DNA of 64,000 nt, taken from Eubacterium sp. MSJ-33 (GTDB lineage: Bacteria > Bacillota > Clostridia > Lachnospirales > Lachnospiraceae). Positions 1 to 64,000 of the stretch are shown here, piece by piece. The notes below the pieces were generated by a model. That model was not told the origin of the DNA and did not search any database. It saw only the letters and a list, made by a program, of their open reading frames with translations. The DNA is taken from contig NZ_CP076562.1 of the NCBI RefSeq assembly GCF_022174665.1, positions 1,938,525 to 2,002,524 on the forward strand, given 5' to 3'. How positions within the stretch are numbered: position 1 is the stretch's first letter; each line of letters opens with the position of its first letter. Both the position numbers and the translations under genes were made by a program.

Positions 1-180
1 CAAAAAATCCAGATAATCGCCACGAAGCTCTACCATATCAATGGCAGAGCTTCTCTGTGACTGCTTTATCTGATTCGCCTGTATCAGAATTTCTTCTGCC
101 GTTTTACCGACGAGTGGAACGCAGATCTTCGGTCTGTCAAAACCGATGATGCAGCGTTTTATTTTACAATAACGAATCAT
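1..180 (-). CDS. aroD: 3-dehydroquinate dehydratase type I, N-terminal part (runs off the window)
   Basis: The first 60 codons of a minus-strand gene are visible and the frame stays open to position 1. The peptide contains a KICVPLVGKTAEEIL stretch followed by IDMVELRGDYL. This is the usual opening of class I dehydroquinases, in which strand 1 carries the P.I.VPL..T pattern and the D..ELR.D motif lines the substrate pocket. The enzyme makes 3-dehydroshikimate in the shikimate pathway. An AGAGG motif sits about 7 nt before the ATG. The gene starts 24 nt after the stop of the large membrane protein upstream, so it could be co-transcribed with it. The catalytic His and Lys lie outside the window. 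Confidence 0.8.
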   Translation of the reverse strand, partial: MIRYCKIKRCIIGFDRPKICVPLVGKTAEEILIQANQIKQSQRSSAIDMVELRGDYLDFL

Positions 181-204
181 AGTTTTTCCTCTATTGGTTT
201 TGTT

Positions 205-2718
205 CTAATTCATCTTCTCATAATACTGTGAAGACAGTGCCTGAAGCAAATCATCCACAGAATAATCATCGTCATCAAGATAAATACAGGCACTTATCAT
301 CATGTATACACCCGGTTCTACTTCCATAACAGCTGTTATATTCTGACAATTCATATCAAAAGCAACATAAGTCTGTATATTATAGAGAACCTCTTTTCCG
401 TCCACCGTTGCTGTCTGGTTCGTCTGTGTCTCTGTAATCTCATAGCTGTCTATATTTGCGAGATCGTAATATATCATATCCAGAGCAGCCTGTGCATCAC
501 TTGCATTCTCTATGTTGTAAGAAAGGGATGAATATTCACTTGTAGAGAATGTAACCGAATATCCGTTAGAATCCGCATAATCAAAATCAAAGCCAGGAAT
601 ACATCCTTTAATCTTGTATTTACACGCCTCATCTAATGTCTGTACATATGCATTATCCAGTGTTACAGTATCCTGGCTAATATCCTGATCATCGATGTAC
701 GCATCCCCATCTGTTGCAATCTCTTCTTCCTCTGCAGAGTCAAACAGATCTGAACTCGTACCAAGCAGACCACTGATCGTATTCCACAGATTCATAAATT
801 GAGAATTATCCTGCAGATTCTGCAGCCATGCAGTCATCAACGGCTCGCTTTCATCCGCAAAAGTACGCATATCTTCCTCTGTCATAGTTGAAAGATCATA
901 TACCTTCTTGCTGTCATCCTTCTTCGCAACGGTTGTATTGTTTGTATCTATCTTAATCTCAAAATCACCATTACATATTGTCTGATTTGCAGCTTTTACT
1001 TCATAGGAATCAATCACCATAGTATAACCAACACCCTTATTGATATCCTTGATTGCTCCCTTGTAGTTGAGCACATATGTATCTGCACCAATAATATTTG
1101 CACTGATTGTATTATCAAAAGTATTATCTGCCTTATTATAATTCTTCTGCCAATCTACAGACAGATAAGAATCAGCGGAAATCTTAAATGTACTTGTTAC
1201 ATTATCTCCGGACTCTACAATGTCTTTTGTGAAGTTCACGTCAATCTCTTTATCTCCATAAAAAGCTGTCACACTACCATTCACATTCTTACCAATATCA
1301 TGTGCTTCAAACTTGATACCGGCAGAAGTTCCTGATACATCAAAGCTCAAGTTTCCAGACAGATCCTTGTCGCCGGCATCCAGCCAGAAATCATAATCGA
1401 CCTTCAGAACACCCATCAGATTCACCTGATCTTTACATGTGATTTTGACTGCTCTCTTGCCTTTTATGTAGACCTTTACCTGCAGATCATCTTTGATAAT
1501 GCTTGGAACCATGGCCTTCAACTGTTCCATAGTATACTCATAATCCGATGCACTCATACCCATCTGATCAAGTGTATCCTCCGATTCTGTTACAACCTCT
1601 GTGAGTCCGTCAATCGCAGATATACATGCGTCCTGCAGATCTTCCTTTGACCATGTCACATAATATTCTTTGGCGGTTACTGTTTCACCATTCACAGTAA
1701 TCTTTGCTTTTCCCTGCTTCTCAAATTCCGCAGCATCCCACACAGTCTCAAGCGCATCAACATATCCGCTTGCAACCGTGGAATCACTCGAGCTTGAAGC
1801 AAACATATTTGCACTCATTCCGGAAAATGCAGAAGCATCCAGTCCCATAGACTGTCCAATTGGAGAATTTGCGATTGCTCCCATCGGATCATCAGTCGGA
1901 CACTGAAGATATCCCTCCAGAATATTCGGCACACCAATCGTCATTGTATCTTCATCTGTAAATAATTCGTATGCATATATGTCTTCCCCGCCAACTGTGA
2001 TTGATCCATTGGCAGATGATTCTTTATTTTTCTGATCTGTCACCTGATTATGTGTCCATCCAAGTGTATATGCATTTTCACCCTCACCCGCGCTCATCGA
2101 AGCCGTAAATGAGGAAGTTCCGCCATTTTCCTGTAAGGCTTTCATAATCTCATCCGTGTCAACAACATCATCCCGCGTATCATTTGAGCTGTACGAAGAA
2201 AATGTCTCTTCAATCGCATCTAATACAACTTCTTTATCCGACTTGAAAAGCTTCGGAAGAAAAATCACGCCACATACTACAAGTGCGACTGCTGCCACTC
2301 CACCGCCGATAATGCCGGCAAGCTTTCCTTTTGTCATCGGTTTTTTCGACTTCTTCGGTTTCTTGCCTTCCGGCTGCACTGGCTGCTGTCCGTAATATCC
2401 TGTCATATCCGGCTGTCCCGGCTGCTGTCCGTAATATCCTGTCATATCCGGCTGTCCCGGCTGCTGTCCGTAATATCCTGTCATATCCGGCTGCACCGGC
2501 TGCTGTCCGTAATATCCTGTCATATCCGGCTGTCCCGGCTGCGGGTTCGTATATCCAGTCATATCCGGCTGCACCGACTGCTGCGGGTTTGTATATCCCG
2601 TCATATCCGGCTGCACCGGTTGCTGCGGGTTCGTATATCCCGTCATATCCGGCTGCACCGGCTGCTGCGGGTTTGTATACCCTGTCATATTTGGCTGCTG
2701 TGTGTTATTCTCGTCCAT
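205..2718 (-). CDS. Large single-pass membrane protein with tandem DMTGY repeats
   Basis: Unrecognised protein of 837 residues. Residues 1 to about 115 hold eight tandem repeats of 13-14 residues, each beginning (D/N)MTGY. The first four are TNPQ-type and the last four YGQQ-type, all rich in Gln, Pro and Gly. A Lys-rich stretch (GKKPKKSKKPMTKGK) and one hydrophobic segment (about 130-155) follow. The remaining 680 residues look extracytoplasmic: many Asp, Thr and Ser, and an acidic EEEEIATDGD patch. The topology suggests a cytoplasmic repeat tail and a large outside domain, but no enzyme motif is visible. The next gene upstream (26 nt away) has the same Q/Y-rich tail plus membrane-anchor design, so the two are probably an operon. 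Confidence 0.8.
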   Translation of the reverse strand: MDENNTQQPNMTGYTNPQQPVQPDMTGYTNPQQPVQPDMTGYTNPQQSVQPDMTGYTNPQPGQPDMTGYYGQQPVQPDMTGYYGQQPGQPDMTGYYGQQPGQPDMTGYYGQQPVQPEGKKPKKSKKPMTKGKLAGIIGGGVAAVALVVCGVIFLPKLFKSDKEVVLDAIEETFSSYSSNDTRDDVVDTDEIMKALQENGGTSSFTASMSAGEGENAYTLGWTHNQVTDQKNKESSANGSITVGGEDIYAYELFTDEDTMTIGVPNILEGYLQCPTDDPMGAIANSPIGQSMGLDASAFSGMSANMFASSSSDSTVASGYVDALETVWDAAEFEKQGKAKITVNGETVTAKEYYVTWSKEDLQDACISAIDGLTEVVTESEDTLDQMGMSASDYEYTMEQLKAMVPSIIKDDLQVKVYIKGKRAVKITCKDQVNLMGVLKVDYDFWLDAGDKDLSGNLSFDVSGTSAGIKFEAHDIGKNVNGSVTAFYGDKEIDVNFTKDIVESGDNVTSTFKISADSYLSVDWQKNYNKADNTFDNTISANIIGADTYVLNYKGAIKDINKGVGYTMVIDSYEVKAANQTICNGDFEIKIDTNNTTVAKKDDSKKVYDLSTMTEEDMRTFADESEPLMTAWLQNLQDNSQFMNLWNTISGLLGTSSDLFDSAEEEEIATDGDAYIDDQDISQDTVTLDNAYVQTLDEACKYKIKGCIPGFDFDYADSNGYSVTFSTSEYSSLSYNIENASDAQAALDMIYYDLANIDSYEITETQTNQTATVDGKEVLYNIQTYVAFDMNCQNITAVMEVEPGVYMMISACIYLDDDDYSVDDLLQALSSQYYEKMN
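2378..2715 (-). repeat. In-gene tandem repeats encoding DMTGY units
   Basis: About eight direct repeats of 39-42 bp, read on plus as variants of gtcatatccggctg. They are in frame and encode (D/N)MTGYTNPQQPVQP- or DMTGYYGQQPGQP-like units. The near-identity of neighbouring units at DNA level suggests recent slippage or recombination. Confidence 0.85.
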
Positions 2719-2744
2719 TTCATCCCTCCTGATTTACTCACTCT

Positions 2745-3782
2745 TTAATTATAAGCAGACTTTCTTTCCATACATACACTCACGATTGCAAGTACAATAC
2801 CAAGCATCAAAGCAACTGCACCAATCCCCATAATTGAGAAGAAATGTCTCGAGCAAACCATTAGCCAGATTAAACTTCCCAGAGAAACACCTGCACACAC
2901 AAGTTTTGGTATCTTCATATTTGCAACACTGAATACGAACAATGCAATTCCCGATACGAGAAGCAGCCACGGGGTCACCGCAAGTGCGACCTTTCCTTTT
3001 AACAAAAGATGTGCTGTACCGAACACTTCTTTCTCCGTGCTCTTCCTGATCGGGGCTCCGATCTCGTCCTCTAAATCATCCATTGCACTACTATTTTCTG
3101 CTGTCTTCAATGCTGCAGCAATTGAATCGGTTGACATTACATATCCGTAAGAGTATCCATATAATTGGGATGCTAATACACTGACACTATGATCGATTGT
3201 GTTACTGAGCTTTGCCATCTCAAACAATGTCAATCCATCTGCTGCCTTTACTTTCAAAACTACATCATCATCTGCAATCGTCTGTTTCATATGAACAGAT
3301 GCAAAGTTCATAAAAGGCATCATGATCAACAACATAGCACCAATGATTCCGAGCAGACAATGCAGACTGATTCCCATTCTTTTTGCATTTCCGGTAAACT
3401 GTGTTTTCACATTTTTAACGCTGTCTGCAAAGCTTTTTCTTGGTTGCGACTGACCATACGCATACGGCTGACCATACCCCTGTTGTGAATATGGCTGGTT
3501 ATAGCCTTGCTGTTGATATGGTTGTGCATACCCTTGCTGGTATTGTGCACCATACGCTTGCTGATATGATTGTTCTGCATACCCCTGCTGTCCATACGCC
3601 TGACTGAAAGATGCCTGCTGTCCTGCGTCATATCCACCTGGTTGCTGCATCTGTCCCTGTTGTACCTGATTGTATGCATCATATACCTGCTGATTATTCG
3701 CCGGCTGTGCATTCATCGGCTGATCTGGCATATAAAACTGTGGCTGCTGATTCGCATACACCGTCTTGTCATCGTTTTCCAT
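2745..3782 (-). CDS. Q/Y-rich membrane protein of the zinc-ribbon/Q-tail family
   Basis: 345 residues. Residues 1 to about 110 are low complexity (Gln, Tyr, Gly, Ala, with repeated QQGY and QPY). After RKSFADSVKNVK comes a membrane segment (GIIGAMLLIMMPFMNFASVH), a short outside region containing LTLFEMAKLS, then further hydrophobic segments and a basic end. The first membrane segment and the following LFEM motif resemble those of the proteins at 58908-59831 and 59938-60744, so I regard them as paralogues. This one lacks the N-terminal zinc ribbon. Function unknown. Confidence 0.75.
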   Translation of the reverse strand: MENDDKTVYANQQPQFYMPDQPMNAQPANNQQVYDAYNQVQQGQMQQPGGYDAGQQASFSQAYGQQGYAEQSYQQAYGAQYQQGYAQPYQQQGYNQPYSQQGYGQPYAYGQSQPRKSFADSVKNVKTQFTGNAKRMGISLHCLLGIIGAMLLIMMPFMNFASVHMKQTIADDDVVLKVKAADGLTLFEMAKLSNTIDHSVSVLASQLYGYSYGYVMSTDSIAAALKTAENSSAMDDLEDEIGAPIRKSTEKEVFGTAHLLLKGKVALAVTPWLLLVSGIALFVFSVANMKIPKLVCAGVSLGSLIWLMVCSRHFFSIMGIGAVALMLGIVLAIVSVCMERKSAYN

Positions 3783-3806
3783 ATAAGTCCTCCCTCTTTA
3801 TTAGAC

Positions 3807-4874
3807 TTAATATATCTTTGCTTCTTCCTCTCCATTTAATACACGAAGTGCGCCCTGTGCCAGAGCAAGAAGCTCATCCTCGCCACCATATACGGTAACA
3901 GGCGCGATAAACTGTACTCTCTTTGTGATCTCTTCTGTTGCATACTTACCATATGCGATACCGCCTGTCAGGATAATCTGATCTACCTTACCGGAGAGAA
4001 CCGCTGCCTGAGCTCCGATATCCTTCGATACCTGATATAAGAATGCATCGAATACAAGCTGTGCATGCTCATCGCCATTCTTTGCCATAGCCTCGATATC
4101 TCTTGCATCGTTTGAACCACAATAAGCATTGAAGCCTGCCTTACCAACAAGCTGCTTAATCATTTCTTTCTCTGTGTACTTTCCTGAATAGCACAGACGA
4201 ACCAGTTCACCGTTTGGAACACCGCCGGCACGCTCCGGTGAAAATGCTCCATCGCCATCCAATGCATTAAATACATCGACTACCTTACCTCCTGTATGGG
4301 CACCAACAGAAACACCGCCACCCATATGAACAACGATCAGGTTTAAATCTTCATACTTCTTACCAACTTCCTTTGCATAACGCTTTGCAACTGCCTTCTG
4401 GTTTAATGCATGGAAAATACTTGTTCTAGGAAGCTCCGGATGTCCGGAAAGTCTTGCAACATCCTGTAATTCGTCAACAACAACCGGATCAACGATATAA
4501 GCCGGGATTCCAAGCTCATCAGCGAAATCCTTTGCCAGAATACCACCGAGGTTTGATGCATGCTCGCCACGCTTTGCCTCTACTAAGTCCTTTACCAGCT
4601 CATCTGTAACTGTGTATGTACCACCCGGAATTGGCTTAAGCAGACCACCACGGCCTACAACAACATCCAGTGTCTTAATATCGAAATTATTCTCTGCTAA
4701 AACCTTAGCGATAACATCCTTACGGAAGTCCTTCTGTGCAACGATCGAATCGAACTGTGCAATCTCCTCAGTCGAGTGACGCAGTGTCTCCTCGAACAAC
4801 AATGTCTCATCCTCAAATACACCAATCTTAGTGGATGTAGAACCCGGATTGATGATCAATGACTTATAACTCAT
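3807..4874 (-). CDS. buk: Butyrate kinase
   Basis: 355-residue acetokinase-family enzyme. It converts butyryl phosphate and ADP to butyrate and ATP, the last step of the ptb-buk route of butyrate formation. The N-terminal phosphate-binding motif [10 protein letters not shown] lies at residues 9-18, and [11 protein letters not shown] and LTGGIAYG nucleotide-site motifs follow. The length matches butyrate kinases rather than the longer acetate kinases (about 400 residues). The start at 4874 is chosen because AGGAGG lies about 7 nt upstream; the open frame extends 12 codons further without such a site. ptb lies directly upstream, but a 146-nt hairpin element (4923-5068) sits between the two, ending 48 nt before this start. 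Confidence 0.93.
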
Positions 4875-4922
4875 TTTATTATCCTCCTTTATATGTATGC
4901 TAATGTGCAATATATGTATATC

Positions 4923-5068
4923 GGTTGGACATACGGAACTATTCTACGCAGACGCGCTCTCGCTCGGTTCATCACGCAGTGGTACTAAATTCGCGACAAA
5001 AACAGTCGCTCATTAAGTGCCAGCGTGCTTCAACGGTCTGCTTAAGAATCAGTTCCGTATGTCCAACC
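4923..5068 (-). repeat. Structured leader/repeat element, copy 1 (ptb-buk spacer)
   Basis: Outer arms ggttggacatacggaact (4923-4940) and agttccgtatgtccaacc (5051-5068) are a perfect 18-bp inverted repeat. The enclosed core, read on minus, runs from GCAGACC to GTCTGC. It contains CACGCTGG, GGCACTTAA, TTTAGTACCA and GCGTG segments that pair with each other, and an apical hairpin GCGAC-tgttttt-GTCGC. The same core recurs at 17624-17772 and 38481-38692 with different arms and a different apical stem. It lies 48 nt upstream of buk in the transcribed sense. The family is unknown to me. Confidence 0.85.
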
Positions 5069-5109
5069 ATATCTGCTATATCTTTCTGCACATTTGAATG
5101 TGCTTGTAA

Positions 5110-6027
5110 TTACTGGTTCTTCTTTAAGTTCTCAGCTACGATCGCTGCAAGGGCAATCGAATTAACCTTTGTCTCAAATGTATCGGAACGGGATGTCAGG
5201 ATAACCGGTGCCTTTGTACCTGTTAAGATACAGCCATTCTTAACCTTTGCTGTGTGAACCAGTGTCTTGTATGTGATATTACCTGCATGAATGTCTGGGA
5301 ACAATAAGATATCTGCATCACCGACAATCTTACGGTTTGTTGCTCCCTTATGCTTTGCAGCTTCCGGATCAATCGCAAGATCCATAGAAAGCGGTCCGTC
5401 CACGATACAGCCTGTGATCTTACCCTCCTCGTTCATCTTTGTAAGCTCAGCTGCGTCTACTGTAACAGGCATCTTCGGATTTACTACCTCTACGGCTGCA
5501 AGCGGAGCTACCTTTGGACACTCGATACCGCACGCATGTGCAACTGCAACTGTATTGCTGATGATATCTACCTTGTCCTCCAATGTTGGGTATGGAATAA
5601 ATGCAACGTCGGTCAGGAAGAACATCTTCTCGAAGCCTTCAATCTCAAACAAACATACATGTGACAAAGCCTTACCAGTTCTAAGTCCCACTTCCTTATT
5701 GAGTACACTCTTCAAGAATCCCTTTGTGTCAATGAGACCCTTCATGTACATATCTGCCTCTCCATCATGTACAAGCTTTACTGCTGTAAGAGCTGCTTCT
5801 GTCGGATCCTTCACGTCAATAATCTCAAAGCCCTCTAAACTCATATCCATGCTTGCAGCGATTTCCTTGATCTTATCAGCATCTCCGACCAGAATCGCAT
5901 CTGCGATATCCTTGTCCTTCGCTGCCTTTACTGCCTCAAGAACTGCATCATCCTGTGCAACTGCAACGGCAAGCTTCTTCTTGCTGCATGATTTGATCTG
6001 CTCAAGTAATCCTTCAAAATTCTTCAT
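5110..6027 (-). CDS. ptb: Phosphate butyryltransferase
   Basis: 305 residues of the PTA_PTB phosphotransacylase family. It exchanges CoA for phosphate on butyryl-CoA to give butyryl phosphate, the substrate of the kinase encoded downstream. The short single-domain length and the pairing with buk favour phosphate butyryltransferase over phosphate acetyltransferase. Visible family features are an N-terminal VAVAQDDAVLEAV stretch, the central MKGLIDTKGFLKSVLN segment, and the C-terminal FPDIHAGNITYKTLVH glycine-containing motif. RBS AGGAAGAG is near the start. The pair implies the ptb-buk rather than the but (CoA-transferase) butyrate route. Confidence 0.92.
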   Translation of the reverse strand: MKNFEGLLEQIKSCSKKKLAVAVAQDDAVLEAVKAAKDKDIADAILVGDADKIKEIAASMDMSLEGFEIIDVKDPTEAALTAVKLVHDGEADMYMKGLIDTKGFLKSVLNKEVGLRTGKALSHVCLFEIEGFEKMFFLTDVAFIPYPTLEDKVDIISNTVAVAHACGIECPKVAPLAAVEVVNPKMPVTVDAAELTKMNEEGKITGCIVDGPLSMDLAIDPEAAKHKGATNRKIVGDADILLFPDIHAGNITYKTLVHTAKVKNGCILTGTKAPVILTSRSDTFETKVNSIALAAIVAENLKKNQ

Positions 6028-6063
6028 TGTTTTGTTCTCTTCCTTTCCTCTTCCATCCTCTTT

Positions 6064-6282
6064 TTATGAGTCTTTGTTGTTTTTTACGTCCAAGATTGCT
6101 GAAACGGTGCACAATGCGATTGCCACGAATCCCATAGCGCGATCGATATGCTTACTCATCTGCCTTCTTCGTTTTTCCTTAAGCTTTCTCTCTTTGCGCG
6201 ACATACGCTTCGCCGGTTCCCTGTGAAGCGTTTTCGCCGGCTTTGCCTTCTTCGGTTTTTTCGGAGTCTTCAGTCTTGACAT
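6064..6282 (-). CDS. Small basic membrane protein, unknown function
   Basis: 72 residues. The first 45 are extremely rich in Lys and Arg (LKTPKKPKKAKPAK, SRKERKLKEKRRRQ). The C-terminal part has one hydrophobic helix (AMGFVAIALCTVSAIL). The ATG at 6282 is preferred over a GTG nine bases earlier because AGAAGG lies about 8 nt before it. It sits between the MATE gene and ptb on the same strand. It could be a positively charged membrane-anchored RNA- or ribosome-associated peptide, but that is only a guess. Confidence 0.6.
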   Translation of the reverse strand: MSRLKTPKKPKKAKPAKTLHREPAKRMSRKERKLKEKRRRQMSKHIDRAMGFVAIALCTVSAILDVKNNKDS

Positions 6283-6330
6283 CGTTTTCACCTTCTTTGA
6301 CGTTATTATAATCTTTAAAATTATACCATT

Positions 6331-7668
6331 TTAAGCGGATTTTCGCAACATCTGTTCTGGCGGCTTCGCGAAATAAGCCACAGTCAGCAGAATCGTCATA
6401 CAGACCCAGCTGATTGGTTCCGTAAGTGCCACGCCGAAATAAGCAAGTCTCGGCACCAGAATCGTTGCAGAAAGTACCTTGATTGTCATCTCTACAACAC
6501 TCGAGCACACCGGTATTACCTTCCGCCCCATCCCCTGCAGACTGCACCGCAGGATAAATAGTGGTCCAAGCACATAGAAAAATACAATACTGATCCGGGA
6601 ATACATCACCGCAGAGTCTACAATTGTCGCATTATCGGTAGACGCAAGCCATGTAAATACCGGCCTGCCAAATGCAAAGCAGATAATTACAAGTACCGTT
6701 GTTATTCCCGTTGCCATAACAACGGCATGACGAATCCCTCTGCGAATACGTGCCGGTTCTCCAGCACCCATATTCTGACTTACAAAGGTTGTCATTGCAT
6801 TTCCCAGACAATAAAGTGATACCGTAAATATATCAAACACTTTTCTTGCCGCGGTATGTGCCGCAACAATCGCTGTTCCAAGTTCGTTAATTGCACTCTG
6901 CAGCACAATCGTTCCGAAATTCACGACAAGTGACATAAATCCCATCGCAAGCCCCGTCGTAAGGAGCTCACTGTACTGCCCTTCCACCGGTTTCCACTCG
7001 TCCTTCTCCGGTATGATATCCCGGAACTTAAGCAGGATATACCCAAGACAAAGCACCGCAGAAAGTGCCTGCGAGATGATTGTTGCCCATGCAGCGCCCT
7101 GGATTCCCATATGAAATCCATTTACAAACAGCAGGTCCAGTCCGATATTGACGAACACGGAGATAATCAGACAATAAAGAGGCGTCCGGCTGTCACCAAC
7201 CGCGCGCAGTACATTTGCACACATATTATAAACAGACACAAATATGATGCCATATAAAATGATACGCACATACGCAAGTGCCGGGTTCATAATATCTTCC
7301 GGTGTTGCCAGAAGTTTCAGGATCGCAGGAATCAAAAGCAAGATTAACACGGTAAGCACAACTGCACCAGCCAGCGTCAATAACACAGTACCGGCCACCA
7401 TGCGCCGCATACGTTTATAATCCTTTCCTCCGAAACTATTTGCAATCGGAATCGCAAATCCAAGTGTCAGGGAATTCAAAAATCCGATTAAAGTGTTCGA
7501 TACAACACTTGTGGCACCAACGGCTGCAAATGCTTCGGTGCCAACAAATGTACTTACTATCTTACTGTCTGCTATATTATATAATTGTTGGAATATGCTG
7601 CCAAATATCATCGGTATGGCAAATAAAATAATCACCTTTGCCGGGTAGCCTTTTGTCAGATCTTTCAT
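6331..7668 (-). CDS. MATE-family multidrug/cation exporter
   Basis: 445 residues with about 12 hydrophobic segments arranged as two MatE halves. The N-terminus (GYPAKVIILFAIPMIFGSIFQQLYNIADSKIV) shows the conserved P and the QQLYN..D.. pattern of the family, and FVSQNMGAGEPARIRRG in the second half matches the conserved MatE loop. It probably exports drugs or organic cations using a Na+ or H+ gradient; the substrate cannot be read from sequence. The C-terminus (MLRKSA) ends about 50 nt before the small basic protein. Confidence 0.9.
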   Translation of the reverse strand: MKDLTKGYPAKVIILFAIPMIFGSIFQQLYNIADSKIVSTFVGTEAFAAVGATSVVSNTLIGFLNSLTLGFAIPIANSFGGKDYKRMRRMVAGTVLLTLAGAVVLTVLILLLIPAILKLLATPEDIMNPALAYVRIILYGIIFVSVYNMCANVLRAVGDSRTPLYCLIISVFVNIGLDLLFVNGFHMGIQGAAWATIISQALSAVLCLGYILLKFRDIIPEKDEWKPVEGQYSELLTTGLAMGFMSLVVNFGTIVLQSAINELGTAIVAAHTAARKVFDIFTVSLYCLGNAMTTFVSQNMGAGEPARIRRGIRHAVVMATGITTVLVIICFAFGRPVFTWLASTDNATIVDSAVMYSRISIVFFYVLGPLFILRCSLQGMGRKVIPVCSSVVEMTIKVLSATILVPRLAYFGVALTEPISWVCMTILLTVAYFAKPPEQMLRKSA

Positions 7669-7713
7669 CCTATTTTTTCATTCCTTACAATATAAAAATT
7701 CTTTAGTATAAGC

Positions 7714-7753
7714 ACAACACCCCATTCTGCACAAAAGCATGAATGGGGGTTGT
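7714..7753 (-). terminator. Hairpin downstream of glmS, probable terminator
   Basis: Inverted repeat acaacaccccattc / gaatgggggttgt with a 13-nt loop, placed between the glmS stop and the MATE gene. On minus it is followed by a mixed AT stretch rather than a clean U tract, so termination is likely but not certain. Confidence 0.55.
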
Positions 7754-7767
7754 ATATCTTACATTAA

Positions 7768-9582
7768 TTACTCAACTGTAACGGATTTTGCCAGATTTCT
7801 CGGTTTATCCACATCCAATCCCTTTGCTTCGGATGTATAATATGCAACCAACTGCAATACAACCGCCGTTGCAAAGGATGTAAATTCGCTATCCATCTTC
7901 GGAAGTCGGATATGCTGGTCACAGATACTTGGATCATTCACTTCCTCATCCATGCTGACAAGCACAACATACGCACCTCTAGCCTTTACCTCACGGATAT
8001 TGGAAATGACTTTCGCGTAGACATCCTCCTGCGTTGCCAGTGCAATAACCGGAACATTTTCAGAAATTAACGCAATTGTTCCATGTTTGAGTTCTCCTGC
8101 CGCATATGCTTCTGCATGCACGTAAGAGATTTCCTTTAACTTCAGTGCCGCTTCTAAGCTCATCGTGTAGTCCAGACCTCTTCCGATATAGAACGTGTCT
8201 GTTGCAAACTTGATATGATCCGCCACGCGCTTGATATCATCGGCGCATTTCAAAGTTTCCTCTACGATATTTGATGCATTTGTAAGCTTTGTCATGAAAC
8301 GTTTTGCATCATGCTCTGTGATAAGTTCCTTCACCAGTCCGATCCGGCATGCAATCAGATACATCGCTGCCACCTGTACCGTATATGCCTTCGTCGATGC
8401 AACTGCAATCTCCGGACCTGCATGTGTATATAAAACATAATCGCTCTCTCTTGCAATCGTGCTTCCCTTTACATTGACGATAGAAAGCACCTTGGAGCCA
8501 CGATTTTTCGCAAGCTTCAACGCCTCTAATGTATCGATCGTCTCCCCCGACTGGGAAAGTACGATTGTCAAAGTCTCCTCATCGATAATCGGATCTTTAT
8601 ACCGGAACTCGGAAGCACAATCTACATGCACCGGAATCCTGAGTTTCTTCTCAATCAGATGCTTTCCAACCATACCTGCATGCATTGCTGTACCACAGGC
8701 CACAATAGAAATACGCTTGCAATTCTTAAATATCGCATCATCAATTCCGTCTTCCGTAAAATCAGGAAGCTCTTCGTTGATACGTGGTGCAATCGTGTTG
8801 CGGATTGCGTCCGGCTGCTCATAGATCTCCTTGAGCATGAAAAATGGGTACCCGCCCTTCTGCGCACTTGTGATATCCCAGTTTACAGTCAGCATCTGCG
8901 GCGTTACTTTATTCCCTTTCAAATCCTGAATCTCGATACCATCCTTCTTCAGTGTCAAAATGTGATACTCCGGTACTACGAAATATTCCTTTGAAAACTC
9001 GATTAATGCGGTCAGATCGGAAGCAATGACCGAACCTCTCTCACAGGACGTAGCAACCATCGGACTGACGTTCCGGATCGCATAAATCGTATCCGGGATA
9101 TCCTGGAACATAATACAAAGTGCAAACGCACCGGACAGTACCTTCACCGTCTTCTTGATTGCCTTGACCGGATCACCCTCGTAGAACTTGTTCATAAGTG
9201 CTGCAACAACCTCAGAATCTGTCTCTGATACGAGCTGGTCTGCAAGTCCGTACTCTGTCACGATCTGACGGTAATTCTCGATAATACCATTGTGTATAAG
9301 TACAACCTTTCCGACACGGTGTGGGTGTGCATTCACGTCCGTTACCCCACCATGAGTTGCCCATCTTGTATGACCGATTCCGCAGGTAGCAGGCATTTTC
9401 TCTGCTGCACAGAGCTTCCGTAACTCCTCTACCTTTCCGGTACGCTTGCGCACCTGAATCTGATCGTTCGACAATAGTGCTAATCCTGCGCTGTCATATC
9501 CCCGGTACTCTAACCGTTCCAAGCCGCCGATGATAATATCCTTCGCTGGTTCATTCCCCGTAAAACCAATAATTCCACACAT
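7768..9582 (-). CDS. glmS: Glutamine-fructose-6-phosphate aminotransferase
   Basis: 604 residues, the normal length. It makes glucosamine-6-phosphate from fructose-6-phosphate and glutamine for cell-wall precursors. The N-terminal amidotransferase opens with MCGIIGFTGN, with Cys2 as the nucleophile, and contains GHTRWATHG and the HNGIIENY motif. Two SIS sugar-isomerase domains follow (SQSGETIDT near 350; GRGLDYTMSLEAALKLKE near 465), and the protein ends in KPRNLAKSVTVE. The 5' leader carries a glmS ribozyme (about 9640-9800), so expression should be repressed by glucosamine-6-phosphate. Confidence 0.97.
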   Translation of the reverse strand: MCGIIGFTGNEPAKDIIIGGLERLEYRGYDSAGLALLSNDQIQVRKRTGKVEELRKLCAAEKMPATCGIGHTRWATHGGVTDVNAHPHRVGKVVLIHNGIIENYRQIVTEYGLADQLVSETDSEVVAALMNKFYEGDPVKAIKKTVKVLSGAFALCIMFQDIPDTIYAIRNVSPMVATSCERGSVIASDLTALIEFSKEYFVVPEYHILTLKKDGIEIQDLKGNKVTPQMLTVNWDITSAQKGGYPFFMLKEIYEQPDAIRNTIAPRINEELPDFTEDGIDDAIFKNCKRISIVACGTAMHAGMVGKHLIEKKLRIPVHVDCASEFRYKDPIIDEETLTIVLSQSGETIDTLEALKLAKNRGSKVLSIVNVKGSTIARESDYVLYTHAGPEIAVASTKAYTVQVAAMYLIACRIGLVKELITEHDAKRFMTKLTNASNIVEETLKCADDIKRVADHIKFATDTFYIGRGLDYTMSLEAALKLKEISYVHAEAYAAGELKHGTIALISENVPVIALATQEDVYAKVISNIREVKARGAYVVLVSMDEEVNDPSICDQHIRLPKMDSEFTSFATAVVLQLVAYYTSEAKGLDVDKPRNLAKSVTVE

Positions 9583-9639
9583 AATATCTACCTCTATTCT
9601 ATTTTTAATTTTCTATGATTCCATCACTGATTACAGAAC

Positions 9640-9800
9640 TTTGTTTTGCAGTTACCCGCATATTTTTTTCTGTATACGCACTCAGTCGGTGCGGAAACGC
9701 ATCCGCCGAATCTTTCGATCACGTTTCTCCTCGTCATCCCAAGTTTATTCCGTCCACCCGGGACCAGGCGCTAAGGTTCTTACCTTTCGAGTTCTGTGTC
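9640..9800 (-). ncRNA. glmS ribozyme/riboswitch
   Basis: On minus, the glmS leader contains TTAGCGCCTGG, then GACGAGGAGAAACG, then ATCGAAAGATTCGGCGGATG and a GC-rich stem, followed by AAAACAAAG near the 3' end. These are the hallmark conserved blocks of the glucosamine-6-phosphate-activated self-cleaving ribozyme. The expected cleavage is between A at 9772 and G at 9771, directly before GCGCC. The core ends about 60 nt upstream of the glmS start. Outer boundaries are approximate. Confidence 0.93.
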
Positions 9801-9853
9801 CTCCTTTTCTACACAGTTGCCTTATTCTATCATACAGATTTTTAAAATGCAAA

Positions 9854-9893
9854 CAAAAAGACAGGGCACATTGATATGATATGATGCCCTGTC
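9854..9893 (-). terminator. Rho-independent terminator of the agr locus
   Basis: Stem gacagggca (9860-9868) / tgccctgtc (9885-9893). Read on minus it is followed by TTTTTG, about 17 nt after the stop of the agrD-like gene. It separates the agr transcript from the glmS leader. Confidence 0.85.
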
Positions 9894-9909
9894 CTTACTG
9901 TATCTTACA

Positions 9910-10053
9910 CTACTTTGTTATCTCTTTCATCAGAAGGGTCCGTGCACTTGCAGGCTCCTTTACCTGATGTGCATGCCATACAGATGCACTGTTCACTGTC
10001 TTCTTTGCAGTGTTGTAACCGATCTTTGCGATAAGCTTCTCAATCTTCTTCAT
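9910..10053 (-). CDS. agrD: AgrD-like cyclic autoinducer propeptide with Ser in place of Cys
   Basis: 47-residue peptide just downstream of agrB, overlapping it by 14 nt (its ATG lies inside the last agrB codons). The layout fits AgrD: an amphipathic Lys-rich leader (KKIEKLIAKIGYNTAKK), a central NSASVWHAHQ segment, then a charged tail with KEP. In most AgrD peptides of this kind a Cys starts the ring a few residues before an HQPK or YQPK motif; here Ser24 holds that place and the peptide has no Cys. By analogy the mature signal would be a lactone closed through Ser24, but ring boundaries are inferred. Identification rests mainly on position and layout. Confidence 0.75.
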   Translation of the reverse strand: MKKIEKLIAKIGYNTAKKTVNSASVWHAHQVKEPASARTLLMKEITK

Positions 10054-10624
10054 ACCTTGTTCCTACCTTTCTTTTTCCTAAGATTGCCAACACTGCTACA
10101 AATGTAACGGTTCCGATATACACAGTGCCAGCAAACACACATGATCTCCCAAGAAATGCGAACAATGAGCATATACCTAACAATAAGAATCCTTTTTTCT
10201 TATTACGTCTTTTCTGCTGTACGGTCAAAGGTTTATTTGCATGTGCAACCGGTCCAAGCATTGCAAATACACACGCATCCAAAACCAACACCCCCCAGAG
10301 TATCACCGGAATCTCAGTCCATGCACTTACATTCTTCGTAAGCACCATCACCAGCATCCATCCACCATAACTGATAAGCAGACATAACAGGGATGTGTCG
10401 GCATGATACCCTCCAAAGCAGCTTCGAAACAAATGAAAGAATAATAAAAACAGTGTCGTCTCCATAATTGTTCCGGATACAACAGCTAATAATAAAAATC
10501 CAAGCACCTGAACAAACTGTTCAAGAATAACCGCATATCCGTATACATAAATCTCTGACTCTTCTTTTTTTATTACTCCCCGCCGCAATAAAAAATCCGT
10601 TATTGCATATGCAAGACGCTCCAT
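10040..10624 (-). CDS. agrB: AgrB-family propeptide-processing membrane protease
   Basis: 194 residues from the ATG at 10624, which has AAGGAGG 6 nt upstream; the open frame extends 24 codons further without a site. AgrB proteins cut the C-terminal tail of AgrD and form the ring. The catalytic pair is visible as GGYHADTSLLC: His74 and Cys81 with this start, seven residues apart as in characterised AgrB. Several hydrophobic segments follow, then a basic loop (QQKRRNKKKG). It lies between the sensor kinase gene and the short propeptide gene. Confidence 0.92.
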   Translation of the reverse strand: MERLAYAITDFLLRRGVIKKEESEIYVYGYAVILEQFVQVLGFLLLAVVSGTIMETTLFLLFFHLFRSCFGGYHADTSLLCLLISYGGWMLVMVLTKNVSAWTEIPVILWGVLVLDACVFAMLGPVAHANKPLTVQQKRRNKKKGFLLLGICSLFAFLGRSCVFAGTVYIGTVTFVAVLAILGKRKVGTRYEED

Positions 10625-10726
10625 GGAATTCCTCCTTGTTCTCATCTCTTGACCTAACAATAACGGATTTATGAATTTTTTCAAGACATTTGGCATACTT
10701 GGTCATTTAAACGGCACACTTTTTCA

Positions 10727-12013
10727 TTATACGACAATATTTGATATAAAAAAGCCATTTTTTTCTTCTTCGTAGAAAGTTCCTTCCATATCTCGAATCA
10801 GTTTTTTCACGCTCTTTCTCCCAAGTCCATGGATGCTTGCATCCGCTTTTTTCGTACGAAGTTCCGGATTTTCCTCCATAACAGAATGACTGATCCGGTT
10901 TCGAACTGTAACCAACAGCAAGCCGACCTTCTCATATATCTGAAGCTCAATCAGTTTTTCTTCTTCCTGTTCTTCAGCTTCAATTGCATTTTCCAGAAGA
11001 TTCAGCAATGCGATGGCAAATTCCATCTGTCCCTCCGGCAGATGTGCACTCACCTCCACATGAAACGGAATATTTTTCTGTCTGCAAATGCTGTCACAAT
11101 GATTAAGCACAGCATCTAAAATCTCATCACCGGTCATATAGACGCCCTCTGCCTTAAGCTTCGTATTCAACACTTCTTCTACATATCTCCGAGCATCTTC
11201 TGTCTTCCCGGAAGCAAGCAATTCCTGAAACAATGTAAAATAATGTCTCAAATTATGCCGAAGGATCTTATTTTTCTCCTGGAGCTGCAGCATCCGTTCC
11301 ATGCTCTCCTTCTGTTCCTCCTGTGACATCCGAAGCAATTGGTTTTCCATCAACAATTTCTGATTCTTACTGATCTGAAACGTTGCGATATATACAAATA
11401 TATTGATCATCACAATTCCGAGCATAGCAATCCCAATAGCTGCTTTTCCGCTCTTATCAAGATAATTATAATCCAACATCAGATCCAGAATGAATCCAAT
11501 CACAATACTAATGACAAAAACGACAACATTCATTATAAGCATGGACGAATTAAGCTGTACTTTCTTCAGTACAAACACCACAATTGCAGAAAGCAGCAAA
11601 ACCAGAAGCTTAATTCCTATCAGATAATGTATCTTCTGTTCCTGACTCATCTGCCAGATATCCTGGCTGCTGTTCTGATTAAACATCCGGTATAGCGTTG
11701 CATATCCAATCTCGCAGAACATAAATAATACATTCCATATTGCGACCGTCAATATTTTCTGGGACAACTTTCCGTTTAAACAGATTAACGCATATACGAA
11801 TCCCAACCCGATATAGATACAGATATTTGCGGGGCTATCCAAAAATATCGTTTGCAGCAGACAATTCGCTATGCATAGCACAAATCCGATTCCCAAATTT
11901 CCCCATACCGGCAGTTTCTTTTTTTTCCCCAGCATAATGGTTAAAAAGACGCCCGCCAAAAAAGCATCCACTATATTTGCACTATTTTCCACCACATCAA
12001 ACTGACTGCCCAT
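10727..12013 (-). CDS. agrC: AgrC-like GHKL sensor histidine kinase
   Basis: 428 residues. The first 210 hold about six membrane segments, the usual peptide-sensing module. A coiled linker (MSQEEQKESMERMLQLQEKN) leads to the H box LRHNLRHYF, where His253 is the likely phosphoacceptor. The GHKL-type ATPase domain has the N box LLNLLENAIEAEE and a terminal GLGRKSVKKLI glycine motif. The gene overlaps the response regulator by 17 nt, with GGAGCG as its RBS inside it. It is expected to sense the peptide made by the two genes downstream. Confidence 0.92.
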   Translation of the reverse strand: MGSQFDVVENSANIVDAFLAGVFLTIMLGKKKKLPVWGNLGIGFVLCIANCLLQTIFLDSPANICIYIGLGFVYALICLNGKLSQKILTVAIWNVLFMFCEIGYATLYRMFNQNSSQDIWQMSQEQKIHYLIGIKLLVLLLSAIVVFVLKKVQLNSSMLIMNVVVFVISIVIGFILDLMLDYNYLDKSGKAAIGIAMLGIVMINIFVYIATFQISKNQKLLMENQLLRMSQEEQKESMERMLQLQEKNKILRHNLRHYFTLFQELLASGKTEDARRYVEEVLNTKLKAEGVYMTGDEILDAVLNHCDSICRQKNIPFHVEVSAHLPEGQMEFAIALLNLLENAIEAEEQEEEKLIELQIYEKVGLLLVTVRNRISHSVMEENPELRTKKADASIHGLGRKSVKKLIRDMEGTFYEEEKNGFFISNIVV

Positions 12014-12725
12014 ACCAAATTCGCTCCAATAAAATCTTATAGTTTTTCATTAACTCCTCTTTGTAACTGCTTCCAATTGGTATGCATGTACCATTTTCCA
12101 TATACAATTCTTTTTTGTCTATTCTCTTTATAAACCGTATATTTACCAAATGTGCCACATGTACCCGTAAAAAACCGTACTCCCACAACTCTCTTGTACA
12201 TTTTGACATGCTGCCCCTTGTCTCAATATCCTCATTTATCATATGAAAGATAAGCTGATGTTTTACGACCTCTATAAACATGATTTCTTCAACCGAAACT
12301 TTCATGGTCTCATTTTTTCCTTTTTCAATCAAGAACTGACCATCTATCATCATCTGCTGCATAAGGTCCATCATCGCAGCATTAATCTTCTCCGGATCTT
12401 TTTTCGGTATAAATCGAAATGGTTTATATTTCAACATATCATATATCCGTTCATCCCGGTTCGAATAAAATATAATCTTAATCGACGGATACCGATCACT
12501 TAATTCCCTTGCTATCGCTTCCCCAGAAATATATGGCATATCAATATCCAAAAAAACGACATCCAAATCATGCTTGTCTGCTACTGTCATAACCTCCTGC
12601 GATGTCTTTACGTTGCAAAGCATATATATATTCAGCTCTACATATTGTTCTTTTCCAAACTGTTCTATCCTGCGCTTTGCATTCTGCAAATCCCGCTTAT
12701 TGTCATCACATACCAGTATATTCAT
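11997..12725 (-). CDS. agrA: AgrA-like LytTR response regulator
   Basis: 242 residues: an N-terminal receiver with the acidic pair Asp7-Asp8 and phosphoacceptor Asp60 (VVFLDIDMP), then a LytTR DNA-binding domain (VEEIMFIEVVKHQLIFH; FLRVHVAHLVNIRFI; IPIGSSYKEEL). The RBS AAGGAG lies 7 nt upstream. It is first in an agrA-agrC-agrB-agrD order, unlike the staphylococcal B-D-C-A order. A TATAAT sits at 12763-12758 just upstream, with no clear -35, as expected if a regulator is needed. Confidence 0.93.
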   Translation of the reverse strand: MNILVCDDNKRDLQNAKRRIEQFGKEQYVELNIYMLCNVKTSQEVMTVADKHDLDVVFLDIDMPYISGEAIARELSDRYPSIKIIFYSNRDERIYDMLKYKPFRFIPKKDPEKINAAMMDLMQQMMIDGQFLIEKGKNETMKVSVEEIMFIEVVKHQLIFHMINEDIETRGSMSKCTRELWEYGFLRVHVAHLVNIRFIKRIDKKELYMENGTCIPIGSSYKEELMKNYKILLERIWYGQSV

Positions 12726-12757
12726 TCTATTTCTCCTTGCTTATTTTTTTCTTCCCC

Positions 12758-12763
12758 ATTATA
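12758..12763 (-). promoter_or_regulatory. Possible -10 of the agr operon
   Basis: TATAAT on minus, 33 nt before the agrA start and inside an A-rich stretch with no recognisable -35. LytTR regulators commonly bind direct repeats upstream of such promoters; AAAAAGTCAAAAAC just upstream is a loose candidate. Weak evidence. Confidence 0.35.
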
Positions 12764-12779
12764 GTTTTTGACTTTTTGA

Positions 12780-14141
12780 TTATTTTCTTTTTTGATGTAT
12801 TCCCCGAATATGAAGTCCTGCATCCTGATAGGAACAAAGTTTTTCGACTATCTCCACGGTAAAAATCTCCCCTGTATTTACGATATAGCTTCCGGGTGGA
12901 TATACATAAACCGGTTCCTTCGCCCGCGTTCCTATCAATCTGACCAACGCTGTATGCCTGTCATACAATGCCTCATACGGACTCACTTCCCCATTTGAAA
13001 TACCGCTGAGTTTCTGTATCGTATCATATAATTTTTCAAAATCTTCTTTTGTATCCTGCACCGTTGATATCAGCACTACATGTCTTCTGCCCGCCATCTC
13101 GCAAACGATGTTTCCCTGCTCAGACAGCATCTCAAGAAGTTCCGGACCCGGTACCGAAGCATAAAATACAAGTCTCGTTTCATCATAACCATATGCCCCG
13201 GCAGCCAGCACTTCCTTTTTCTTCAATATATGGATGCTCGATTGCGTCTCAATTGTTTCACAGTTATCTATAAAATTGTGCAGGTTATTCTCATAGTCTG
13301 TAAATGCGTGATCTGCCATATAACAGATTGCTGATTCCATATTCAGCATGAAAATATAAGATGGTGATGAACTTAAGAACACCTCTAACGCCTGTTCTAC
13401 CGGTTTTACCAGTTCTTCTGTACAGACATGAATCACTGCCGTCTGTGTCATCGCCGGAAGCGTCTTATGCAGACTTTGTACAACGACATCCGCTCCCATA
13501 CGGATTGCCGAATATTCCGGTTTTAAAAATGGCAGATGTGCACCATGCGCTTCATCCACGATCACCCGTACATGATGTGCGTGCGCGGCACGTGCGATAC
13601 CTGCAATATCCGATATGACACCTTCGTATGTCGGTGATGTCACTACGACTGCTGTAATCTCCGGATGTAGCTCGCAGATTCTCTCGATATCATCCGCATC
13701 AATCCAGCCATCTATAAATTCTGTAAATGCACAGTCAGACGCTTCCTTTTTTTTCCATACCGGCTCCACATATATCGTCTGTCTCTGCATCACTGCTGCC
13801 GCATTATAGACAGATTTATGACAATTTTTTGCGATCAGGATTGTATCTCCCGGCTTCGTGCATGCCGCAATCGCAGAAAACATTCCACCGGTCGCGCCAT
13901 TTACCACATAATATGTGCCACAGGTCCGATAGATTTCTTTTAACATGTCAAGTGACTGTCTGATAAATTCTTCCGGCAGATATAGATCATCCGTTCCGGG
14001 TACTTCCGTTACATCCCACGCAAGAAACAAGTCCTGAAAATCTCCATAACACGCCTTTCGCTTATGCCCGGGCATATGCCATATAGCATGATTTTCCTGC
14101 AGATATTCACTTAGTCCGTCTTTAATCCATTGCTTATGCAT
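12780..14141 (-). CDS. Orn/Lys/Arg decarboxylase-family PLP enzyme
   Basis: 453 residues, fold type I, of the short clostridial/bacillary (SpeA- or Cad-like) kind. The N-terminus has HAIWHMPGHKR. DEAHGAHLPF (Asp196) contacts the cofactor pyridine nitrogen, and SLHKTLPAMTQ carries the Schiff-base Lys226. The C-terminal PPGSYIVNTGE matches the family's small domain. It decarboxylates a basic amino acid to a polyamine; which one cannot be told. The start is taken at 14141, preceded by GGAATAAC and lying one base after the ATPase stop, so the two genes are translationally coupled. Confidence 0.9.
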   Translation of the reverse strand: MHKQWIKDGLSEYLQENHAIWHMPGHKRKACYGDFQDLFLAWDVTEVPGTDDLYLPEEFIRQSLDMLKEIYRTCGTYYVVNGATGGMFSAIAACTKPGDTILIAKNCHKSVYNAAAVMQRQTIYVEPVWKKKEASDCAFTEFIDGWIDADDIERICELHPEITAVVVTSPTYEGVISDIAGIARAAHAHHVRVIVDEAHGAHLPFLKPEYSAIRMGADVVVQSLHKTLPAMTQTAVIHVCTEELVKPVEQALEVFLSSSPSYIFMLNMESAICYMADHAFTDYENNLHNFIDNCETIETQSSIHILKKKEVLAAGAYGYDETRLVFYASVPGPELLEMLSEQGNIVCEMAGRRHVVLISTVQDTKEDFEKLYDTIQKLSGISNGEVSPYEALYDRHTALVRLIGTRAKEPVYVYPPGSYIVNTGEIFTVEIVEKLCSYQDAGLHIRGIHQKRK

Positions 14142-14142
14142 G

Positions 14143-15792
14143 TTATTCCAATTTTTCTGACTGCACATCTGCAAGTGTGAGCTTCGTCAGATCTTCCTCT
14201 TTAAAATTATTCTCTGCAATCAACCGATTTGCCTGATTGTGAATCACACGATCCAGATAATTACGAACAGAACGTGCATTACCGAAATTCTCCGGCGGAC
14301 ATGCCAGTATCCGCGTAAATGTATCCTGAACATATTGCACCGCATCATCTGTCAATGTATAATCCAGTGATTTTGCCCGATTGCTCATAATCTCCACCAG
14401 CTCAGCCGCATCATAATTCGGGAATTCGATTGTCCGGTTAAAACGGGAACGAAGTCCTGGGTTCGCATCTAAGAAATCCTGCATTTCATCATGGTAACCA
14501 GCGGCAATGACAATAAGATCTTCACGATTGTCCTCCATTGCCTTATTCAGGATGTCGATTGCTTCCTGTCCAAAATCACCCTGCTGTCCATTTGCAAGGG
14601 CATACGCCTCATCAATAAATAAGATACCACCCTTCGCTTTTTCGATAACTTCCGTTACCTTCTCGCTTGTCTGGCCCATATATCCCGCAACAAGCCCGGA
14701 CCGGTCCACTTCCACCAGATGTCCTTTGGAAAGAACTCCCAGGCCATGATAGATCTTTGCAAGAATTCTTGCCACTGTTGTCTTACCGGTACCGGGGTTG
14801 CCAAGAAATACCATATGATTCGTAACCGGAGGCGTCTGCAGGCCATTTTCCTCACGGATCTTACAGATCTTCAACAGATTGATCATGTTATTGATTTCTG
14901 TTTTAACGCTCTGCATGCCCGTCAGATCATTCAACTGTTTTAAAAGTGTCTGTATATCTATCTCTGTGTTAAACTCTTTTTTTCGTTCCTTCTGATCAGA
15001 CAGTGTCTGTGCAGCCGGCTGTTCCGTCCGCATGCGGAATGATTTTCCTGCCTCTGCGGCATCCTGTGTTCGAAAAGTCTCTTCCGTTTCTGTAGCTGTA
15101 CGTCTATCTTCTCTTTCCATCGATGTATCTTCCGCAGGATGCTCCGGTGTGGAAATCTTCGTTCGTCGTGTCTCAAATGTATCGGACCAATACGAATAAT
15201 CTGGTCGTTCTTCCTGCTTGACTTTACTTCCCGGTTTAAATGCGATCGTCGGTTTATATTCCTCCATATCGTCACGCACACGCTCAATCTCCTGCGTAAT
15301 CAGTTCAATATAGGAAGAAAGTGCCTGTATTTCAGATGCTGCTACCTCTTCGTTACATGCAATCAGGTCATTTCCAATATAATTAAATGTTGTGACATAT
15401 AACTGCACCAGATCATAATATCCATCCGAAATCTCACCGGTCTCTGCACCGATATTGGAACGGACAAAAGAATTCAATGACCGGGGTGCATGATCCCGTA
15501 TACTCTCTGTACGCAATCCCCAGCGATCAGCATAATCCCGTATCATCCTCTCATCAAACTGTGTGCCAAATAACAGATTGATATATTTAACTTCTTCTTT
15601 ATTTATCGAACCATCTGAATATGCCAGATAAATCAGAAAATGAAGCAGATCTGTACGAAATGTATGTGCCAAATCCATGCGTCCATCCGTACGGACATAA
15701 TCCGCACGCCCAATACTCTGTGCACGACGCATGCATAAATCAAACATACGACGACTATTATCTTTTACTTTTACGGTGTGAAAACCCCACAT
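14143..15792 (-). CDS. CbbX/SpoVK-type AAA+ ATPase with N-terminal helical domain
   Basis: 549 residues. About the first 190 are helical and acidic (possibly TerB-like), followed by a Ser/Thr/Glu-rich linker to about 280. The AAA+ domain opens with LNDLTGMQSVKTEI, then Walker A GNPGTGKTTVA, Walker B GGILFIDEAYAL, a sensor region VIAAGYHDEM and arginine finger NPGLRSRF. CbbX/SpoVK/EccA-type ATPases remodel partner proteins. The gene is tightly coupled to the decarboxylase downstream, which may be its client (inference). A good promoter lies at 15837-15865. Confidence 0.88.
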   Translation of the reverse strand: MWGFHTVKVKDNSRRMFDLCMRRAQSIGRADYVRTDGRMDLAHTFRTDLLHFLIYLAYSDGSINKEEVKYINLLFGTQFDERMIRDYADRWGLRTESIRDHAPRSLNSFVRSNIGAETGEISDGYYDLVQLYVTTFNYIGNDLIACNEEVAASEIQALSSYIELITQEIERVRDDMEEYKPTIAFKPGSKVKQEERPDYSYWSDTFETRRTKISTPEHPAEDTSMEREDRRTATETEETFRTQDAAEAGKSFRMRTEQPAAQTLSDQKERKKEFNTEIDIQTLLKQLNDLTGMQSVKTEINNMINLLKICKIREENGLQTPPVTNHMVFLGNPGTGKTTVARILAKIYHGLGVLSKGHLVEVDRSGLVAGYMGQTSEKVTEVIEKAKGGILFIDEAYALANGQQGDFGQEAIDILNKAMEDNREDLIVIAAGYHDEMQDFLDANPGLRSRFNRTIEFPNYDAAELVEIMSNRAKSLDYTLTDDAVQYVQDTFTRILACPPENFGNARSVRNYLDRVIHNQANRLIAENNFKEEDLTKLTLADVQSEKLE

Positions 15793-15836
15793 ATGTATAT
15801 CCTGCTTTCCCTGTAAATTTCGCTGTTCCTATAGTT

Positions 15837-15865
15837 ATTATACGCGCCAAGACATTTCTCTGCAA
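15837..15865 (-). promoter_or_regulatory. Sigma-70-type promoter of the AAA+/decarboxylase operon
   Basis: TTGCAG (15865-15860), a 17-nt spacer, and a perfect TATAAT (15842-15837) on minus, 45 nt before the ATPase start. It begins right after the terminator at 15867-15895. Confidence 0.8.
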
Positions 15866-15866
15866 G

Positions 15867-15895
15867 AAAAAAGAGCCTGCCCGGCAGACTCTTTT
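15867..15895 (-). terminator. Terminator between maf and the AAA+ operon
   Basis: Stem aagagcctg / cagactctt around cccgg. On minus it is followed by TTTTTTC. It ends any transcript coming from maf or from the RNA-like region at 15867-16106. Confidence 0.85.
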
Positions 15896-16106
15896 CGTAA
15901 CCTCCATGGATGATATTCCCTTATGCAACACCCTCTCTTTTGTCACACAAGGAAATACCACTGCTACACGTAACAAGACCTTCACATAACTTCGAGCTCT
16001 GATGCTCACGTGTATATAACAACATCACACTTCGTATCCCTTCCCCCTGTACAAAGCTATGACGCTGTATTGCGAAAATCAAGCAACAACCCAACTTGTT
16101 GCTACA
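15867..16106 (-). ncRNA. Possible independent small RNA downstream of maf
   Basis: On minus there is a promoter-like TTGAAA (16140-16135), a 16-nt spacer and an extended -10, TGCTACACT. A stretch of about 240 nt without a convincing reading frame ends at a strong terminator. The predicted 5' end can form GCAACAA-gttggg-TTGTTGC. No known RNA class is recognised: it lacks RNase P, SRP and tmRNA signatures. It could also be merely a leader or decayed sequence. The only open frame here (15758-16009) begins at a GTG and crosses the terminator and the next promoter. Confidence 0.4.
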
Positions 16107-16234
16107 TGTATTAGTGTAGCACTTTTAAATATTTTTTCAATGGCAAAACAAACAATATTTTTAGCTTTTTTTAGTCACAATGACTATATTTTTGTCTATT
16201 TTTTCTATTTTTATCTATTATCAATCTTTTTTCA

Positions 16235-16903
16235 TCATAAATTTATTGTAAGATTTGATAATTTCTCGTTCAAAACATGATAAATTTTTGACAAAGGTAA
16301 TCCAACCACGTTCAGATAATCCCCTTCGATTCCCTGAATATATTTTGCAGCACCACTCTGGATACCATAAGCACCAGCCTTATCCATACAGTCTCCGGTT
16401 GCTGCATATTGTTTGATTTCCTGTTCTGTCATCGGATAGAAGGTCACTTTTGTTTGACAATGAAATATATTGCCCTGTATCTGCTGCGATGTTTTCGGAT
16501 TGGTCCATAAAATACACACACCGGTAAATACATCATGCGTACGCCCTGACAATAATTCCAACATCTGCTGCGCGTCCTCTTCTGTCCTTGGTTTTCCAAG
16601 CACACGTCCATCCACTGCAACTACGGTATCAGCACCAATCACGGTAATTTCATCCACAAAATCTGCTATCTGCTCATCATTGATGCCTGATTGCTCCATA
16701 TCCTGATTATAAATTCTACAGTACACATCCTCTGCCTTCACACGTGCCAGTCTTTCGACCAGTTCCTGCGGTTTCAGATTCTCTAATTCCGCTGGTGGAA
16801 TCTGCTCCTCCGCCGAAGAAACACACACCTCATATTCATATCCTCCCAGCGACAGAATTTCCTGTCTGCGCGGAGACTGTGATGCCAAAATGATTCTTTC
16901 CAT
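16235..16903 (-). CDS. maf: Maf-family nucleoside triphosphate pyrophosphatase
   Basis: 222 residues from the ATG at 16903, which has GGGGAG 6 nt upstream. The conserved start IILASQSPRRQEIL, then VIGADTVVAVDGRVLGKP and LSGRTHDVFTGV, are the family motifs. The C-terminal CMDKAGAYGIQ and EGDYLNVVGLPL also match. Maf proteins hydrolyse dTTP/UTP or modified nucleotides and are often called septum-formation inhibitors. An insertion (DMEQSGINDEQIADFVDEI, about residues 72-90) lengthens it slightly over the usual 190-200 residues. Confidence 0.93.
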   Translation of the reverse strand: MERIILASQSPRRQEILSLGGYEYEVCVSSAEEQIPPAELENLKPQELVERLARVKAEDVYCRIYNQDMEQSGINDEQIADFVDEITVIGADTVVAVDGRVLGKPRTEEDAQQMLELLSGRTHDVFTGVCILWTNPKTSQQIQGNIFHCQTKVTFYPMTEQEIKQYAATGDCMDKAGAYGIQSGAAKYIQGIEGDYLNVVGLPLSKIYHVLNEKLSNLTINL

Positions 16904-16926
16904 CGTTTCTCCCCTTAAATTTATAG

Positions 16927-17571
16927 TCAGCATGGTGTACAACAATTGCACAGCAAATTTAACAGACACATATCCATACACCAGTTATCGGATCGCACAT
17001 CCGGCATTCCGTACCCCATGCCTCGCTGCACATACCAGTTGCTGCCACCCTGCATCCGCTGTTTCATCTGTTTATATTCCATATTATTCGGCTCCATCGC
17101 GATTGCACGATCGATATGCTCCATCGCCGTTGCCTGATTTCCGGCACCTAAATTTGCAACTGCACTTAGATAATACCACCTGCCTGTGCGGTCGTCTATA
17201 TCCTCCAATGTGCGAAGTGCCTCTGTAAACATCCGGTTCATAATGAAATTCTGTGCCGCAGCAAGATGCGATTCATCCTGACTCATACCACCGCCTTCAT
17301 TTCTGGCACGACGAAATGCATCCGAACCGAATCCTCCGAATCCATCAAACCCACCATAACTGCTGCCACCATACGAAGAACCTGTATTTCCATCCATGAT
17401 GCTCTTGTATGCTGCCTGCACTTCCTTAAACTTCTCTTCTGCCTGTGCGGCATTTGGATTATTAATATTGGCATCCGGATGGTATTTGCGGCTTAGATTT
17501 CGATATGCTTTTTTCACTTCTTCCTCTGTGGCACCATGCGGAAGTCCCAGAACTTCATACGGATCTTTCAT
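16927..17571 (-). CDS. DnaJ-domain protein with C-terminal membrane or Cys-rich end
   Basis: 214 residues. The N-terminal J domain includes RKYHPDANI with HPD at 31-33, so it should stimulate an Hsp70 ATPase. A Gly/Ser-rich linker ([19 protein letters not shown]) follows, then a TPR-like helical region ([26 protein letters not shown]) and a hydrophobic Cys-rich end ([17 protein letters not shown]). It is not a full DnaJ, as there is no zinc-finger domain. The start at 17571 has AAAGGAATTAGT upstream. Copy 2 of the structured element ends 52 nt before this start. Confidence 0.87.
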
Positions 17572-17623
17572 ACTAATTCCTTTCTCAATCAGTAACTGTG
17601 AAACATATATACATCTGTGGTAC

Positions 17624-17772
17624 AGTTTACACATGAAACATATTCAACGCAGACATGCTCTCGCTCGGTTCATCACGCAATGGTACTAAATTCATGACAA
17701 ACAAGTTTGCCATTCATTAAGTACCAGCGTGCTTCAACGGTCTGCTTTAGAATTATGTTTCATGTGCAAACT
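17624..17772 (-). repeat. Structured leader/repeat element, copy 2 (upstream of dnaJ-like gene)
   Basis: Outer arms agtttacacatgaaacat (17624-17641) and atgtttcatgtgcaaact (17755-17772) pair at 17 of 18 positions and are unrelated to the arms of the other copies. The core is nearly identical to copy 1 (GCAGACCGTTGAAGCACGC; GCGTGATGAACCGAGCGAGA), but the apical hairpin is ATGGCAAAC / GTTTGTCAT instead of GCGAC / GTCGC. Same RNA sense as the gene downstream. Confidence 0.85.
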
Positions 17773-17801
17773 ATACCCACTTCTATGAATTGTTTCACAA
17801 A

Positions 17802-18647
17802 TTACTTCTTTCCCATATCATTTTGTTTCGTCATGAACCTTACCCAGATTCCGGAATAGATAATATTGCGGAGGAGGGCTGTCTCTTCGACGATTGGCAG
17901 GCATTCATAGATTTTCGCCATATCAGTAGCAATCATCATGAGGATTTCCTTCACATAACTGTCGAACTGCTCTTTCGACAGCTCATGATATAACTCCTTT
18001 AATGGATTAAACCGGTTCTTCTCGATATCCTCCTGTACGTCATCATATGCGTCGAGAATATAGATGAATTTGCCGAGCTGGTATCCGAGTCTCCGCAACT
18101 CCTCCGACCAGTCAATTCCGCGTGTCGATTTATATGCCAGGATCTCTGCCATGATATCACCAAAGGTTCCGGCAAGCAAATCCAGATTCGTCACATTCTT
18201 TCTCTCACAGGCAGATAATGTCCGCAGAGACTCCCGGATTTTCGCCAACTTCTCCGGATAGACCTGACCGATCTTGCGCACACGTTTCCGTATAAAACTG
18301 CTATAACAAAGTCTGGTGAATTTTCGGTCATCCGCCCAGTCATCGAGACATTTGTAGTAGGTTAGAATGAGATTCATATCTGCAATATACTGTATAACCT
18401 CATTCTCCAGATATTTTTTCTTTCCAACCGGATGCACCATGCACGTTGCTTCTTTCATCTGCGTATCCGGCTCATATAAAGCGGTCAGAAGAACCGCGGC
18501 AAACGTCGAATCATACGTAAGTGACATCTGTCCCATCGCACCATCCGTATTTCGGAGTGCATGACAGACACCACAATAATACATGCGATACCGTTCATAA
18601 TCTTTGACTTTCATCTCCGGTTTGTTCACAGTCACATATCCAAACAT
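17802..18647 (-). CDS. DUF5685-like conserved protein
   Basis: 281 residues. The start MFGYVTVNKPEMKVKDYERYRMYYCGVCHAL is typical of a conserved clostridial family that I place in DUF5685. The YYCGVCH motif plus later Cys and His (ATCMVHPV) hint at metal binding. DDWADDRKF and ILDAYDDVQEDIEKNRFNP look like the Asp-rich helices of prenyl-synthase-like folds, but no activity is established. The ATG at 18647 is preferred because GGAGGTGGGGACG precedes it. It ends 30 nt before structured element copy 2. Confidence 0.7.
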   Translation of the reverse strand: MFGYVTVNKPEMKVKDYERYRMYYCGVCHALRNTDGAMGQMSLTYDSTFAAVLLTALYEPDTQMKEATCMVHPVGKKKYLENEVIQYIADMNLILTYYKCLDDWADDRKFTRLCYSSFIRKRVRKIGQVYPEKLAKIRESLRTLSACERKNVTNLDLLAGTFGDIMAEILAYKSTRGIDWSEELRRLGYQLGKFIYILDAYDDVQEDIEKNRFNPLKELYHELSKEQFDSYVKEILMMIATDMAKIYECLPIVEETALLRNIIYSGIWVRFMTKQNDMGKK

Positions 18648-18677
18648 CGTCCCCACCTCCGATTCCTGCTACTAATA

Positions 18678-19073
18678 TTAACTATTCTTTATAAATCGTG
18701 CACTGCATTTTGGACATCGTATCTCAATCTTCCCTTTTCCGCGTGGAATACGAATCCGCTGTTTGCACTCCGGACAACGATATATATGATGTGTCTTCCT
18801 CATCGTCATGTGACTTCTTTCTTTTCTGCCCCACATGCGTAATTTATATGTCTTGTTTAAAAACCATGTATTTTCATCTCTGCGTTTGCTTATATTCTTT
18901 GAAAATATACGGAAATACGAAAAAATAAATGTCACAAATGCAATCGTACTTAAGATGTTACTTCTAATAAATATATCCATAAATACTAAAATACATGCAA
19001 TCCACATCATACACATGGAAAGCTGATCGGTTCCATTTCTACCGCGCATAAAATCCATCAATTTGCGTCTCAT
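18678..19073 (-). CDS. Two-helix membrane protein with C-terminal zinc ribbon
   Basis: 131 residues. Two hydrophobic segments (MWIACILVFMDIFI; ILSTIAFVTFIFSYF) come first, then a basic region and a four-Cys ribbon, YRCPECKQRIRIPRGKGKIEIRCPKC. The start at 19073 leaves 6 nt after GGAGG, whereas the earlier in-frame ATG abuts it. The ribbon resembles those of the IMA/zinc-ribbon_5 type. Function unknown. It lies 31 nt upstream of the DUF5685-like gene. Confidence 0.75.
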   Translation of the reverse strand: MRRKLMDFMRGRNGTDQLSMCMMWIACILVFMDIFIRSNILSTIAFVTFIFSYFRIFSKNISKRRDENTWFLNKTYKLRMWGRKERSHMTMRKTHHIYRCPECKQRIRIPRGKGKIEIRCPKCSARFIKNS

Positions 19074-19207
19074 AAACATCCTCCATATCTATATCTGATT
19101 TATATCTGATTCTGATATCCATTACTCTTCTTCATTTTTTCGAGTTGTGAAGTATTTTAACACGAGGGAAAACTCCGTCAATGACTTTCACAGAGTTTTC
19201 ACAAATT

Positions 19208-19240
19208 AAAAAATCCCTGATACATCTTGTATCAAGGATT
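19208..19240 (-). terminator. Terminator of the tRNA cluster
   Basis: Stem aatccctgataca / tgtatcaaggatt with a 3-nt loop. On minus it is followed by TTTTTTAA, directly after tRNA-Cys. Confidence 0.85.
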
Positions 19241-19246
19241 ATAGAG

Positions 19247-19317
19247 AGGCGCGAGCCGGATTTGAACCGGCGGTGAAGGTGTTGCAGACCTCTGCCTTAC
19301 CACTTGGCTATCGCGCC
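19247..19317 (-). tRNA. tRNA-Cys (anticodon GCA)
   Basis: Cloverleaf with acceptor GGCGCGA/TCGCGCC, anticodon loop around TCTGCAA, and T loop GGTTCAAATCC. 71 nt, U discriminator as usual for Cys. CCA is not encoded. Confidence 0.95.
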
Positions 19318-19362
19318 ATATATCATAAGGGGGGACCCACGCAGTGGAGAATTCCTTATCAA

Positions 19363-19434
19363 CTCCCCGAGTAGGGCTCGAACCTACAACAACTCGGTTA
19401 ACAGCCGAGTGCTCTACCATTGAGCTATCGAGGA
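19363..19434 (-). tRNA. tRNA-Asn (anticodon GTT)
   Basis: Acceptor TCCTCGA/TCGGGGA, D arm TAGCTCAATGGTAGAGCA, anticodon loop CTGTTAA, T arm GGTTCGAGCCC. 72 nt, no encoded CCA. Confidence 0.95.
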
Positions 19435-19563
19435 ATATATCGTCATTCCGAAGGAATGATGCAAAAGCGTTTATCTATTTCTATCTAAACGCAAAGTAGA
19501 TTATATGAAATAATTCCAATCAAGTCAAGACCTATTTTAAATATTTCATCCGCAATCTACAAA

Positions 19564-19651
19564 CGGAGATGGAGGGATTTGAACCCTCGCGCCGCGCGAA
19601 CGACCTACACCCTTAGCAGGGGCGCCTCTTCAGCCACTTGAGTACATCTCC
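19564..19651 (-). tRNA. tRNA-Ser (anticodon GCT)
   Basis: Acceptor GGAGATG/CATCTCC, anticodon loop CTGCTAA, long variable arm, T arm GGTTCAAATCC. 88 nt, G discriminator. It is first in the Ser-Asn-Cys cluster. Confidence 0.95.
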
Positions 19652-19764
19652 AATGCCTAAAAAACACATTTTACCAATCGGTGTTATTTAGTTCCGCGTC
19701 AACACGCTAAAATAGAATATCAAATATCACACCAAATGTCAAGGGGCAAATATCAATCAATTAT

Positions 19765-21477
19765 TTATTCATAAGAAAGAAGCGTATTCACACCATCATC
19801 ACCTTCCATATAATGAACCGTAATCACATCACCGTCCTCAATCTTAATCAGGCTTTCATTTTCTGCAAAATTCTGTTTGTAGACAGAACGATCTTTCGCT
19901 GTAATATACACATATGTCTCATTTTCTACTGTGATGTACCGGATCTGTGTGACTGTAATCTTCTTACTCAATGTATCCTCGCTGACATCGTTTGCACTTG
20001 TCGTGATGCTGTTTTCGGCAAGCAGCTTCCGGTAACTTGCAAGTGCTTCCTTCTGTGTCGCACCGGTTGCTACGATGCTGTACTTTTCCACATTGACAAG
20101 TGCATACATCTTTACAAGTCCTGCATTATCTTTGAGCACCATGATATAAGTTGGTACATTTCCAATGTTGATTAGAGACGGGAATGATGACGTGTACCCG
20201 AGGTTCTGTACCTGTCCTTCCGCAGAAGACATCGCGGAATGTTCTTCCGCACCTGCGATTGCAAAATACTTACTCTCTGCGGTTCTTGAATTCATCAACA
20301 CGAATCCGATATTCGACTGGTCTCCATTGACGGATGTCACACCTGTGTATACCCACACATCGCCACCCATCACCTTGTAACCATAATCGTCGGTCGTCAC
20401 CTTACAGCCTTTATTTCCAATCTTGCTGTTAATGAATCCACCTGACAGCATACCATACCAGTTATACCGGTCACATAAGAGATCACCATCATACACGCGA
20501 TCTACCCAATTTGGAATATCACCCAGATCCATATATTCACAATCCCCACTGCATGGATCACAGAGCACAATTCCCTTCACGTCCTTCGCTCCGAATAACC
20601 CTGCATTCGGCTTTAATACCGGACAGATATAATATGGATTTCCTTTGTTATCGAGTTCAAAATAATATCCGTTGAAATCATATGTCGGATACGAAAGCTG
20701 CACATGCCGCTGCAAATTCTTGCCAAAATATGCAGAGGAAGAATACTGAATCGGTTTTTCAAGCTTCACATAATCTGCTTCATTTTTGACCGGATCAACA
20801 AGCACGTATCCCGGAATTCCGGCATCTTTATTGTTCAGATATTTGATAAACCCCGCATATTCAAGCGGTGCAACCTTCATCGGCACACCATTATAATCAA
20901 TGGTGCTGTATGTCTCACTCACCTGATACTGGCTGACAACATCAGACAGGGAACCAATCGCACGATCACCGATGATTCTTGCACTGTCCGTATCCATTAG
21001 TGCTATGTTGTTGATATTCTCACTTTCCGGTACATCCGTTGCAAAATCACCATCCTCAACCTTGATAATTCCTGCATATTTCGATGCACGGATCAATTTG
21101 GAAGATGCCAGCCCACCAATGATCAATCCTACAATCAACACAAGGATTGCTGTAAATGAAACCATTACCACCTTTGTTGAACCAACGGCTTCTTTGATAT
21201 TGCCTTTTTTAGTAATGCGTGTTCCCTTGAAATCAAAGGAGCAAAATCCAATTGCCGCAAGCGTAAGTATCACCCATGTCCAGAATCCAGAGGTATGTAC
21301 ATTGATTGCCGGTGTCAGAAAATAATAAAATAACACTTCCACAACGAGCAGCAACCCATACAGAAGAATGTTTGATCTGCGGATAGCAAATCCTGGTTTT
21401 CCGTTTTTCTGCTGTTTCTTCCTGCGCTCCTTTTCCATATCTACATCATATTCGACTTTAACCTTGTTTTTTGCCAT
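19765..21477 (-). CDS. Large membrane-anchored protein, unknown function
   Basis: 570 residues. A basic N-terminus (EKERRKKQQKNGK) leads to membrane segments at about 33-55 (ILLYGLLLVVEVLFYYFL), 66-80 and 105-128 (VMVSFTAILVLIVGLIIGGLA). The remaining 440 residues look extracytoplasmic, with many Tyr and Gly and a CDPCSGDC cluster. I do not recognise the family. Its ATG lies one base after the fumarase beta stop and its RBS (AAGGAG) is inside that gene, so it is translationally coupled to fumB. The tRNA cluster follows downstream. Confidence 0.75.
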   Translation of the reverse strand: MAKNKVKVEYDVDMEKERRKKQQKNGKPGFAIRRSNILLYGLLLVVEVLFYYFLTPAINVHTSGFWTWVILTLAAIGFCSFDFKGTRITKKGNIKEAVGSTKVVMVSFTAILVLIVGLIIGGLASSKLIRASKYAGIIKVEDGDFATDVPESENINNIALMDTDSARIIGDRAIGSLSDVVSQYQVSETYSTIDYNGVPMKVAPLEYAGFIKYLNNKDAGIPGYVLVDPVKNEADYVKLEKPIQYSSSAYFGKNLQRHVQLSYPTYDFNGYYFELDNKGNPYYICPVLKPNAGLFGAKDVKGIVLCDPCSGDCEYMDLGDIPNWVDRVYDGDLLCDRYNWYGMLSGGFINSKIGNKGCKVTTDDYGYKVMGGDVWVYTGVTSVNGDQSNIGFVLMNSRTAESKYFAIAGAEEHSAMSSAEGQVQNLGYTSSFPSLINIGNVPTYIMVLKDNAGLVKMYALVNVEKYSIVATGATQKEALASYRKLLAENSITTSANDVSEDTLSKKITVTQIRYITVENETYVYITAKDRSVYKQNFAENESLIKIEDGDVITVHYMEGDDGVNTLLSYE

Positions 21478-21478
21478 A

Positions 21479-22087
21479 TTAATTATGCTCCTTCAGATAA
21501 TCTGCAACCGCCGTCTCATACAGATTGTGTCCTTCACTGTCGATTACAACGATAACAGGAAGATTCTCGACGCACATCTTACGGATTGCTTCGGTTCCAA
21601 GATCATCATAGGCGATCACTTCTGACTCCTTGATACATTTGGATAAAAGCGCGCCCGCTCCTCCAACAGCTGCCATATACACAGCTTTTTCCTTGACGAT
21701 TGCATCAATCACTGCCTGGCTGCGCTTACCTTTTCCAATCATGCCCTTCAACCCCTTTGAAAGCAGAAGCGGTGTATATTTATCCATACGGCTGCTTGTT
21801 GTAGGTCCGGCAGAACCGATGACCTGTCCCGGCTTCGCCGGTGTTGGTCCGAGATAATAGATTGTATTTCCTGTGATATCCAGTGGCAGAATCTTATCCT
21901 CATACAGCTTTGCACCGGTATACTCTACTTCCGGATGTTTCTCCTGCTCCACTAAGATGGCATCATACATCCGCTTGTGTGCAGCATCTCTGGCACTGTA
22001 AATCGTGCCGGTCAGATAGATATAATCTCCCGCATGAAGCTCCTTTAATTCCTCTTCGCTAAATGGTACTGCAATATGTCGTTCCAT
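21479..22087 (-). CDS. fumB: Class I fumarate hydratase, beta subunit
   Basis: 202 residues of the Fe-S hydro-lyase C-terminal family. The HAGDYIYLTGTIYSARDAAHKR motif and the GPTTSSRMDKYTPLLL segment are characteristic of the beta subunit. With the alpha subunit it hydrates fumarate to malate using a [4Fe-4S] cluster; L(+)-tartrate dehydratase is the main alternative. RBS GGAGG lies just upstream. The alpha gene is not adjacent: a 1.65-kb membrane-protein gene sits between the two. Confidence 0.9.
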   Translation of the reverse strand: MERHIAVPFSEEELKELHAGDYIYLTGTIYSARDAAHKRMYDAILVEQEKHPEVEYTGAKLYEDKILPLDITGNTIYYLGPTPAKPGQVIGSAGPTTSSRMDKYTPLLLSKGLKGMIGKGKRSQAVIDAIVKEKAVYMAAVGGAGALLSKCIKESEVIAYDDLGTEAIRKMCVENLPVIVVIDSEGHNLYETAVADYLKEHN

Positions 22088-22109
22088 TCTCTAATCCTCC
22101 GTTATTTTT

Positions 22110-23762
22110 TTACTTCGTCAGCATATATCCCTTTATAAACATTCTTTTTATCATAGTCTGCTCATCATCGATTTCAAAACTGATATACGTTATAATCAGC
22201 TTTTCTGTATCACTAACTTGTATTTCATAGACTATGTCTTTTTCGTTTATCTTCTGATTTTCTCTTTTATCCTCCAGATTCTTATAATATGAAATACAGG
22301 AAGTAAAATCTACATTCTTATATTCGCTGTCTCCGACTGTAATCGTTTTATTCTCATAGTTTTCGATTGTGCTTTCCTCGTTCCAATGTGCAGTCATCGT
22401 ATAGATTTTTGCATATCCATCGATGATGATTCCTTTCTCTTCAATTGGATCTGCATAAAAATATACAGATTTCCATTGGTCACTGCCATACGCATCTCCA
22501 TCATACATCATACTATGTAATTCATCCTGTTCCGCTTCGGTAAGATTGTTATCCAGATATCGTCTGCCATACGCATTTCCACGCAAATAATCATACGCTT
22601 CCGCAGCCACTTCCTTATCCGAAGTTTGATTCTTTACAAGCCTGTTTTTCTGTGACTGATAAGACAGGTAAGATGCATTTCCAAATGGAAGCAGAAGTCC
22701 TATGAATAAACATCCCACGAATACAAGGATCAGATTTTCATAATGCCGGTTCCACAGAATATAGATGATCTGAAGCAGTATAAACATGATTGCCGCATAT
22801 CGCTGCTCCGTCAGTCCATATGCTATAACACGTACCGACATCGAATAGATTTCAAGCAGGATAAACGGTGCATAAATATATTTCGTAATAGAAATAAGTT
22901 TCGCATAACGTGAAGTCTTCTCCTCCACGAACCCGGATGCCATCATCCAGATTGGCATACCGATTGCAAAAAGACTTGCACAGATACTGAAGATTTCGTT
23001 GCTCGGAATCTCCCGCGTTACGAAGATTTTTACCACATAGAGATATATCACGAACATCGCAATCCACACGCATGGAAGTAGCACATACGATACAAATTTC
23101 TTTGTAAATGCCGCGTTATCTTCGCTTGTGTCCGAGACAGCAAGCAGGCAGGTTGGGAAATACGCAAGTGCACTCAGCAATAACTGGATATTCAACTCCA
23201 CTCTGAACGTATCTATATCCACAAGCAATGCATCTATAATTTCAAGAATCAGGATAACCGCAATATTTAACACCAGATAGACGCCAACTGCCCGAAGCAA
23301 TGCAAATATGATTCGTCCGATACAATGTGGCAAATCTAATTGTTGCTGCCGGAGCAATACATAGATTGCAAGAAGCACCGTGCATGCAATGTAAAAATAC
23401 AAGATACTTTCAAATATCAGATTTGGTATATCCGCTTTCTGCGCTTTAAGAATCTCTGACAAATTCTCAAATACAATTGCAATCACAAACGTTACGACAT
23501 AGCCGATCAGACATTTCCGTTTGTTTTTCTGTGCTTCTTCTGCTGTTTTCTTCCACAGACTCTCAACCAGAAAATTCCCGGCAAGCCAGATAGAACAGAC
23601 AGTCACGATGGATTCTATATCAAACCCTTTTTTCTGATTTGCTATGATGCTCACAACCGATATAATCAGCGCGCAAAAAATACTCGCAGCATAACGTATG
23701 TAAATCTGCTTGAATTTCGCCATATTCTGATTAATATAATTTGAAACCTTTCCCAAGTACAT
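22110..23762 (-). CDS. DUF4153-like polytopic membrane protein
   Basis: 550 residues. About the first 370 contain ten or more hydrophobic segments, and the C-terminal 180 are soluble (EAYDYLRGNAYGRRYLDNNL; DSEYKNVDFTSCISYYK). Size, topology and the N-terminal pattern fit DUF4153 proteins of Firmicutes, which have no firm function. It lies between the two fumarase subunit genes, 22 nt before the beta subunit and about 107 nt after the alpha subunit, so it is probably in the same transcript. Confidence 0.7.
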   Translation of the reverse strand: MYLGKVSNYINQNMAKFKQIYIRYAASIFCALIISVVSIIANQKKGFDIESIVTVCSIWLAGNFLVESLWKKTAEEAQKNKRKCLIGYVVTFVIAIVFENLSEILKAQKADIPNLIFESILYFYIACTVLLAIYVLLRQQQLDLPHCIGRIIFALLRAVGVYLVLNIAVILILEIIDALLVDIDTFRVELNIQLLLSALAYFPTCLLAVSDTSEDNAAFTKKFVSYVLLPCVWIAMFVIYLYVVKIFVTREIPSNEIFSICASLFAIGMPIWMMASGFVEEKTSRYAKLISITKYIYAPFILLEIYSMSVRVIAYGLTEQRYAAIMFILLQIIYILWNRHYENLILVFVGCLFIGLLLPFGNASYLSYQSQKNRLVKNQTSDKEVAAEAYDYLRGNAYGRRYLDNNLTEAEQDELHSMMYDGDAYGSDQWKSVYFYADPIEEKGIIIDGYAKIYTMTAHWNEESTIENYENKTITVGDSEYKNVDFTSCISYYKNLEDKRENQKINEKDIVYEIQVSDTEKLIITYISFEIDDEQTMIKRMFIKGYMLTK

Positions 23763-23869
23763 ATCTCCTTTCTTTCAGGCACGCATGATTCTCGTTTATA
23801 ACTTACACATGCATCCATCCAATCTCCTGTACATTTTACTCTATCATTTCTTCCATATTATTTATATTT

Positions 23870-24712
23870 CTACAACACAACTGTCTTGTGACGGTTTACA
23901 TGACAGCACATATTGACTGCAAGCGGCATACCTGCGATATGTGTCGCATAAGTTTCAATATTGACGGCGAGCGCCGTTGTCTTTCCTCCAAGTCCACCCG
24001 GACCGATACCGGTCTTGTTCACAAGCTCCAATATCTCGTCTTCGAGCTTCGCAATATGTGCCTTCTCCGAATGTGAACCTGCCGGTCTCGTGAGTGCTTT
24101 CTTCGCAAGCTTTGCCGCAAGCTCAAAATCACCGCCAAGTCCAACACCGACTACCATCGGAGGACAGGCATTTGGACCCGCATCCTTCACTGCTGCAAGC
24201 ACAGACTGACGGATTCCTTCTTCTCCGTCTGCCGGCTTCAGCATATAAACCTTACTCATATTCTCACTGCCAAAACCCTTCGGTGCAATCGTGATTTCCA
24301 GCTTATCACCCGGCACGATATCATAGTGAATGATTGCCGGTGTATTATCTCCGGTATTTTCACGCAAAAGTGGATCCCTCACGACAGATTTCCTTAAGTA
24401 ACCTTCTGTATATCCCTGACGGACGCCCTCATTGATTGCATCTGTGATGTTCATTCCCTCGACATGCAGATTCTGTCCGACATTTACAAAGAACACTGCC
24501 ATCCCGGTATCCTGACAGATTGGTGTCTGATCTTCCCCGGCAATCTCCATATTCTCGATCAACTGATTCAAGATCTGTTTGCCGAGCGTGCTGTCTTCCT
24601 CTTTTGCCGCCTGACGTATCTTACCATCCATATCTTCTGCCAGATACAGATTAGCCGAGATACACATTTCCTTCACTGCTTCAATGATTTTGTCTGTGTG
24701 TAATGTTCGCAT
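23870..24712 (-). CDS. fumA: Class I fumarate hydratase, alpha subunit
   Basis: 280 residues of the Fe-S hydro-lyase N-terminal family. Cluster-ligand cysteines appear in PICQDTGMAVFF, GPNACPPMVVGVG and AVNMCCHVNRH. GTGIGPGGLGGKT-type glycine motifs (KTGIGPGGLGGKTTAL) match the family. RBS AAAGGAG precedes the start. It acts with the beta subunit at 21479-22087. Confidence 0.92.
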   Translation of the reverse strand: MRTLHTDKIIEAVKEMCISANLYLAEDMDGKIRQAAKEEDSTLGKQILNQLIENMEIAGEDQTPICQDTGMAVFFVNVGQNLHVEGMNITDAINEGVRQGYTEGYLRKSVVRDPLLRENTGDNTPAIIHYDIVPGDKLEITIAPKGFGSENMSKVYMLKPADGEEGIRQSVLAAVKDAGPNACPPMVVGVGLGGDFELAAKLAKKALTRPAGSHSEKAHIAKLEDEILELVNKTGIGPGGLGGKTTALAVNIETYATHIAGMPLAVNMCCHVNRHKTVVL

Positions 24713-24737
24713 GGTTTACTCCTTTTTAACATACTAA

Positions 24738-24767
24738 GGCTGCTACATGATTTCTCATATAGCAGCC
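24738..24767 (-). terminator. Hairpin between the gyrA operon and fumA
   Basis: Stem ggctgctacatga / tcatatagcagcc, with one wobble. On minus only a short T-rich stretch (TTAGTATG) follows, so this may be a weak terminator or a processing hairpin. Confidence 0.5.
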
Positions 24768-24773
24768 CTTTTC

Positions 24774-24977
24774 TTAATCATCCAGATAGTCGTCTTTATC
24801 CTTCATATCAATCCCGCGCTTCTTATTCTGTGCATGTACATAAATAGATACAAAAATGTATGTCACAAATAACAATACAAATATAACACCTACCCAGTAC
24901 ATCAGTGCATATAAGAAATTGGATACGCCATCAATTTTTGAAAGACCTTCCAATCCTTCTTTAATACTATCGTTCAT
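24774..24977 (-). CDS. Small single-pass membrane protein
   Basis: 67 residues: a soluble N-terminus (SIKEGLEGLSKIDGVSN), one helix (FLYALMYWVGVIFVLLFVTYIFVSIYV) and a charged tail (DMKDKDDYLDD). It follows gyrA by 22 nt on the same strand with a good AGAGGGAAAAGCG RBS. Function unknown. Confidence 0.65.
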   Translation of the reverse strand: MNDSIKEGLEGLSKIDGVSNFLYALMYWVGVIFVLLFVTYIFVSIYVHAQNKKRGIDMKDKDDYLDD

Positions 24978-24999
24978 CGCTTTTCCCTCTTTTCACGAC

Positions 25000-27555
25000 T
25001 TACTTATCTTCCGGACTCTCCGGCTCTTCTACATTACCTTCTTCATTGTCTGCTTCATTCATCTCACGTTCCATGATTTCCAAGGACTCGGATTCATCTG
25101 CAGATTTCTGACGTACCTTTGCAATACTTGCAACGGTAATGTCACTTTCCAGATCCATATTGATGAGCTTCACACCGGTTGTAATTCTGCCAAGTGTCGA
25201 GATATCCTTACATAAGAGTCGGATTACAATACCCTGGTTTGTAATCAGCATGATCTCGTTATCATCATTGACCGCCTTAAATCCTACAACGGTTCCGGAC
25301 TTATCTGTAATCTTGTAACACTTCACACCCTTACCGCCACGGTGCTGTGGTGTAAATTCTTCGACAAGTGTACGCTTACCAAGACCATTCTCCGATACGA
25401 TCAGAAGTGCTTCGCCCTGTGTATCGAGCTGCATGCCGATAACCTCATCATCACCGGCAACACTCATACCGATGACACCCATAGATGTACGTCCGGTTGA
25501 ACGAACTTCCTTCTCATTGAAACGGATACACATACCCTGCTTTGTGATCAGGATGATATCCTTCGTATTGTTCGTTGCCTTTACCTCGATCAGCTCATCG
25601 CCCTCTTTCAGGGTGATTGCAGCAAGTCCGGACTTACGAACATTTGCATACTCAGTAATCTTTGTCTTCTTGATCATACCATTCTTTGTAGCCATGATCA
25701 GGTATCTTCCCTCATGGTACTCACGAATCGGAATCACGGCTGTAATCACTTCATCCGGCTGGAGCTGTAAGAGGTTTACGATTGCCGTTCCTCTTGCAGT
25801 ACGTCCGGATTCCGGAATCTCATACGTCTTCAGACGATATACACGTCCCTGATTGGTAAAGAACATGATGTAATGATGTGTCGTTGTCATGAACAGATTT
25901 TCGATGAAATCATCCTCGATTGTCTGCATTCCCTTGATGCCCTTACCACCACGGTTCTGACTCTTGAAGTTATTGATTGTCATACGCTTTACATAGCCAA
26001 GCTTTGTCATAGCAATTACAACATTTTCCTTCGGAATCAGATCTTCAACTGTGATATCATCATCCATATCAATGCCGATGGAAGTTCTTCTGTCATCGCC
26101 ATATTTTGTTGCGATAATCAGGATTTCCTCCTTGATTACACCAAGGAGCAGCTTCTCATCTGCCAGAATTGCCTTCAACTCTTTGATGAGTTCCATCAAT
26201 TCTCTGTATTCTTTCTCAAGCTTTTCTCTTTCCAAACCGGTCAGCGCACGCAGACGCATATCTACGATAGCCTGTGCCTGTGCATCGGACAAACCGAAAC
26301 GCTCGATCAATGCAAGCTTTGCATCGGCAACGGATTTGGAACTGCGGATGATATGGATAACCTCATCGATATTATCAAGGGCAATCAATAATCCCTCTAA
26401 GATATGAGCACGATCTTCCGCTTTATTTAAGTCAAACTTCGTTCTTCTTGTGACAACCTCTTCCTGATGCTTAATATAATATCCAAGCATTTGAAGGAGA
26501 TTTAATACCATAGGCTGTCCATCGACCAATGCCAGCATGATTACACCAAATGTATCCTGCATCTGTGTATGCTTGTATAACTGATTCAGTACGATATTCG
26601 CATTACAGTCTTTTCGAAGCTCAATCACGATACGCATACCCTCACGGGAACTCTCATCACGAAGAGCTGTGATACCCTCAATCTTCTTATCCTTGACAAG
26701 CTCTGCAATCTTCTGAATCAGCTTTGCCTTATTTACCATATATGGAAGCTCGGTAACAACGATTCTCTGCTTTCCGTTAGCCATCGGCTCGATCTCGGAT
26801 ACGGCACGTACCTTGATCTTACCACGACCGGTTCTATATGCTTCATTGATACCGGCTGTACCAAGGATAGATGCACCCGTTGGAAAATCCGGTCCCTTGA
26901 TGATTTCCATGATTTCTTCGATTTCTGTCTCACGGTCCTCATTGACACGGTTATCAATGATCTTAACAACTGCATTTATGACCTCACGCAGGTTGTGAGG
27001 CGGAATATTTGTCGCCATACCTACGGCAATACCCGTAGTACCGTTTACCAGCAGGTTTGGATAACGGCTTGGAAGTACGATTGGTTCTTTCTCTGTCTCA
27101 TCAAAGTTCGGGATGAAATCAACCGTATCCTTGTTGATATCTGCAACCATCTCCATGGAAATCTTGGAGAGACGTGCTTCTGTGTATCGCATCGCAGCCG
27201 CGCCATCACCATCGACGGAACCGAAGTTTCCATGTCCATCGACCAGTGGATATCTTGTATTCCATTCCTGTGCCAGCTTTACGAGTGCCTCGTAGATAGA
27301 ACTGTCACCGTGTGGATGATATTTACCCATTGTATCACCGACGATACGGGCACATTTACGATGTGGCTTATCCGGACCGTTGTTCAGTTCCACCATGGAA
27401 TGTAAAATTCTTCTCTGTACAGGCTTCAAACCATCCCGCACATCCGGAAGAGCTCTTGCAGCGATAACGCTCATGGCATAATCGATATACGATTCTTCCA
27501 TGGTTTTCTTCAAATCCACTTCATGGATTTTATCAAAAATTGTACTATCGTCCAT
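25000..27555 (-). CDS. gyrA: DNA gyrase subunit A
   Basis: 851 residues. DNA-cleavage subunit of gyrase. The catalytic Tyr is in [10 protein letters not shown], and the quinolone-resistance region [17 protein letters not shown] carries the common Ser in HGDSSIYEA. The C-terminal beta-pinwheel repeats include [11 protein letters not shown] and [12 protein letters not shown], the GyrA box. An acidic tail follows. It pairs with gyrB, 14 nt upstream. Confidence 0.98.
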
Positions 27556-27569
27556 TGTTCTCCTCCTAC

Positions 27570-29492
27570 TTAAATGTCAAGATTCTTAACGAATTTTGCA
27601 TTTGCCTCAATAAATTCACGTCTTGGCTCTACTCTCTCACCCATCAATGTATCGAAGGTTAAGTCAAGCTCAGACTCACTGTTCTCATCAATTGCTACAC
27701 GCAATAAAACCCGCTTTTCCGGATCCATCGTCGTATCCCACAACTGCTCAGCATCCATCTCACCAAGTCCTTTGTATCGCTGGATCTTGTTATTCTGGTC
27801 ACGACCAACTTCATTTAAGATATCCGCCAGTTCTTCATCACTGTATGCATACCATGTCTTCTTGTTTTTCTCCAGCTTGTACAGTGGTGGCTGTGCCAGA
27901 TATACATGTCCTTCCTTGATCAGATCCGGCATGAACCGGAAGAAGAAGGTTAACATCAAGGTTGCAATATGTGCACCATCGACATCGGCATCGGTCATGA
28001 TAATGATTTTGTCATAACGAAGCTTCTCAATATTGAAATTCTCACGAATACCAGTACCAAATGCAGTAATCATGGCTTTAATCTCTGCATTTTCCAGAAT
28101 CCGGTCGATTCTTGCTTTCTCTACATTCAGAATCTTACCACGCAGTGGAAGGATTGCCTGTGTTGCACGGGATCTGGCAGTCTTTGCAGAACCACCGGCG
28201 GAATCTCCCTCTACGATATAGATTTCACAGTTCTTTGGATTTGGATCCGAACAATCGGCAAGCTTACCGGGAAGCGCCATGTTCGTCTCAAGTGTACTCT
28301 TACGGGCAACATCTCTTGCTTTTCTGGCTGCCATACGGGCACGCTGTGCGACAACTGCCTTACCGACTATAGCCTTTGCTACCTGCGGATTCTGCTCTAA
28401 GAAATACGTAAGTTTCTCTGTCACAAGTCCTTCTACCGCGGTTCTCGCTTCTGCATTACCAAGCTTCTGCTTTGTCTGTCCTTCAAACTGTGGCTCCGGA
28501 ATCTTGATACTTACGATAGCGGTCAGACCTTCTCGCAGGTCATCACCGGACAGGTTTTCTTCTTTGTCACGCAGAATCTTATTGCTTCTTGCATAATCAT
28601 TGAAGACTTTCGTGATAGCACTCTTAAATCCTGTCAGATGCATACCACCTTCCGGTGTATTGATGTTATTTACAAAGCTCAAAGTAAGCTCATTGTAAGA
28701 ATCGTTGTGCTGCATTGCCACTTCGACATAGATATCATCTTTGTTACCCTCAATATAGATAATCTTGTCGTAAAGTGCAGTCTTTGTCTTGTTCAAATAA
28801 GCGATGAACTCCTTGATACCACCCTCATAGTGGAAGGATTCTCTCTGTTCCTTGCCCTCACGCTTATCTTCAAGATTAATCTTCAATCCCTTTGTAAGGA
28901 AAGCCATCTCACGAAGTCTCGTACGAAGCACCTTATAATCAAAGATAACATCATCGAAGATTGTATCGTCCGGCATAAATGTAACCTTCGTTCCGGTCTT
29001 GTCGGTCTTGCCAATCTCTTTTAGCTTATACACCACATTTCCACGTTCATAACGCTGCTTATAGACCTTTCCATCTCTGGAAATCTCAACTTCCAGCCAG
29101 TTCGAAAGCGCATTTACAACCGATGCACCTACACCATGCAGACCACCGGATACCTTGTATCCGCCACCGCCGAACTTACCGCCGGCATGCAGGATTGTAA
29201 ATACAACTTCAACAGCCGGAATACCAGCCTTTTTGTGGATACCTGTCGGGATACCACGTCCATTATCGATAACAGTAACAGAACCATCTTCGTTGATTGA
29301 TACATCGATTTCTGTACAGAATCCTGCCAATGCCTCATCGACTGCATTATCTACGATCTCATATACAAGATGATGAAGTCCCCTTGTTGAGGTACTACCG
29401 ATATACATACCCGGTCTTTTACGAACCGCCTGCAAACCTTCCAAAATCTGGATTTGATTCGCATCATAGTTACTTTCATTTTGATTACCCAT
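27570..29492 (-). CDS. gyrB: DNA gyrase subunit B
   Basis: 640 residues. ATPase subunit of gyrase. The GHKL domain has [15 protein letters not shown] and [27 protein letters not shown] closes the ATP lid. The TOPRIM domain shows EGDSAGGSA and [11 protein letters not shown], and the C-terminus has [19 protein letters not shown]. Overlaps the recF stop by 8 nt, so the two are translationally coupled. Confidence 0.98.
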
Positions 29493-30576
29493 CTAACTCC
29501 TCCTGTATCGTTCCGGCAACAACCTTATATACCTTATCGATTGCCAGCCGTTCCTTTATAAAATCATCATATCCTGTACATGTAAGAATTGTCTGGATTC
29601 CTTGAATAGAATCCAATAACGCATCCTGACGATTTCGATCCAATTCAGACATTACATCGTCTAACAGTAATATGGGATTATCCTGAATCAGTCTTTTTAC
29701 TAATTCTATCTCAGCTAATTTCAACGAAAGTGCCACAGTTCTCTGTTGTCCCTGTGAACCAAACTTTCTTACATCCATCCCATCGATCAAAAATGCTATA
29801 TCATCACGATGTGGACCAATCTGTGTTGTCTGATATCGAAGATCCATCTCCTGTTTTTCATCAAGCACTATGGAAAAATCTTTTTCTTCCACATTTTTTT
29901 CATATACCAGATTTAAATGTTCTTTTCCAGATGTCAAATTGTTATGTATAGCTGGAATTATCTCATTTATTAAATCAATAAAATGATTTCTTTTTTTAAT
30001 TATCTCGATTCCATATTTTACCAGTTGTTCATTCCATACTGGTAGTATATCCATTTTCTTTTTATCGAAACCTATTTGCTTTAATAAATTATTTCTCTGG
30101 TCAAGTACCTTTTTGTAATTTGAAAGATGACTGACATAGATTTTATCTAACTGACACAATTCCATGTCCATAAAATTTCTTCTCTCTGCCGGACCACTTT
30201 TTATGATTGAAAGATCCTCCGGAGAGAAAAAAACCATATTCATCATTCCAAGCAATTGAGAACTTTTCTGAATAGGAATCATATCAATTGCTGCACCTTT
30301 GCTTTTTCCCTTTTTCAGATGCATATCAATTCGCCGGTTCATCTGATTTTTATAGATATCTGCACGTATATGACATTCTTCTGCACCAAACCGAATAATC
30401 TCTTTGTCCTTACTGCCTCTATGACTTTTTGTCGTTCCGGCAATATAAATAGCCTCTAAAATATTCGTCTTTCCCTGTGCATTATCCCCATATAAGATGT
30501 TGATACCATCAGAAAATGTAATCTTGGCACTCTCATAATTTCTATAATTCATCAGTGCCAGATTTTTTATATACAT
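29485..30576 (-). CDS. recF: DNA replication and repair protein RecF
   Basis: 363 residues. SMC-like ATPase that loads RecA at gaps. Walker A is [15 protein letters not shown], the signature is [18 protein letters not shown], and Walker B is [13 protein letters not shown]. It sits in the conserved dnaA-dnaN-S4-recF-gyrB-gyrA order. Confidence 0.97.
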
Positions 30577-30600
30577 GATTCCACCTCTTTTGTATTGGAA

Positions 30601-30825
30601 TTACTTCTGAACACTGATTTTGTTATCATCAAAAACTACTTCATCACCATCATATAGTTTTCTTCCACGTCTCTCATCAATCTCGCCATTGACAAGAACC
30701 AGTCCCTGCTGAATGATTTCCTTCGCATCAATTCCGGAATCTGCAAGTCCGGTTGCCTTTAATGCCTGTCCTAATTTTATATATTCCTCGCCATCGCGAA
30801 GTTTTAAAATATGCATCTCACCCAT
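30601..30825 (-). CDS. yaaA: S4-domain RNA-binding protein (YaaA/RlbA type)
   Basis: 74 residues: a single S4 domain (YIKLGQALKATGLADSGIDAKEIIQQGLVLVNGE, then RRGRKLYDGDEV). It lies between dnaN (2 nt upstream) and recF (24 nt downstream), the usual place for this gene. Presumed to bind rRNA. Confidence 0.92.
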   Translation of the reverse strand: MGEMHILKLRDGEEYIKLGQALKATGLADSGIDAKEIIQQGLVLVNGEIDERRGRKLYDGDEVVFDDNKISVQK

Positions 30826-30827
30826 AA

Positions 30828-31940
30828 TTAATAAGCCCCCGCATTGATATTGACTGGTAATACAACATAGATATAAGTTCCTGCATCATCCCGAATAATA
30901 CAAGGTGATTTTGCATCACGCATATAGATAAAGATGTCTTCATCATCGATAACCTTTAATACATCCGTTAAGAACTTAGGATTAAATCCAATGATAATCT
31001 CTTCACCATCTTTTGTGATGTCCAGTTCTTCATCCATTGTACCCATCATCGTATCTACTTTCATATACATCATGTCATCTTTGATATTTACAATAATCGG
31101 TTTCTTGTCAGACTCACGCATCAGAATTGTTGCTCGGTCAATACAATCAAATAATTCTTTATTATTCACACGAACCTTAATCTTGTGATCCATAGAAAGC
31201 ATCTGTACAATCTTAAAATACTCACCTTCAAGAAGACGGGATACTACCATTGTATTATCAAACTCAAATAAAATATGTCTGTCTGTAAAATAAATCGTCA
31301 CCATATCATCGACACCACCCGTGATGATTTTAGACAGATCATTCAATGTCTTTCCCGGTACAACGACACTTACATTCGATGCATTTCCTTTCAATGCCAG
31401 ATTACGTAGGGAAATACGATGTCCATCAAGAGATACTACCTGGAGAACTCCATCCTTCACTTCAAATAATTCACCTGTCATCAGTTTATTGTTTTCATTA
31501 TCTGAGATAGAAAAGATTGTCTGTCTTATAATCTCCTTTAATGAAAATTGAGACAATTCAATGCTCTTTTCTTTTTCAATCTGTGGAAGCTCTGTAAAAT
31601 CTTCACCTGATTTTGATGAAATAACAAACTTTGACTTTTCACAACGGATAATTGTTCTATAATCAGGTGTTGATTCAATAAATATATCACTGTTTGGTAA
31701 TTTTCTTACAATATCGTTGAAGATTTTAGCTTCAATGGCAATTCTTCCCATTTCAATAACTTCACCTTCCAATACTGTTTCAATACCTATCTCCAGATCA
31801 TTTGCTGTCAGCTTAATACAATCTGCATAAACATCAATTAAGATACATTCAAGAATCGGCATAGTTGTTTTTGTTGAAACTGCTTTCGATACAATGTTAA
31901 GAGAATTCAACAAATTAGTTTTTGAACATTTTATCTTCAT
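30828..31940 (-). CDS. dnaN: DNA polymerase III beta sliding clamp
   Basis: 370 residues with the three clamp domains, starting MKIKCSKTNLLNSLNIVSKAV and ending VLPVNI. It forms the ring that tethers the polymerase to DNA. The ATG at 31940 is used; AAGGAG lies 11 nt upstream. The open frame extends to a TTG seven codons earlier, which has no site. Confidence 0.97.
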   Translation of the reverse strand: MKIKCSKTNLLNSLNIVSKAVSTKTTMPILECILIDVYADCIKLTANDLEIGIETVLEGEVIEMGRIAIEAKIFNDIVRKLPNSDIFIESTPDYRTIIRCEKSKFVISSKSGEDFTELPQIEKEKSIELSQFSLKEIIRQTIFSISDNENNKLMTGELFEVKDGVLQVVSLDGHRISLRNLALKGNASNVSVVVPGKTLNDLSKIITGGVDDMVTIYFTDRHILFEFDNTMVVSRLLEGEYFKIVQMLSMDHKIKVRVNNKELFDCIDRATILMRESDKKPIIVNIKDDMMYMKVDTMMGTMDEELDITKDGEEIIIGFNPKFLTDVLKVIDDEDIFIYMRDAKSPCIIRDDAGTYIYVVLPVNINAGAY

Positions 31941-32207
31941 GTTAGTTAAAACTCCTTTCAAGGCTGCGCCTAGATCATAAATATAGAATATATATTAGTA
32001 GTTATAGTAGTAGGGGGTGTGGATTTGTTCAAAACCCTCATAAACCCATATTGTAACTAGCAAAATCAACCTTAATAACCCTGTTGAAAGTCCTGAAATA
32101 ACCTGTGGATGAACCTTGATAACTTTTGATATCATAGTTTACATAAGAATGATTCAAAAAAGTGTCAACAGGTTATAGGCATATAAACCACAATAGGATG
32201 TGTATAA
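31941..32207. other. dnaA-dnaN spacer, AT-rich
   Basis: 267 nt without a gene. It holds one near-consensus DnaA box (TGTGGATGA near 32104), a few GATAA motifs and a purine-rich tagtagtagggggtg stretch. It may be the second half of a bipartite oriC, but no exact box was found. Confidence 0.4.
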
Positions 32208-33593
32208 TTAAGCGTTTGTGTCCAGTTTTTTAATAATTGTTTCTATCGAATTGCTGAACGCCTGGTCTTCCTTCATTTTTGATTCTACACGGTTAATGCC
32301 ATTGATTACGGTTGTATGATCACGTCCTCCAACGATGTTTCCAATTGACTGCAAGGACATCACAGTAAGTTTTCTGGACAAGTACATAACAACCTGTCTG
32401 GCTGTTGCAATATCCTGGCTTCTCTTTTTAGAACGGATATCTTCCGGTGAGATACTCATATGTTCGGAAACTGTTTTTAGTATTGTTTCACCTGTGATTG
32501 TTCCGCTGCTTTCATTATTAATCAAATCCTTCAAAGAATCCTTTGCATTTTCCAATGAGATTTTTTCATGCAAAAGCTGAGAGAAACTTTTAACAGTTTT
32601 TAATGCACCTTCCAGATCACGTATATTATTTGTAACATGCTCTGCAATATATTGAAGAACTTCCTCCGGAATATCATTGAGGTTGTACATTTCCAGTTTC
32701 GATTTCAAGATAGCCATACGGGTTTCGTAATCCGGTTCATGAATATCAATGGTTACTCCACTTGCAAAACGGGAACGGATACGTTCTTCCAATGGCTGCA
32801 GATCTTTTGGTGGTTTATCGGAAGACAGAATAATTTGTTTGTTATTGTTGTAAAGTTCATTGAATGTGTTGAAAAATTCTGTCTGAATACTTTCTCTTTT
32901 TATCAGATTCTGGATATCATCAATCAGTAAAACGTCAACATTTCTATATTTATCTCGAAATTCGTTCTGTGTGTGGTTTTTGATAGCCTCAATCAATTCA
33001 TGTGTAAATGTATCGGAAGGAACATAAAGAACTCTTGTCTTATCATCCTTTTTTAATATGTAATGTGCAATAGACTGCATCAAATGCGTTTTTCCGAGTC
33101 CGGAATTTCCATATAGGAACAGTGGATTGTAATCATCTTCTCCTGGGCAGTCCGCAACGGCAAGACAGGCTGCATGTGCATGTCTGTTTCCATCACAAAC
33201 AATGAAAGTATCAAAAGTATATTTTGGACTCAGGTTACTTCTGCTTACTGCTTCCTGATAGGAATCAGATTCCTGAATCGTATCATTTTCATTCTCTTTA
33301 TTATCAATCAGATTTTTCTTTTCATCAATCACAATATCAATCATACTGTCGTTTAATATTTCCCGGATAGAGGAAAGTAAGAAAACATCATATTCTCTTC
33401 GCTTTATAAACTTTAAAGCATTGACTCCAAGCTTTTCATCTACATAAAAGTATAAAGTGGAGTCTTTTACCTCGTAGATTTTCAGAGAACGAATCCATGT
33501 ATCAATCATAACATTCGAAATATCGTATTCAGTTTCCAGAAGAGACAGAATTTCTTCCCATTTCGATTCTATTAGTTCTTTTATATCTTTCAT
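32208..33593 (-). CDS. dnaA: Chromosomal replication initiator DnaA
   Basis: 461 residues. Initiates replication by binding DnaA boxes. The N-terminal domain, a linker and then the AAA+ domain with NPLFLYGNSGLGKTHL and VDVLLIDDIQNL are visible, followed by the C-terminal GGRDHTTVINGI DNA-binding motif. The start at 33593 is chosen because GAGGAG lies 7 nt upstream; the frame extends 13 codons further. Promoter at 33642-33670. Confidence 0.97.
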   Translation of the reverse strand: MKDIKELIESKWEEILSLLETEYDISNVMIDTWIRSLKIYEVKDSTLYFYVDEKLGVNALKFIKRREYDVFLLSSIREILNDSMIDIVIDEKKNLIDNKENENDTIQESDSYQEAVSRSNLSPKYTFDTFIVCDGNRHAHAACLAVADCPGEDDYNPLFLYGNSGLGKTHLMQSIAHYILKKDDKTRVLYVPSDTFTHELIEAIKNHTQNEFRDKYRNVDVLLIDDIQNLIKRESIQTEFFNTFNELYNNNKQIILSSDKPPKDLQPLEERIRSRFASGVTIDIHEPDYETRMAILKSKLEMYNLNDIPEEVLQYIAEHVTNNIRDLEGALKTVKSFSQLLHEKISLENAKDSLKDLINNESSGTITGETILKTVSEHMSISPEDIRSKKRSQDIATARQVVMYLSRKLTVMSLQSIGNIVGGRDHTTVINGINRVESKMKEDQAFSNSIETIIKKLDTNA

Positions 33594-33641
33594 ATATTGC
33601 TCCTCATAAGATGCTTTTGAATATCCGCACACTTGGATTCT

Positions 33642-33670
33642 ATTTTACAATAAAATAAGAATTTTAGCAA
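33642..33670 (-). promoter_or_regulatory. dnaA promoter
   Basis: TTGCTA (33670-33665), 17-nt spacer, TAAAAT (33647-33642) on minus, about 50 nt before the dnaA start. Confidence 0.65.
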
Positions 33671-33923
33671 GTTTTGAGCTTGGATTTGAGAGATTTTTCA
33701 GGCATAAATATTGGAAGACAAATAATAATTCATGAAAATAATGTTATGTAAAGTAAAATATCATTTGACTAAAAAAATGTGTAAAGAAAAAATAGCGTAA
33801 AATCAATAAAAAGTGGAAAAATAAACATGAAATATACAGGTTATCAACAAGTTAATAACAATTTGTGGATAACATTATGTAAATTAGTTGGGTATATCTA
33901 CTTATATTTGTGGATAACTTCTA

Positions 33924-33952
33924 TTGACGTAACCCTGATTTTTCAATATAAT
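33924..33952 (+). promoter_or_regulatory. rpmH operon promoter
   Basis: TTGACG, 17-nt spacer, TATAAT, starting 7 nt after the last DnaA box, so DnaA binding could affect it. Confidence 0.85.
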
Positions 33953-34005
33953 AGGCGAGTATGCAGTTTTTGGGCATAAATATGTAGAAAAGGAGGACTT
34001 TTATT

Positions 34006-34140
34006 ATGAAAATGACATTTCAGCCAAAGAAGAGACAGCGTTCTAAGGTTCACGGCTTTAGAAAGAGAATGAGCACAGCAAACGGAAGAAAGGTATTGGC
34101 CGCAAGACGTGCTAAGGGCAGAAAGCAGTTATCAGCGTAG
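34006..34140 (+). CDS. rpmH: Ribosomal protein bL34
   Basis: 44 residues starting [18 protein letters not shown] and ending [10 protein letters not shown], a near-perfect match to the L34 consensus. AGGAGG lies about 10 nt upstream. It is the first gene of the rightward rpmH-rnpA-yidD-yidC-jag set. Confidence 0.98.
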
Positions 34141-34163
34141 GTCACAGGTACTGTGACCTTTTT
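34139..34163 (+). terminator. Terminator/attenuator between rpmH and rnpA
   Basis: Stem aggtcacag / ctgtgacct with a 3-nt loop, followed by TTTTTC. It overlaps the rpmH stop, so it probably lets rpmH be made in excess over rnpA. Confidence 0.8.
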
Positions 34164-34181
34164 CATTAAGTGGAGAATTGT

Positions 34182-34544
34182 ATGAGACATATAGTTACAC
34201 TTAAAAATAACAGAGAGTTCGGCAAGGTGTATAACCAAAAAGAATCGTTTGCCAATAAATATTTAGTGATGTATCTGAGGGCCAACAACTTGGATTACAG
34301 TAGAATTGGAATCTCTGTTAGCAAAAAAGTTGGTAATAGTGTGGTCAGACATCGATTGACCAGATTAATCAGGGAAACCTATCGTTTAAACCAATACCGG
34401 TTAAAACCAGGATATGATCTTGTAGTGGTTGCCAGAATGAACGCGAAGGGAACTTCTTTTCATGAGATAGATTCAGCATTTCTGCATCTGGCAAAAAAAC
34501 ATAAGATTGTTATACAGGATATGGTTTCGGAGGTGACGGAATGA
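34182..34544 (+). CDS. rnpA: Ribonuclease P protein component
   Basis: 120 residues. Protein subunit that assists the P RNA in 5' tRNA maturation. The NRLVRRLIR-like motif appears as [17 protein letters not shown], and [11 protein letters not shown] is the core RNR region. The ATG at 34182 has GGAG upstream and is preferred over a GTG 12 nt earlier. Overlaps yidD by 4 nt. Confidence 0.95.
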
Positions 34545-34753
34545 GGAAACTGTGTATTAAGATGATTCATCTTTATCAGAAATACATTTCACCTTGGAAA
34601 CGATATGGACACTGCAAATATTATCCAACCTGTTCCAATTATGCAATTGAAGCATATCAGAAATATGGTTTTTTTAAAGGAACAGCCCTGACAGTATGGA
34701 GAATTCTTCGATGCAATCCATTTTCAAAAGGTGGATATGACCCGGTTCCTTAA
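34541..34753 (+). CDS. yidD: Membrane protein insertion efficiency factor YidD
   Basis: 70 residues. The motif [28 protein letters not shown] and the end [12 protein letters not shown] are diagnostic. It aids YidC-dependent insertion. ATGA overlap with rnpA. Confidence 0.96.
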
Positions 34754-34793
34754 TAGGTAAGAGAAGTCTTACAGTAAACTTTTGGAGGACAGT

Positions 34794-36065
34794 ATGTTTT
34801 TAACACAGTCAGGTGGCATTATTATTAAGCCAATTTCGAGGCTTTTAGGAGCCATTCTTAGTTTGCTTTACCGTGGACTGAATGCAATCGGCGTAGAGTC
34901 GATTGGTATTGCGATTATTTTGTTTACATTGATTGTTCGATTGATTATCTTTCCTTTGATGTACAAGCAGAATAAATCCAGTAAAATTTCTTCCATGATT
35001 CAGCCGGAAATAAATAAAGCAACAAAGAAGTACAGAGGTAAGACAGATCAGCAGTCAATGATGGAGATGCAGCGAATCACGAAAGAGATTCAAAGCAAGT
35101 ATGGAGTCAGCATGACAAGTGGATGTCTGACATCCTTACTTCAGCTTCCAATCTTTTTTGCACTTTATCGTGTAATTCAGAATATACCTGCTTATGTACC
35201 AAAGGTATATGACATGTATAAGCCAATTGCTGTTGCAATCCAGAATAACACAAAAGCGCAGGAAGCATTAACAACTGTAACCGCAGATGCTGGTAAGCAG
35301 GTTGCATTGGCAATGAATTCCATTGATTATAACAATACAAATACCGTTATTGACGTGCTTGCTAATTTTTCCGAGAAAATGTGGAATAATCTGGCAAATG
35401 CACTTGGAAATACAGGTGATGTTGTAAATGCAATGCTCATAAATAATAACGTTGACAACATCAATCATGTAAATAACTTCTTTGGATTAAATCTTACAGA
35501 AGTTCCAGGTTTTGCATTTCGTGCAGCTATTATTATTCCGGTATTATCACTCATCTTCCAGTTTTTGAGTATGAAGGTAACGAATGTTCAGACTTCCGAT
35601 GATCCGGCACAACAGGCAACAATGGGAACTATGAAAACCATGATGTATATCATGCCTATCTTCTCATTCTTTGTCTGCGTCAATGTACCTTGTGGTGTTG
35701 GTCTTTACTGGGCAGTTGGTGCATTTATTTCATTCATAACAACGATTTGTACAAATGCTTACTTTAAGCATTGTGATATGGATAAGATACTGGAAAAGAG
35801 TATGGCAAAAGCTGCAAAAAAGAATGCCAAAAAGAAGAAGAAAAACAAAAAATCCTTTATGGAGAGAATGACAGAAGCTGCTTATGGTGGCGGACAGTCA
35901 TCAGATGAAGGAAAAGCAACAAACAGTGTTACGAATGCAAGTTTAAAGAGTTATACGTCAAATACTATGAAATCTGGAGATAATTCAGGTACAAAGTATC
36001 GTACGGGATCTCTTGCATCGAAAGCAAACATTATGCAGAATTATAATAACGACAAGGATAAGTAA
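34794..36065 (+). CDS. yidC: YidC/Oxa1 membrane insertase
   Basis: 423 residues. Inserts membrane proteins with or without Sec. The membrane core includes IAIILFTLIVRLIIFPLMYKQNKSS, with the conserved groove Arg, and GVGLYWAVGAFIS. A loop of unusual length (about residues 130-235) contains a hydrophilic Asn-rich stretch, and the C-terminus is strongly basic (KKNAKKKKKNKK), as in ribosome-binding YidC2-type proteins. The ATG at 34794 follows GGAGGACAGT; the frame opens at a TTG four codons earlier. Confidence 0.95.
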   Translation: MFLTQSGGIIIKPISRLLGAILSLLYRGLNAIGVESIGIAIILFTLIVRLIIFPLMYKQNKSSKISSMIQPEINKATKKYRGKTDQQSMMEMQRITKEIQSKYGVSMTSGCLTSLLQLPIFFALYRVIQNIPAYVPKVYDMYKPIAVAIQNNTKAQEALTTVTADAGKQVALAMNSIDYNNTNTVIDVLANFSEKMWNNLANALGNTGDVVNAMLINNNVDNINHVNNFFGLNLTEVPGFAFRAAIIIPVLSLIFQFLSMKVTNVQTSDDPAQQATMGTMKTMMYIMPIFSFFVCVNVPCGVGLYWAVGAFISFITTICTNAYFKHCDMDKILEKSMAKAAKKNAKKKKKNKKSFMERMTEAAYGGGQSSDEGKATNSVTNASLKSYTSNTMKSGDNSGTKYRTGSLASKANIMQNYNNDKDK

Positions 36066-36079
36066 TAATAGGAGTAAAG

Positions 36080-36709
36080 ATGGAATATAGAGAGTTTAAG
36101 GCTAAGACTGTCGAGGAAGCAATTACACTTGCATCCACAGAACTCGGTTGTGTCAGCTCCGATCTTGAGTATGAAGTAGTGGAGAAAGGTACATCCGGTT
36201 TTTTGGGAATTGGTGCGAAGCCGGCAATCATCAAAGCAAAGAAAAAGGAAAGCTTCTTAGATGATATTCAGGAATACCTTGATAATCTGTTCAAGGCAAT
36301 GGATATTGAAGCAAAGGTTACAATCAATTACGATGAAGCAGAAGCAACCATGGATATTGACGTGGAAGGTCCGGATATGGGTATCCTGATTGGTAAACGT
36401 GGACAAACATTGGATTCTCTGCAGTATCTGATCAGCTTGTTCGTAAATAAAAAGAGTGAATCTTATATTCGCGTAAAGCTTGATACAGAGAATTATCGTG
36501 CAAGAAGAAAAGATACATTGGAAAATCTTGCAAAGAATATTTCATTCAAGGTTAAGAGAACAAGAAGACCATTTACTCTGGAGCCTATGAATCCTTATGA
36601 GAGAAGAATTATCCATTCTGCTCTTCAGAATGATAAATATGTAGCTACCAGAAGTGAAGGGGAAGAACCTTATCGTAAGGTTGTTATCTACTTGAAGAAA
36701 AATGCTTAA
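36080..36709 (+). CDS. jag: RNA-binding protein Jag/KhpB
   Basis: 209 residues: an N-terminal Jag domain (EYREFKAKTVEEAITLAS...GFLGIGAKPAIIKAK), a KH domain (GILIGKRGQTLDSLQYL) and an R3H domain (MNPYERRIIHSALQ). With KhpA it binds RNAs that affect cell division and elongation. RBS GGAG is 6 nt before the ATG. Confidence 0.95.
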   Translation: MEYREFKAKTVEEAITLASTELGCVSSDLEYEVVEKGTSGFLGIGAKPAIIKAKKKESFLDDIQEYLDNLFKAMDIEAKVTINYDEAEATMDIDVEGPDMGILIGKRGQTLDSLQYLISLFVNKKSESYIRVKLDTENYRARRKDTLENLAKNISFKVKRTRRPFTLEPMNPYERRIIHSALQNDKYVATRSEGEEPYRKVVIYLKKNA

Positions 36710-36718
36710 TTATAAAAA

Positions 36719-36750
36719 GGATAATCGTTGAAAAACGGTTATCCTTTTTT
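36719..36750 (+). terminator. Terminator after jag
   Basis: Stem ggataatcgtt / aacggttatcc with one wobble, followed by TTTTTT. It ends the rpmH-jag transcript. Confidence 0.9.
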
Positions 36751-36760
36751 AGTGAGTTGA

Positions 36761-36843
36761 AATAATTGCAAAACATAGTAGTAGTTGAATGAATTCATAT
36801 TGAAATATATGAATTCAAGTATTGATTGTGTTTTGCAATTATT
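36761..36843. repeat. Nested AT-rich palindrome between jag and mnmE
   Basis: Outer arms aataattgcaaaaca (36761-36775) and tgttttgcaattatt (36829-36843) are a perfect 15-bp inverted repeat. An inner pair, tgaattcatat (36790-36800) and atatgaattca (36807-36817), is perfect over 11 bp. The unpaired spacers are tagtagtagt-like. It lies between convergent genes, after the jag terminator. It may be a MITE-like remnant or a barrier hairpin. Confidence 0.7.
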
Positions 36844-36939
36844 AATTTACATTAAGAATATAATTGAAATTTTATGGTTACCTTATTAATTTATTATCTT
36901 TATTCTATTATGAATTACCCTTTGTTAGATATGTGTCCC

Positions 36940-38313
36940 TTATTTACCCATGCAGAATTCAGAGAATATCTTGTTGACGAGATCGTCTTCAAGTTCTTCA
37001 CCGATGATTTTGCCAAGGCTTGTATAGGCGGACATCAGATCAATTGTGAAGAAGTCCTCTCCCATTCCCAGATCAATGCTTTCTATCACTTTGTTCAGGC
37101 TTTCTTTTGTATCATATAGTAATGATTTATGGCGGACATTCGTTATGTATAATTCGTCATTATAATTGATTTCATTGTTGAAAAACATGGATTTCAGGCT
37201 TTCATGGAGAAGGTCTTTTCCAGTACCTTCTTTTGCTGATATTTCCAGTATTTTTGTGTCTAATTTTGAAGTTATCCCCAATTTATCCACAATCAGATTT
37301 TGATCATTTTTATTGATGAGAGTAATCACTTTTTTACCCTGAATTGCATCCATGATTTTGCTATCATCCTCACTTAATTCACAGGTACCATCAACAATAT
37401 AAAGAATCAGATCTGCATCAGAAATTGTTGTCATTGCTTTTGTAACACCGATTTTTTCCACGATATCTTCCGTATCATGAATACCCGCTGTATCTACGAT
37501 ATTTAGCGTAATTCCATCAATGTTGACCAGTTCTTCAAGTGTGTCTCTGGTCGTTCCGGCAACCTCTGTTACGATTGCTCGTTCCTCACCTAATAACATA
37601 TTCAGGACAGACGATTTTCCTGCATTCGGACGACCCACAATTACTGTACGGATACCTTCTTTAATAATACGTCCATTTTCACTGGTTGACAGTAAATGAT
37701 TTACTGTTATCAACATGTTATCCACAGTGTCATGTAATTGCTGTGGAAAGTTATCCAATGAATAATTTTCCGGGTCATCTAAAGCAGATTCGATATATGC
37801 AATGTTATAAAGTAAAGTATCACGCAAATCTGTAATGACGGTCTTTAGTTCTCCGCGAAGTTGGAGGAGAGATGATTTGGCTGCCATATTATTTTTTGCA
37901 TGAATCAGATCCATAACAGATTCTGCCTGTGACATATCTATTCTTCCACCTAGAAATGCACGCTTTGTAAATTCACCCGGTTCTGCAGGTCTGACACCAA
38001 GCCGAATCAATAAATCCAGTACACGTTTTAAAACAGTGATACCACCATGACAATCTAATTCCACAATATCTTCTGTTGTGTATGTCTTTGGTGCATGCAT
38101 AACGAGTGCAATTGCTTCATCGTAAAGCTCATCTTCATAGATAATCTTCCCGTAAGCTGCGGTATAGCTATCCATATTTAAAATTGTTTTATTTTTATTT
38201 GCCGGTTGAAATATCTGATTTACAATCTGTAACGCAGTATCTCCACTAATTCGAATAATTCCAATGCCAGAATCTCCCATCCCGGTTGCAATCGCAGCAA
38301 TCGTTTCACCCAT
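36940..38313 (-). CDS. mnmE: tRNA uridine-5-carboxymethylaminomethyl modification GTPase MnmE
   Basis: 457 residues. With MnmG it modifies U34 of tRNAs. N-terminal folate-binding domain (TIAAIATGMGDSGIGIIRISG), inserted Ras-like GTPase with GRPNAGKSSVLNML and DTAGIHDTED, C-terminal CxGK motif as FCMGK. The ATG at 38313 has AAAGGTG upstream; the frame extends six more codons. It is convergent with jag and divergent from mnmG, an unusual split, since mnmE and mnmG are usually co-directional. Confidence 0.96.
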   Translation of the reverse strand: MGETIAAIATGMGDSGIGIIRISGDTALQIVNQIFQPANKNKTILNMDSYTAAYGKIIYEDELYDEAIALVMHAPKTYTTEDIVELDCHGGITVLKRVLDLLIRLGVRPAEPGEFTKRAFLGGRIDMSQAESVMDLIHAKNNMAAKSSLLQLRGELKTVITDLRDTLLYNIAYIESALDDPENYSLDNFPQQLHDTVDNMLITVNHLLSTSENGRIIKEGIRTVIVGRPNAGKSSVLNMLLGEERAIVTEVAGTTRDTLEELVNIDGITLNIVDTAGIHDTEDIVEKIGVTKAMTTISDADLILYIVDGTCELSEDDSKIMDAIQGKKVITLINKNDQNLIVDKLGITSKLDTKILEISAKEGTGKDLLHESLKSMFFNNEINYNDELYITNVRHKSLLYDTKESLNKVIESIDLGMGEDFFTIDLMSAYTSLGKIIGEELEDDLVNKIFSEFCMGK

Positions 38314-38394
38314 AATCAAACACCTTTCCATATATTTTCAATAAGGTACCCGCATGTGAATGCATCAACATACGGGAAAATCACAATTTCCTCT

Positions 38395-38423
38395 ATTATA
38401 CCTTTTCTTTTTCCTTGTCACAA
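38395..38423 (-). promoter_or_regulatory. mnmE promoter
   Basis: TTGTGA (38423-38418), 17-nt spacer, TATAAT (38400-38395) on minus. A 26-nt near-palindrome, ccgcatgtgaatgcatcaac..., lies between it and the mnmE start. Confidence 0.75.
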
Positions 38424-38480
38424 GGTATAATTAATAAGTTAAAATTGTAGTTGAAATATAATTTTAAGAAAACTGTAGAT

Positions 38481-38692
38481 AGCCAATTTTGAAGAAATAA
38501 CGTATATTCAGAGTCATGCAATATTTACCAATTTATATGCAGACCATTGGAACACGCCGGCACTTAACGAACAGTGTGTTTTTTCACTGTGAGTTTAGTG
38601 TCCGCTGCGTGTGGAAGTGAGCGAAAGCGCGTCTGCATAGAATTGTGTAATATTGTATGACTCTATGAGAAAATAAATATTCAAAATTGGCT
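38481..38692 (+). repeat. Structured leader/repeat element, copy 3 (mnmG leader)
   Basis: The core (about 38539-38636) starts GCAGACC and ends GCGCGTCTGC, with CACGCCGG, GGCACTTAA, TTTAGTG and CTGCGTG segments shared with copies 1 and 2. The apical hairpin is ACAGTG / CACTGT, a different sequence with pairing kept, and a GCGAAAGC replaces GCGAGAGC. Arms agagtcatgcaatattta / taatattgtatgactct enclose it. A further perfect 13-bp pair, agccaattttgaa (38481-38493) / ttcaaaattggct (38680-38692), lies outside. It ends 18 nt before the mnmG GTG start. Confidence 0.85.
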
Positions 38693-38710
38693 TTATAAGA
38701 GGATTTTATT

Positions 38711-40669
38711 GTGGAAAAAAAATATATAGAGGAAGAATATGATATTATTGTCGTTGGTGCCGGTCATGCGGGCTGTGAAGCTGCATTAGCTGCATCAAGA
38801 CTCGGTTTTGAAACCATTCTGTTTACAATTAGTATGGACAGCGTTGCTTTAATGCCATGTAACCCGAATGTCGGTGGAAGCTCCAAAGGACATCTGGTGC
38901 GTGAAATTGATGCATTAGGCGGTGAGATGGGTAAAAATATTGATAAGACCTATATTCAAAGTAAGATGCTGAATGTATCGAAAGGCCCTGCTGTTCATTC
39001 GTTACGCGCTCAGGCAGATAAAGGTGAATATACAAAACAGATGCGTTTGACATTACAGAATCAGGAACATCTGACACTCCGTCAGGGAGAAGTTGCAGAG
39101 CTTTTATATGATACGAAGATTACCGATGAGATGAAGGATCAGAAGATTATCTGTGGTGTTCGTATGTATTCCGGAGCTGTATATCATGCAAAAACAGTTA
39201 TTTTGTGTACAGGAACCTATCTGAAGGCACGGTGTATCTATGGGGATGTGGTGAATTATACAGGTCCGAATGGATTATCAGCGGCAAATCACTTGTCTGA
39301 TTCTATGAAGGATGCAGGTATTTTTATTCGTCGGTTTAAGACAGGTACACCAGCGAGATTGGACAAAAAGACAATAGATTTTTCCAAGATGACGGAGCAA
39401 AAGGGTGATGAACATATCGTTCCATTTTCGTTTACGAATAAAGAGGAAGATATCAAACGTGATCAGATTTCCTGTTGGCTGACTTATACGAACGAAGAAA
39501 CACATAAGATTATAAGGGATAATATTGACCGTTCTCCACTCTTCTCCGGATTTATAGAGGGAACAGGACCAAGATACTGTCCTTCTATCGAGGATAAGGT
39601 TATGAAGTTTCCGGATAAAGACCGACATCAGTTATTTATTGAGCCGGAGGGTGAATTCACAAATGAGATGTATATGGGTGGCATGTCTTCTTCTTTGCCG
39701 GAGGATGTGCAATATGCGATGATTCATACGGTACCGGGTTTGGAGCATGTGGCAATTGTAAGAAATGCATATGCAATCGAATATGATTGTATTGATGCAA
39801 CGAACCTGAAGGCAAATCTGGAATTTAAAGATATGGATGGATTGTTCAGTGCAGGTCAGATCAATGGCAGTTCAGGATATGAGGAAGCAGCTGCACAAGG
39901 TATCATGGCAGGTATCAATGCTGCGCGGAAACTGCAGAATAAACCACCTGTAATCTTAGACCGATCACAGGCATATATTGGGGTTTTGATTGATGATCTG
40001 GTTACAAAGGAGACGCAGGAACCATATCGTATGATGACAAGCCGCGCAGAATATAGGTTACTTCTACGTCAGGATAATGCAGATCTGAGATTGACAGATA
40101 TCGGACATGAGATTGGTTTGATTGACGAAACACGTTATGAGAAATTTTGTGAAAAACGCAGACAAATCAATGCAGAAATCGCACGTATGAATGAAATATC
40201 GGTTGGTGCAAATAAACATGTACAGGAATTTCTGGAAAAGCATGGAAGTTCTTCTCTTGGAACAGCTGCAACATTGGCAGAGCTTATCCGCAGACCGGAA
40301 CTTTCTTATGAGGCATTGGAAGAATTAGATACCGGCAGACAGGAAGCATATCGTATTTTATTAGATATTGATACGACAGATAAGATTACTTTGGATGATG
40401 AGGTAGTTGAACAAATTAATATTGCAATCAAATACGATGGCTATATCAGTCGTCAAAGACAACAGGTTGAACATTTTCAGAAGATGGAGAGAAAGCAGAT
40501 TCCCGATGATATTAATTATGATGATGTTGCAAATCTTCGAAAAGAAGCCAGACAGAAGTTATCAACTATCAGACCGACTTCACTTGGACAGGCATCTCGT
40601 ATTTCCGGTGTATCACCAGCGGATGTGTCGGTACTGATGATTTATCTCGAGACAAAGAAGCAGGCATAG
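38711..40669 (+). CDS. mnmG: tRNA uridine-5-carboxymethylaminomethyl modification enzyme MnmG
   Basis: 652 residues. FAD enzyme partner of MnmE. N-terminal FAD motif [19 protein letters not shown], then [23 protein letters not shown] and [14 protein letters not shown]. The C-terminal helical domain has [10 protein letters not shown] and [17 protein letters not shown]. Starts at GTG 38711 with GAGG about 8 nt upstream. Its leader is nearly all occupied by structured element copy 3. Confidence 0.97.
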
Positions 40670-40680
40670 GAATATAGAAT

Positions 40681-41406
40681 ATGGAAAAAATAAAAGATTA
40701 TGTAGAACAGATTACAGAAGGTCAAGTGCTTTTGACAGATGTACAGCTGGCTCAGTTTGAACAGTATTATGACCGACTGATTGAGAAAAACAAAGTCATG
40801 AACCTGACTGCAATTACGGAACGGGAAGATGTCATATTGAAGCATTTTATAGACAGTCTTGCACTTGCCCGATATGTAAAGCTGTGGGAAAAAGAATATA
40901 AGATTATAGATGTTGGTACCGGTGCGGGATTTCCGGGTATTCCTTTGAAAATTGCATTTCCAAATCTGCAGGTGACGTTGTTTGATTCCCTGAATAAACG
41001 TATCAAATTTTTACAGGAAATGATTGATACATTAAAGTTAAAAGAGATAACAGCGGTACATGGGCGTGCAGAGGAAGGTGCCAGAGATAAGAATATGCGT
41101 GAAAAATATGATTTTGCCGTTTCACGTGCTGTCGCGAATATGGCAGTACTTTCGGAATATTGTATTCCGTTTGTGAAAGTCGGAGGATATTTTATTCCAT
41201 ATAAGACCGGAACGGTGGAGGAAGAAATCACACAGGGAAAAAAGGCTATTCAAATTCTTGGTGGTAAGATTGAAAAAATAGAAAAATTGATGCTTCCGGA
41301 TTCGGATATCAGTCGAAGCTTTGTGTTTATAAAGAAAGAAAAACAGACGCCAAAAGCATATCCTCGGAAAGCAGGAACTGCAAGCAAACAACCCCTCGGC
41401 ATATAA
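40681..41406 (+). CDS. rsmG: 16S rRNA 7-methylguanosine methyltransferase RsmG (GidB)
   Basis: 241 residues. Methylates G527 of 16S rRNA. The SAM motif IIDVGTGAGFPGIPLKIAFP and the NLTAITEREDVILKHFIDSL segment are diagnostic. The gene begins 11 nt after mnmG on the same strand. Confidence 0.96.
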   Translation: MEKIKDYVEQITEGQVLLTDVQLAQFEQYYDRLIEKNKVMNLTAITEREDVILKHFIDSLALARYVKLWEKEYKIIDVGTGAGFPGIPLKIAFPNLQVTLFDSLNKRIKFLQEMIDTLKLKEITAVHGRAEEGARDKNMREKYDFAVSRAVANMAVLSEYCIPFVKVGGYFIPYKTGTVEEEITQGKKAIQILGGKIEKIEKLMLPDSDISRSFVFIKKEKQTPKAYPRKAGTASKQPLGI

Positions 41407-41422
41407 GCCAAGGGGTTGTTTG
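41385..41422. terminator. Bidirectional terminator between rsmG and the exonuclease gene
   Basis: Stem caaacaacccctcgg / ccaaggggttgtttg with one wobble. T-rich on plus (TTTT) and on minus. Serves both convergent genes and overlaps the rsmG end. Confidence 0.85.
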
Positions 41423-41424
41423 TT

Positions 41425-42375
41425 TTAATTATGACGCTTTGTCTGACGCCTTATCCGAAGTTCGTCCTGTCGTTCTTTTATTGATTCCAGACCTTTTTTA
41501 TCGGTTGGAATCATTGTTTTAATGACAAATATATTATTGTTTCTTGATTGTTTAAATCGAATCTTGCCACTTACCAGTCCATGATGCCAGCATTTACCAA
41601 CACAGGTGTAGGAGTTTGGTGTATTTGCAAACCATTTTACTTTTGGTGATAATCTCTTACCGCAGCGATAACAGATCGGAGCCATCAGCTCTATGTCTGA
41701 GATTGCCTCCTCTTTGCAATGATATTCTCTGGAGATATGCTCTAAGTAATGCTTATGGTGTGAGATAATTTCATCTTTTTTATCTTTTGGGTTGTTATAG
41801 ATATCGTAACAATACCGATCTGCGAGATCTCTTGGTGACATTGTTTTTAGTACAAGTCCGGTATAGTATGCATCATTGACTGCACTGTGAAATGGTTTAT
41901 CCTCTTCTACTTCTATTTTCAGATGTTCCACTGCTTTTTTCAACTTCACAATCTTACCGTCTTCATCATACATATCTGCATAAATCTGCTGTACATTGTA
42001 AAACTTTAAAGGAACTGGCATGGGCTTCAAATAATAATAATCCATGTTTGTCTGTAAGATGTTCAGATCCATGGATCCCCATGTTCCAAAGATATAATCT
42101 TCACCACACCACTTTATAAATTCGCGGTATACCATATCAAAAGGACGTCCTTTTCGAAGAGTGGATTCGTCATAATTGAGAATTGTTTTGATGTGTGGCT
42201 GCAACTTCTTATACAGCTTTGGCTTTATTATACTGGAGTATGTATCAATAATATTAAATTTTTTGTCCAGTTTTACTGCACCGATTTCTATGATTTCAAA
42301 TGGCATACGGGGATTTTCCATTTCTCTGCCCCCGCAACATTGATTCCATTCCAAATCAAATATAATATAGTTCAT
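41425..42375 (-). CDS. DEDDh 3'-5' exonuclease with C-terminal Cys-rich region
   Basis: 316 residues. ExoI/II/III motifs: IIFDLEWN (Asp, Glu), FGTWGSMDLNIL (Asp), FHSAVNDAYYTG (His, Asp). The C-terminal part has CYRCGKRL and a downstream CVGKCWHH that may bind zinc. This is a stand-alone DnaQ/KapD-like nuclease rather than a polymerase subunit; the substrate (DNA or RNA) is unknown. Confidence 0.85.
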   Translation of the reverse strand: MNYIIFDLEWNQCCGGREMENPRMPFEIIEIGAVKLDKKFNIIDTYSSIIKPKLYKKLQPHIKTILNYDESTLRKGRPFDMVYREFIKWCGEDYIFGTWGSMDLNILQTNMDYYYLKPMPVPLKFYNVQQIYADMYDEDGKIVKLKKAVEHLKIEVEEDKPFHSAVNDAYYTGLVLKTMSPRDLADRYCYDIYNNPKDKKDEIISHHKHYLEHISREYHCKEEAISDIELMAPICYRCGKRLSPKVKWFANTPNSYTCVGKCWHHGLVSGKIRFKQSRNNNIFVIKTMIPTDKKGLESIKERQDELRIRRQTKRHN

Positions 42376-42377
42376 GT

Positions 42378-43004
42378 TTATTCTGCCTTATCCATTATAC
42401 GAAGGTGAGAATAGTCATTTTCATCTTCAATTTTTCCGTTTCGCTGTTCCAGTTCTTTGCAGATATCATTTAAGATTTCAATCGTTTCGTTGGAAGATCT
42501 GGAATTTGCGGTTGCCATTTTTGTAATCAAAACAGCCATTTTTTCCGTGCTGCTTACGACACGGTCTGTATTATCCGCATCTTTCTTTAACTGAATTTTT
42601 GTCATCAGTTTATCCTGTTCCATCAAATCCTTCATATGCTTGGAATTGTCATCACGAATTTCAGATAACAATTTAGAATTGTCATCTTTCATTTCAAGCA
42701 TCATATCAAGAATGGCTGACATACTTTGTGTTCTGGAGACTTCTTCTCTTTTAGCAACCGAATAAATACCCTTTTCGACCTTGGTGAGTTCATTTTGTTT
42801 GTCAAGATTCAGAAATGCTATTTCATCAACTTTTGCCAGAATTCCATCTACCAGAAAATAAGTATCCACAACTACAATCAGAGATACTGCGATAATCACC
42901 TGAATCATAGAAGGATAAACCAGTATTAAATATAAATCAATCAGCAGCGCCGCAATAAAGGCGACGGCGCTGATTGTAAGTGTTGCGCTTGATTTACGGT
43001 TCAT
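42378..43004 (-). CDS. Membrane protein with cytoplasmic coiled coil
   Basis: 208 residues. Two N-terminal hydrophobic segments (TISAVAFIAALLIDLYLILV; IIAVSLIVVVDTYFLV) are followed by about 150 charged residues with heptad-like helices (MMLEMKDDNSKLLSEIRDDNSKHMKDLMEQ). No known domain. The stop is two bases from the exonuclease start, so the two are probably co-expressed. RBS GGGGGACGCAT. Confidence 0.75.
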   Translation of the reverse strand: MNRKSSATLTISAVAFIAALLIDLYLILVYPSMIQVIIAVSLIVVVDTYFLVDGILAKVDEIAFLNLDKQNELTKVEKGIYSVAKREEVSRTQSMSAILDMMLEMKDDNSKLLSEIRDDNSKHMKDLMEQDKLMTKIQLKKDADNTDRVVSSTEKMAVLITKMATANSRSSNETIEILNDICKELEQRNGKIEDENDYSHLRIMDKAE

Positions 43005-43043
43005 ATGCGTCCCCCGTTTCTACTATGTTAGTAAATCTAAATA

Positions 43044-44459
43044 TTAATCAGACAGATCTTCTCCGTTTGTCTCGATGACCTTCTTGTACCAGTAGAAGGA
43101 ATCCTTCTTATATCTTGCAAGATCCTTCAAATCAAATTCATCACGGTTTACATAGATAAATCCATAACGTTTTACGACACCTTCATGGGTAGATACAAGG
43201 TCAATCGCTGACCATGGACAATATCCCATTATCTCTACGCCTTCTGAGTATGCAAGCCTGATCTGCTCAATATGCTTTCTTAAGTATTCGATACGATATG
43301 GGTCGTGTACCTTGCCATCTTCTGTCAGTTTATCGTAAGCACCAAGACCGTTCTCTGTGACAATCATTGGAAGATGATATCGGCTGTAGATCTCACGCAT
43401 CGTTGCACGGAAACCATCCGGGTCAATCTCCCAGCCGAATTCCGTGTGAAGCAGATTTGGATTTGGATAAGCTTTATAGACACCCGATTCACTTCCAGCA
43501 CTTTGCTGATCTGATTTTCCAGTGCTGTCGATGGAAGAGTCGTCCCATTCTACAGTACCGGTTGAGTAGTAGTTAAATCCTATAAAGTCTGGATGTGCAC
43601 TTGCCATAATATCCATGTCACCATCTTCAATAACAGGTGTAGCATCATGCTCTTCTAAGAATGCCCAGACGAGATTGTTGTAACGACCGTAAACTGCCAT
43701 ATCAAGATACAGCCAGTTACGGATTGCATTGAAGTTCTGTGCTGCTAATACATCCTTAGGTTTACAGCTTGCCGGATAGATCAGGGAGATATTTGGAGCA
43801 GGTCCAATCTTTCCATCCGGTACCATTTCATGACACAGAGCCATAGCCTTTGCCTGAGCTAACAACATATGATGGTTTTCCTGATATAATTTTTTGTATT
43901 TATTTTCTACGCCATCTAAGTTGCAAGTACCAATCAGATCACCAACTAAGGTAAGCATGTTTTGCTCATTGATCGTCAGCCAGTATTTTACACGATCACC
44001 ATAGTTCTCGTAGAGAATCTTTGCGAAGTTAACAAATTCCTCAACGCTCTCTCTTCTTGACCATCCGCCTTTCTTTTCAAGAGCTGCCGGAAGATCAAAA
44101 TGGAACATCGTAACAAGTGGCTCAATGTTGTATTTCAGACATTCATTGATAACATTATTGTAGAAATCAATACCCTCCTGATTGATGGCTCCGGTTCCTT
44201 CCGGAAGAATACGGGACCATGCAATGGAAAAACGGAATGTTTTAAATCCCATCTCTGCCATTAATGCGATGTCTTCTTTGTAGTGATGATAGAAATCAGC
44301 ACACACATCCAATTCACTGGTGCCTTCCGGTACCTTCTTGATATCCTGTACACTTGGTCCTTTTCCATGTGTCAGGTTCGCTCCTTCAACCTGATATGCG
44401 CTGGTAGATGCACCCCACAGAAAATCTTTTGGCATTGGTTTTAATTTTTTTAAAATCAT
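43044..44459 (-). CDS. GH1 glycosidase, 6-phospho-beta-glucosidase-like
   Basis: 471 residues. Retaining glycoside hydrolase family 1. N-terminal FLWGASTSAYQVEG; nucleophile in MIVTENGLG; acid/base region is LTINEQN, where most GH1 have NEP and 6-phospho enzymes vary. The C-terminal STHEGVVKRYGFIYV provides the Ser-Lys-Tyr phosphate-binding set of the 6-phospho subgroup. No PTS genes are visible nearby; a ROK kinase lies upstream on the same strand. RBS AGGAGGT. Confidence 0.85.
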   Translation of the reverse strand: MILKKLKPMPKDFLWGASTSAYQVEGANLTHGKGPSVQDIKKVPEGTSELDVCADFYHHYKEDIALMAEMGFKTFRFSIAWSRILPEGTGAINQEGIDFYNNVINECLKYNIEPLVTMFHFDLPAALEKKGGWSRRESVEEFVNFAKILYENYGDRVKYWLTINEQNMLTLVGDLIGTCNLDGVENKYKKLYQENHHMLLAQAKAMALCHEMVPDGKIGPAPNISLIYPASCKPKDVLAAQNFNAIRNWLYLDMAVYGRYNNLVWAFLEEHDATPVIEDGDMDIMASAHPDFIGFNYYSTGTVEWDDSSIDSTGKSDQQSAGSESGVYKAYPNPNLLHTEFGWEIDPDGFRATMREIYSRYHLPMIVTENGLGAYDKLTEDGKVHDPYRIEYLRKHIEQIRLAYSEGVEIMGYCPWSAIDLVSTHEGVVKRYGFIYVNRDEFDLKDLARYKKDSFYWYKKVIETNGEDLSD

Positions 44460-44505
44460 GGATATTGACCTCCTATCAAAAATATTATAAAATATATTAC
44501 GATTT

Positions 44506-44579
44506 GTTTCCGTAGCTCAGCAGGATAGAGCAACCGCCTCCTAAGCGGTAGGTCGGGCGTTCGAATCGCCTCGGGAACA
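44506..44579 (+). tRNA. tRNA-Arg (anticodon CCT)
   Basis: Acceptor GTTTCCG/CGGGAAC with one G-U pair, D arm TAGCTCAGCAGGATAGAGCA, anticodon loop CTCCTAA, T arm GGCGTTCGAATCGCC. 74 nt, A discriminator. It is inside a minus-strand run: its 3' end is 4 nt from the ROK gene's stop. Confidence 0.95.
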
Positions 44580-44583
44580 TTTT

Positions 44584-45555
44584 TTATTGTTTATTTTCCA
44601 GGTGCATCTGACGGAATGTGTAGAGTGCACCAAGCAGATTCGAATCATTTCCAAATTTGCAGACATCTACATGAATGAAATTTGAAATCATACTGATCTT
44701 CCGCATCTTCTCAACATAACGTTTTACACCTTCTATGAATTTCGGCTGTGCACTGATACCACCACCAAGCAGAATAATATCAGGGTCTACAATAGCATTG
44801 ATTGCAAAAAGATTTTTTGCGGTCATAAAATAAAAATCTTCCAGCATATCAACAACAACAGGATCTCCTTCTTCTGCTAACTGATATAATTTTTCTCCAT
44901 CAAATTCTTTCGGGTTAATTCCTTTGGCAACAGCTACCTGATAACAGAAAGCACGTGTGGAAAAAGAAGTTGCCCATAGGAAAGGAAGCTTCTCATATTC
45001 TTCCTCCATGTCATGAATGGAATCCAGATCAAAAATTCTATCCACATTTTTTCTTGTCATAAAATCAGAGAAGATATAAGATAATTCTCCGGCACTCAAA
45101 TCGTTACCACGATGAACACGACCGTTAATGACGATACCTCCACCGATACCGGTTCCGAGAATTACGACCGCCGCATTCTTACAACCCTTGGCATTTCCCA
45201 TCCATACTTCAGCGAGTGCTGCACATTTGGCATCATTTTCCATGGAAATCCGGATACCATCACAGCGTTTGCTCAGTAGATCACCCAGAGCAACATCTTT
45301 TAGATATTTAAGTGCACCACCATTTCTTATAAATCCATGTTCTGTGTCAATCAGCCCAGGCATGGACATGGCAATTCCTTCTACACCTTTTTCTTTAAAG
45401 GAGTCGTAGACACGACCAAGTGACTCTACAAATTCTGAAACATCCTGCTTATTTGAATCAGGAGTTGGATATTTTCCTTTTTCCTTGATTTCTCCATCAA
45501 TTGTCATATACGCATATTTTACAAAAGTTCCACCAACATCAAATACTAAATACAT
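44584..45555 (-). CDS. ROK-family sugar kinase
   Basis: 323 residues. N-terminal phosphate motif VFDVGGTFVKYAYM, then VVILGTGIGGGIVINGRVHRGNDLSAGE. ATP-site glycine motif is LLGGGISAQPKFI. The CxCGxxGC zinc cluster of many ROK glucokinases is absent, which also occurs in ROK fructo- and N-acetylmannosamine kinases. It probably phosphorylates glucose or a related sugar. The ATG at 45555 has AAGGAG upstream. It may work with the GH1 enzyme downstream on the same strand. Confidence 0.85.
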   Translation of the reverse strand: MYLVFDVGGTFVKYAYMTIDGEIKEKGKYPTPDSNKQDVSEFVESLGRVYDSFKEKGVEGIAMSMPGLIDTEHGFIRNGGALKYLKDVALGDLLSKRCDGIRISMENDAKCAALAEVWMGNAKGCKNAAVVILGTGIGGGIVINGRVHRGNDLSAGELSYIFSDFMTRKNVDRIFDLDSIHDMEEEYEKLPFLWATSFSTRAFCYQVAVAKGINPKEFDGEKLYQLAEEGDPVVVDMLEDFYFMTAKNLFAINAIVDPDIILLGGGISAQPKFIEGVKRYVEKMRKISMISNFIHVDVCKFGNDSNLLGALYTFRQMHLENKQ

Positions 45556-45584
45556 TTGCTTCTCCTTTCGTAACATATAGTTGG

Positions 45585-46460
45585 TTAAATAGTTACGGTA
45601 CCCTGCAACCAGATTTCTCCCCGAAACCGCCGTCCAACTTTTGGTTCCCCCTGCAGATCTGCCTCATTGATACCAACATTGATTATAAGTCCATTTGCTT
45701 CAATCAATAAATTATATATAATTTCTTTGCTGTACGCATTCTGTAGTTTTTCGACAGAAAGAATATTGCCGATGATCATATAATGATCGCATTCTACACC
45801 ACAAGGCATAAAGCTTGTATCAATGATAGAGAGAATATCTTCTTTTATTACTCTTGAGGAAATAGATGTATAGGTATTCATCTCATCATAGGTCAGTTGT
45901 TCCATGGCATCTGTATCTCCGCCTCTGGCCGCATCGAGCAGCTTATTCCTGCGATTCAAACCTTTGGATTCAATAGCTATCTGATATTTTGAATGATGCA
46001 TGCCAAGTAAAATTGTTCCTTCGACTGACAAGGCAGAGAATTTTACATTGGTAATCTGTCGGTTTGAGTAATTCAACCATTTGGATTTGGCATAGTCTGC
46101 GATATTGATGACATAGAATATAATCGTCATACCAAGATGGTAATCTTCACAGACTCCCGCATAGCTTTCTTTATCTGTCTGCTTCTGAATCGTGATATTC
46201 TCAAAATGCATGGATTTTTGTCCTTTCAGATAAGGAAAATAATGTTCAATTGATAAAGCACCTTTGATATCATATTCGCCAATGAGCGAGAGTCCGAAAT
46301 TCTTACCAAAATCTTTTTCAAACTGCAACAGTGAAGTATCAATACTGATTGTAGTCATAATTTTACGGTTTGGAGTATTCAACGTGTGACGATAAATATC
46401 TTCCAATTGCTGTCTGTTTTTACATTGACTAAAGCCAATCGCACGTAGATATGTATGCAT
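45585..46460 (-). CDS. DUF3881-like conserved protein
   Basis: 291 residues starting MHTYLRAIGFSQCKNRQQLEDIY and ending RRFRGEIWLQGTVTI. The start and length fit a clostridial family I place as DUF3881, with modest certainty. Mixed alpha/beta character, no signal peptide or membrane segment. It lies 32 nt downstream of serS and 29 nt upstream of the ROK gene. Confidence 0.65.
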   Translation of the reverse strand: MHTYLRAIGFSQCKNRQQLEDIYRHTLNTPNRKIMTTISIDTSLLQFEKDFGKNFGLSLIGEYDIKGALSIEHYFPYLKGQKSMHFENITIQKQTDKESYAGVCEDYHLGMTIIFYVINIADYAKSKWLNYSNRQITNVKFSALSVEGTILLGMHHSKYQIAIESKGLNRRNKLLDAARGGDTDAMEQLTYDEMNTYTSISSRVIKEDILSIIDTSFMPCGVECDHYMIIGNILSVEKLQNAYSKEIIYNLLIEANGLIINVGINEADLQGEPKVGRRFRGEIWLQGTVTI

Positions 46461-46492
46461 ACTACCTCCAATTTTTCCGTATGGAAAATAAA

Positions 46493-47770
46493 TTAGCTGA
46501 TTTTTGTCTTACCACCCATATAAGGCTGAAGTACCTTAGGGATATTGATGCTTCCATCTTCGTTCAGATTGTTCTCTAAGAATGCAATCAGCATACGTGG
46601 TGGAGCAACAACTGTATTGTTTAAAGTATGAGCAAAATATTTTCCGTCTTTGCCCTTTACTTTGATGCCAAGACGACGCGCCTGTGCATCACCGAGGTTT
46701 GAACAGCTACCAACCTCAAAATATTTTTTCTGACGTGGAGACCATGCTTCTACATCATATGATTTTACCTTCAAATCTGCCAGATCACCAGAACAGCACT
46801 CGATTGTACGAACCGGAATATCCATAGAACGGAACAGATCAACCGTATTCTTCCATAACTTATCGAACCACATCTTGCTATCTTCCGGTTTGCAGACAAC
46901 AATCATTTCCTGTTTCTCAAACTGGTGAATACGATAAACACCACGTTCCTCAATACCATGTGCTCCCTTTTCTTTACGGAAACATGGAGAGTAGCTTGTC
47001 AGAGTTTTAGGAAGTTCTTCTTCCGGAGTCATTGTGTCGATGAACTTACCAATCATAGAGTGCTCACTTGTACCAATGAGATAGAGATCCTCTCCCTCAA
47101 TCTTATACATCATGGCATCCATCTCTGCAAAGCTCATAACACCGGTTACAACGTTACTGCGGATCATGAAAGGTGGTACACAGTATGTAAATCCACGGTC
47201 AATCATGAAATCTCTTGCATAGCTGATAACAGCAGAGTGCAATCTTGCGATATCCCCCATCAAATAGTAGAATCCATTTCCAGCTACCTTTCTTGCACTG
47301 TCAAGATCAATGCCGTTTAACTTCTCCATAATATCTGTATGATAAGGAACTTCGAAATCCGGAACAACCGGCTCACCAAAACGCTCCAGTTCTACGTTCT
47401 CTGTATCGTCTTTACCGATTGGAACAGTTGGGTCAATGATGTTCGGGATAACCATCATTTTCTTCTTCAACTCTTCGCGAACCTGTGGCTCCTTCTGCTC
47501 AAGTTCTGCAAGACGAGCAGCATTCTTAGCTACTTCTTTTTTGACTTCTTCTGCTTCTTCTTTTTTGCCCTGTGCCATCAATGCACCAATCTGTTTTGCA
47601 ATGGCATTCTTCTTTGCACGAAGTTCATCTGCTTCCTGCTGAAGTGCTCTTGCCTGCTTGTCAAGTTCGATAACTTCATCTACTAAAGGAAGCTTCGCAT
47701 CCTGAAACTTCTTTTTGATATTCTCCTTTACAGCATCTGGGTTTTCACGAACAAATTTAATGTCTAACAT
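46493..47770 (-). CDS. serS: Seryl-tRNA synthetase
   Basis: 425 residues, class II. N-terminal coiled-coil arm (LQQEADELRAKKNAIAKQIG) and class II motif 2 (YSPCFRKEKGAHGIEERGVYRIHQFEKQEM) and motif 3 (LNNTVVAPPRMLIAFLENN). No T-box is recognisable in the 93-nt leader. Confidence 0.97.
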   Translation of the reverse strand: MLDIKFVRENPDAVKENIKKKFQDAKLPLVDEVIELDKQARALQQEADELRAKKNAIAKQIGALMAQGKKEEAEEVKKEVAKNAARLAELEQKEPQVREELKKKMMVIPNIIDPTVPIGKDDTENVELERFGEPVVPDFEVPYHTDIMEKLNGIDLDSARKVAGNGFYYLMGDIARLHSAVISYARDFMIDRGFTYCVPPFMIRSNVVTGVMSFAEMDAMMYKIEGEDLYLIGTSEHSMIGKFIDTMTPEEELPKTLTSYSPCFRKEKGAHGIEERGVYRIHQFEKQEMIVVCKPEDSKMWFDKLWKNTVDLFRSMDIPVRTIECCSGDLADLKVKSYDVEAWSPRQKKYFEVGSCSNLGDAQARRLGIKVKGKDGKYFAHTLNNTVVAPPRMLIAFLENNLNEDGSINIPKVLQPYMGGKTKIS

Positions 47771-47863
47771 AATTGTCGTCCTTTCTTGTTTATAATAATA
47801 GTTTAAAATATTCTTTGAAAAATTTATATCAGAAATAGTGCTTTCATATAAAATAAAATGCTT

Positions 47864-48430
47864 TTATACATCAAAATTCAAATTACCATCACTATCTTCA
47901 AATTCTGTTTCCTTTGTCATATCCTGTATTTCTTCTTCTACCGTTTTCGCCTGCTCTAAAGCTTCTTTTTCTTCTGATGACAGCTGGATATAAGATTCAC
48001 CATTTACAATCTCCTTTGCATACGTGAAACAACCTTCGCGTGAATGCATGGAGTTGAGCAAAATACCAGAATTATCATCATTCAGTAAAGCAATGACAAA
48101 ACTCAATTTGCCGGCCATCTTGTCAAACGCATCATATTTTACAAGTGCATATTTACTGATACAGGAAGACAGATGCTTTTTAATCTGTCGATGCTCCTTT
48201 GATACACGTCTGGCATTTGACTTGATCTGATCCATCTCTTTAAAACGAATTCGAATGATTTTCTCCAGATCCGCTCCTTTTTTTCCACTCATCAGTGCTT
48301 CATATTTTCTTGCCATGACATTCATTTTATGAATGATAAAAATGGTTAGAAATATGAGTAAAACCACCAGAATACAAAGGATTGTGACAGCAGAAGACAT
48401 CTTCATACCCAATATCTTAGCCTCTTCCAT
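47864..48430 (-). CDS. DUF4446-like membrane protein
   Basis: 188 residues: one N-terminal helix (AVTILCILVVLLIFLTIFII), a Lys-rich helical stretch (MARKYEALMSGKKGADLEKII) and a soluble domain (KYDAFDKMAGKLSFVIALLNDDNSGILLNSMHSREG) that matches DUF4446. This family often sits beside parB, as here (21 nt apart). Function unknown. Confidence 0.8.
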   Translation of the reverse strand: MEEAKILGMKMSSAVTILCILVVLLIFLTIFIIHKMNVMARKYEALMSGKKGADLEKIIRIRFKEMDQIKSNARRVSKEHRQIKKHLSSCISKYALVKYDAFDKMAGKLSFVIALLNDDNSGILLNSMHSREGCFTYAKEIVNGESYIQLSSEEKEALEQAKTVEEEIQDMTKETEFEDSDGNLNFDV

Positions 48431-48450
48431 GAAGTTCCCTCTTTTCGTTT

Positions 48451-49371
48451 TTATTGTGCGAGCAACTGTGTAATGCGCTCTAAATCCTCTTGCGAGTAAT
48501 ATTCAATTTCAATTTTTCCTGATTCTCTCGTCTTTGCCTTGATGGTTGTCTTTGTACCAAGAGATTCTTTCAAGCGGTTCTCAATTGCTTTGTATAAGAA
48601 AGAAAGCTCAGGATCCTCTTTCTCGGATGATTTTTCTTTTGGTTTTTTATTTAATAATTTTTTGACATAGCTTTCTGTCTCACGTACGGAAAGTTTCTTA
48701 TCAAAAATATACATCGCTGTCTCATACTGCAGCTGTGGATCCGTAATTGTAATGAGTGCACGGACATGTCCGGTTGAAAGCATATCATCAATCAACATCT
48801 GCTGTACTTTATCTGTGAGTTTTAGAAGGCGGAGTGCGTTTGTTACAGTTGTACGACTCTTTGATACACGTTCTGCAACTTCGTCCTGTGTCAGATGAAA
48901 TTCTTCAATCAGGCGTTCATAAGCATGAGCCTCTTCAATTGGATTTAAGTCTTCTCGCTGAATATTCTCAATCAATGCGATCTCAACAATCTGCTGATCA
49001 TCGTAATCTTTGATAACGACAGGAACTTCTTTTAAACCTGCTAATCGTGCAGCTCTCCAACGTCGTTCACCTGCAATCAACTCATAGTAGCCTTTGCGCT
49101 TTACTACGACGAGAGGTTCGATTACGCCAAACTGTTTGATCGATTCTGCCAGCTCCTGCAATGCATCTTCATTAAATTCTTTTCGGGGCTGATTCTTATT
49201 CGGTTCAATTCGATTGATATTTAATGTCTGCTCTACTTTTTTTATGACTTCTGTTTTCGCAGTTGTACTTGCCTTTGCCTGTTTGGATGTCTTTGTGCTG
49301 ACATCTTCAATTGTATCATCTGTCGGAATTAAATTACTTAGTCCACGACCTAATCCTCGCTTTGGTGCCAT
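48451..49371 (-). CDS. parB: Chromosome partitioning protein ParB/Spo0J
   Basis: 306 residues. CTP-dependent parS-binding clamp. N-terminal RGLGRGLSNLIP; IEPNKNQPRKEFNEDAL and GYYELIAGERRWRAARLAGL are the CTPase motifs; the HTH follows (LTQDEVAERVSKSRTTVTNALRLL). Six parS sites lie just past parA at 50431-51146. Confidence 0.97.
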   Translation of the reverse strand: MAPKRGLGRGLSNLIPTDDTIEDVSTKTSKQAKASTTAKTEVIKKVEQTLNINRIEPNKNQPRKEFNEDALQELAESIKQFGVIEPLVVVKRKGYYELIAGERRWRAARLAGLKEVPVVIKDYDDQQIVEIALIENIQREDLNPIEEAHAYERLIEEFHLTQDEVAERVSKSRTTVTNALRLLKLTDKVQQMLIDDMLSTGHVRALITITDPQLQYETAMYIFDKKLSVRETESYVKKLLNKKPKEKSSEKEDPELSFLYKAIENRLKESLGTKTTIKAKTRESGKIEIEYYSQEDLERITQLLAQ

Positions 49372-49397
49372 TGCGTCCTCCTCTAAAATAGGTGTTT

Positions 49398-50183
49398 TTA
49401 TAATTTTGCGTATAGTTTATTGTTGATTACTTCGTCTGCAAGATCCCGATATCCCTGTGCACCGGATGAACGGCTATCATATAGATTGATAGGAAGACCG
49501 AAACTAGGGGCTTCTGCCAGTCGTACATTTCTCGGAATAATGGTTTTGTATATAAACTGATCCAAATTATTCTTGACGTTTTCTACGACTTCCAAAGAAA
49601 GATTCGTACGCGCATCGTACATCGTAAACACAACACCCTCGATTTCAAGGGATTTGTTTAGCTTCTTTTTAATCAGATTAATCGTGTATATGAGCTGTGA
49701 CAGTCCATCCAGTGCAAAAAATTCACATTGGATTGGAACCAGAACAGTATCTGCTGCAGTCATGGAATTGATTGTCAACATGCCAAGCGCCGGTGGACAA
49801 TCAATGATGATAAAATCATATTTCTTCTTTACGCTTTTTAAAAGATTCTTCAGTATATGCTGTGGATCTTCTACATCGACCAATTCTACCTCTGCTCCGG
49901 CCAGATCACGATTTGCTGGAAGAACACTTAAATCCAGACCGTGCTCTAATGGATGAACAATCATACATTCTCCAACGTTGATTTCCCCACTCATGGCATG
50001 ATAAATCGTGTATTCCAAGGTATTCTTATCGATACCGAGTCCGCTTGTCAGATTGCCCTGTGGATCCATATCAACAGCCAATACCTTTTTCCCTTTTTCG
50101 GCCAGACATGCAGCAAGATTGATAGATGTTGTTGTTTTTCCTACGCCGCCTTTTTGGTTGGCGACTGCAATGATTCTTCCCAT
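49398..50183 (-). CDS. parA: Chromosome partitioning ATPase ParA/Soj
   Basis: 261 residues. Deviant Walker A ANQKGGVGKTTTSINL, VDMDPQGNLTSGLG, and IIDCPPALGMLT. It partners ParB in origin segregation. The ATG at 50183 has GGAGG 6 nt upstream and is preferred over the frame opening four codons earlier. Confidence 0.97.
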   Translation of the reverse strand: MGRIIAVANQKGGVGKTTTSINLAACLAEKGKKVLAVDMDPQGNLTSGLGIDKNTLEYTIYHAMSGEINVGECMIVHPLEHGLDLSVLPANRDLAGAEVELVDVEDPQHILKNLLKSVKKKYDFIIIDCPPALGMLTINSMTAADTVLVPIQCEFFALDGLSQLIYTINLIKKKLNKSLEIEGVVFTMYDARTNLSLEVVENVKNNLDQFIYKTIIPRNVRLAEAPSFGLPINLYDSRSSGAQGYRDLADEVINNKLYAKL

Positions 50184-50430
50184 AAAAACCTCCACATATA
50201 ATAGTTATTATAGCACTACCTGACATCTTTCGCTATATCAAAATATGGGTAAAAATGTTTTGGTGGTACAATATATAGATTTAAGCTCGCGAAACTAACA
50301 ATATGTATGGAAAATGTGTGAAAAAATTTATGAAAATAGGCTTTAATAAAGAAAAAATTATACGTTATAGTTTGTTTTTGCGTATGAAAATATACTACAA
50401 ATAACATTTGAACAAAGTTAGACTATATAT

Positions 50431-50446
50431 TGTTTCACGTGAAACA
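50431..50446. promoter_or_regulatory. parS site 1
   Basis: tgtttcacgtgaaaca, a perfect parS palindrome bound by ParB/Spo0J. Confidence 0.95.
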
Positions 50447-50488
50447 TAAAAAGCAAGTTATATGCATGTGAAAAATCAAATATAAAAA

Positions 50489-50504
50489 TGTTTCACGTGA
50501 AACA
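50489..50504. promoter_or_regulatory. parS site 2
   Basis: tgtttcacgtgaaaca, perfect. Confidence 0.95.
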
Positions 50505-50778
50505 ATATGGTAGGAAAATAAATACATTTTATTTAATTTGAATATATCTGATTGGATACGTAAAATCAAAAATTATATTGAAATAAATCTGTTAATATAA
50601 AACAAATTTCCGGATCACTAATAACCAATATAAATTCATGTGTCTAAATTATATGAACTATATTTATAATTTTATGAAGAAATAATTGAATCTGCTTTTT
50701 ATAATGATAATATATAAGTTTTTTGTTATAAGTGTTTTGATAATTATATATCTTTTAATAATTATGAAAATAGAAATA

Positions 50779-50794
50779 TGTTTCACGTGAAACA
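50779..50794. promoter_or_regulatory. parS site 3
   Basis: tgtttcacgtgaaaca, perfect. Confidence 0.95.
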
Positions 50795-50942
50795 TTGATA
50801 TATAACGGCTTGTAAAAAATTACTTTAAAATAACCAAATTATATAATTATCAAACTTAAATTCAACAATTTCTAACACTATATAATTTCTTTAATAAATT
50901 TATAACTTCATAATGACTCTTTACAAATTTAATTTTCTATAA

Positions 50943-50958
50943 TGTTTCACGTGAAACA
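50943..50958. promoter_or_regulatory. parS site 4
   Basis: tgtttcacgtgaaaca, perfect. Confidence 0.95.
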
Positions 50959-51049
50959 TTTAGAACTACATCGAAAATAATATTTTATAATTAACTAATA
51001 TTTGTAATGAAAATGTATACGTATCGTAATTATATAAAATAAATTTATA

Positions 51050-51065
51050 TGTTTCACGTGAAACA
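51050..51065. promoter_or_regulatory. parS site 5
   Basis: tgtttcacgtgaaaca, perfect. Confidence 0.95.
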
Positions 51066-51130
51066 TATAAAGATAAAAAATATGACATCTATTTCCTTTA
51101 GATATTGAATATCAAATGACTTTAATTCAT

Positions 51131-51146
51131 TGTTTCACGTGAAACG
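51131..51146. promoter_or_regulatory. parS site 6
   Basis: tgtttcacgtgaaacg, last base differs. It lies 5 nt from the first DnaA box. Confidence 0.9.
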
Positions 51147-51150
51147 AAAG

Positions 51151-51259
51151 TTATCCACAGTATACAGAAACATTAAATGTGGATAAAATTATAATATCCA
51201 CCAACTTATACACAAAAATGTGGATAAATCAGCGAGTAGACGCACAAAATTGTTGATAA
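51151..51259. promoter_or_regulatory. Cluster of five DnaA boxes
   Basis: TTATCCACA 51151-51159; TGTGGATAA 51178-51186; TTATACACA 51206-51214; TGTGGATAA 51219-51227; TGTTGATAA 51251-51259. All match TTATNCACA or the close TTATCAACA form, in both orientations. This is denser than the dnaA-rpmH set 17 kb away. Confidence 0.85.
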
Positions 51260-51406
51260 CTTCGCATAAAAACATATATATTGTATTAAAGAATTAACAA
51301 GTACAATATAGAGTGGATAGAAACGGATGTGTTTGTTTTGACACACATGTAGACAAAAGTAAAAGCTACTTATTATATAAGAAAAGGGATAGAAACAATT
51401 ATGGAA

Positions 51407-51437
51407 AAGAGCCGAATGAAAAACTCATCCGGCTCTT
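51407..51437 (-). terminator. Terminator after argS
   Basis: Stem aagagccgaatga / tcatccggctctt with a 5-nt loop. On minus it is followed by TTTTCC. Confidence 0.8.
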
Positions 51438-51493
51438 CTCGACTCTTTTCCTGTTATATGTTTGATATTATTTTAAGCAATCATATCAGATTC

Positions 51494-53185
51494 TTACATC
51501 TGTTCCGGGCAATCAATACCAAGCAATTCCATTGCGTCTTTGATTGTTTTCTTTGTGATGTAAACGAGTGTTGCACGTGCGTTACGTACATTTTCTTCCT
51601 CTACATGAATACGACATGCGTTGTAGAATTTGTTGAATGCCTGCGCAACATCAACTGCAAATCTGGCAACTGCGGAAGGCTCATACCGTTCAGAGGCGTC
51701 TTTGACAACCTTCGGGAATCGGTTAATCTCTTTCAATAATTCCATTGCCTCTACATCTGTCAATACACTGTAATCGATATCTGCGGATGGTGTAAATCCA
51801 TCCAGCTTTTTCAAGATACTGCAGCATCTTGCGTGTGTATATTGTACATATGGACCGGTTTCACCATCAAAGTTCAGGAGCTTCTCCCATTTGAAGGAGA
51901 CATCCTTGATACGCTGGTTATAAAGGTCGTTGAACAATACAGCACCAACACCAATTTTCTTGGCTGTCTCATCTTTGTCTGGAAGATCCGGATTCTTTTC
52001 GTTGATGATCTCTTTGATCTTCGCAATTGCTTCGAGAAGAATATCTTCTGCATAGATAATATTTCCACTACGAGTGGAAAGCTTGGCGCCTTCTAAGCTG
52101 ACAAGTCCATAAGGGATATGCACTAACTGGTCCTTTGCCCATTCATTTCCAAGTAATTCTACGACTTTGAATACTTGCTTAAAATGAAGCTTCTGTTCCT
52201 GTCCGGTTACATACAGACATTTTACGAAGTTGTATGTTTCTTTACGGTAGAAGATAGCTGCGATATCACGTGTTGCATAGATGGAGCTGCCGTCGTTTTT
52301 GAGAATCAGACAAGGGGCCATATCATAAGCGTCTAAGTCCACAATCTTTGCACCTTCGCTCTCTGTCAGCAGATTTGCATCTGTCAGTCGTTTTACGACA
52401 TCATCTGTCTTATCCCGGTAGAAGCTCTCACCGAGATAGTAGTCGAAGTCCATACCAAGCAGATCATATGTACGCTTGTATTCGATCAGACTGATATCCT
52501 TGAACCACTGCCAGATCTTCAACGCTTCTTCGTCACCATGTTCCATCTTTGCGAACCATGCACGGGCTTCGTCGTTTAATTCCGGATTCTTCTCAGCTTC
52601 TTCGTGAAACTTCACGTAAAGCTTCATCAGTTCTGCGACGCCGTCCTTCTTGACGGCTTCTTCGCTTCCCCATGCCTTGTATGCGACAATCAGCTTACCG
52701 AATTGGGTGCCCCAGTCACCAAGATGGTTGATACGTACAACCTTGTAACCGAGTTTGGAGTAAATCTTGTACAGAGAGTTTCCGATGATCGTTGTACGAA
52801 GATGTCCAACATGGAAATTCTTTGCAACATTTGGAGAAGAGTAATCGATACAGATTGTCTGTCCGTTTCCTTCTGTAGAACTTCCGAAATCATCTGCCAT
52901 AGAAGAAGTTACCATAGTTTCGATAAAAAGTTCCTTCTTTACGAAGAAATTTAAGTATGCACCCTGTACCTGAATTTCCTGCAGAAAATCTACATCGCCG
53001 ATTGCTTCCTTGATGTCGTTTGCAATCATTTGTGGGGCTTTGCGCATGGTCTTTGCCAGACGGAAGCATGGAAATGCAAAATCACCAAGCTCTGGTTTTG
53101 GTGGAATCTCAATCAGGTCTGCAATCTCGGCTGCGGTTAATCCTTCGATATTTGCAGCAATTAATTCTACAATCTTGTTTTTCAT
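51494..53185 (-). CDS. argS: Arginyl-tRNA synthetase
   Basis: 563 residues, class I. The HIGH motif appears as SSPNVAKNFHVGHLRTTIIGN. The editing-free core and the C-terminal DALR anticodon domain (GETGPYVQYTHARCCSIL) are visible. It is the next gene right of the parS region. Confidence 0.97.
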   Translation of the reverse strand: MKNKIVELIAANIEGLTAAEIADLIEIPPKPELGDFAFPCFRLAKTMRKAPQMIANDIKEAIGDVDFLQEIQVQGAYLNFFVKKELFIETMVTSSMADDFGSSTEGNGQTICIDYSSPNVAKNFHVGHLRTTIIGNSLYKIYSKLGYKVVRINHLGDWGTQFGKLIVAYKAWGSEEAVKKDGVAELMKLYVKFHEEAEKNPELNDEARAWFAKMEHGDEEALKIWQWFKDISLIEYKRTYDLLGMDFDYYLGESFYRDKTDDVVKRLTDANLLTESEGAKIVDLDAYDMAPCLILKNDGSSIYATRDIAAIFYRKETYNFVKCLYVTGQEQKLHFKQVFKVVELLGNEWAKDQLVHIPYGLVSLEGAKLSTRSGNIIYAEDILLEAIAKIKEIINEKNPDLPDKDETAKKIGVGAVLFNDLYNQRIKDVSFKWEKLLNFDGETGPYVQYTHARCCSILKKLDGFTPSADIDYSVLTDVEAMELLKEINRFPKVVKDASERYEPSAVARFAVDVAQAFNKFYNACRIHVEEENVRNARATLVYITKKTIKDAMELLGIDCPEQM

Positions 53186-53213
53186 AATATATAAACTCCT
53201 TTATTGTTTACTT

Positions 53214-54338
53214 TTATTGTTGAATCGGAAAACTGAATTTCACGGTTGTACCCGACATGACATCCCCGGAGATATCCAGTTTGCCACAGAGCATATACAG
53301 AATCTCTTTTGCCTTATGCAGACTGCTGTACCAAGGGCTGTCTTCCAAATAAGTATCTTTGATACCTATACCATCATCGGACAGGATAACTTCAGCCATA
53401 TTCGGCGTCAGGCTGGCTTTCACAGTTACATTCGATGCTTCTGCATGACATGCAATATTATCAAAAAATATCTGTATTAAGCGCATGAAGTTAATGTTAA
53501 ACACCGGATGATATGTAATTCCTGCATCGGCTGTTTCCACGGAAGCAGAGATTTGAAGCTTCGGATTTTTCTGCTTGAATTCATTTAAGTAAAGTTCCAG
53601 TTGTTCCTTTAAAGGTTTATCTGATGTGGAGAATCGGTTCATGTTTTCTTCAACATCGTCAATCGTATTGGTCAATTGGTGGGTATTGTGAATAATTTCC
53701 TGCAGCGTTAGTTTGGCTCTGCCAACATCTGTTCCTATCAGATAGTTTATCATGTCCAATTTGTTGCTGATTGATTCCAATCCCGTTTTTATCTGTTTAT
53801 CCAGAATCGTTTGTGTTAGTGCGCGGTCATAAGCATCCAGCATGAGGATATTGTAACCATGAGCGGAAATGTCTTCCTTCGCGTCGTCCTGAAGAAATGT
53901 AAATCCATAATGATCTGTATGATCGGGATCGTCAGTTGTATAGCGAGGCTCGAAAGAAGAGAGCGCGTCTTCTGCATTATTTAAAGCTTCGAGATATTGA
54001 CGAAGCTTATTTAATTGAAGTTCCATACTGCGGAGCTTTAACGTCAATGTCTCTTTTACTGATTGCAGATCCTTGATCTGTTCCTGGATGATTTTGTTGC
54101 GTTCGGTATCGACACCATCATTTGTGACCGGAGAAAATACACTTTTTCTGGAATTTGTCTTGAATGCATAAATATCCTTCGTCTTGTCTAGTTCATCCAT
54201 CTTAATGTCTATTTCAAAAATCTGTGTTTTGAGACTCTGAATATCTTCAAGTTGAGACAGGAAGGATTTGTTAAAGTAATCCAGCATCATTTGATTAGCT
54301 GATTTAATTTTTTTAAAATTTTCTTTTGATTCTTCCAT
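53214..54338 (-). CDS. Orphan HATPase-containing sensor protein (DegS-like)
   Basis: 374 residues with no membrane segment. Long N-terminal coiled coil (KIKSANQMMLDYFNKSFLSQLEDIQ..., about 1-160), a middle helical dimerisation-like region with IIHNTHQLTNTIDDVEENM, and a C-terminal GHKL ATPase (QIFFDNIACHAEASNVTV; LSDDGIGIKDTYLE; SGTTVKFSFPI). The phosphoacceptor His is not the standard HisKA_3 pattern, so kinase activity is uncertain. No response regulator is adjacent. The ATG at 54338 (MEESKENF) is preferred; the longer frame would overlap the upstream gene by 83 nt. Confidence 0.75.
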   Translation of the reverse strand: MEESKENFKKIKSANQMMLDYFNKSFLSQLEDIQSLKTQIFEIDIKMDELDKTKDIYAFKTNSRKSVFSPVTNDGVDTERNKIIQEQIKDLQSVKETLTLKLRSMELQLNKLRQYLEALNNAEDALSSFEPRYTTDDPDHTDHYGFTFLQDDAKEDISAHGYNILMLDAYDRALTQTILDKQIKTGLESISNKLDMINYLIGTDVGRAKLTLQEIIHNTHQLTNTIDDVEENMNRFSTSDKPLKEQLELYLNEFKQKNPKLQISASVETADAGITYHPVFNINFMRLIQIFFDNIACHAEASNVTVKASLTPNMAEVILSDDGIGIKDTYLEDSPWYSSLHKAKEILYMLCGKLDISGDVMSGTTVKFSFPIQQ

Positions 54339-54375
54339 AATTGAAGTACCTCTTTTCCTGGATGCGGTTCCATGG

Positions 54376-55764
54376 TTATCGTCTGCGGTTATGTGTATTT
54401 CTCTTATTTTGTCTGCGTTTGTCATATACGTTTGCATAGATGAAGAGAATAACGACACCTATGACAACGATACCTGCAATGACAAATTTCAGATAGCTCT
54501 TTTTTTCTTTCAGCAGTGCGGGACGAATCGTTCCATTTTCATATGCTTCTGAGACAGCTACGTCATCGTTGGAGTTCACATAGCCGGAATAACTGACGGG
54601 AAGCGTAAGACATTCGCTGCCGTCATAGGATACTTTTAAGGTTCCGATATATCCTTCTTCCAGTCGATCAGATGAAGGTGTAAAAATCATTTCCAGTTTT
54701 TCTGTATCCGCGTTGTCTGCAAGAAGGAACGGCTGGTTGTTGTCAATCGACAAATGCATCGTGCCAAGATTTTCACAGCCATAGTAATCATTTAAAAATG
54801 TCTGTGCAGAAGTTGCCTGCTCCGCATCAAATTCATAGTCGGATAACAATGTTGTTGAAGAATAGTTGTTAAATGTGTAATCAAACAGTGCAATGCTGTC
54901 TTTATAATTCGCAACATTATCCGGAGCACCCATTGTGACACAGATAAGCTGCATATCATTTTTTTCAGCCCAGACAACAAGCGTACCGCCTGCATCGTCC
55001 GTATATCCGGTTTTACCACCCTGGCATGCGGAGTAGTAGTATTCAGAACTGCTCAGCATCATCCGGTTTCCCTGTGTCAGATATCGTGTCTCGGAGTTTT
55101 TGTTTGTGGGTGGAATCTCGTGATAGGTTTCGGCTGCATAGGACCGGAATGTCTCATTCGTAAGTGCCTGTTTTGTGATGAGAGCCATATCATATGCAGT
55201 TGTGTAATGTTCCGGGTCATGTAATCCGTTGGCATTTGTAAAATGTGTATCCGTGCATCCAAGGCTTTGAGCAGTATCATTCATTAATTGCACGAAGTTT
55301 GCCAGAGAACCGGAAACCTGTTCGGCGATTGCCCAGGCAGCCTCATTTGCGGAGACAAGCATCACTGCATACAAGGCATCGGACATGCTGATTTGTTCCC
55401 CAACATCCAGAGCAATATGAGAACTCTGTCGGTCGATTCCCCAGACCGCATCGTTGCTCATAGTGATTGTTGAATTTAAATCACCGTTTTCAATCGCAAG
55501 ATATGCGGTCAGAATTTTCGTGATACTCGCCGGATACTGACGGGCATGAGCATTCTTCTCGTATACAATCTGCCCGGACTGTGCATCAATCACTATGGCA
55601 GAAGTGGATGTAATCTGCGGAAAGCCGTTTTCATCAGCAGCGTCCGTGGCGGTTGCGGTTGATGTTGCAGCTTGTGTTACCTCACAGGGAACATAAATTC
55701 CAAAAAGCAACGTACACATTATAATATAAGAAATAATTTTTTTAATTGATTTTATCATGGCCAT
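54376..55764 (-). CDS. dacA: D-alanyl-D-alanine carboxypeptidase (PBP5/DacA type)
   Basis: 462 residues. Trims pentapeptide side chains of peptidoglycan. Signal-like N-terminus (IISYIIMCTLLFGIYVPCEV). Catalytic motifs: SITK at 80-83, SAN at 138-140, KTG at 251-253. A PBP5_C-like domain and a C-terminal anchor helix (FVIAGIVVIGVVILFIYANVY) with a basic tail follow. The start at 55764 or the ATG six bases later are both possible. Confidence 0.93.
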   Translation of the reverse strand: MAMIKSIKKIISYIIMCTLLFGIYVPCEVTQAATSTATATDAADENGFPQITSTSAIVIDAQSGQIVYEKNAHARQYPASITKILTAYLAIENGDLNSTITMSNDAVWGIDRQSSHIALDVGEQISMSDALYAVMLVSANEAAWAIAEQVSGSLANFVQLMNDTAQSLGCTDTHFTNANGLHDPEHYTTAYDMALITKQALTNETFRSYAAETYHEIPPTNKNSETRYLTQGNRMMLSSSEYYYSACQGGKTGYTDDAGGTLVVWAEKNDMQLICVTMGAPDNVANYKDSIALFDYTFNNYSSTTLLSDYEFDAEQATSAQTFLNDYYGCENLGTMHLSIDNNQPFLLADNADTEKLEMIFTPSSDRLEEGYIGTLKVSYDGSECLTLPVSYSGYVNSNDDVAVSEAYENGTIRPALLKEKKSYLKFVIAGIVVIGVVILFIYANVYDKRRQNKRNTHNRRR

Positions 55765-55907
55765 AATTCCTCTTCATGATAGATTGACATTATCCTCTCA
55801 ATTATCTTATAAAATTGGGAAAAAAACAAGGGATAAAATGCAACAATCTTGTGAAATTACAAAATAAATGCTAATATAGAACATTATAAATGTATGAGGT
55901 AAAAAAG

Positions 55908-56552
55908 ATGAGATTACGAAATGTAAAAGGCTCAAGAGAAATGATTGCCACAAATGATTTTGTCGTGCATGAAGAAGAGACAATGAAGGGAAAATGGCAT
56001 GAATTTTTCGGAAATAAAAATCCCATTCATATTGAAGTGGGGATGGGAAAAGGTAGATTCATTATAGATATGGCGAAGCTGCACCCGGAGATCAACTATA
56101 TTGGAATCGAGAAATATTCCAGTGTGTTAGTGCGTGCGATTGAGAAGCAGACGGAAGAACAGCTTCCGAATCTGGTGTTTATCCGCATGGATGCTGAGTC
56201 GATTGAAAATGTATTTGAAAAAGGTGAGGTGGATTATATCTATCTGAATTTTTCTGATCCATGGCCGAAGGACCGCCATGCAAGAAGACGCCTGACATCC
56301 GTACAGTTTTTGAACCGTTATGTGAATTTCCTGTCAGAAGACGGAGGATTGACATTTAAGACAGATAACCGCCCGTTGTTTGATTTTTCTCTGGAGCAGG
56401 TGGAGCTTGCCGGTTGGGAGATGGTGAATTATACATTTGATCTGCATCATAGCGAATATGCAGAGGGCAATGTTATGACGGAATATGAGGAGAAGTTCTC
56501 AGCAATGGGTAATCCAATCTGCCGTATGGTTATAAAACCACCAAAAAAGTAG
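55908..56552 (+). CDS. trmB: tRNA (guanine-N7)-methyltransferase TrmB
   Basis: 214 residues. Makes m7G46 in tRNA. SAM motif IHIEVGMGKGRFIIDMA, DYIYLNFSDPWPKDRHARRRLT, and the end FSAMGNPICRM are family marks. The ATG at 55908 follows GAGGTAAAAAAG; the frame opens six codons earlier. Confidence 0.96.
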   Translation: MRLRNVKGSREMIATNDFVVHEEETMKGKWHEFFGNKNPIHIEVGMGKGRFIIDMAKLHPEINYIGIEKYSSVLVRAIEKQTEEQLPNLVFIRMDAESIENVFEKGEVDYIYLNFSDPWPKDRHARRRLTSVQFLNRYVNFLSEDGGLTFKTDNRPLFDFSLEQVELAGWEMVNYTFDLHHSEYAEGNVMTEYEEKFSAMGNPICRMVIKPPKK

Positions 56553-56905
56553 TTGCAAAGATGTGTAAAAAAAGAGATTCCGGTGCATACTATGGTAGTA
56601 AGATACTTGCCGGAGTCTCTTATGGGAAGAAAAAAATGTGGCTTTAAGCTTACAAATGCAGTGTACTGTAATCCTTGTCTGAATCGGAAATTAGTGAACC
56701 TGGGACGAAATATTCAGATGGTTTGTTGTATTTTAAACCGGATGGAAAAGATCAGTGCATGCAAAAAGTTAAGGAAATAAAGGCTTTGCTTGTACTTTCG
56801 AAAAAATTTGAAAAAAATGTGAAAAAAAGCTTGCATTTTGTAAATTAATGTTATATAATCCTTATTGTTCTGATGAACAACACATGGTAAGTGAACATTC
56901 ACTAC
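56553..56905 (+). other. trmB to tRNA-Lys spacer with possible remnant coding and a hairpin
   Basis: No convincing gene. A 75-codon plus frame (56553-56780) and a second frame ending near 56847 (SEISEPGTKYSDGLLYFKPDGKD) are each short and do not start well; together they could be a frameshifted relic. An 11-bp hairpin, agagattccgg (56573-56583) / ccggagtctct (56610-56620), has its T tract on minus, although no minus gene lies upstream of it. The tRNA promoter is at the right end. Confidence 0.4.
56831..56859 (+). promoter_or_regulatory. tRNA-Lys promoter
   Basis: TTGCAT, 17-nt spacer, TATAAT, 47 nt before the tRNA. Confidence 0.8.
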
Positions 56906-56978
56906 GGGCCGCTAGCTCATTTGGTAGAGCACCTGACTCTTAATCAGGGTGTGCGGGGTTCGAGCCCCCGGCGGCCCA
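56906..56978 (+). tRNA. tRNA-Lys (anticodon CTT)
   Basis: Acceptor GGGCCGC/GCGGCCC, anticodon loop CTCTTAA, T arm GGGGTTCGAGCCCC. 73 nt, A discriminator, no encoded CCA. Confidence 0.95.
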
Positions 56979-56988
56979 CTCGTAAAAG

Positions 56989-57030
56989 CATCGGTTTTGC
57001 AGAAGAAGCTGCGGAGTCGGTGTTTTTTTT
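56989..57030 (+). terminator. Terminator after tRNA-Lys
   Basis: Stem catcggttttgcag / ctgcggagtcggtg, kept by several G-U pairs, then eight T. Confidence 0.8.
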
Positions 57031-57106
57031 GTTTTTGTGAAAAAAATTCGATGAAATGCAGATAATCATGCAGAATCGGCAAAAGTATGGGAAAACGGAA
57101 AGCACG

Positions 57107-58117
57107 ATGATTTATGAAACAATGATTAAAACTGAAAATTCTGATTCTATGCGGGATCAATGGTCGGAGTATCGACAGGCGCTAACCGAATATATCAGAG
57201 ATGGAATCGAAAGTTTTTTCCGGAGGGAATATCTGTCGCAGGAAGGATTGCTTCGAGATCATACATTTCGGTTAAAGGAAGTAAAGGAAGGAATACCTTC
57301 GGGTAAAAAGCCTATAGTTGCTGTCTGGGGTGCGGGTGGCTGTAATGATCTCGATCTTTTGGCACTTGCTCCTTATGTGGATTTTGTCCTGATTGACCGG
57401 GATGTTGATGCGATGCAAAAGGCTGCAAAGCGGTTTGGATTTACTGAAGGGCAATGTCAGTGCGTAGATATTGGTTTTTGGGAAATCTATGAGGAAGAAG
57501 AGCGTTTCTTTGATGCTTTGCTTAAAGATGCGGATGATCTGCATCTATCGGAATACCTGCGACAGTTGATGGATTCCGTGCTGAAACAGGAAATGATGCC
57601 GGCATCATATGAGAATGCCTTTGATTTCAGTATCGTGTGTGGGATTGCCAGTCAGTTGAATGCTCGGTTTGTGGGACTTGTGCAAGGACATGGAAAAGAT
57701 CTGAAGTCTTTGCCACAGACTGTTGCTGCTATGCAGGATATGAATGTGCAGGCGGAAAAAAGATTGTATGGAGTCGTGGAATTCATGACACGATGTGCTT
57801 TTTTTACGGCGAATGAAATGTGTGCAGCGAAGCCAGAGGCACATGGCAGGTTACAGGAGTATGCACAAATATGGACAGAGGAATGGGAACGTCTGCTGGT
57901 GACACAGGCAGGGGTACAGGAGATTCCGATGGAGATGGATGGTATATCCTGTGAGGTGGCAGGAAGCCGCGAGTTTATAGAAGAGATTTTGAAGGCGCAG
58001 CGCGAGGGTATGCTCAAAATTCGACACCGAAGAGGGATGGTCTGGCCATTTTCTGCGGAAAAACATTATTTTATGGATGTTTTAACTGCATATTTCGTTA
58101 ATAAAGAAATTAAATAG
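57107..58117 (+). CDS. Unrecognised protein with a possible Rossmann/SAM-like core
   Basis: 336 residues from ATG 57107. After an acidic-helical N-terminus comes KKPIVAVWGAGGCNDLDLLAL, then YVDFVLIDRDVDAMQKAAKRFG, a glycine loop followed by an acidic strand end, as in SAM-dependent methyltransferases. The second half is helical with no clear motif, and WPFSAEKHYFMDVLTAYFV ends it. The frame opens 17 codons earlier, but only a weak GGAA precedes either start. Family not recognised; methyltransferase is a fold guess only. Confidence 0.6.
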   Translation: MIYETMIKTENSDSMRDQWSEYRQALTEYIRDGIESFFRREYLSQEGLLRDHTFRLKEVKEGIPSGKKPIVAVWGAGGCNDLDLLALAPYVDFVLIDRDVDAMQKAAKRFGFTEGQCQCVDIGFWEIYEEEERFFDALLKDADDLHLSEYLRQLMDSVLKQEMMPASYENAFDFSIVCGIASQLNARFVGLVQGHGKDLKSLPQTVAAMQDMNVQAEKRLYGVVEFMTRCAFFTANEMCAAKPEAHGRLQEYAQIWTEEWERLLVTQAGVQEIPMEMDGISCEVAGSREFIEEILKAQREGMLKIRHRRGMVWPFSAEKHYFMDVLTAYFVNKEIK

Positions 58118-58237
58118 AGAAAATTCTTACTTATGTTAAGAAAGTTGTTTTGAAGTCCTCCTTTGTTGAAAAATAATATTTGCTATGGTATCATAACGAA
58201 GATTGAAGATAGAAATAGTTGTTCCAAAGAGGTATCT

Positions 58238-58768
58238 ATGAAATTATATGTAACAAGACATGGGCAGACGCAATATAATATAGAGGTTCGTATTTGTGGC
58301 AGAGCAAACGTGAGATTGACGGAAAAGGGTGTTTCGCAGGCGCATGCGCTGGCACAGCAGGTGCAGGATATGGATGTTGATTTGATTATCTCATCACCGC
58401 TTGTGCGTGCAAAGGAGACCGCCGATATTGTCGGTGACGCAATCGGGGTACCGGTGGAAGTGGATGAGCGCCTGGCGGAGCGCGATTATGGAATTATTGA
58501 TGGCACATATGAGGGAACCCCCGGCTTTATGGAGCAGTGGGTACAGTTTGGATATCAGTATCCGGAGGGAGAATCTCTGCTCAAGGTTGTGCAGAGAGTA
58601 TACAACTTCTTAGATGATATCAAACAGCGTTATGCAGATAAAAAAGTTATGGTGATCAGCCATGGCGGTGTGTGCCGTGTAATCAATTCGTATTTTGAAA
58701 GTCTGGATAATGAGGATTTCTTTAAGTTTAATCTTGGGAATTGTAAGGTTCTTCAATATGATCTTTGA
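58238..58768 (+). CDS. Histidine phosphatase (phosphoglycerate mutase-like)
   Basis: 176 residues. Catalytic RHG at 7-9 (KLYVTRHGQTQYN), with the second conserved HGG in VISHGGVCRVI. The short clade 1 layout fits CobC/GpmB-like phosphatases; substrate unknown. ATG at 58238 follows AGAGGTATCT. Confidence 0.88.
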   Translation: MKLYVTRHGQTQYNIEVRICGRANVRLTEKGVSQAHALAQQVQDMDVDLIISSPLVRAKETADIVGDAIGVPVEVDERLAERDYGIIDGTYEGTPGFMEQWVQFGYQYPEGESLLKVVQRVYNFLDDIKQRYADKKVMVISHGGVCRVINSYFESLDNEDFFKFNLGNCKVLQYDL

Positions 58769-58815
58769 TTGATTAAGAAGAATATGTAAAATATGTAATA
58801 AATTCGTCATAAACT

Positions 58816-58862
58816 AGCATAAATTCCTTGAATGAACAAGGGGTTTATGCTATTATTTTTTT
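58816..58862 (+). terminator. Terminator after the histidine phosphatase gene
   Basis: Stem agcataaattccttg / caaggggtttatgct with a 6-nt loop, then ATTATTTTTTT. Confidence 0.85.
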
Positions 58863-58907
58863 ATCACTTCTTTTAAAAATAAGAGGGTTATGTAGGAGGG
58901 AAGATTT

Positions 58908-59831
58908 ATGAATTGTACGATTTGCGGAGCAATTGTTCCGGATGGACAGACAAACTGTCCAATGTGTGGAGCTCCAATTCAGGCGGATAAGCCAGCCGAT
59001 AATGTACAGCCACAGCAGTCAGTAAATGCACAGATGGGATACCAGTAGCCAACAGGCCAGCCGGCACAGCCACAGATGGGATACCAGCAGCCAATAGGTC
59101 AGCCGGTACAGCCGCAGATGGGATACCAGCAGCCGATGGGTCAGCCGGTACAGCCACAGATGGGATACCAGCAGCCGATAGGTCAGCCGGCACAGCCACA
59201 GATGGGATACCAGCAGCCGATGGGTCAGCCGGTACAGCCACAGATGGGATATCAGCAGCCGATGGGCGGATATTATCAGCCACAGAGTGGTGGTATGAAT
59301 GCATTTATTAATAACCTGAAGGGTGATTATATGATGATTGCTCGTCTGGCAGGTGCATTCCTGCTTTTGATCGCACCGTTATTCCATTGGTTCTCATTCA
59401 AACTTAAATATGATGGAAGTACTGAAAAGCAAACAGCAAATATGTTCAAGCTTGCAGGTGATGGCGGTGTAGGTGTGTATGGATTCTTTGCTGCTATGTT
59501 CATCCTTCTGGGACTTGTTCTTATAGCATGGGAGATTGCAGATTATATTCCTGCACTTGCAAATATCAAAGAAAAGATGAAGGTTGTTCCTTATGTAGAT
59601 CTTATTATCATTGCAGTTGCTTTGCTTTTCGTTATTCTCGCTGCTACAAATGGCATGAAGGGAAATATGAAGGATGCGAAGGATTCTATTAAGCTGATAA
59701 AAGAGTGGAGTGATGGTGTTAAGGGTCATTGTAATCATGGTGTAGGTCCAATCATTGGATTTATCGCAGTAATTGCAGCGGCAGCTCCAAGAGTGTTAGA
59801 CAAGCTTGGCATCAAGATTGGAAACAAATAA
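58908..59831 (+). pseudogene. Zinc-ribbon/MGYQQP-repeat membrane protein interrupted by an amber codon
   Basis: Full frame 307 codons. Codons 1-46 read MNCTICGAIVPDGQTNCPMC, a zinc ribbon, then Gln/Pro-rich sequence. Codon 47 is TAG (59046-59048) where the repeat expects CAG (MGYQ-Q-P). Beyond it the same frame is open: about six MGYQQP(I/M)GQPVQPQ units, then membrane segments ([34 protein letters not shown]) that resemble 2745-3782 and 59938-60744. The rest is intact, so the change looks recent: a fresh pseudogene, a suppressed amber, or a sequencing error. RBS GGAGGGAAGATTT. Confidence 0.85.
59030..59280 (+). repeat. In-gene tandem repeats encoding MGYQQP units
   Basis: About six direct repeats of 42 bp, cagatgggataccagcag-type, in frame. 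Same logic as the DMTGY repeats at 2378-2715. Confidence 0.85.
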
Positions 59832-59937
59832 TACATAGGTATCAAAGTATGGCTGTCGAGCCGGTATGGTTCGGCAGCCATCGTTGTATATGGAATCTCA
59901 AGGAATATGAGATGATAGAAGATAGGGGTGATGGAAA

Positions 59938-60744
59938 ATGGTATGCAAGGAATGTGGAAAAGAAATTCCGGAAGGAGCAATGTATTGTGAGGCTTGTGGT
60001 GCGCCATTAGAAGAACCAATCGTGTTAAAGGTCACAAAAGAAGATATAAAGCGGGCTGAAAAAGAAGAGAAAATAAAAGCGAAAGAGCGGGCGAAGGTTG
60101 CGGCAAAGAATGCTGCGAAACAGGCAGCGCAGCCGCAGACAGAGAAGAAAAATCATCGAAAACCAGCAGATCCTGAGAAGGCAATTGATATTGTTGGATA
60201 TTTTCAGTCGGTGGGACAAGATGTGAATTTGCTTTTGGCATTTGCCGGAGCAATTATGTTGTATCTTGCACCGTTTTTGAATTGGATCTATGAGAAATAT
60301 TTTGATATAAAAAGGAAAGCAAGCCTGTTTGAACTGGGTATGAAGAGCTCTATGGTGGAAGAGGATGGAAGCATATTGGCAACGGGAGCAACCATAATCT
60401 TAGTGCTGGGTATCGTGGCAATTCTTGTTGGCGTATGGATGCTGCTTCTCTCTGCTTCGGATTATATTAAATGTCTGCGTAGATTTGCAGATAATCCGAT
60501 TATGCGTTTCGTACCGATTGTTGTCATGATTGTCATATATATCATTGTTATGAAAAATCAGGCATATGTACAATCGCTTCATGCGTTGGAGAGTAATGTC
60601 CGCCTGGCAAAACAATTGGGAACATCTGCAAATTACAGTGCAGGTAAAGGTATTGGCCCTGTATTGTATATCATTGGACTTGTCGTATATACGATTGGAA
60701 CGGTGGGAGATTTTCTTGCGCGAAAACGTAAAATAGAAGGATAG
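59938..60744 (+). CDS. Zinc-ribbon membrane protein, paralogue of the preceding gene
   Basis: 268 residues. MVCKECGKEIPEGAMYCEACGAP is a zinc ribbon; a charged Lys/Glu/Ala helix (about 35-75) follows. Membrane segments include LLAFAGAIMLYLAPFLNWIYEKY, LVLGIVAILVGVWMLLLSA and FVPIVVMIVIYIIVM. The ...LYLAPFLNW......SLFEL pattern is shared with 58908-59831 and 2745-3782. Function unknown; it is in a three-gene run. Confidence 0.8.
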   Translation: MVCKECGKEIPEGAMYCEACGAPLEEPIVLKVTKEDIKRAEKEEKIKAKERAKVAAKNAAKQAAQPQTEKKNHRKPADPEKAIDIVGYFQSVGQDVNLLLAFAGAIMLYLAPFLNWIYEKYFDIKRKASLFELGMKSSMVEEDGSILATGATIILVLGIVAILVGVWMLLLSASDYIKCLRRFADNPIMRFVPIVVMIVIYIIVMKNQAYVQSLHALESNVRLAKQLGTSANYSAGKGIGPVLYIIGLVVYTIGTVGDFLARKRKIEG

Positions 60745-60757
60745 GGGATTTTGGAAT

Positions 60758-61264
60758 ATGGATAGTCAGAATCAACAATATCAGCAAACTAAAATCGTGA
60801 CAGCAAGTATGGTGCTGGGGATTCTCTCAGCCATACTGCTGGCCTGCAGTATGTTTGTACCAGCGATTGATTTCTCGGCATTTCATTCAAGTGTACAAAT
60901 ACGATACAGTATTATGAAGATCTGTGAAAATGTAGGATTGATATCAGATATGTGGAGAGGTATTCCGATTGGAATTCTGATTGCAGCGGTGGGAATGCTT
61001 GTATTATCATTTGTCAGGATACCGCCACTGAAGGCGATACCCTGTATGATTGTTCTGTGTATGATAATTCTGGCGATTGTGGATGCAGGAAATGTAGCTG
61101 CCTGGATTATGGATAAGGTGGAGTCTTTTACGCAATCCACATCTAATGTGTCTATGATAGATGCCGCATCTGTATGGAAAAGCCTTCAGGCAGGTATCTA
61201 CCTTTTTGTTGCGGGATTTCTGTGTGGCATCGTCAGTTGTTTTGTATCGAATTATCAGGAGTAA
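60758..61264 (+). CDS. Four-helix membrane protein of the same group
   Basis: 168 residues: a short Gln-rich start (SQNQQYQQTK) and four hydrophobic segments. It resembles the two genes before it in the first helix (LACSMFVPAIDF) but lacks the zinc ribbon. It begins 13 nt after its neighbour and is probably in the same operon. Confidence 0.75.
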   Translation: MDSQNQQYQQTKIVTASMVLGILSAILLACSMFVPAIDFSAFHSSVQIRYSIMKICENVGLISDMWRGIPIGILIAAVGMLVLSFVRIPPLKAIPCMIVLCMIILAIVDAGNVAAWIMDKVESFTQSTSNVSMIDAASVWKSLQAGIYLFVAGFLCGIVSCFVSNYQE

Positions 61265-61265
61265 C

Positions 61266-62111
61266 TTATTCCCCTGTAATTCCGTCAATTTGCTCCTTGC
61301 AGTGTTTACCATCTGCGAGGAGTTTTTTTAATGTTTCTGCATCATCGTTTTCCATCGCAGTTTTATATTCCTGTAAAGCGGTGATAAAATAGTCAAGTTC
61401 TTTGATCAGATGTTTTTTATTCTCTAAAAAAAGCTCCGTCCACATAGTTTCATTTAACCAGGCAACACGTGTCAGATCCTTGTAGCTTCCGGCGGAGAAA
61501 CCATCGTGATTTTTTGCTGTCGGACTTTTTACATATGCGTTTGATACTACATGTGCCATCTGGGATGTGAATGCAATCATTGCATCGTGGCGGTCGTAAT
61601 CGCAGATTGTAAATTTGCCGAAATGAATCGGTGAGAGCAATCTTTTTGCGCGTTCAAGAGATTTTGTATCGTTCAGGTCTTCTGGTACAAGCACCATGGA
61701 AGCGCCGTTATACATCGTCTTTGTGCTGTATGCATAGCCGGAAAAATGGCGTCCGGCCATCGGGTGTCCACCGATAAAGGTAAATCCGTACTGTCTGGCG
61801 ATAGGGTAGCAGGATTTGCAAATCAGCTCTTTCGTTCCACAGCAGTCAATCACCATTGTGTCTTTTTGAATGTAAGGCGCCATCTTTGTGAGATAGTCAA
61901 TACAAAGCTGTGGATAGAGGCACAGCAGGATGAGATCGCAGTCTTTGATATTTCCTTCGTTTAATTCACCGTCGATGGCTTTATCGTTATATGCAGCCTG
62001 AATTACTTCTTTACTGCGGTTATAAGCAAGAACCTTGTGTTCATCGTTGTCACTGTATGCTTTTGCAAATGAACCACCGATCAATCCAAGTCCAACAATT
62101 CCGATTGTCAT
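61266..62111 (-). CDS. tyrA: Prephenate dehydrogenase TyrA
   Basis: 281 residues. Makes 4-hydroxyphenylpyruvate for tyrosine synthesis. NAD motif IGIVGLGLIGGSFAKAY; catalytic-region IGGHPMAGRHFSGY. The ATG at 62111 follows AGGAGG. It is convergent with the plus-strand membrane-protein run: its stop is one base from theirs. No separate terminator is visible between them. Confidence 0.93.
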   Translation of the reverse strand: MTIGIVGLGLIGGSFAKAYSDNDEHKVLAYNRSKEVIQAAYNDKAIDGELNEGNIKDCDLILLCLYPQLCIDYLTKMAPYIQKDTMVIDCCGTKELICKSCYPIARQYGFTFIGGHPMAGRHFSGYAYSTKTMYNGASMVLVPEDLNDTKSLERAKRLLSPIHFGKFTICDYDRHDAMIAFTSQMAHVVSNAYVKSPTAKNHDGFSAGSYKDLTRVAWLNETMWTELFLENKKHLIKELDYFITALQEYKTAMENDDAETLKKLLADGKHCKEQIDGITGE

Positions 62112-62385
62112 AATATACCTCCTGTTTGCAAGCATTTTCTGTAGAGTAAATAAATGCAGTAAATGTTTTATGCTATAGATAAATGTGATGTACGTGGAAC
62201 ATCAGTCATATGCAGTATAACGCGTTAATGCGATAAAGTAAAGTGGAAATTACATGTATAAGATGTGTAAAACATGGCAAGACTTCTAATACGAAACAGA
62301 TGTAGATGTTCTGTTGTGGAATATTTGGAATATGCAACAGACACAGATGACATGTTGTGGAAATATCTGAAAAAGGGGAAGGATT

Positions 62386-63147
62386 ATGAGCACGAAAAAG
62401 AATATATATGTAGTTGTACTTATCTGGGCAGCGGTTGCGTTGCAGATCTTTATTACGAAGCGCATTGACCGGGAAAGTCAGATGGTGACGCAGGTCATGA
62501 GTAATGGCGTAGAGAATGTCACTGCGGCAGAGGTGAAATTGTATGCGCATTATGGAGACGAAAAAATGACAGAGGCAGCAAGGGAGAAAATCCTGCTGCA
62601 GGTAGGAAGGACGCTTGGAATTGATTCCGGTTATGGACTGCAGACGAATGCCGAGGGGGAAAATATTTCCACAGTATTCATAAAAAAAGGTGAAAATGGA
62701 GATACGACACTCCGGTTGATCTCGATGGAACAGACAAATGTGGATGGCACGACTACGCAGGAAAATTATCTGATGACAGAGATTGCATTAAAAAATCAGT
62801 CGACAGAGAAGATCTACCGATGCAAGGAACAGTTGGAACAAATCTATGCGGATCTTGGACTTTCCGGCAACAGCAATCTCTATCTGTGCAGCCAGGAAAA
62901 AGGGCGGATGACCGAAGATGAGATGCGGAAAGCGACAGCGGATTTCTTGGAGATGATGCATGCAAAGAAACGCAACGAAATTGAATTGCAGGACACCTTG
63001 TGTATCTATGGTTATAGTGATAATGTCCCGGAATATATCTACCAGAACGACCACAAGGTAAACGTGAATATTGCTTTCACGTATGATGAAGCGGAAGATA
63101 TCACGTATATCCATCGCGGACTACCATTTATTGATAAATCATTCTGA
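62386..63147 (+). CDS. YwmB-like protein
   Basis: 253 residues. One N-terminal hydrophobic segment (IYVVVLIWAAVALQIFI) then a soluble extracytoplasmic-looking part ending YTYIHRGLPFIDKSF. Layout and length fit the YwmB family (TATA-box-binding-like fold, unknown role). RBS AAGGGGAAGG. In Bacillus ywmB neighbours murA; here an IS3 element begins 52 nt after it. Confidence 0.6.
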   Translation: MSTKKNIYVVVLIWAAVALQIFITKRIDRESQMVTQVMSNGVENVTAAEVKLYAHYGDEKMTEAAREKILLQVGRTLGIDSGYGLQTNAEGENISTVFIKKGENGDTTLRLISMEQTNVDGTTTQENYLMTEIALKNQSTEKIYRCKEQLEQIYADLGLSGNSNLYLCSQEKGRMTEDEMRKATADFLEMMHAKKRNEIELQDTLCIYGYSDNVPEYIYQNDHKVNVNIAFTYDEAEDITYIHRGLPFIDKSF

Positions 63148-63240
63148 TAGATAATTGACTTTTTTTATAGAGTTAAAAATAACCCACCGGTGAATGATAT
63201 GTACCCTCTTTACTGGACAACCAGTAAGGAGGGTATTTTT

Positions 63241-63804
63241 ATGCGTTATAGTTATGAGTTTAAACTGATGTGTGTTGAATTGTATCATTCGGGTTTGTAT
63301 CCAGATATCCCAGAGGATACGAATCCAGATACTCTCAAAAGACATATACGAGAATGGTCTGGATTGGTTGATTTACATGGTCCAGAAGTTTTAAAACATA
63401 AGGTGTTCAATAAAGTGTGGACACCAGAAGAAAAACTTGAACTGGTTTTAAAAGTCATTGCAGGCATACCAAAGAGGAAAGTTGCCACAGAAGCAGGTAT
63501 TAGCCCAGGAATACTTTATCAATGGATATACAAATATAAATCACAAGGATATAATGGATTAGTAGGAAGTAAAAAAGGACGTTCAACAAAGGAATTAAAA
63601 ATGAAGAAGTCAACAAATCCATTACCTTTAACAGAATCAGAACGAGAAGAACTGATGCGCTTGAGATCGGAAAACGAATATATCAAAGCGGAGAATGAAA
63701 TAATAAAAAAACGGATCGCCTTGAGGCAAGAAAAATGGGCTGCGCAACTCAAGGCGAAAAAGCAGCAATCATCAAGGACCTCAGAGAAAAAGGATACCAA
63801 TTAA
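63241..63804 (+). CDS. IS3-family transposase OrfA
   Basis: 187 residues with two helix-turn-helix units (EKLELVLKVIAGIPKRKVATEAGISPGILYQWIYKYK) and a C-terminal leucine-zipper-like stretch (ELMRLRSENEYIKAENEIIKK), which suits dimerisation. The ATG at 63241 follows GGAGGG. Contains the slippery run at 63705-63712. Confidence 0.92.
   Translation: MRYSYEFKLMCVELYHSGLYPDIPEDTNPDTLKRHIREWSGLVDLHGPEVLKHKVFNKVWTPEEKLELVLKVIAGIPKRKVATEAGISPGILYQWIYKYKSQGYNGLVGSKKGRSTKELKMKKSTNPLPLTESEREELMRLRSENEYIKAENEIIKKRIALRQEKWAAQLKAKKQQSSRTSEKKDTN
63705..63712 (+). other. Programmed -1 frameshift site of IS3 OrfAB
   Basis: A-AAA-AAA-C in the OrfA frame (codons ATA AAA AAA CGG). A -1 slip enters the OrfB frame, which is open from here to the window end. 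Confidence 0.8.
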
Positions 63805-64000
63805 AGTATCTGCTTAAAGCAATGCATATGGCTAGATCTACTTACTATTTTGAGATTAGCAGAAACGATGTTGTTGCTGAACGCAATAAGGAAGTACTAG
63901 AAGAAATAAAAAGTATTTTTGATGAAAACAAGCGCAGATATGGCGTAAGACGAGTTCATCAGGAACTTATTAATCGTGGATATCGGGTGAACCATAAGAG
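63735..64000 (+). CDS. IS3-family transposase OrfB, N-terminal part
   Basis: Open frame in -1 relative to OrfA. An ATG at 63735 begins MGCATQGEKAAIIKDLREKG; HTH_21 sequence STYYFEISRND and YGVRRVHQELINRG match IS3 OrfB. The DDE catalytic core is outside the window. Confidence 0.9.
   Translation, partial: MGCATQGEKAAIIKDLREKGYQLKYLLKAMHMARSTYYFEISRNDVVAERNKEVLEEIKSIFDENKRRYGVRRVHQELINRGYRVNHK

Follow-up and report, generated by a model that had tools for sequence, protein, structure and literature searches.

A dispersed structured element of Lachnospiraceae with a conserved three-way-junction core and copy-specific paired arms

The window, i.e., the whole stretch of 64 kb analysed here from the genome of Eubacterium sp. 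MSJ-33, contains three copies of a structured element, located 5' of buk in the gap between ptb and buk, 5' of a dnaJ-like gene and 5' of mnmG. For their identification we applied a covariance model with a seed of 24 copies from the MSJ-33 genome, the three of the window included. The scan of the window revealed exactly three matches, at 4922-5068 (-), 17624-17771 (-) and 38512-38663 (+). These are the three places given in the preliminary description, which had counted three copies; the total in the genome, however, is about 35. The sense strand, defined as GCAGACC...GTCTGC, is the minus strand for copies 1 and 2 and the plus strand for copy 3, and each copy is co-directional with the gene that follows it. 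In folding against dinucleotide shuffles, copies 1, 2 and 3 reached z values of -9.4, -8.7 and -8.6. The window also carries a glmS ribozyme/riboswitch at 9622-9783 (-), which was a strong Rfam match. The parts of the three copies are as follows.

4902-5095, minus strand: copy 1, full element from outermost stem to outermost stem, in the ptb/buk gap
4948-5041, minus strand: copy 1, conserved core (three-way junction, P1 GCAGAC/GTCTGC, long P2 hairpin, P3 with GNRA loop)
4923-4945, minus strand: copy 1, inner copy-specific arm, 3' side, pairing with 5045-5068
5045-5068, minus strand: copy 1, inner copy-specific arm, 5' side, pairing with 4923-4945
4902-4909, minus strand: copy 1, outer stem, 3' side; the plus strand reads AATGTGCA, complement of 5088-5095
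5088-5095, minus strand: copy 1, outer stem, 5' side; the plus strand reads TGCACATT, complement of 4902-4909
17597-17799, minus strand: copy 2, full element, 5' of the dnaJ-like gene
17597-17604 with 17792-17799: copy 2, outer stem
17649-17745, minus strand: copy 2, conserved core
38482-38691, plus strand: copy 3, full element, 5' of mnmG; outer stem 38482-38493 with 38680-38691
38539-38636, plus strand: copy 3, conserved core

The shared core and the copy-specific arms first described were found again at all three window copies. The intervals given earlier for copies 1 and 2 were in the right place but too short, since a further copy-specific outer stem lies beyond them (4902-4909/5088-5095 and 17597-17604/17792-17799). 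This stem, often of 8-16 bp, is the outermost part of the element. It is followed inwards by an internal loop, whose 5' side loosely retains a GTATAT-like sequence, by the inner arm, which is copy-specific and has about 15-25 bp, by P1 (GCAGAC/GTCTGC) and by a three-way junction with P2 and P3. P2 is a long hairpin (CACGC..GGTACTTAATGAG..CGAATTTAGTACC..GCGTG) with a copy-specific apical stem. It contains tandem G.A pairs (tandem GA/GA) in 65 of 71 non-seed sequences and 23 of 24 seed copies. P3 is a short hairpin with a GNRA loop, whose N and R positions vary among sequences. The loop is present in 76 of 77 non-seed sequences and in all 24 seed copies, as counted from alignment columns, the true loop lying one column 5' of the register of the model. 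Both motifs are present on the sense strand only; the long stem itself folds with equal stability on either strand. One copy (L275, position 1331938 of the MSJ-33 genome; model E 0.44) is highly divergent and has a long additional apical stem.

Covariation was analysed in 76 distinct sequences outside the model seed, derived from congeners and other genera. Changes on both sides were found for 36 of the 43 pairs, and 96.7% of the cells are paired, a value that leans toward the model structure because the alignment was fitted to it, the margin being very large. Double-changed cells numbered 815, compared to 220 +/- 17 after shuffling, none of 500 shuffles matched any of five covariation measures, and the paired share dropped to 24-48% when the pairing registers were slid by 1-3 columns. 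Within MSJ-33, arms pair with their own partner at a median score of 17 versus 3 across copies, the own partner being best in 26 of 29 cases. Thus, the compensatory change on which the preliminary description had based selection on a fold is present across the homologues, and the identical arms of a known transposable repeat, named there as the opposite outcome, were not found in MSJ-33. Judged from these alignments, pairing alone appears to matter in the arms, and the core appears to be conserved in sequence. A core far better conserved than its arms and present in many copies might be a trans-acting small RNA precursor that is cut out of many host transcripts at the arms, but a single small RNA would hardly be expected to have so many differing copies, and we consider this highly improbable.

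In the inner arms of MSJ-33 and its two sister species, Eubacterium sp. MSJ-21 and Lachnospiraceae bacterium UBA5902, G.U pairs outnumber A.C pairs by 70 to 22 (p 5e-7, related copies kept in). This asymmetry points to the sense strand as RNA, and a mutation bias linked to transcription could contribute. Together with the GNRA loops and an orientation of 23:3 relative to the flanking genes (see below), it points to a sense-strand RNA in mRNA leaders. Selection on a folded RNA or ssDNA, as proposed earlier, is supported for a sense-strand fold by the covariation, by the wobble pairs and by the GNRA loop and tandem GA, which occur on that strand only. On the other hand, G.U accounts for only about 2-4% of arm pairs, which is below the expectation for a helix selected purely as RNA and argues against a cis-RNA role.

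These nearly all Watson-Crick arms would also be in line with a pairing kept by DNA copying, in which one arm is rewritten from the other by template switching in the long palindrome. Joint replacement of paired blocks, as expected from such copying, was observed at several loci. At icd, carB (MSJ-21 versus the others), prfB and dapL, both arms are as divergent between species as those of unrelated copies; each species' own arms pair, chimeric combinations mostly fail and the core is largely retained. An exception to clean pairing is the icd copy of UBA5902, where the 5' arm has drifted from the 3' arm. The icd copy of MSJ-21 has kept an unusual apical loop despite its replaced arms. At one further locus a paired block of about 8 bp has changed in otherwise similar arms. 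The orthologous arms are therefore bimodal, either near identical or replaced, which is not predicted by slow compensatory drift. Such a pattern could arise by template switching within the palindrome, or a diverged allele may have taken the place of the former one. Donation by another copy was rejected, as no non-orthologous copy among those compared matches the replacement arms, and so was copying from elsewhere in the genome, since 15-mer matches gave only a chance-like scatter in the 15-28% of each genome compared. As a general explanation of the pairing, however, template switching is doubtful: the asymmetric core covaries too, G.U exceeds A.C threefold, and at other loci the arms retain an identity of 97-98% between species, a change slower than neutral. 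It is conceivable, though well below even odds, that the inverted-repeat arms are renewed in single events and arrive already paired while the core stays, so that each copy would bear its own dsRNA-forming barcode. To our knowledge, joint arm replacement has not been described as a property of other families.

In the MSJ-33 genome, the covariance model identified about 35 distinct places after removal of reverse-strand echoes, and a DNA search yielded 35 matching pieces at about 29 places. The sister species carry about 50 (MSJ-21) and about 45 (UBA5902) copies, and all 24 congeners gave matches, 2 to 43 each. Searching related Lachnospiraceae with the model, as the preliminary description had proposed, revealed a dispersed family present in 66 of 150 genera sampled. 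No family outside the Lachnospiraceae was found to have the element in samples from the order (246 genomes) and the phylum (299 genomes), which were scanned with stricter filters that may miss weak relatives. In one congener (G019), the arms are near perfect but unrelated between copies. On five of its contigs (C3, C6, C10, C19 and C21) copies are clustered with a spacing of 1-3 kb; some of these clusters flank one gene in opposite orientation, others precede successive genes of an operon. In a genome of another genus (G100), the arms are near-identical among many copies, as after recent amplification.

Most copies are found at the same place in all three sister species. In alignable orthologues the core is 97.3% and the arms are 97-98% identical, the arm value being biased upward because loci were picked by arm similarity and the core value less so. 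For comparison, the fastest codon position shows 76-82% and the others 96-99% identity. At most of the absent sites listed, ptb-buk aside, the loss of the copy looks like a deletion with remnants still in place, from which we conclude that many copies are ancestral. Palindromes of the element family without the core were seen at positions 235525 (L274) and 1661074 of the MSJ-33 genome; the latter is a deletion derivative, because the sister species keep the full core there. Between ptb and buk the element is present in MSJ-33 and MSJ-21 and missing from UBA5902 and from nearly all other ptb loci compared, with any copy nearby in 5 of 80. This pattern can be either gain or clean loss. Insertion into a pre-existing palindrome was rejected, as the UBA5902 site carries neither arm. 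A possible duplication of 4-7 bp was seen at ptb-buk only, and the outer stems differ among copies.

The location of the copies was compared with simple ORF calls, on which the following orientation counts rest and by which single assignments may err. In MSJ-33, 23 copies are co-oriented with both flanking genes and 3 read opposite to both (p 9e-5); the median distance between the end of the model and the next start is 58 nt. In other genera and the congener G019, 33 sense and 26 antisense copies were counted (p 0.43). The sense orientation before start codons noted earlier therefore holds for MSJ-33 but is not a property of the family in other genera. Of the 27 copies in G019, 4 lie between the same two genes as copies of the sister set, somewhat above chance, which could reflect either old retention or favoured sites. 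From translated starts we take the downstream genes to include buk, mnmG, purC, prfB, rpiB, trpD, icd, carB, feoB and dapL. They share no pathway, and regulation of one pathway by the element is not supported. The same applies to a specific control of the kinase-to-transferase ratio at ptb-buk, which had been suggested for copy 1, because about 30 unrelated genes have the element upstream. A protein- or ligand-responsive, riboswitch-like leader controlling a regulon would typically show such a conserved core with variable peripheral helices 5' of genes. It is improbable here, given these unrelated targets (buk, mnmG, purC, prfB, trpD, icd, carB, feoB and others), the lack of a terminator after the element and the antisense copies in other genera. 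The element is not an intrinsic terminator itself, because a U-run directly after the stem is lacking: a T-run of 5 or more follows the arms in only 4 of 97 copies, and none follows copy 1 on its sense strand.

We tentatively propose, with a probability of roughly 40%, that the element is a dispersed, originally mobile structured RNA of Lachnospiraceae which now acts in cis on mRNA processing and/or stability. On the sense strand it forms a long hairpin of outer stem, internal loop, inner arm and three-way-junction core, with GA-cis RNA as an optional insert. In MSJ-33 this hairpin lies mostly in mRNA leaders and intercistronic gaps near start codons. The long stem and compact core could be a processing site, at which an RNase III-like enzyme would cut both strands, and/or could protect the downstream message from decay at its 5' end. 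In this way the downstream gene would be expressed apart from its upstream neighbour. RNA processing, already considered for ptb-buk in the preliminary description, is plausible from the sequence comparison, and an effect on the message itself would fit best with a sense fold in leaders that has no terminator tail and no pathway logic. The sequence itself shows the fold, its covariation and conservation, the sense-strand signature and the location, and from these we infer both the processing or stability role and the mobile origin. The latter is likely because orientation is random in other genera, and for the same reason the cis role may be limited to the clade of MSJ-33.

The strongest rival is a selfish mobile hairpin, similar to MITEs or REPINs, that would fold as ssDNA or RNA in order to move and whose sites before genes would merely be tolerated; it explains the random orientation elsewhere and is a real possibility, though below even odds. 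It agrees with 2-50 copies per genome in a patchy distribution over 66 of 150 genera, with both orientations in other genera, with the near-identical arms of many copies in G100, and with presence/absence at ptb-buk and exchange of modules. Mobility is less easily reconciled with the slow evolution of most copies at the same site in sister species. Moreover, there is no identified terminal repeat, target duplication or partner gene, and a search of the MSJ-33 genome with PF01797 (Y1/HUH transposase) gave no match. Carriage by phages or plasmids is contradicted by blastn, which found no match in collections of either; a scan of one viral-contig set by pattern was also negative, which is a weak result because the pattern was strict. 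A single reverse transcriptase ORF (L326, 1039-2325, minus strand) was noticed; it resembles group II intron proteins, and Rfam detected no intron RNA linked to it. The cis-acting role on mRNA and the mobile hairpin are compatible, if a mobile family was retained in the MSJ-33 clade as leader elements.

Among known systems, REP/REPIN sequences with RAYT are likewise dispersed intergenic hairpins in many copies per genome. They are short, however, with conserved stems, REPs being 20-40 bp (PMC3733652), in contrast to an element of about 200 nt with conserved core and variable stems. Such a system was rejected here, as MSJ-33 lacks the Y1 transposase and the stems are not a short palindrome of conserved sequence. 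BOX, ERIC and other MITE-like repeats are intergenic, foldable sequences of about 100-250 bp which can alter neighbouring mRNA. Their copies have arm sequence in common, whereas the arms of the present element are copy-specific and covary. RNase III sites or 5'-stabiliser hairpins are long perfect stems in intercistronic gaps of polycistronic leaders. They resemble the element in stem length and intercistronic place, and their function is the one which, by analogy, is proposed for it; they differ in being confined to single loci, whereas the element forms a dispersed family built on a conserved three-way junction.

In a comparison with Rfam 15 at E up to 10, the three window copies produced nothing beyond chance matches, none reaching a gathering threshold, and no Rfam family matches the core, P1, P2 or arms of the element itself. 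No description was found in the literature accessible without subscription. The earlier statement that the element fits no Rfam family thus holds for the element itself, but a nested known RNA had been missed: some copies carry about 85 nt more in P3, and this additional domain matches GA-cis (RF02987) far above threshold. GA-cis has a consensus of 88 positions and is absent from all three window copies. The MSJ-33 genome contains it ten times, of which three are inside the element and the remainder alone or in tandem. Outside the element (L266, L267, L268-L271), it is intergenic or in leaders, with tandem arrangement at two places. At orthologous sites, GA-cis is found in MSJ-33 and missing in UBA5902 (L017); for the ldh, degV, icd and trpD copies it is missing in MSJ-33 and found in MSJ-21 and/or UBA5902. 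GA-cis is an optional module within the P3 loop, found at some orthologous sites and missing at others. It shares the intergenic and leader settings of the element in MSJ-33 and fits as a P3-loop module, but with about 88 nt it is just the optional insert and is also found alone. We know of no function assigned to it.

By sequence comparison, the element is a structured repeat that is new, widespread and not represented in Rfam. With it, a dominant gut family is seen to carry a widespread and strongly covarying RNA element that precedes dozens of housekeeping genes. GA-cis gains a structural context as an interchangeable domain of a larger RNA. Furthermore, the fixed core and the jointly replaced arms raise the question of whether long inverted repeats stay paired by copying or by selection, which is testable with an ordinary genome series.

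What the first reader, a model, noticed from the sequence alone, without database searches (positions are those of the whole stretch)
17624..17772. Copy 2 upstream of the dnaJ-like gene confirms apical-stem covariation
Its core is nearly identical to copy 1, but the apical stem differs completely while keeping pairing (9-bp ATGGCAAAC/GTTTGTCAT, with one wobble). The outer arms (agtttacacatgaaacat) share nothing with copy 1. So two otherwise near-identical copies differ just where pairing is the only constraint.
Basis: seen in the sequence. Interest (0 to 1): 0.7.

Follow-up and report, generated by a model that had tools for sequence, protein, structure and literature searches.

The report
Dispersed hairpin repeat with swapping arms
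The sequence is one of about 33 copies, in this gut bacterium's genome, of an uncatalogued hairpin-forming element found across the family Lachnospiraceae; its arms differ from copy to copy yet nearly always pair, which points to a structured, probably mobile RNA-like element that can be studied by comparing insertion sites.

Summary
Observation confirmed and extended. Copy 2 (17597-17799, minus strand) is one of roughly 33 dispersed copies in its 2.9 Mb genome; a third window copy lies at 38481-38692. Twenty copies fit one fold: 95.3% of base-pair cells pair, 29 of 49 pairs carry double changes, and 0 of 500 shuffles match this. All 37 genomes of the genus have the element, as do 11 further genera sampled, all in one family; none was found elsewhere, and no Rfam family matches. 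Sister species show empty sites (including copy 2's), one site with opposite orientation, and one P1 stem holding this element in one species and a relative of TwoAYGGAY RNA in another. At most orthologous sites the arms are about 95-100% conserved; at about five they are replaced wholesale yet still pair around a well-conserved core. Best reading: a mobile, MITE-like hairpin transcribed into mRNAs as a structured RNA. Its molecular role (mRNA processing or stability) is inferred. DNA-level arm copying by template switching is a serious rival for the covariation. New variant of a known kind.

The parts
17597..17799 (-). Copy 2: whole hairpin element including outermost stem P1 (model match 17622-17777)
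   Evidence: CM R1 139.6 bits on minus strand; coordinates; absent at the orthologous site in G035 and G025
17791..17799 (-). Copy 2 P1, 5' arm (TGTGAAACA on minus strand)
   Evidence: 9-bp exact complement of 17597-17605
17597..17605 (-). Copy 2 P1, 3' arm (TGTTTCACA on minus strand)
17755..17772 (-).
17624..17641 (-). Copy 2 P2, 3' outer arm
17694..17713 (-). Copy 2 apical stem ATGGCAAAC-TT-GTTTGTCAT (CUUG cap, one G-U pair on the minus strand)
17657..17664 (-). Copy 2 side hairpin of the three-way junction, GC-GAGA-GC (GNRA)
4902..5094 (-). Copy 1: whole element (model match 4920-5074), P1 AATGTGCA/TGCACATT at 5087-5094 and 4902-4909
   Evidence: CM 155.9 bits; between a phosphate acetyl/butyryl transferase-family gene and an acetokinase-family gene
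38481..38692 (+). Copy 3, not mentioned in this finding: whole element (model match 38506-38665), P1 AGCCAATTTTGAA/TTCAAAATTGGCT at 38481-38493 and 38680-38692
   Evidence: CM 134.9 bits; upstream of mnmG
16927..17571 (-). DnaJ-domain gene downstream of copy 2
   Evidence: Pfam DnaJ 2e-20
17802..18656 (-). DUF5685 gene upstream of copy 2, same direction
   Evidence: Pfam DUF5685 2.6e-101

Best explanation
Copy 2 belongs to a family of dispersed, non-coding, MITE-like hairpin elements of about 160-230 nt confined, as far as sampled, to one bacterial family (Lachnospiraceae). Shown: the fold (locus-specific stem P1; variable paired stem P2; a sequence-conserved core with a three-way junction and a GNRA-capped side hairpin; a variable paired apical stem), many double-sided pair changes, presence/absence at orthologous sites, and at several sites replacement of both arms with pairing kept. 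Inferred: the element spreads through the chromosome and is tolerated between genes; when it lies in a transcript it folds as a stable structured hairpin on the sense strand; in this genus it is kept mostly in the sense orientation between co-directional genes, where it most likely acts as an RNA hairpin that sets local mRNA processing or stability (as proposed for ERIC and some bcr repeats). Arm complementarity is kept by selection on the RNA structure, probably helped by template-switch copying between the arms.
For: Fold and covariation. P1 at a fixed position: the longest exact outer stem averages 9.3 bp in own pairs and 6.0 in swapped pairs, at p-42 to p-49 in most copies. GNRA loop in 108 of 114 non-redundant copies, with several bases at N, both at R, and five C-G to U-A closing-pair changes. 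G-U to A-C ratio 101:45 in P2 on the modelled strand, p = 4e-6. The model finds all 37 genomes of the genus, 25 of 295 sampled in the order and 7 of 291 in the class, all in the same family. Presence/absence: empty orthologous sites for copy 2 in two sister species and for five other loci; opposite orientation at the L017/L078 site. Orthologous change with kept pairing: L014/L077 P1 GATTTTGAAACA to GATTGCAAAACA with exact complement (3 adjacent double changes) and L024/L115 (same apical loop, found nowhere else in three genomes; 3 double changes in P1, 4 in P2). Orientation: 25 sense to 3 antisense among co-directional sites in G000, p = 3e-5. Precedent: bcr repeats of B. cereus lie in UTRs and intercistronic regions and are often transcribed; one type (bcr3) correlates with mRNA decay rate (PMC3446304).
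Against: No transcript data exist here. Outside the genus the sense bias disappears (7 sense, 14 antisense, 9 convergent), so a shared cis-regulatory role is unlikely. The G-U excess is significant only in sense co-directional copies (52:16) and weak in antisense ones (23:16), so strand-biased deamination during transcription could contribute. P1 was not clear in about 8 of 25 copies. No target-site duplication and no transposase partner were identified; gain versus loss was not polarised, and at one site (L073/L248) a remnant suggests loss.
Confidence: 0.5

Rival explanations
1. A DNA-level palindromic mobile element. The arms stay complementary because replication template switching copies one arm onto the other, and because a transposase or host enzyme recognises the extruded hairpin; RNA structure plays no role.
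For: Arm changes come in blocks (TTG/CAA to GCA/TGC in L014/L077) and whole arms are replaced while neighbours are conserved; template switching is known to homogenise inverted-repeat arms in blocks and to invert the spacer (PMC8604942), which would also fit the opposite orientation at L017/L078. Antisense and convergent copies are common outside the genus.
Against: It does not predict a GNRA tetraloop with free N and R positions, the G-U excess on one strand, or a sequence-conserved junction across 12 genera. Copying one arm onto the other does not explain where new arm sequence comes from.
Confidence: 0.3
2. A cis-regulatory leader RNA (riboswitch- or attenuator-like) controlling many genes.
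For: In the own genus most copies sit just upstream of a co-oriented ribosome site and start codon; in other genera some copies form divergent head-to-head pairs.
Against: Downstream genes share no function (dnaJ-like, acetate/butyrate kinase-like, mnmG in the window); orientation bias is absent outside the genus; sites are empty in sister species with the same genes.
Confidence: 0.12
3. A single-strand DNA recombination site (attC-like) or hairpin target into which cargo is inserted.
For: At the L006 locus the same P1 stem holds this element in G000 and a TwoAYGGAY-related hairpin in G035; a GA-cis module is cleanly present or absent at L016/L080.
Against: Copies are single and dispersed, not arrayed with cassettes; empty sites lack P1 itself; no integrase was sought.
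Confidence: 0.06

Closest known systems
TwoAYGGAY RNA (RF01731)
   Same: Multi-copy intergenic hairpin in the same three genomes with long outer paired arms; a related short hairpin lies inside the same P1 stem at one orthologous locus
   Different: Different core: two apical hairpins with AYGGAY loops; its model does not match this element
GA-cis RNA (RF02987)
   Same: Occurs within three copies of this element, inserted in the side-hairpin region
   Different: An 83-88 nt module; the surrounding hairpin is not part of the Rfam family, and the module is absent from the orthologous copy L080
bcr1-bcr18 repeats of Bacillus cereus (PMC3446304)
   Same: Dispersed intergenic repeats, some MITE-like, transcribed in UTRs and between genes, some with conserved RNA structure
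   Different: Other taxon; locus-specific arm replacement with kept pairing was not described in the passages read; sequences not compared here
ERIC / RU intergenic repeat units of enterobacteria (PMC2759123, PMC2267715)
   Same: About 127-bp repeats between genes, MITE-like, predicted to fold as one long stem-loop
   Different: Here the conserved part is the middle and the ends vary; three-way junction with GNRA hairpin

Membership tests
MITE (miniature inverted-repeat transposable element) | Short, many dispersed copies, no transposase gene inside | tested here: met
   About 33 elements of 160-230 nt in 2.9 Mb, too short for a transposase
MITE (miniature inverted-repeat transposable element) | Terminal inverted repeats conserved between copies | tested here: not met
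   Outermost arms P1 are paired within a copy but differ between copies; only a weak consensus
MITE (miniature inverted-repeat transposable element) | Insertion polymorphism at orthologous sites | tested here: met
   Six loci with empty sites in sister species
MITE (miniature inverted-repeat transposable element) | Target-site duplication | tested here: inconclusive
   No consistent direct duplication seen by eye in empty/occupied comparisons
MITE (miniature inverted-repeat transposable element) | Related autonomous element supplying transposase | tested here: inconclusive
   A P2 consensus pattern finds ten sites in two genomes, nearly all within known elements; no autonomous partner identified
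TwoAYGGAY RNA (RF01731) | Match to the Rfam covariance model | tested here: not met
   No match in the window at gathering score nor in six loci at E <= 10
GA-cis RNA (RF02987) | Match to the Rfam covariance model | tested here: not met
   Copy 2 has no match; three other copies carry it as an insert
Any Rfam 15 family | Match at gathering score over the element | tested here: not met
   Window and 20 loci of related genomes: no family over the element itself
Cis-regulatory leader / riboswitch | Consistent sense position upstream of functionally related genes | tested here: not met
   Sense bias only in the own genus; unrelated genes; many antisense and convergent copies elsewhere
Structured RNA | Covariation supporting a fold beyond shuffles and slides | tested here: met
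   0 of 500 shuffles; slid structures 25-45% paired against 95.3%
Structured RNA | Transcribed and folded in vivo | not testable with these tools
   No transcript or probing data
Integron attC site | Cassette array with integrase | not tested
   Copies are dispersed singly; no integrase search was made

The most novel reading that the evidence does not exclude
A class of interchangeable-core hairpins: outer stems that belong to a locus persist while the RNA module inside them (this family, TwoAYGGAY-related hairpins, with GA-cis as a nested insert) is exchanged, and both arms of a stem are renewed together by hairpin-templated DNA synthesis, so that a mobile RNA structure remakes its own complementary ends at each site.
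Probability: 0.18. Interest if true: 0.85.

Novelty: new variant of a known kind. Interest (0 to 1): 0.6.

Why it matters
The family is an uncatalogued structured element, present tens of times per genome in many Lachnospiraceae. It links two candidate RNAs of unknown function (TwoAYGGAY and GA-cis) to polymorphic hairpin insertions, which suggests that some catalogued RNA motifs may be parts of mobile hairpins. Because arms are sometimes replaced wholesale at orthologous sites, it is a natural system for separating two causes of covariation that are usually confused: selection on RNA pairing, and DNA template switching.

Tried and rejected
Riboswitch/leader: rejected as a general role because orientation bias is lineage-specific and downstream genes are unrelated. 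Own promoter: a TGTAnAT motif precedes P2 in the own-genus copies but no consistent -35 box was seen and the motif weakens in distant copies. Phage or plasmid carriage: no meaningful match in phages or plasmids, none in viral contigs with a core pattern. P1 as an inverted duplication of target sequence: empty sites do not clearly contain either arm. Conserved P1 consensus (GAAAC): only weakly enriched, 11 of 63 copies against 3 for the reverse complement. My P1 mismatch count was too permissive to use. Literature searches for a Lachnospiraceae hairpin repeat of this kind gave nothing relevant, which is weak evidence because most subscription papers are not held.

Full report
WHAT IS THERE. The outer arms are at 17624-17641 and 17755-17772 and the apical stem at 17694-17713. 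Read on the minus strand, the apical stem is ATGGCAAAC/GTTTGTCAT with a single G-U. Copy 1 is at 4923-5068. A third copy in the window, 38481-38692 on the plus strand upstream of mnmG, has a perfect 13-bp P1, AGCCAATTTTGAA/TTCAAAATTGGCT.

HOW MANY COPIES, AND IS PAIRING REAL. Blastn in the window's own genome (G000, 2,908,239 bases, one contig) finds about 27 places. A covariance model built from 20 copies finds about 33 distinct elements in G000 (my count of the listed places, leaving out opposite-strand echoes) and more in its relatives G025 and G035. In 23 of 25 copies the 5' P2 arm pairs best with its own 3' arm out of 25 candidates (mean -25.6 against -9.6 kcal/mol for swapped partners). 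The longest exact P1 stem averages 9.3 bp for own pairs and 6.0 for swapped pairs, and lies at a fixed distance from the core in most copies. On the 20-copy alignment 95.3% of cells pair, 29 of 49 pairs have changes on both sides, and no shuffle of 500 reaches any of these values. Sliding the partners drops pairing to 25-45%. The structure was derived from the same alignment, so the slide control is generous to it, and the copies are related by descent.

THE FOLD. From outside in: P1 (differs at every locus); an internal loop with a TGTAnAT motif on the 5' side in own-genus copies; P2 (GAGTTG tip, variable paired middle); a conserved GCAGAC/GTCTGC helix; a three-way junction with a short side hairpin; a long conserved stem with internal loops; and a variable paired apical stem. 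The side hairpin is GNRA in 108 of 114 non-redundant copies: GAGA, GAAA, GGGA, GCAA, GGAA and GCGA all occur, and the closing pair changes from C-G to U-A five times. On the modelled strand P2 mismatches are G-U rather than A-C by 101 to 45 (p = 4e-6), significant mainly in sense co-directional copies (52:16). These two features favour a folded RNA; a strand-specific mutation bias could explain part of the second.

WHERE IT OCCURS. All 37 genomes of the genus match, with up to about 60 model matches per genome, some of which are the two strands of one copy. In evenly drawn samples 25 of 295 genomes of the order and 7 of 291 of the class match, all in the same family and spanning 12 genera. Named records with near-identical or related dnaJ genes are Lachnospiraceae, and the shared contig length of 73,949 bases suggests that G025 is the MAG UBA5902 (inference). 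No Rfam family covers the element at gathering score. Nothing meaningful was found in phage, plasmid or viral-contig collections.

GENE CONTEXT. In the own species and two sister species, 47 of 63 non-redundant copies lie sense between co-directional genes and 6 antisense; in G000 alone 25 to 3 (p = 3e-5). In other genera the numbers are 7 sense, 14 antisense, 9 convergent (gene calls come from a simple codon-usage scorer). In some genomes two copies lie head to head, 37 to 73 bases apart. Copy 2 lies between a DUF5685 gene and a DnaJ-domain gene, copy 1 between members of the phosphate acetyl/butyryl transferase and acetokinase families, and copy 3 between divergent mnmE and mnmG. No common function links the neighbours.

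INSERTION POLYMORPHISM AND ARM REPLACEMENT. Copy 2 is missing, P1 included, from the orthologous dnaJ-side site of both sister species. Five other loci have an empty sister site. At L017/L078 the element has opposite orientation in two species, with one P1 arm shared. At the L006 locus, upstream of a gene that I read as feoB from its first residues, G000 and G035 share the same P1 (CACATAATCGTAAA with ACGATTGTGTG on the other side) but G035 holds a different hairpin (L244); full-length relatives of that hairpin in these genomes match TwoAYGGAY RNA at 117-129 bits, while the L244 copy itself, a short version, was not called; G025 has neither stem nor insert. Three G000 copies carry a GA-cis RNA in the side-hairpin region (80-88 bits), and the orthologue of one of them lacks it cleanly. 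At most of the orthologous comparisons P1 and P2 are nearly unchanged; at about five loci they are replaced while the flanking genes stay about 85-95% identical and the core mostly 86-97% (77% in one comparison with a changed apical loop). L024/L115 is the clearest: an apical loop found nowhere else in the three genomes shows that the copies are orthologous, the core is 97% identical, and P1 and P2 differ but pair, with 3 and 4 double changes among alignable pairs. In L014/L077 three adjacent P1 pairs all changed on both sides.

MECHANISM. Shown: fold, covariation, dispersal, presence/absence, arm replacement. Inferred: mobility, transcription, effect on mRNA. I think the element is a mobile hairpin that is tolerated between genes and, when transcribed, forms a stable structured RNA that affects processing or stability of the surrounding mRNA, as proposed for ERIC (PMC2267715) and for some bcr repeats of Bacillus cereus (PMC3446304). 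The block-wise arm changes suggest that template switching between arms, which is known to homogenise inverted repeats and invert their spacers (PMC8604942), works alongside selection. The rival in which everything is DNA-level is serious; it does not explain the GNRA loops.

CAVEATS. No expression data; direction of gain or loss not polarised; one site (L073/L248) looks like a loss with a remnant; no target-site duplication or transposase identified; P1 unclear in about 8 of 25 copies; one search for a P2 consensus is not a thorough search for an autonomous partner; literature coverage is limited to open licences.

Noticed in passing
L016:1416-1503, L004:1417-1505, L011:1417-1505 (own genome): GA-cis RNA (RF02987) lies nested inside copies of this hairpin element; L016's orthologue L080 lacks it exactly.
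   Followed up: partly
L244/L255, L251, L257, L260, L262: TwoAYGGAY RNA (RF01731) marks a second multi-copy palindromic family in the same three genomes, with similar locus-specific outer stems; a short version without the apical pair of hairpins exists.
   Followed up: partly
L123, L135, L136, L144, L146 (other genera): Two elements head to head, 37-73 bases apart, on opposite strands.
   Followed up: no
window 50414-51145: Four TGTTTCACGTGAAAC-type palindromes, which look like parS sites (identification from memory).
   Followed up: no
window 2330-2698 and 58974-59308: Tandem arrays of 39- and 42-base units inside open reading frames.
   Followed up: no
window 9622-9783 (minus): glmS ribozyme, 84.6 bits.
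   Followed up: no
L248 (G000:C1:2794000-2795000): Site orthologous to element L073 keeps a short GTATATGGATTTGG stretch like the element's 5' edge, suggesting element loss by internal deletion.
   Followed up: no
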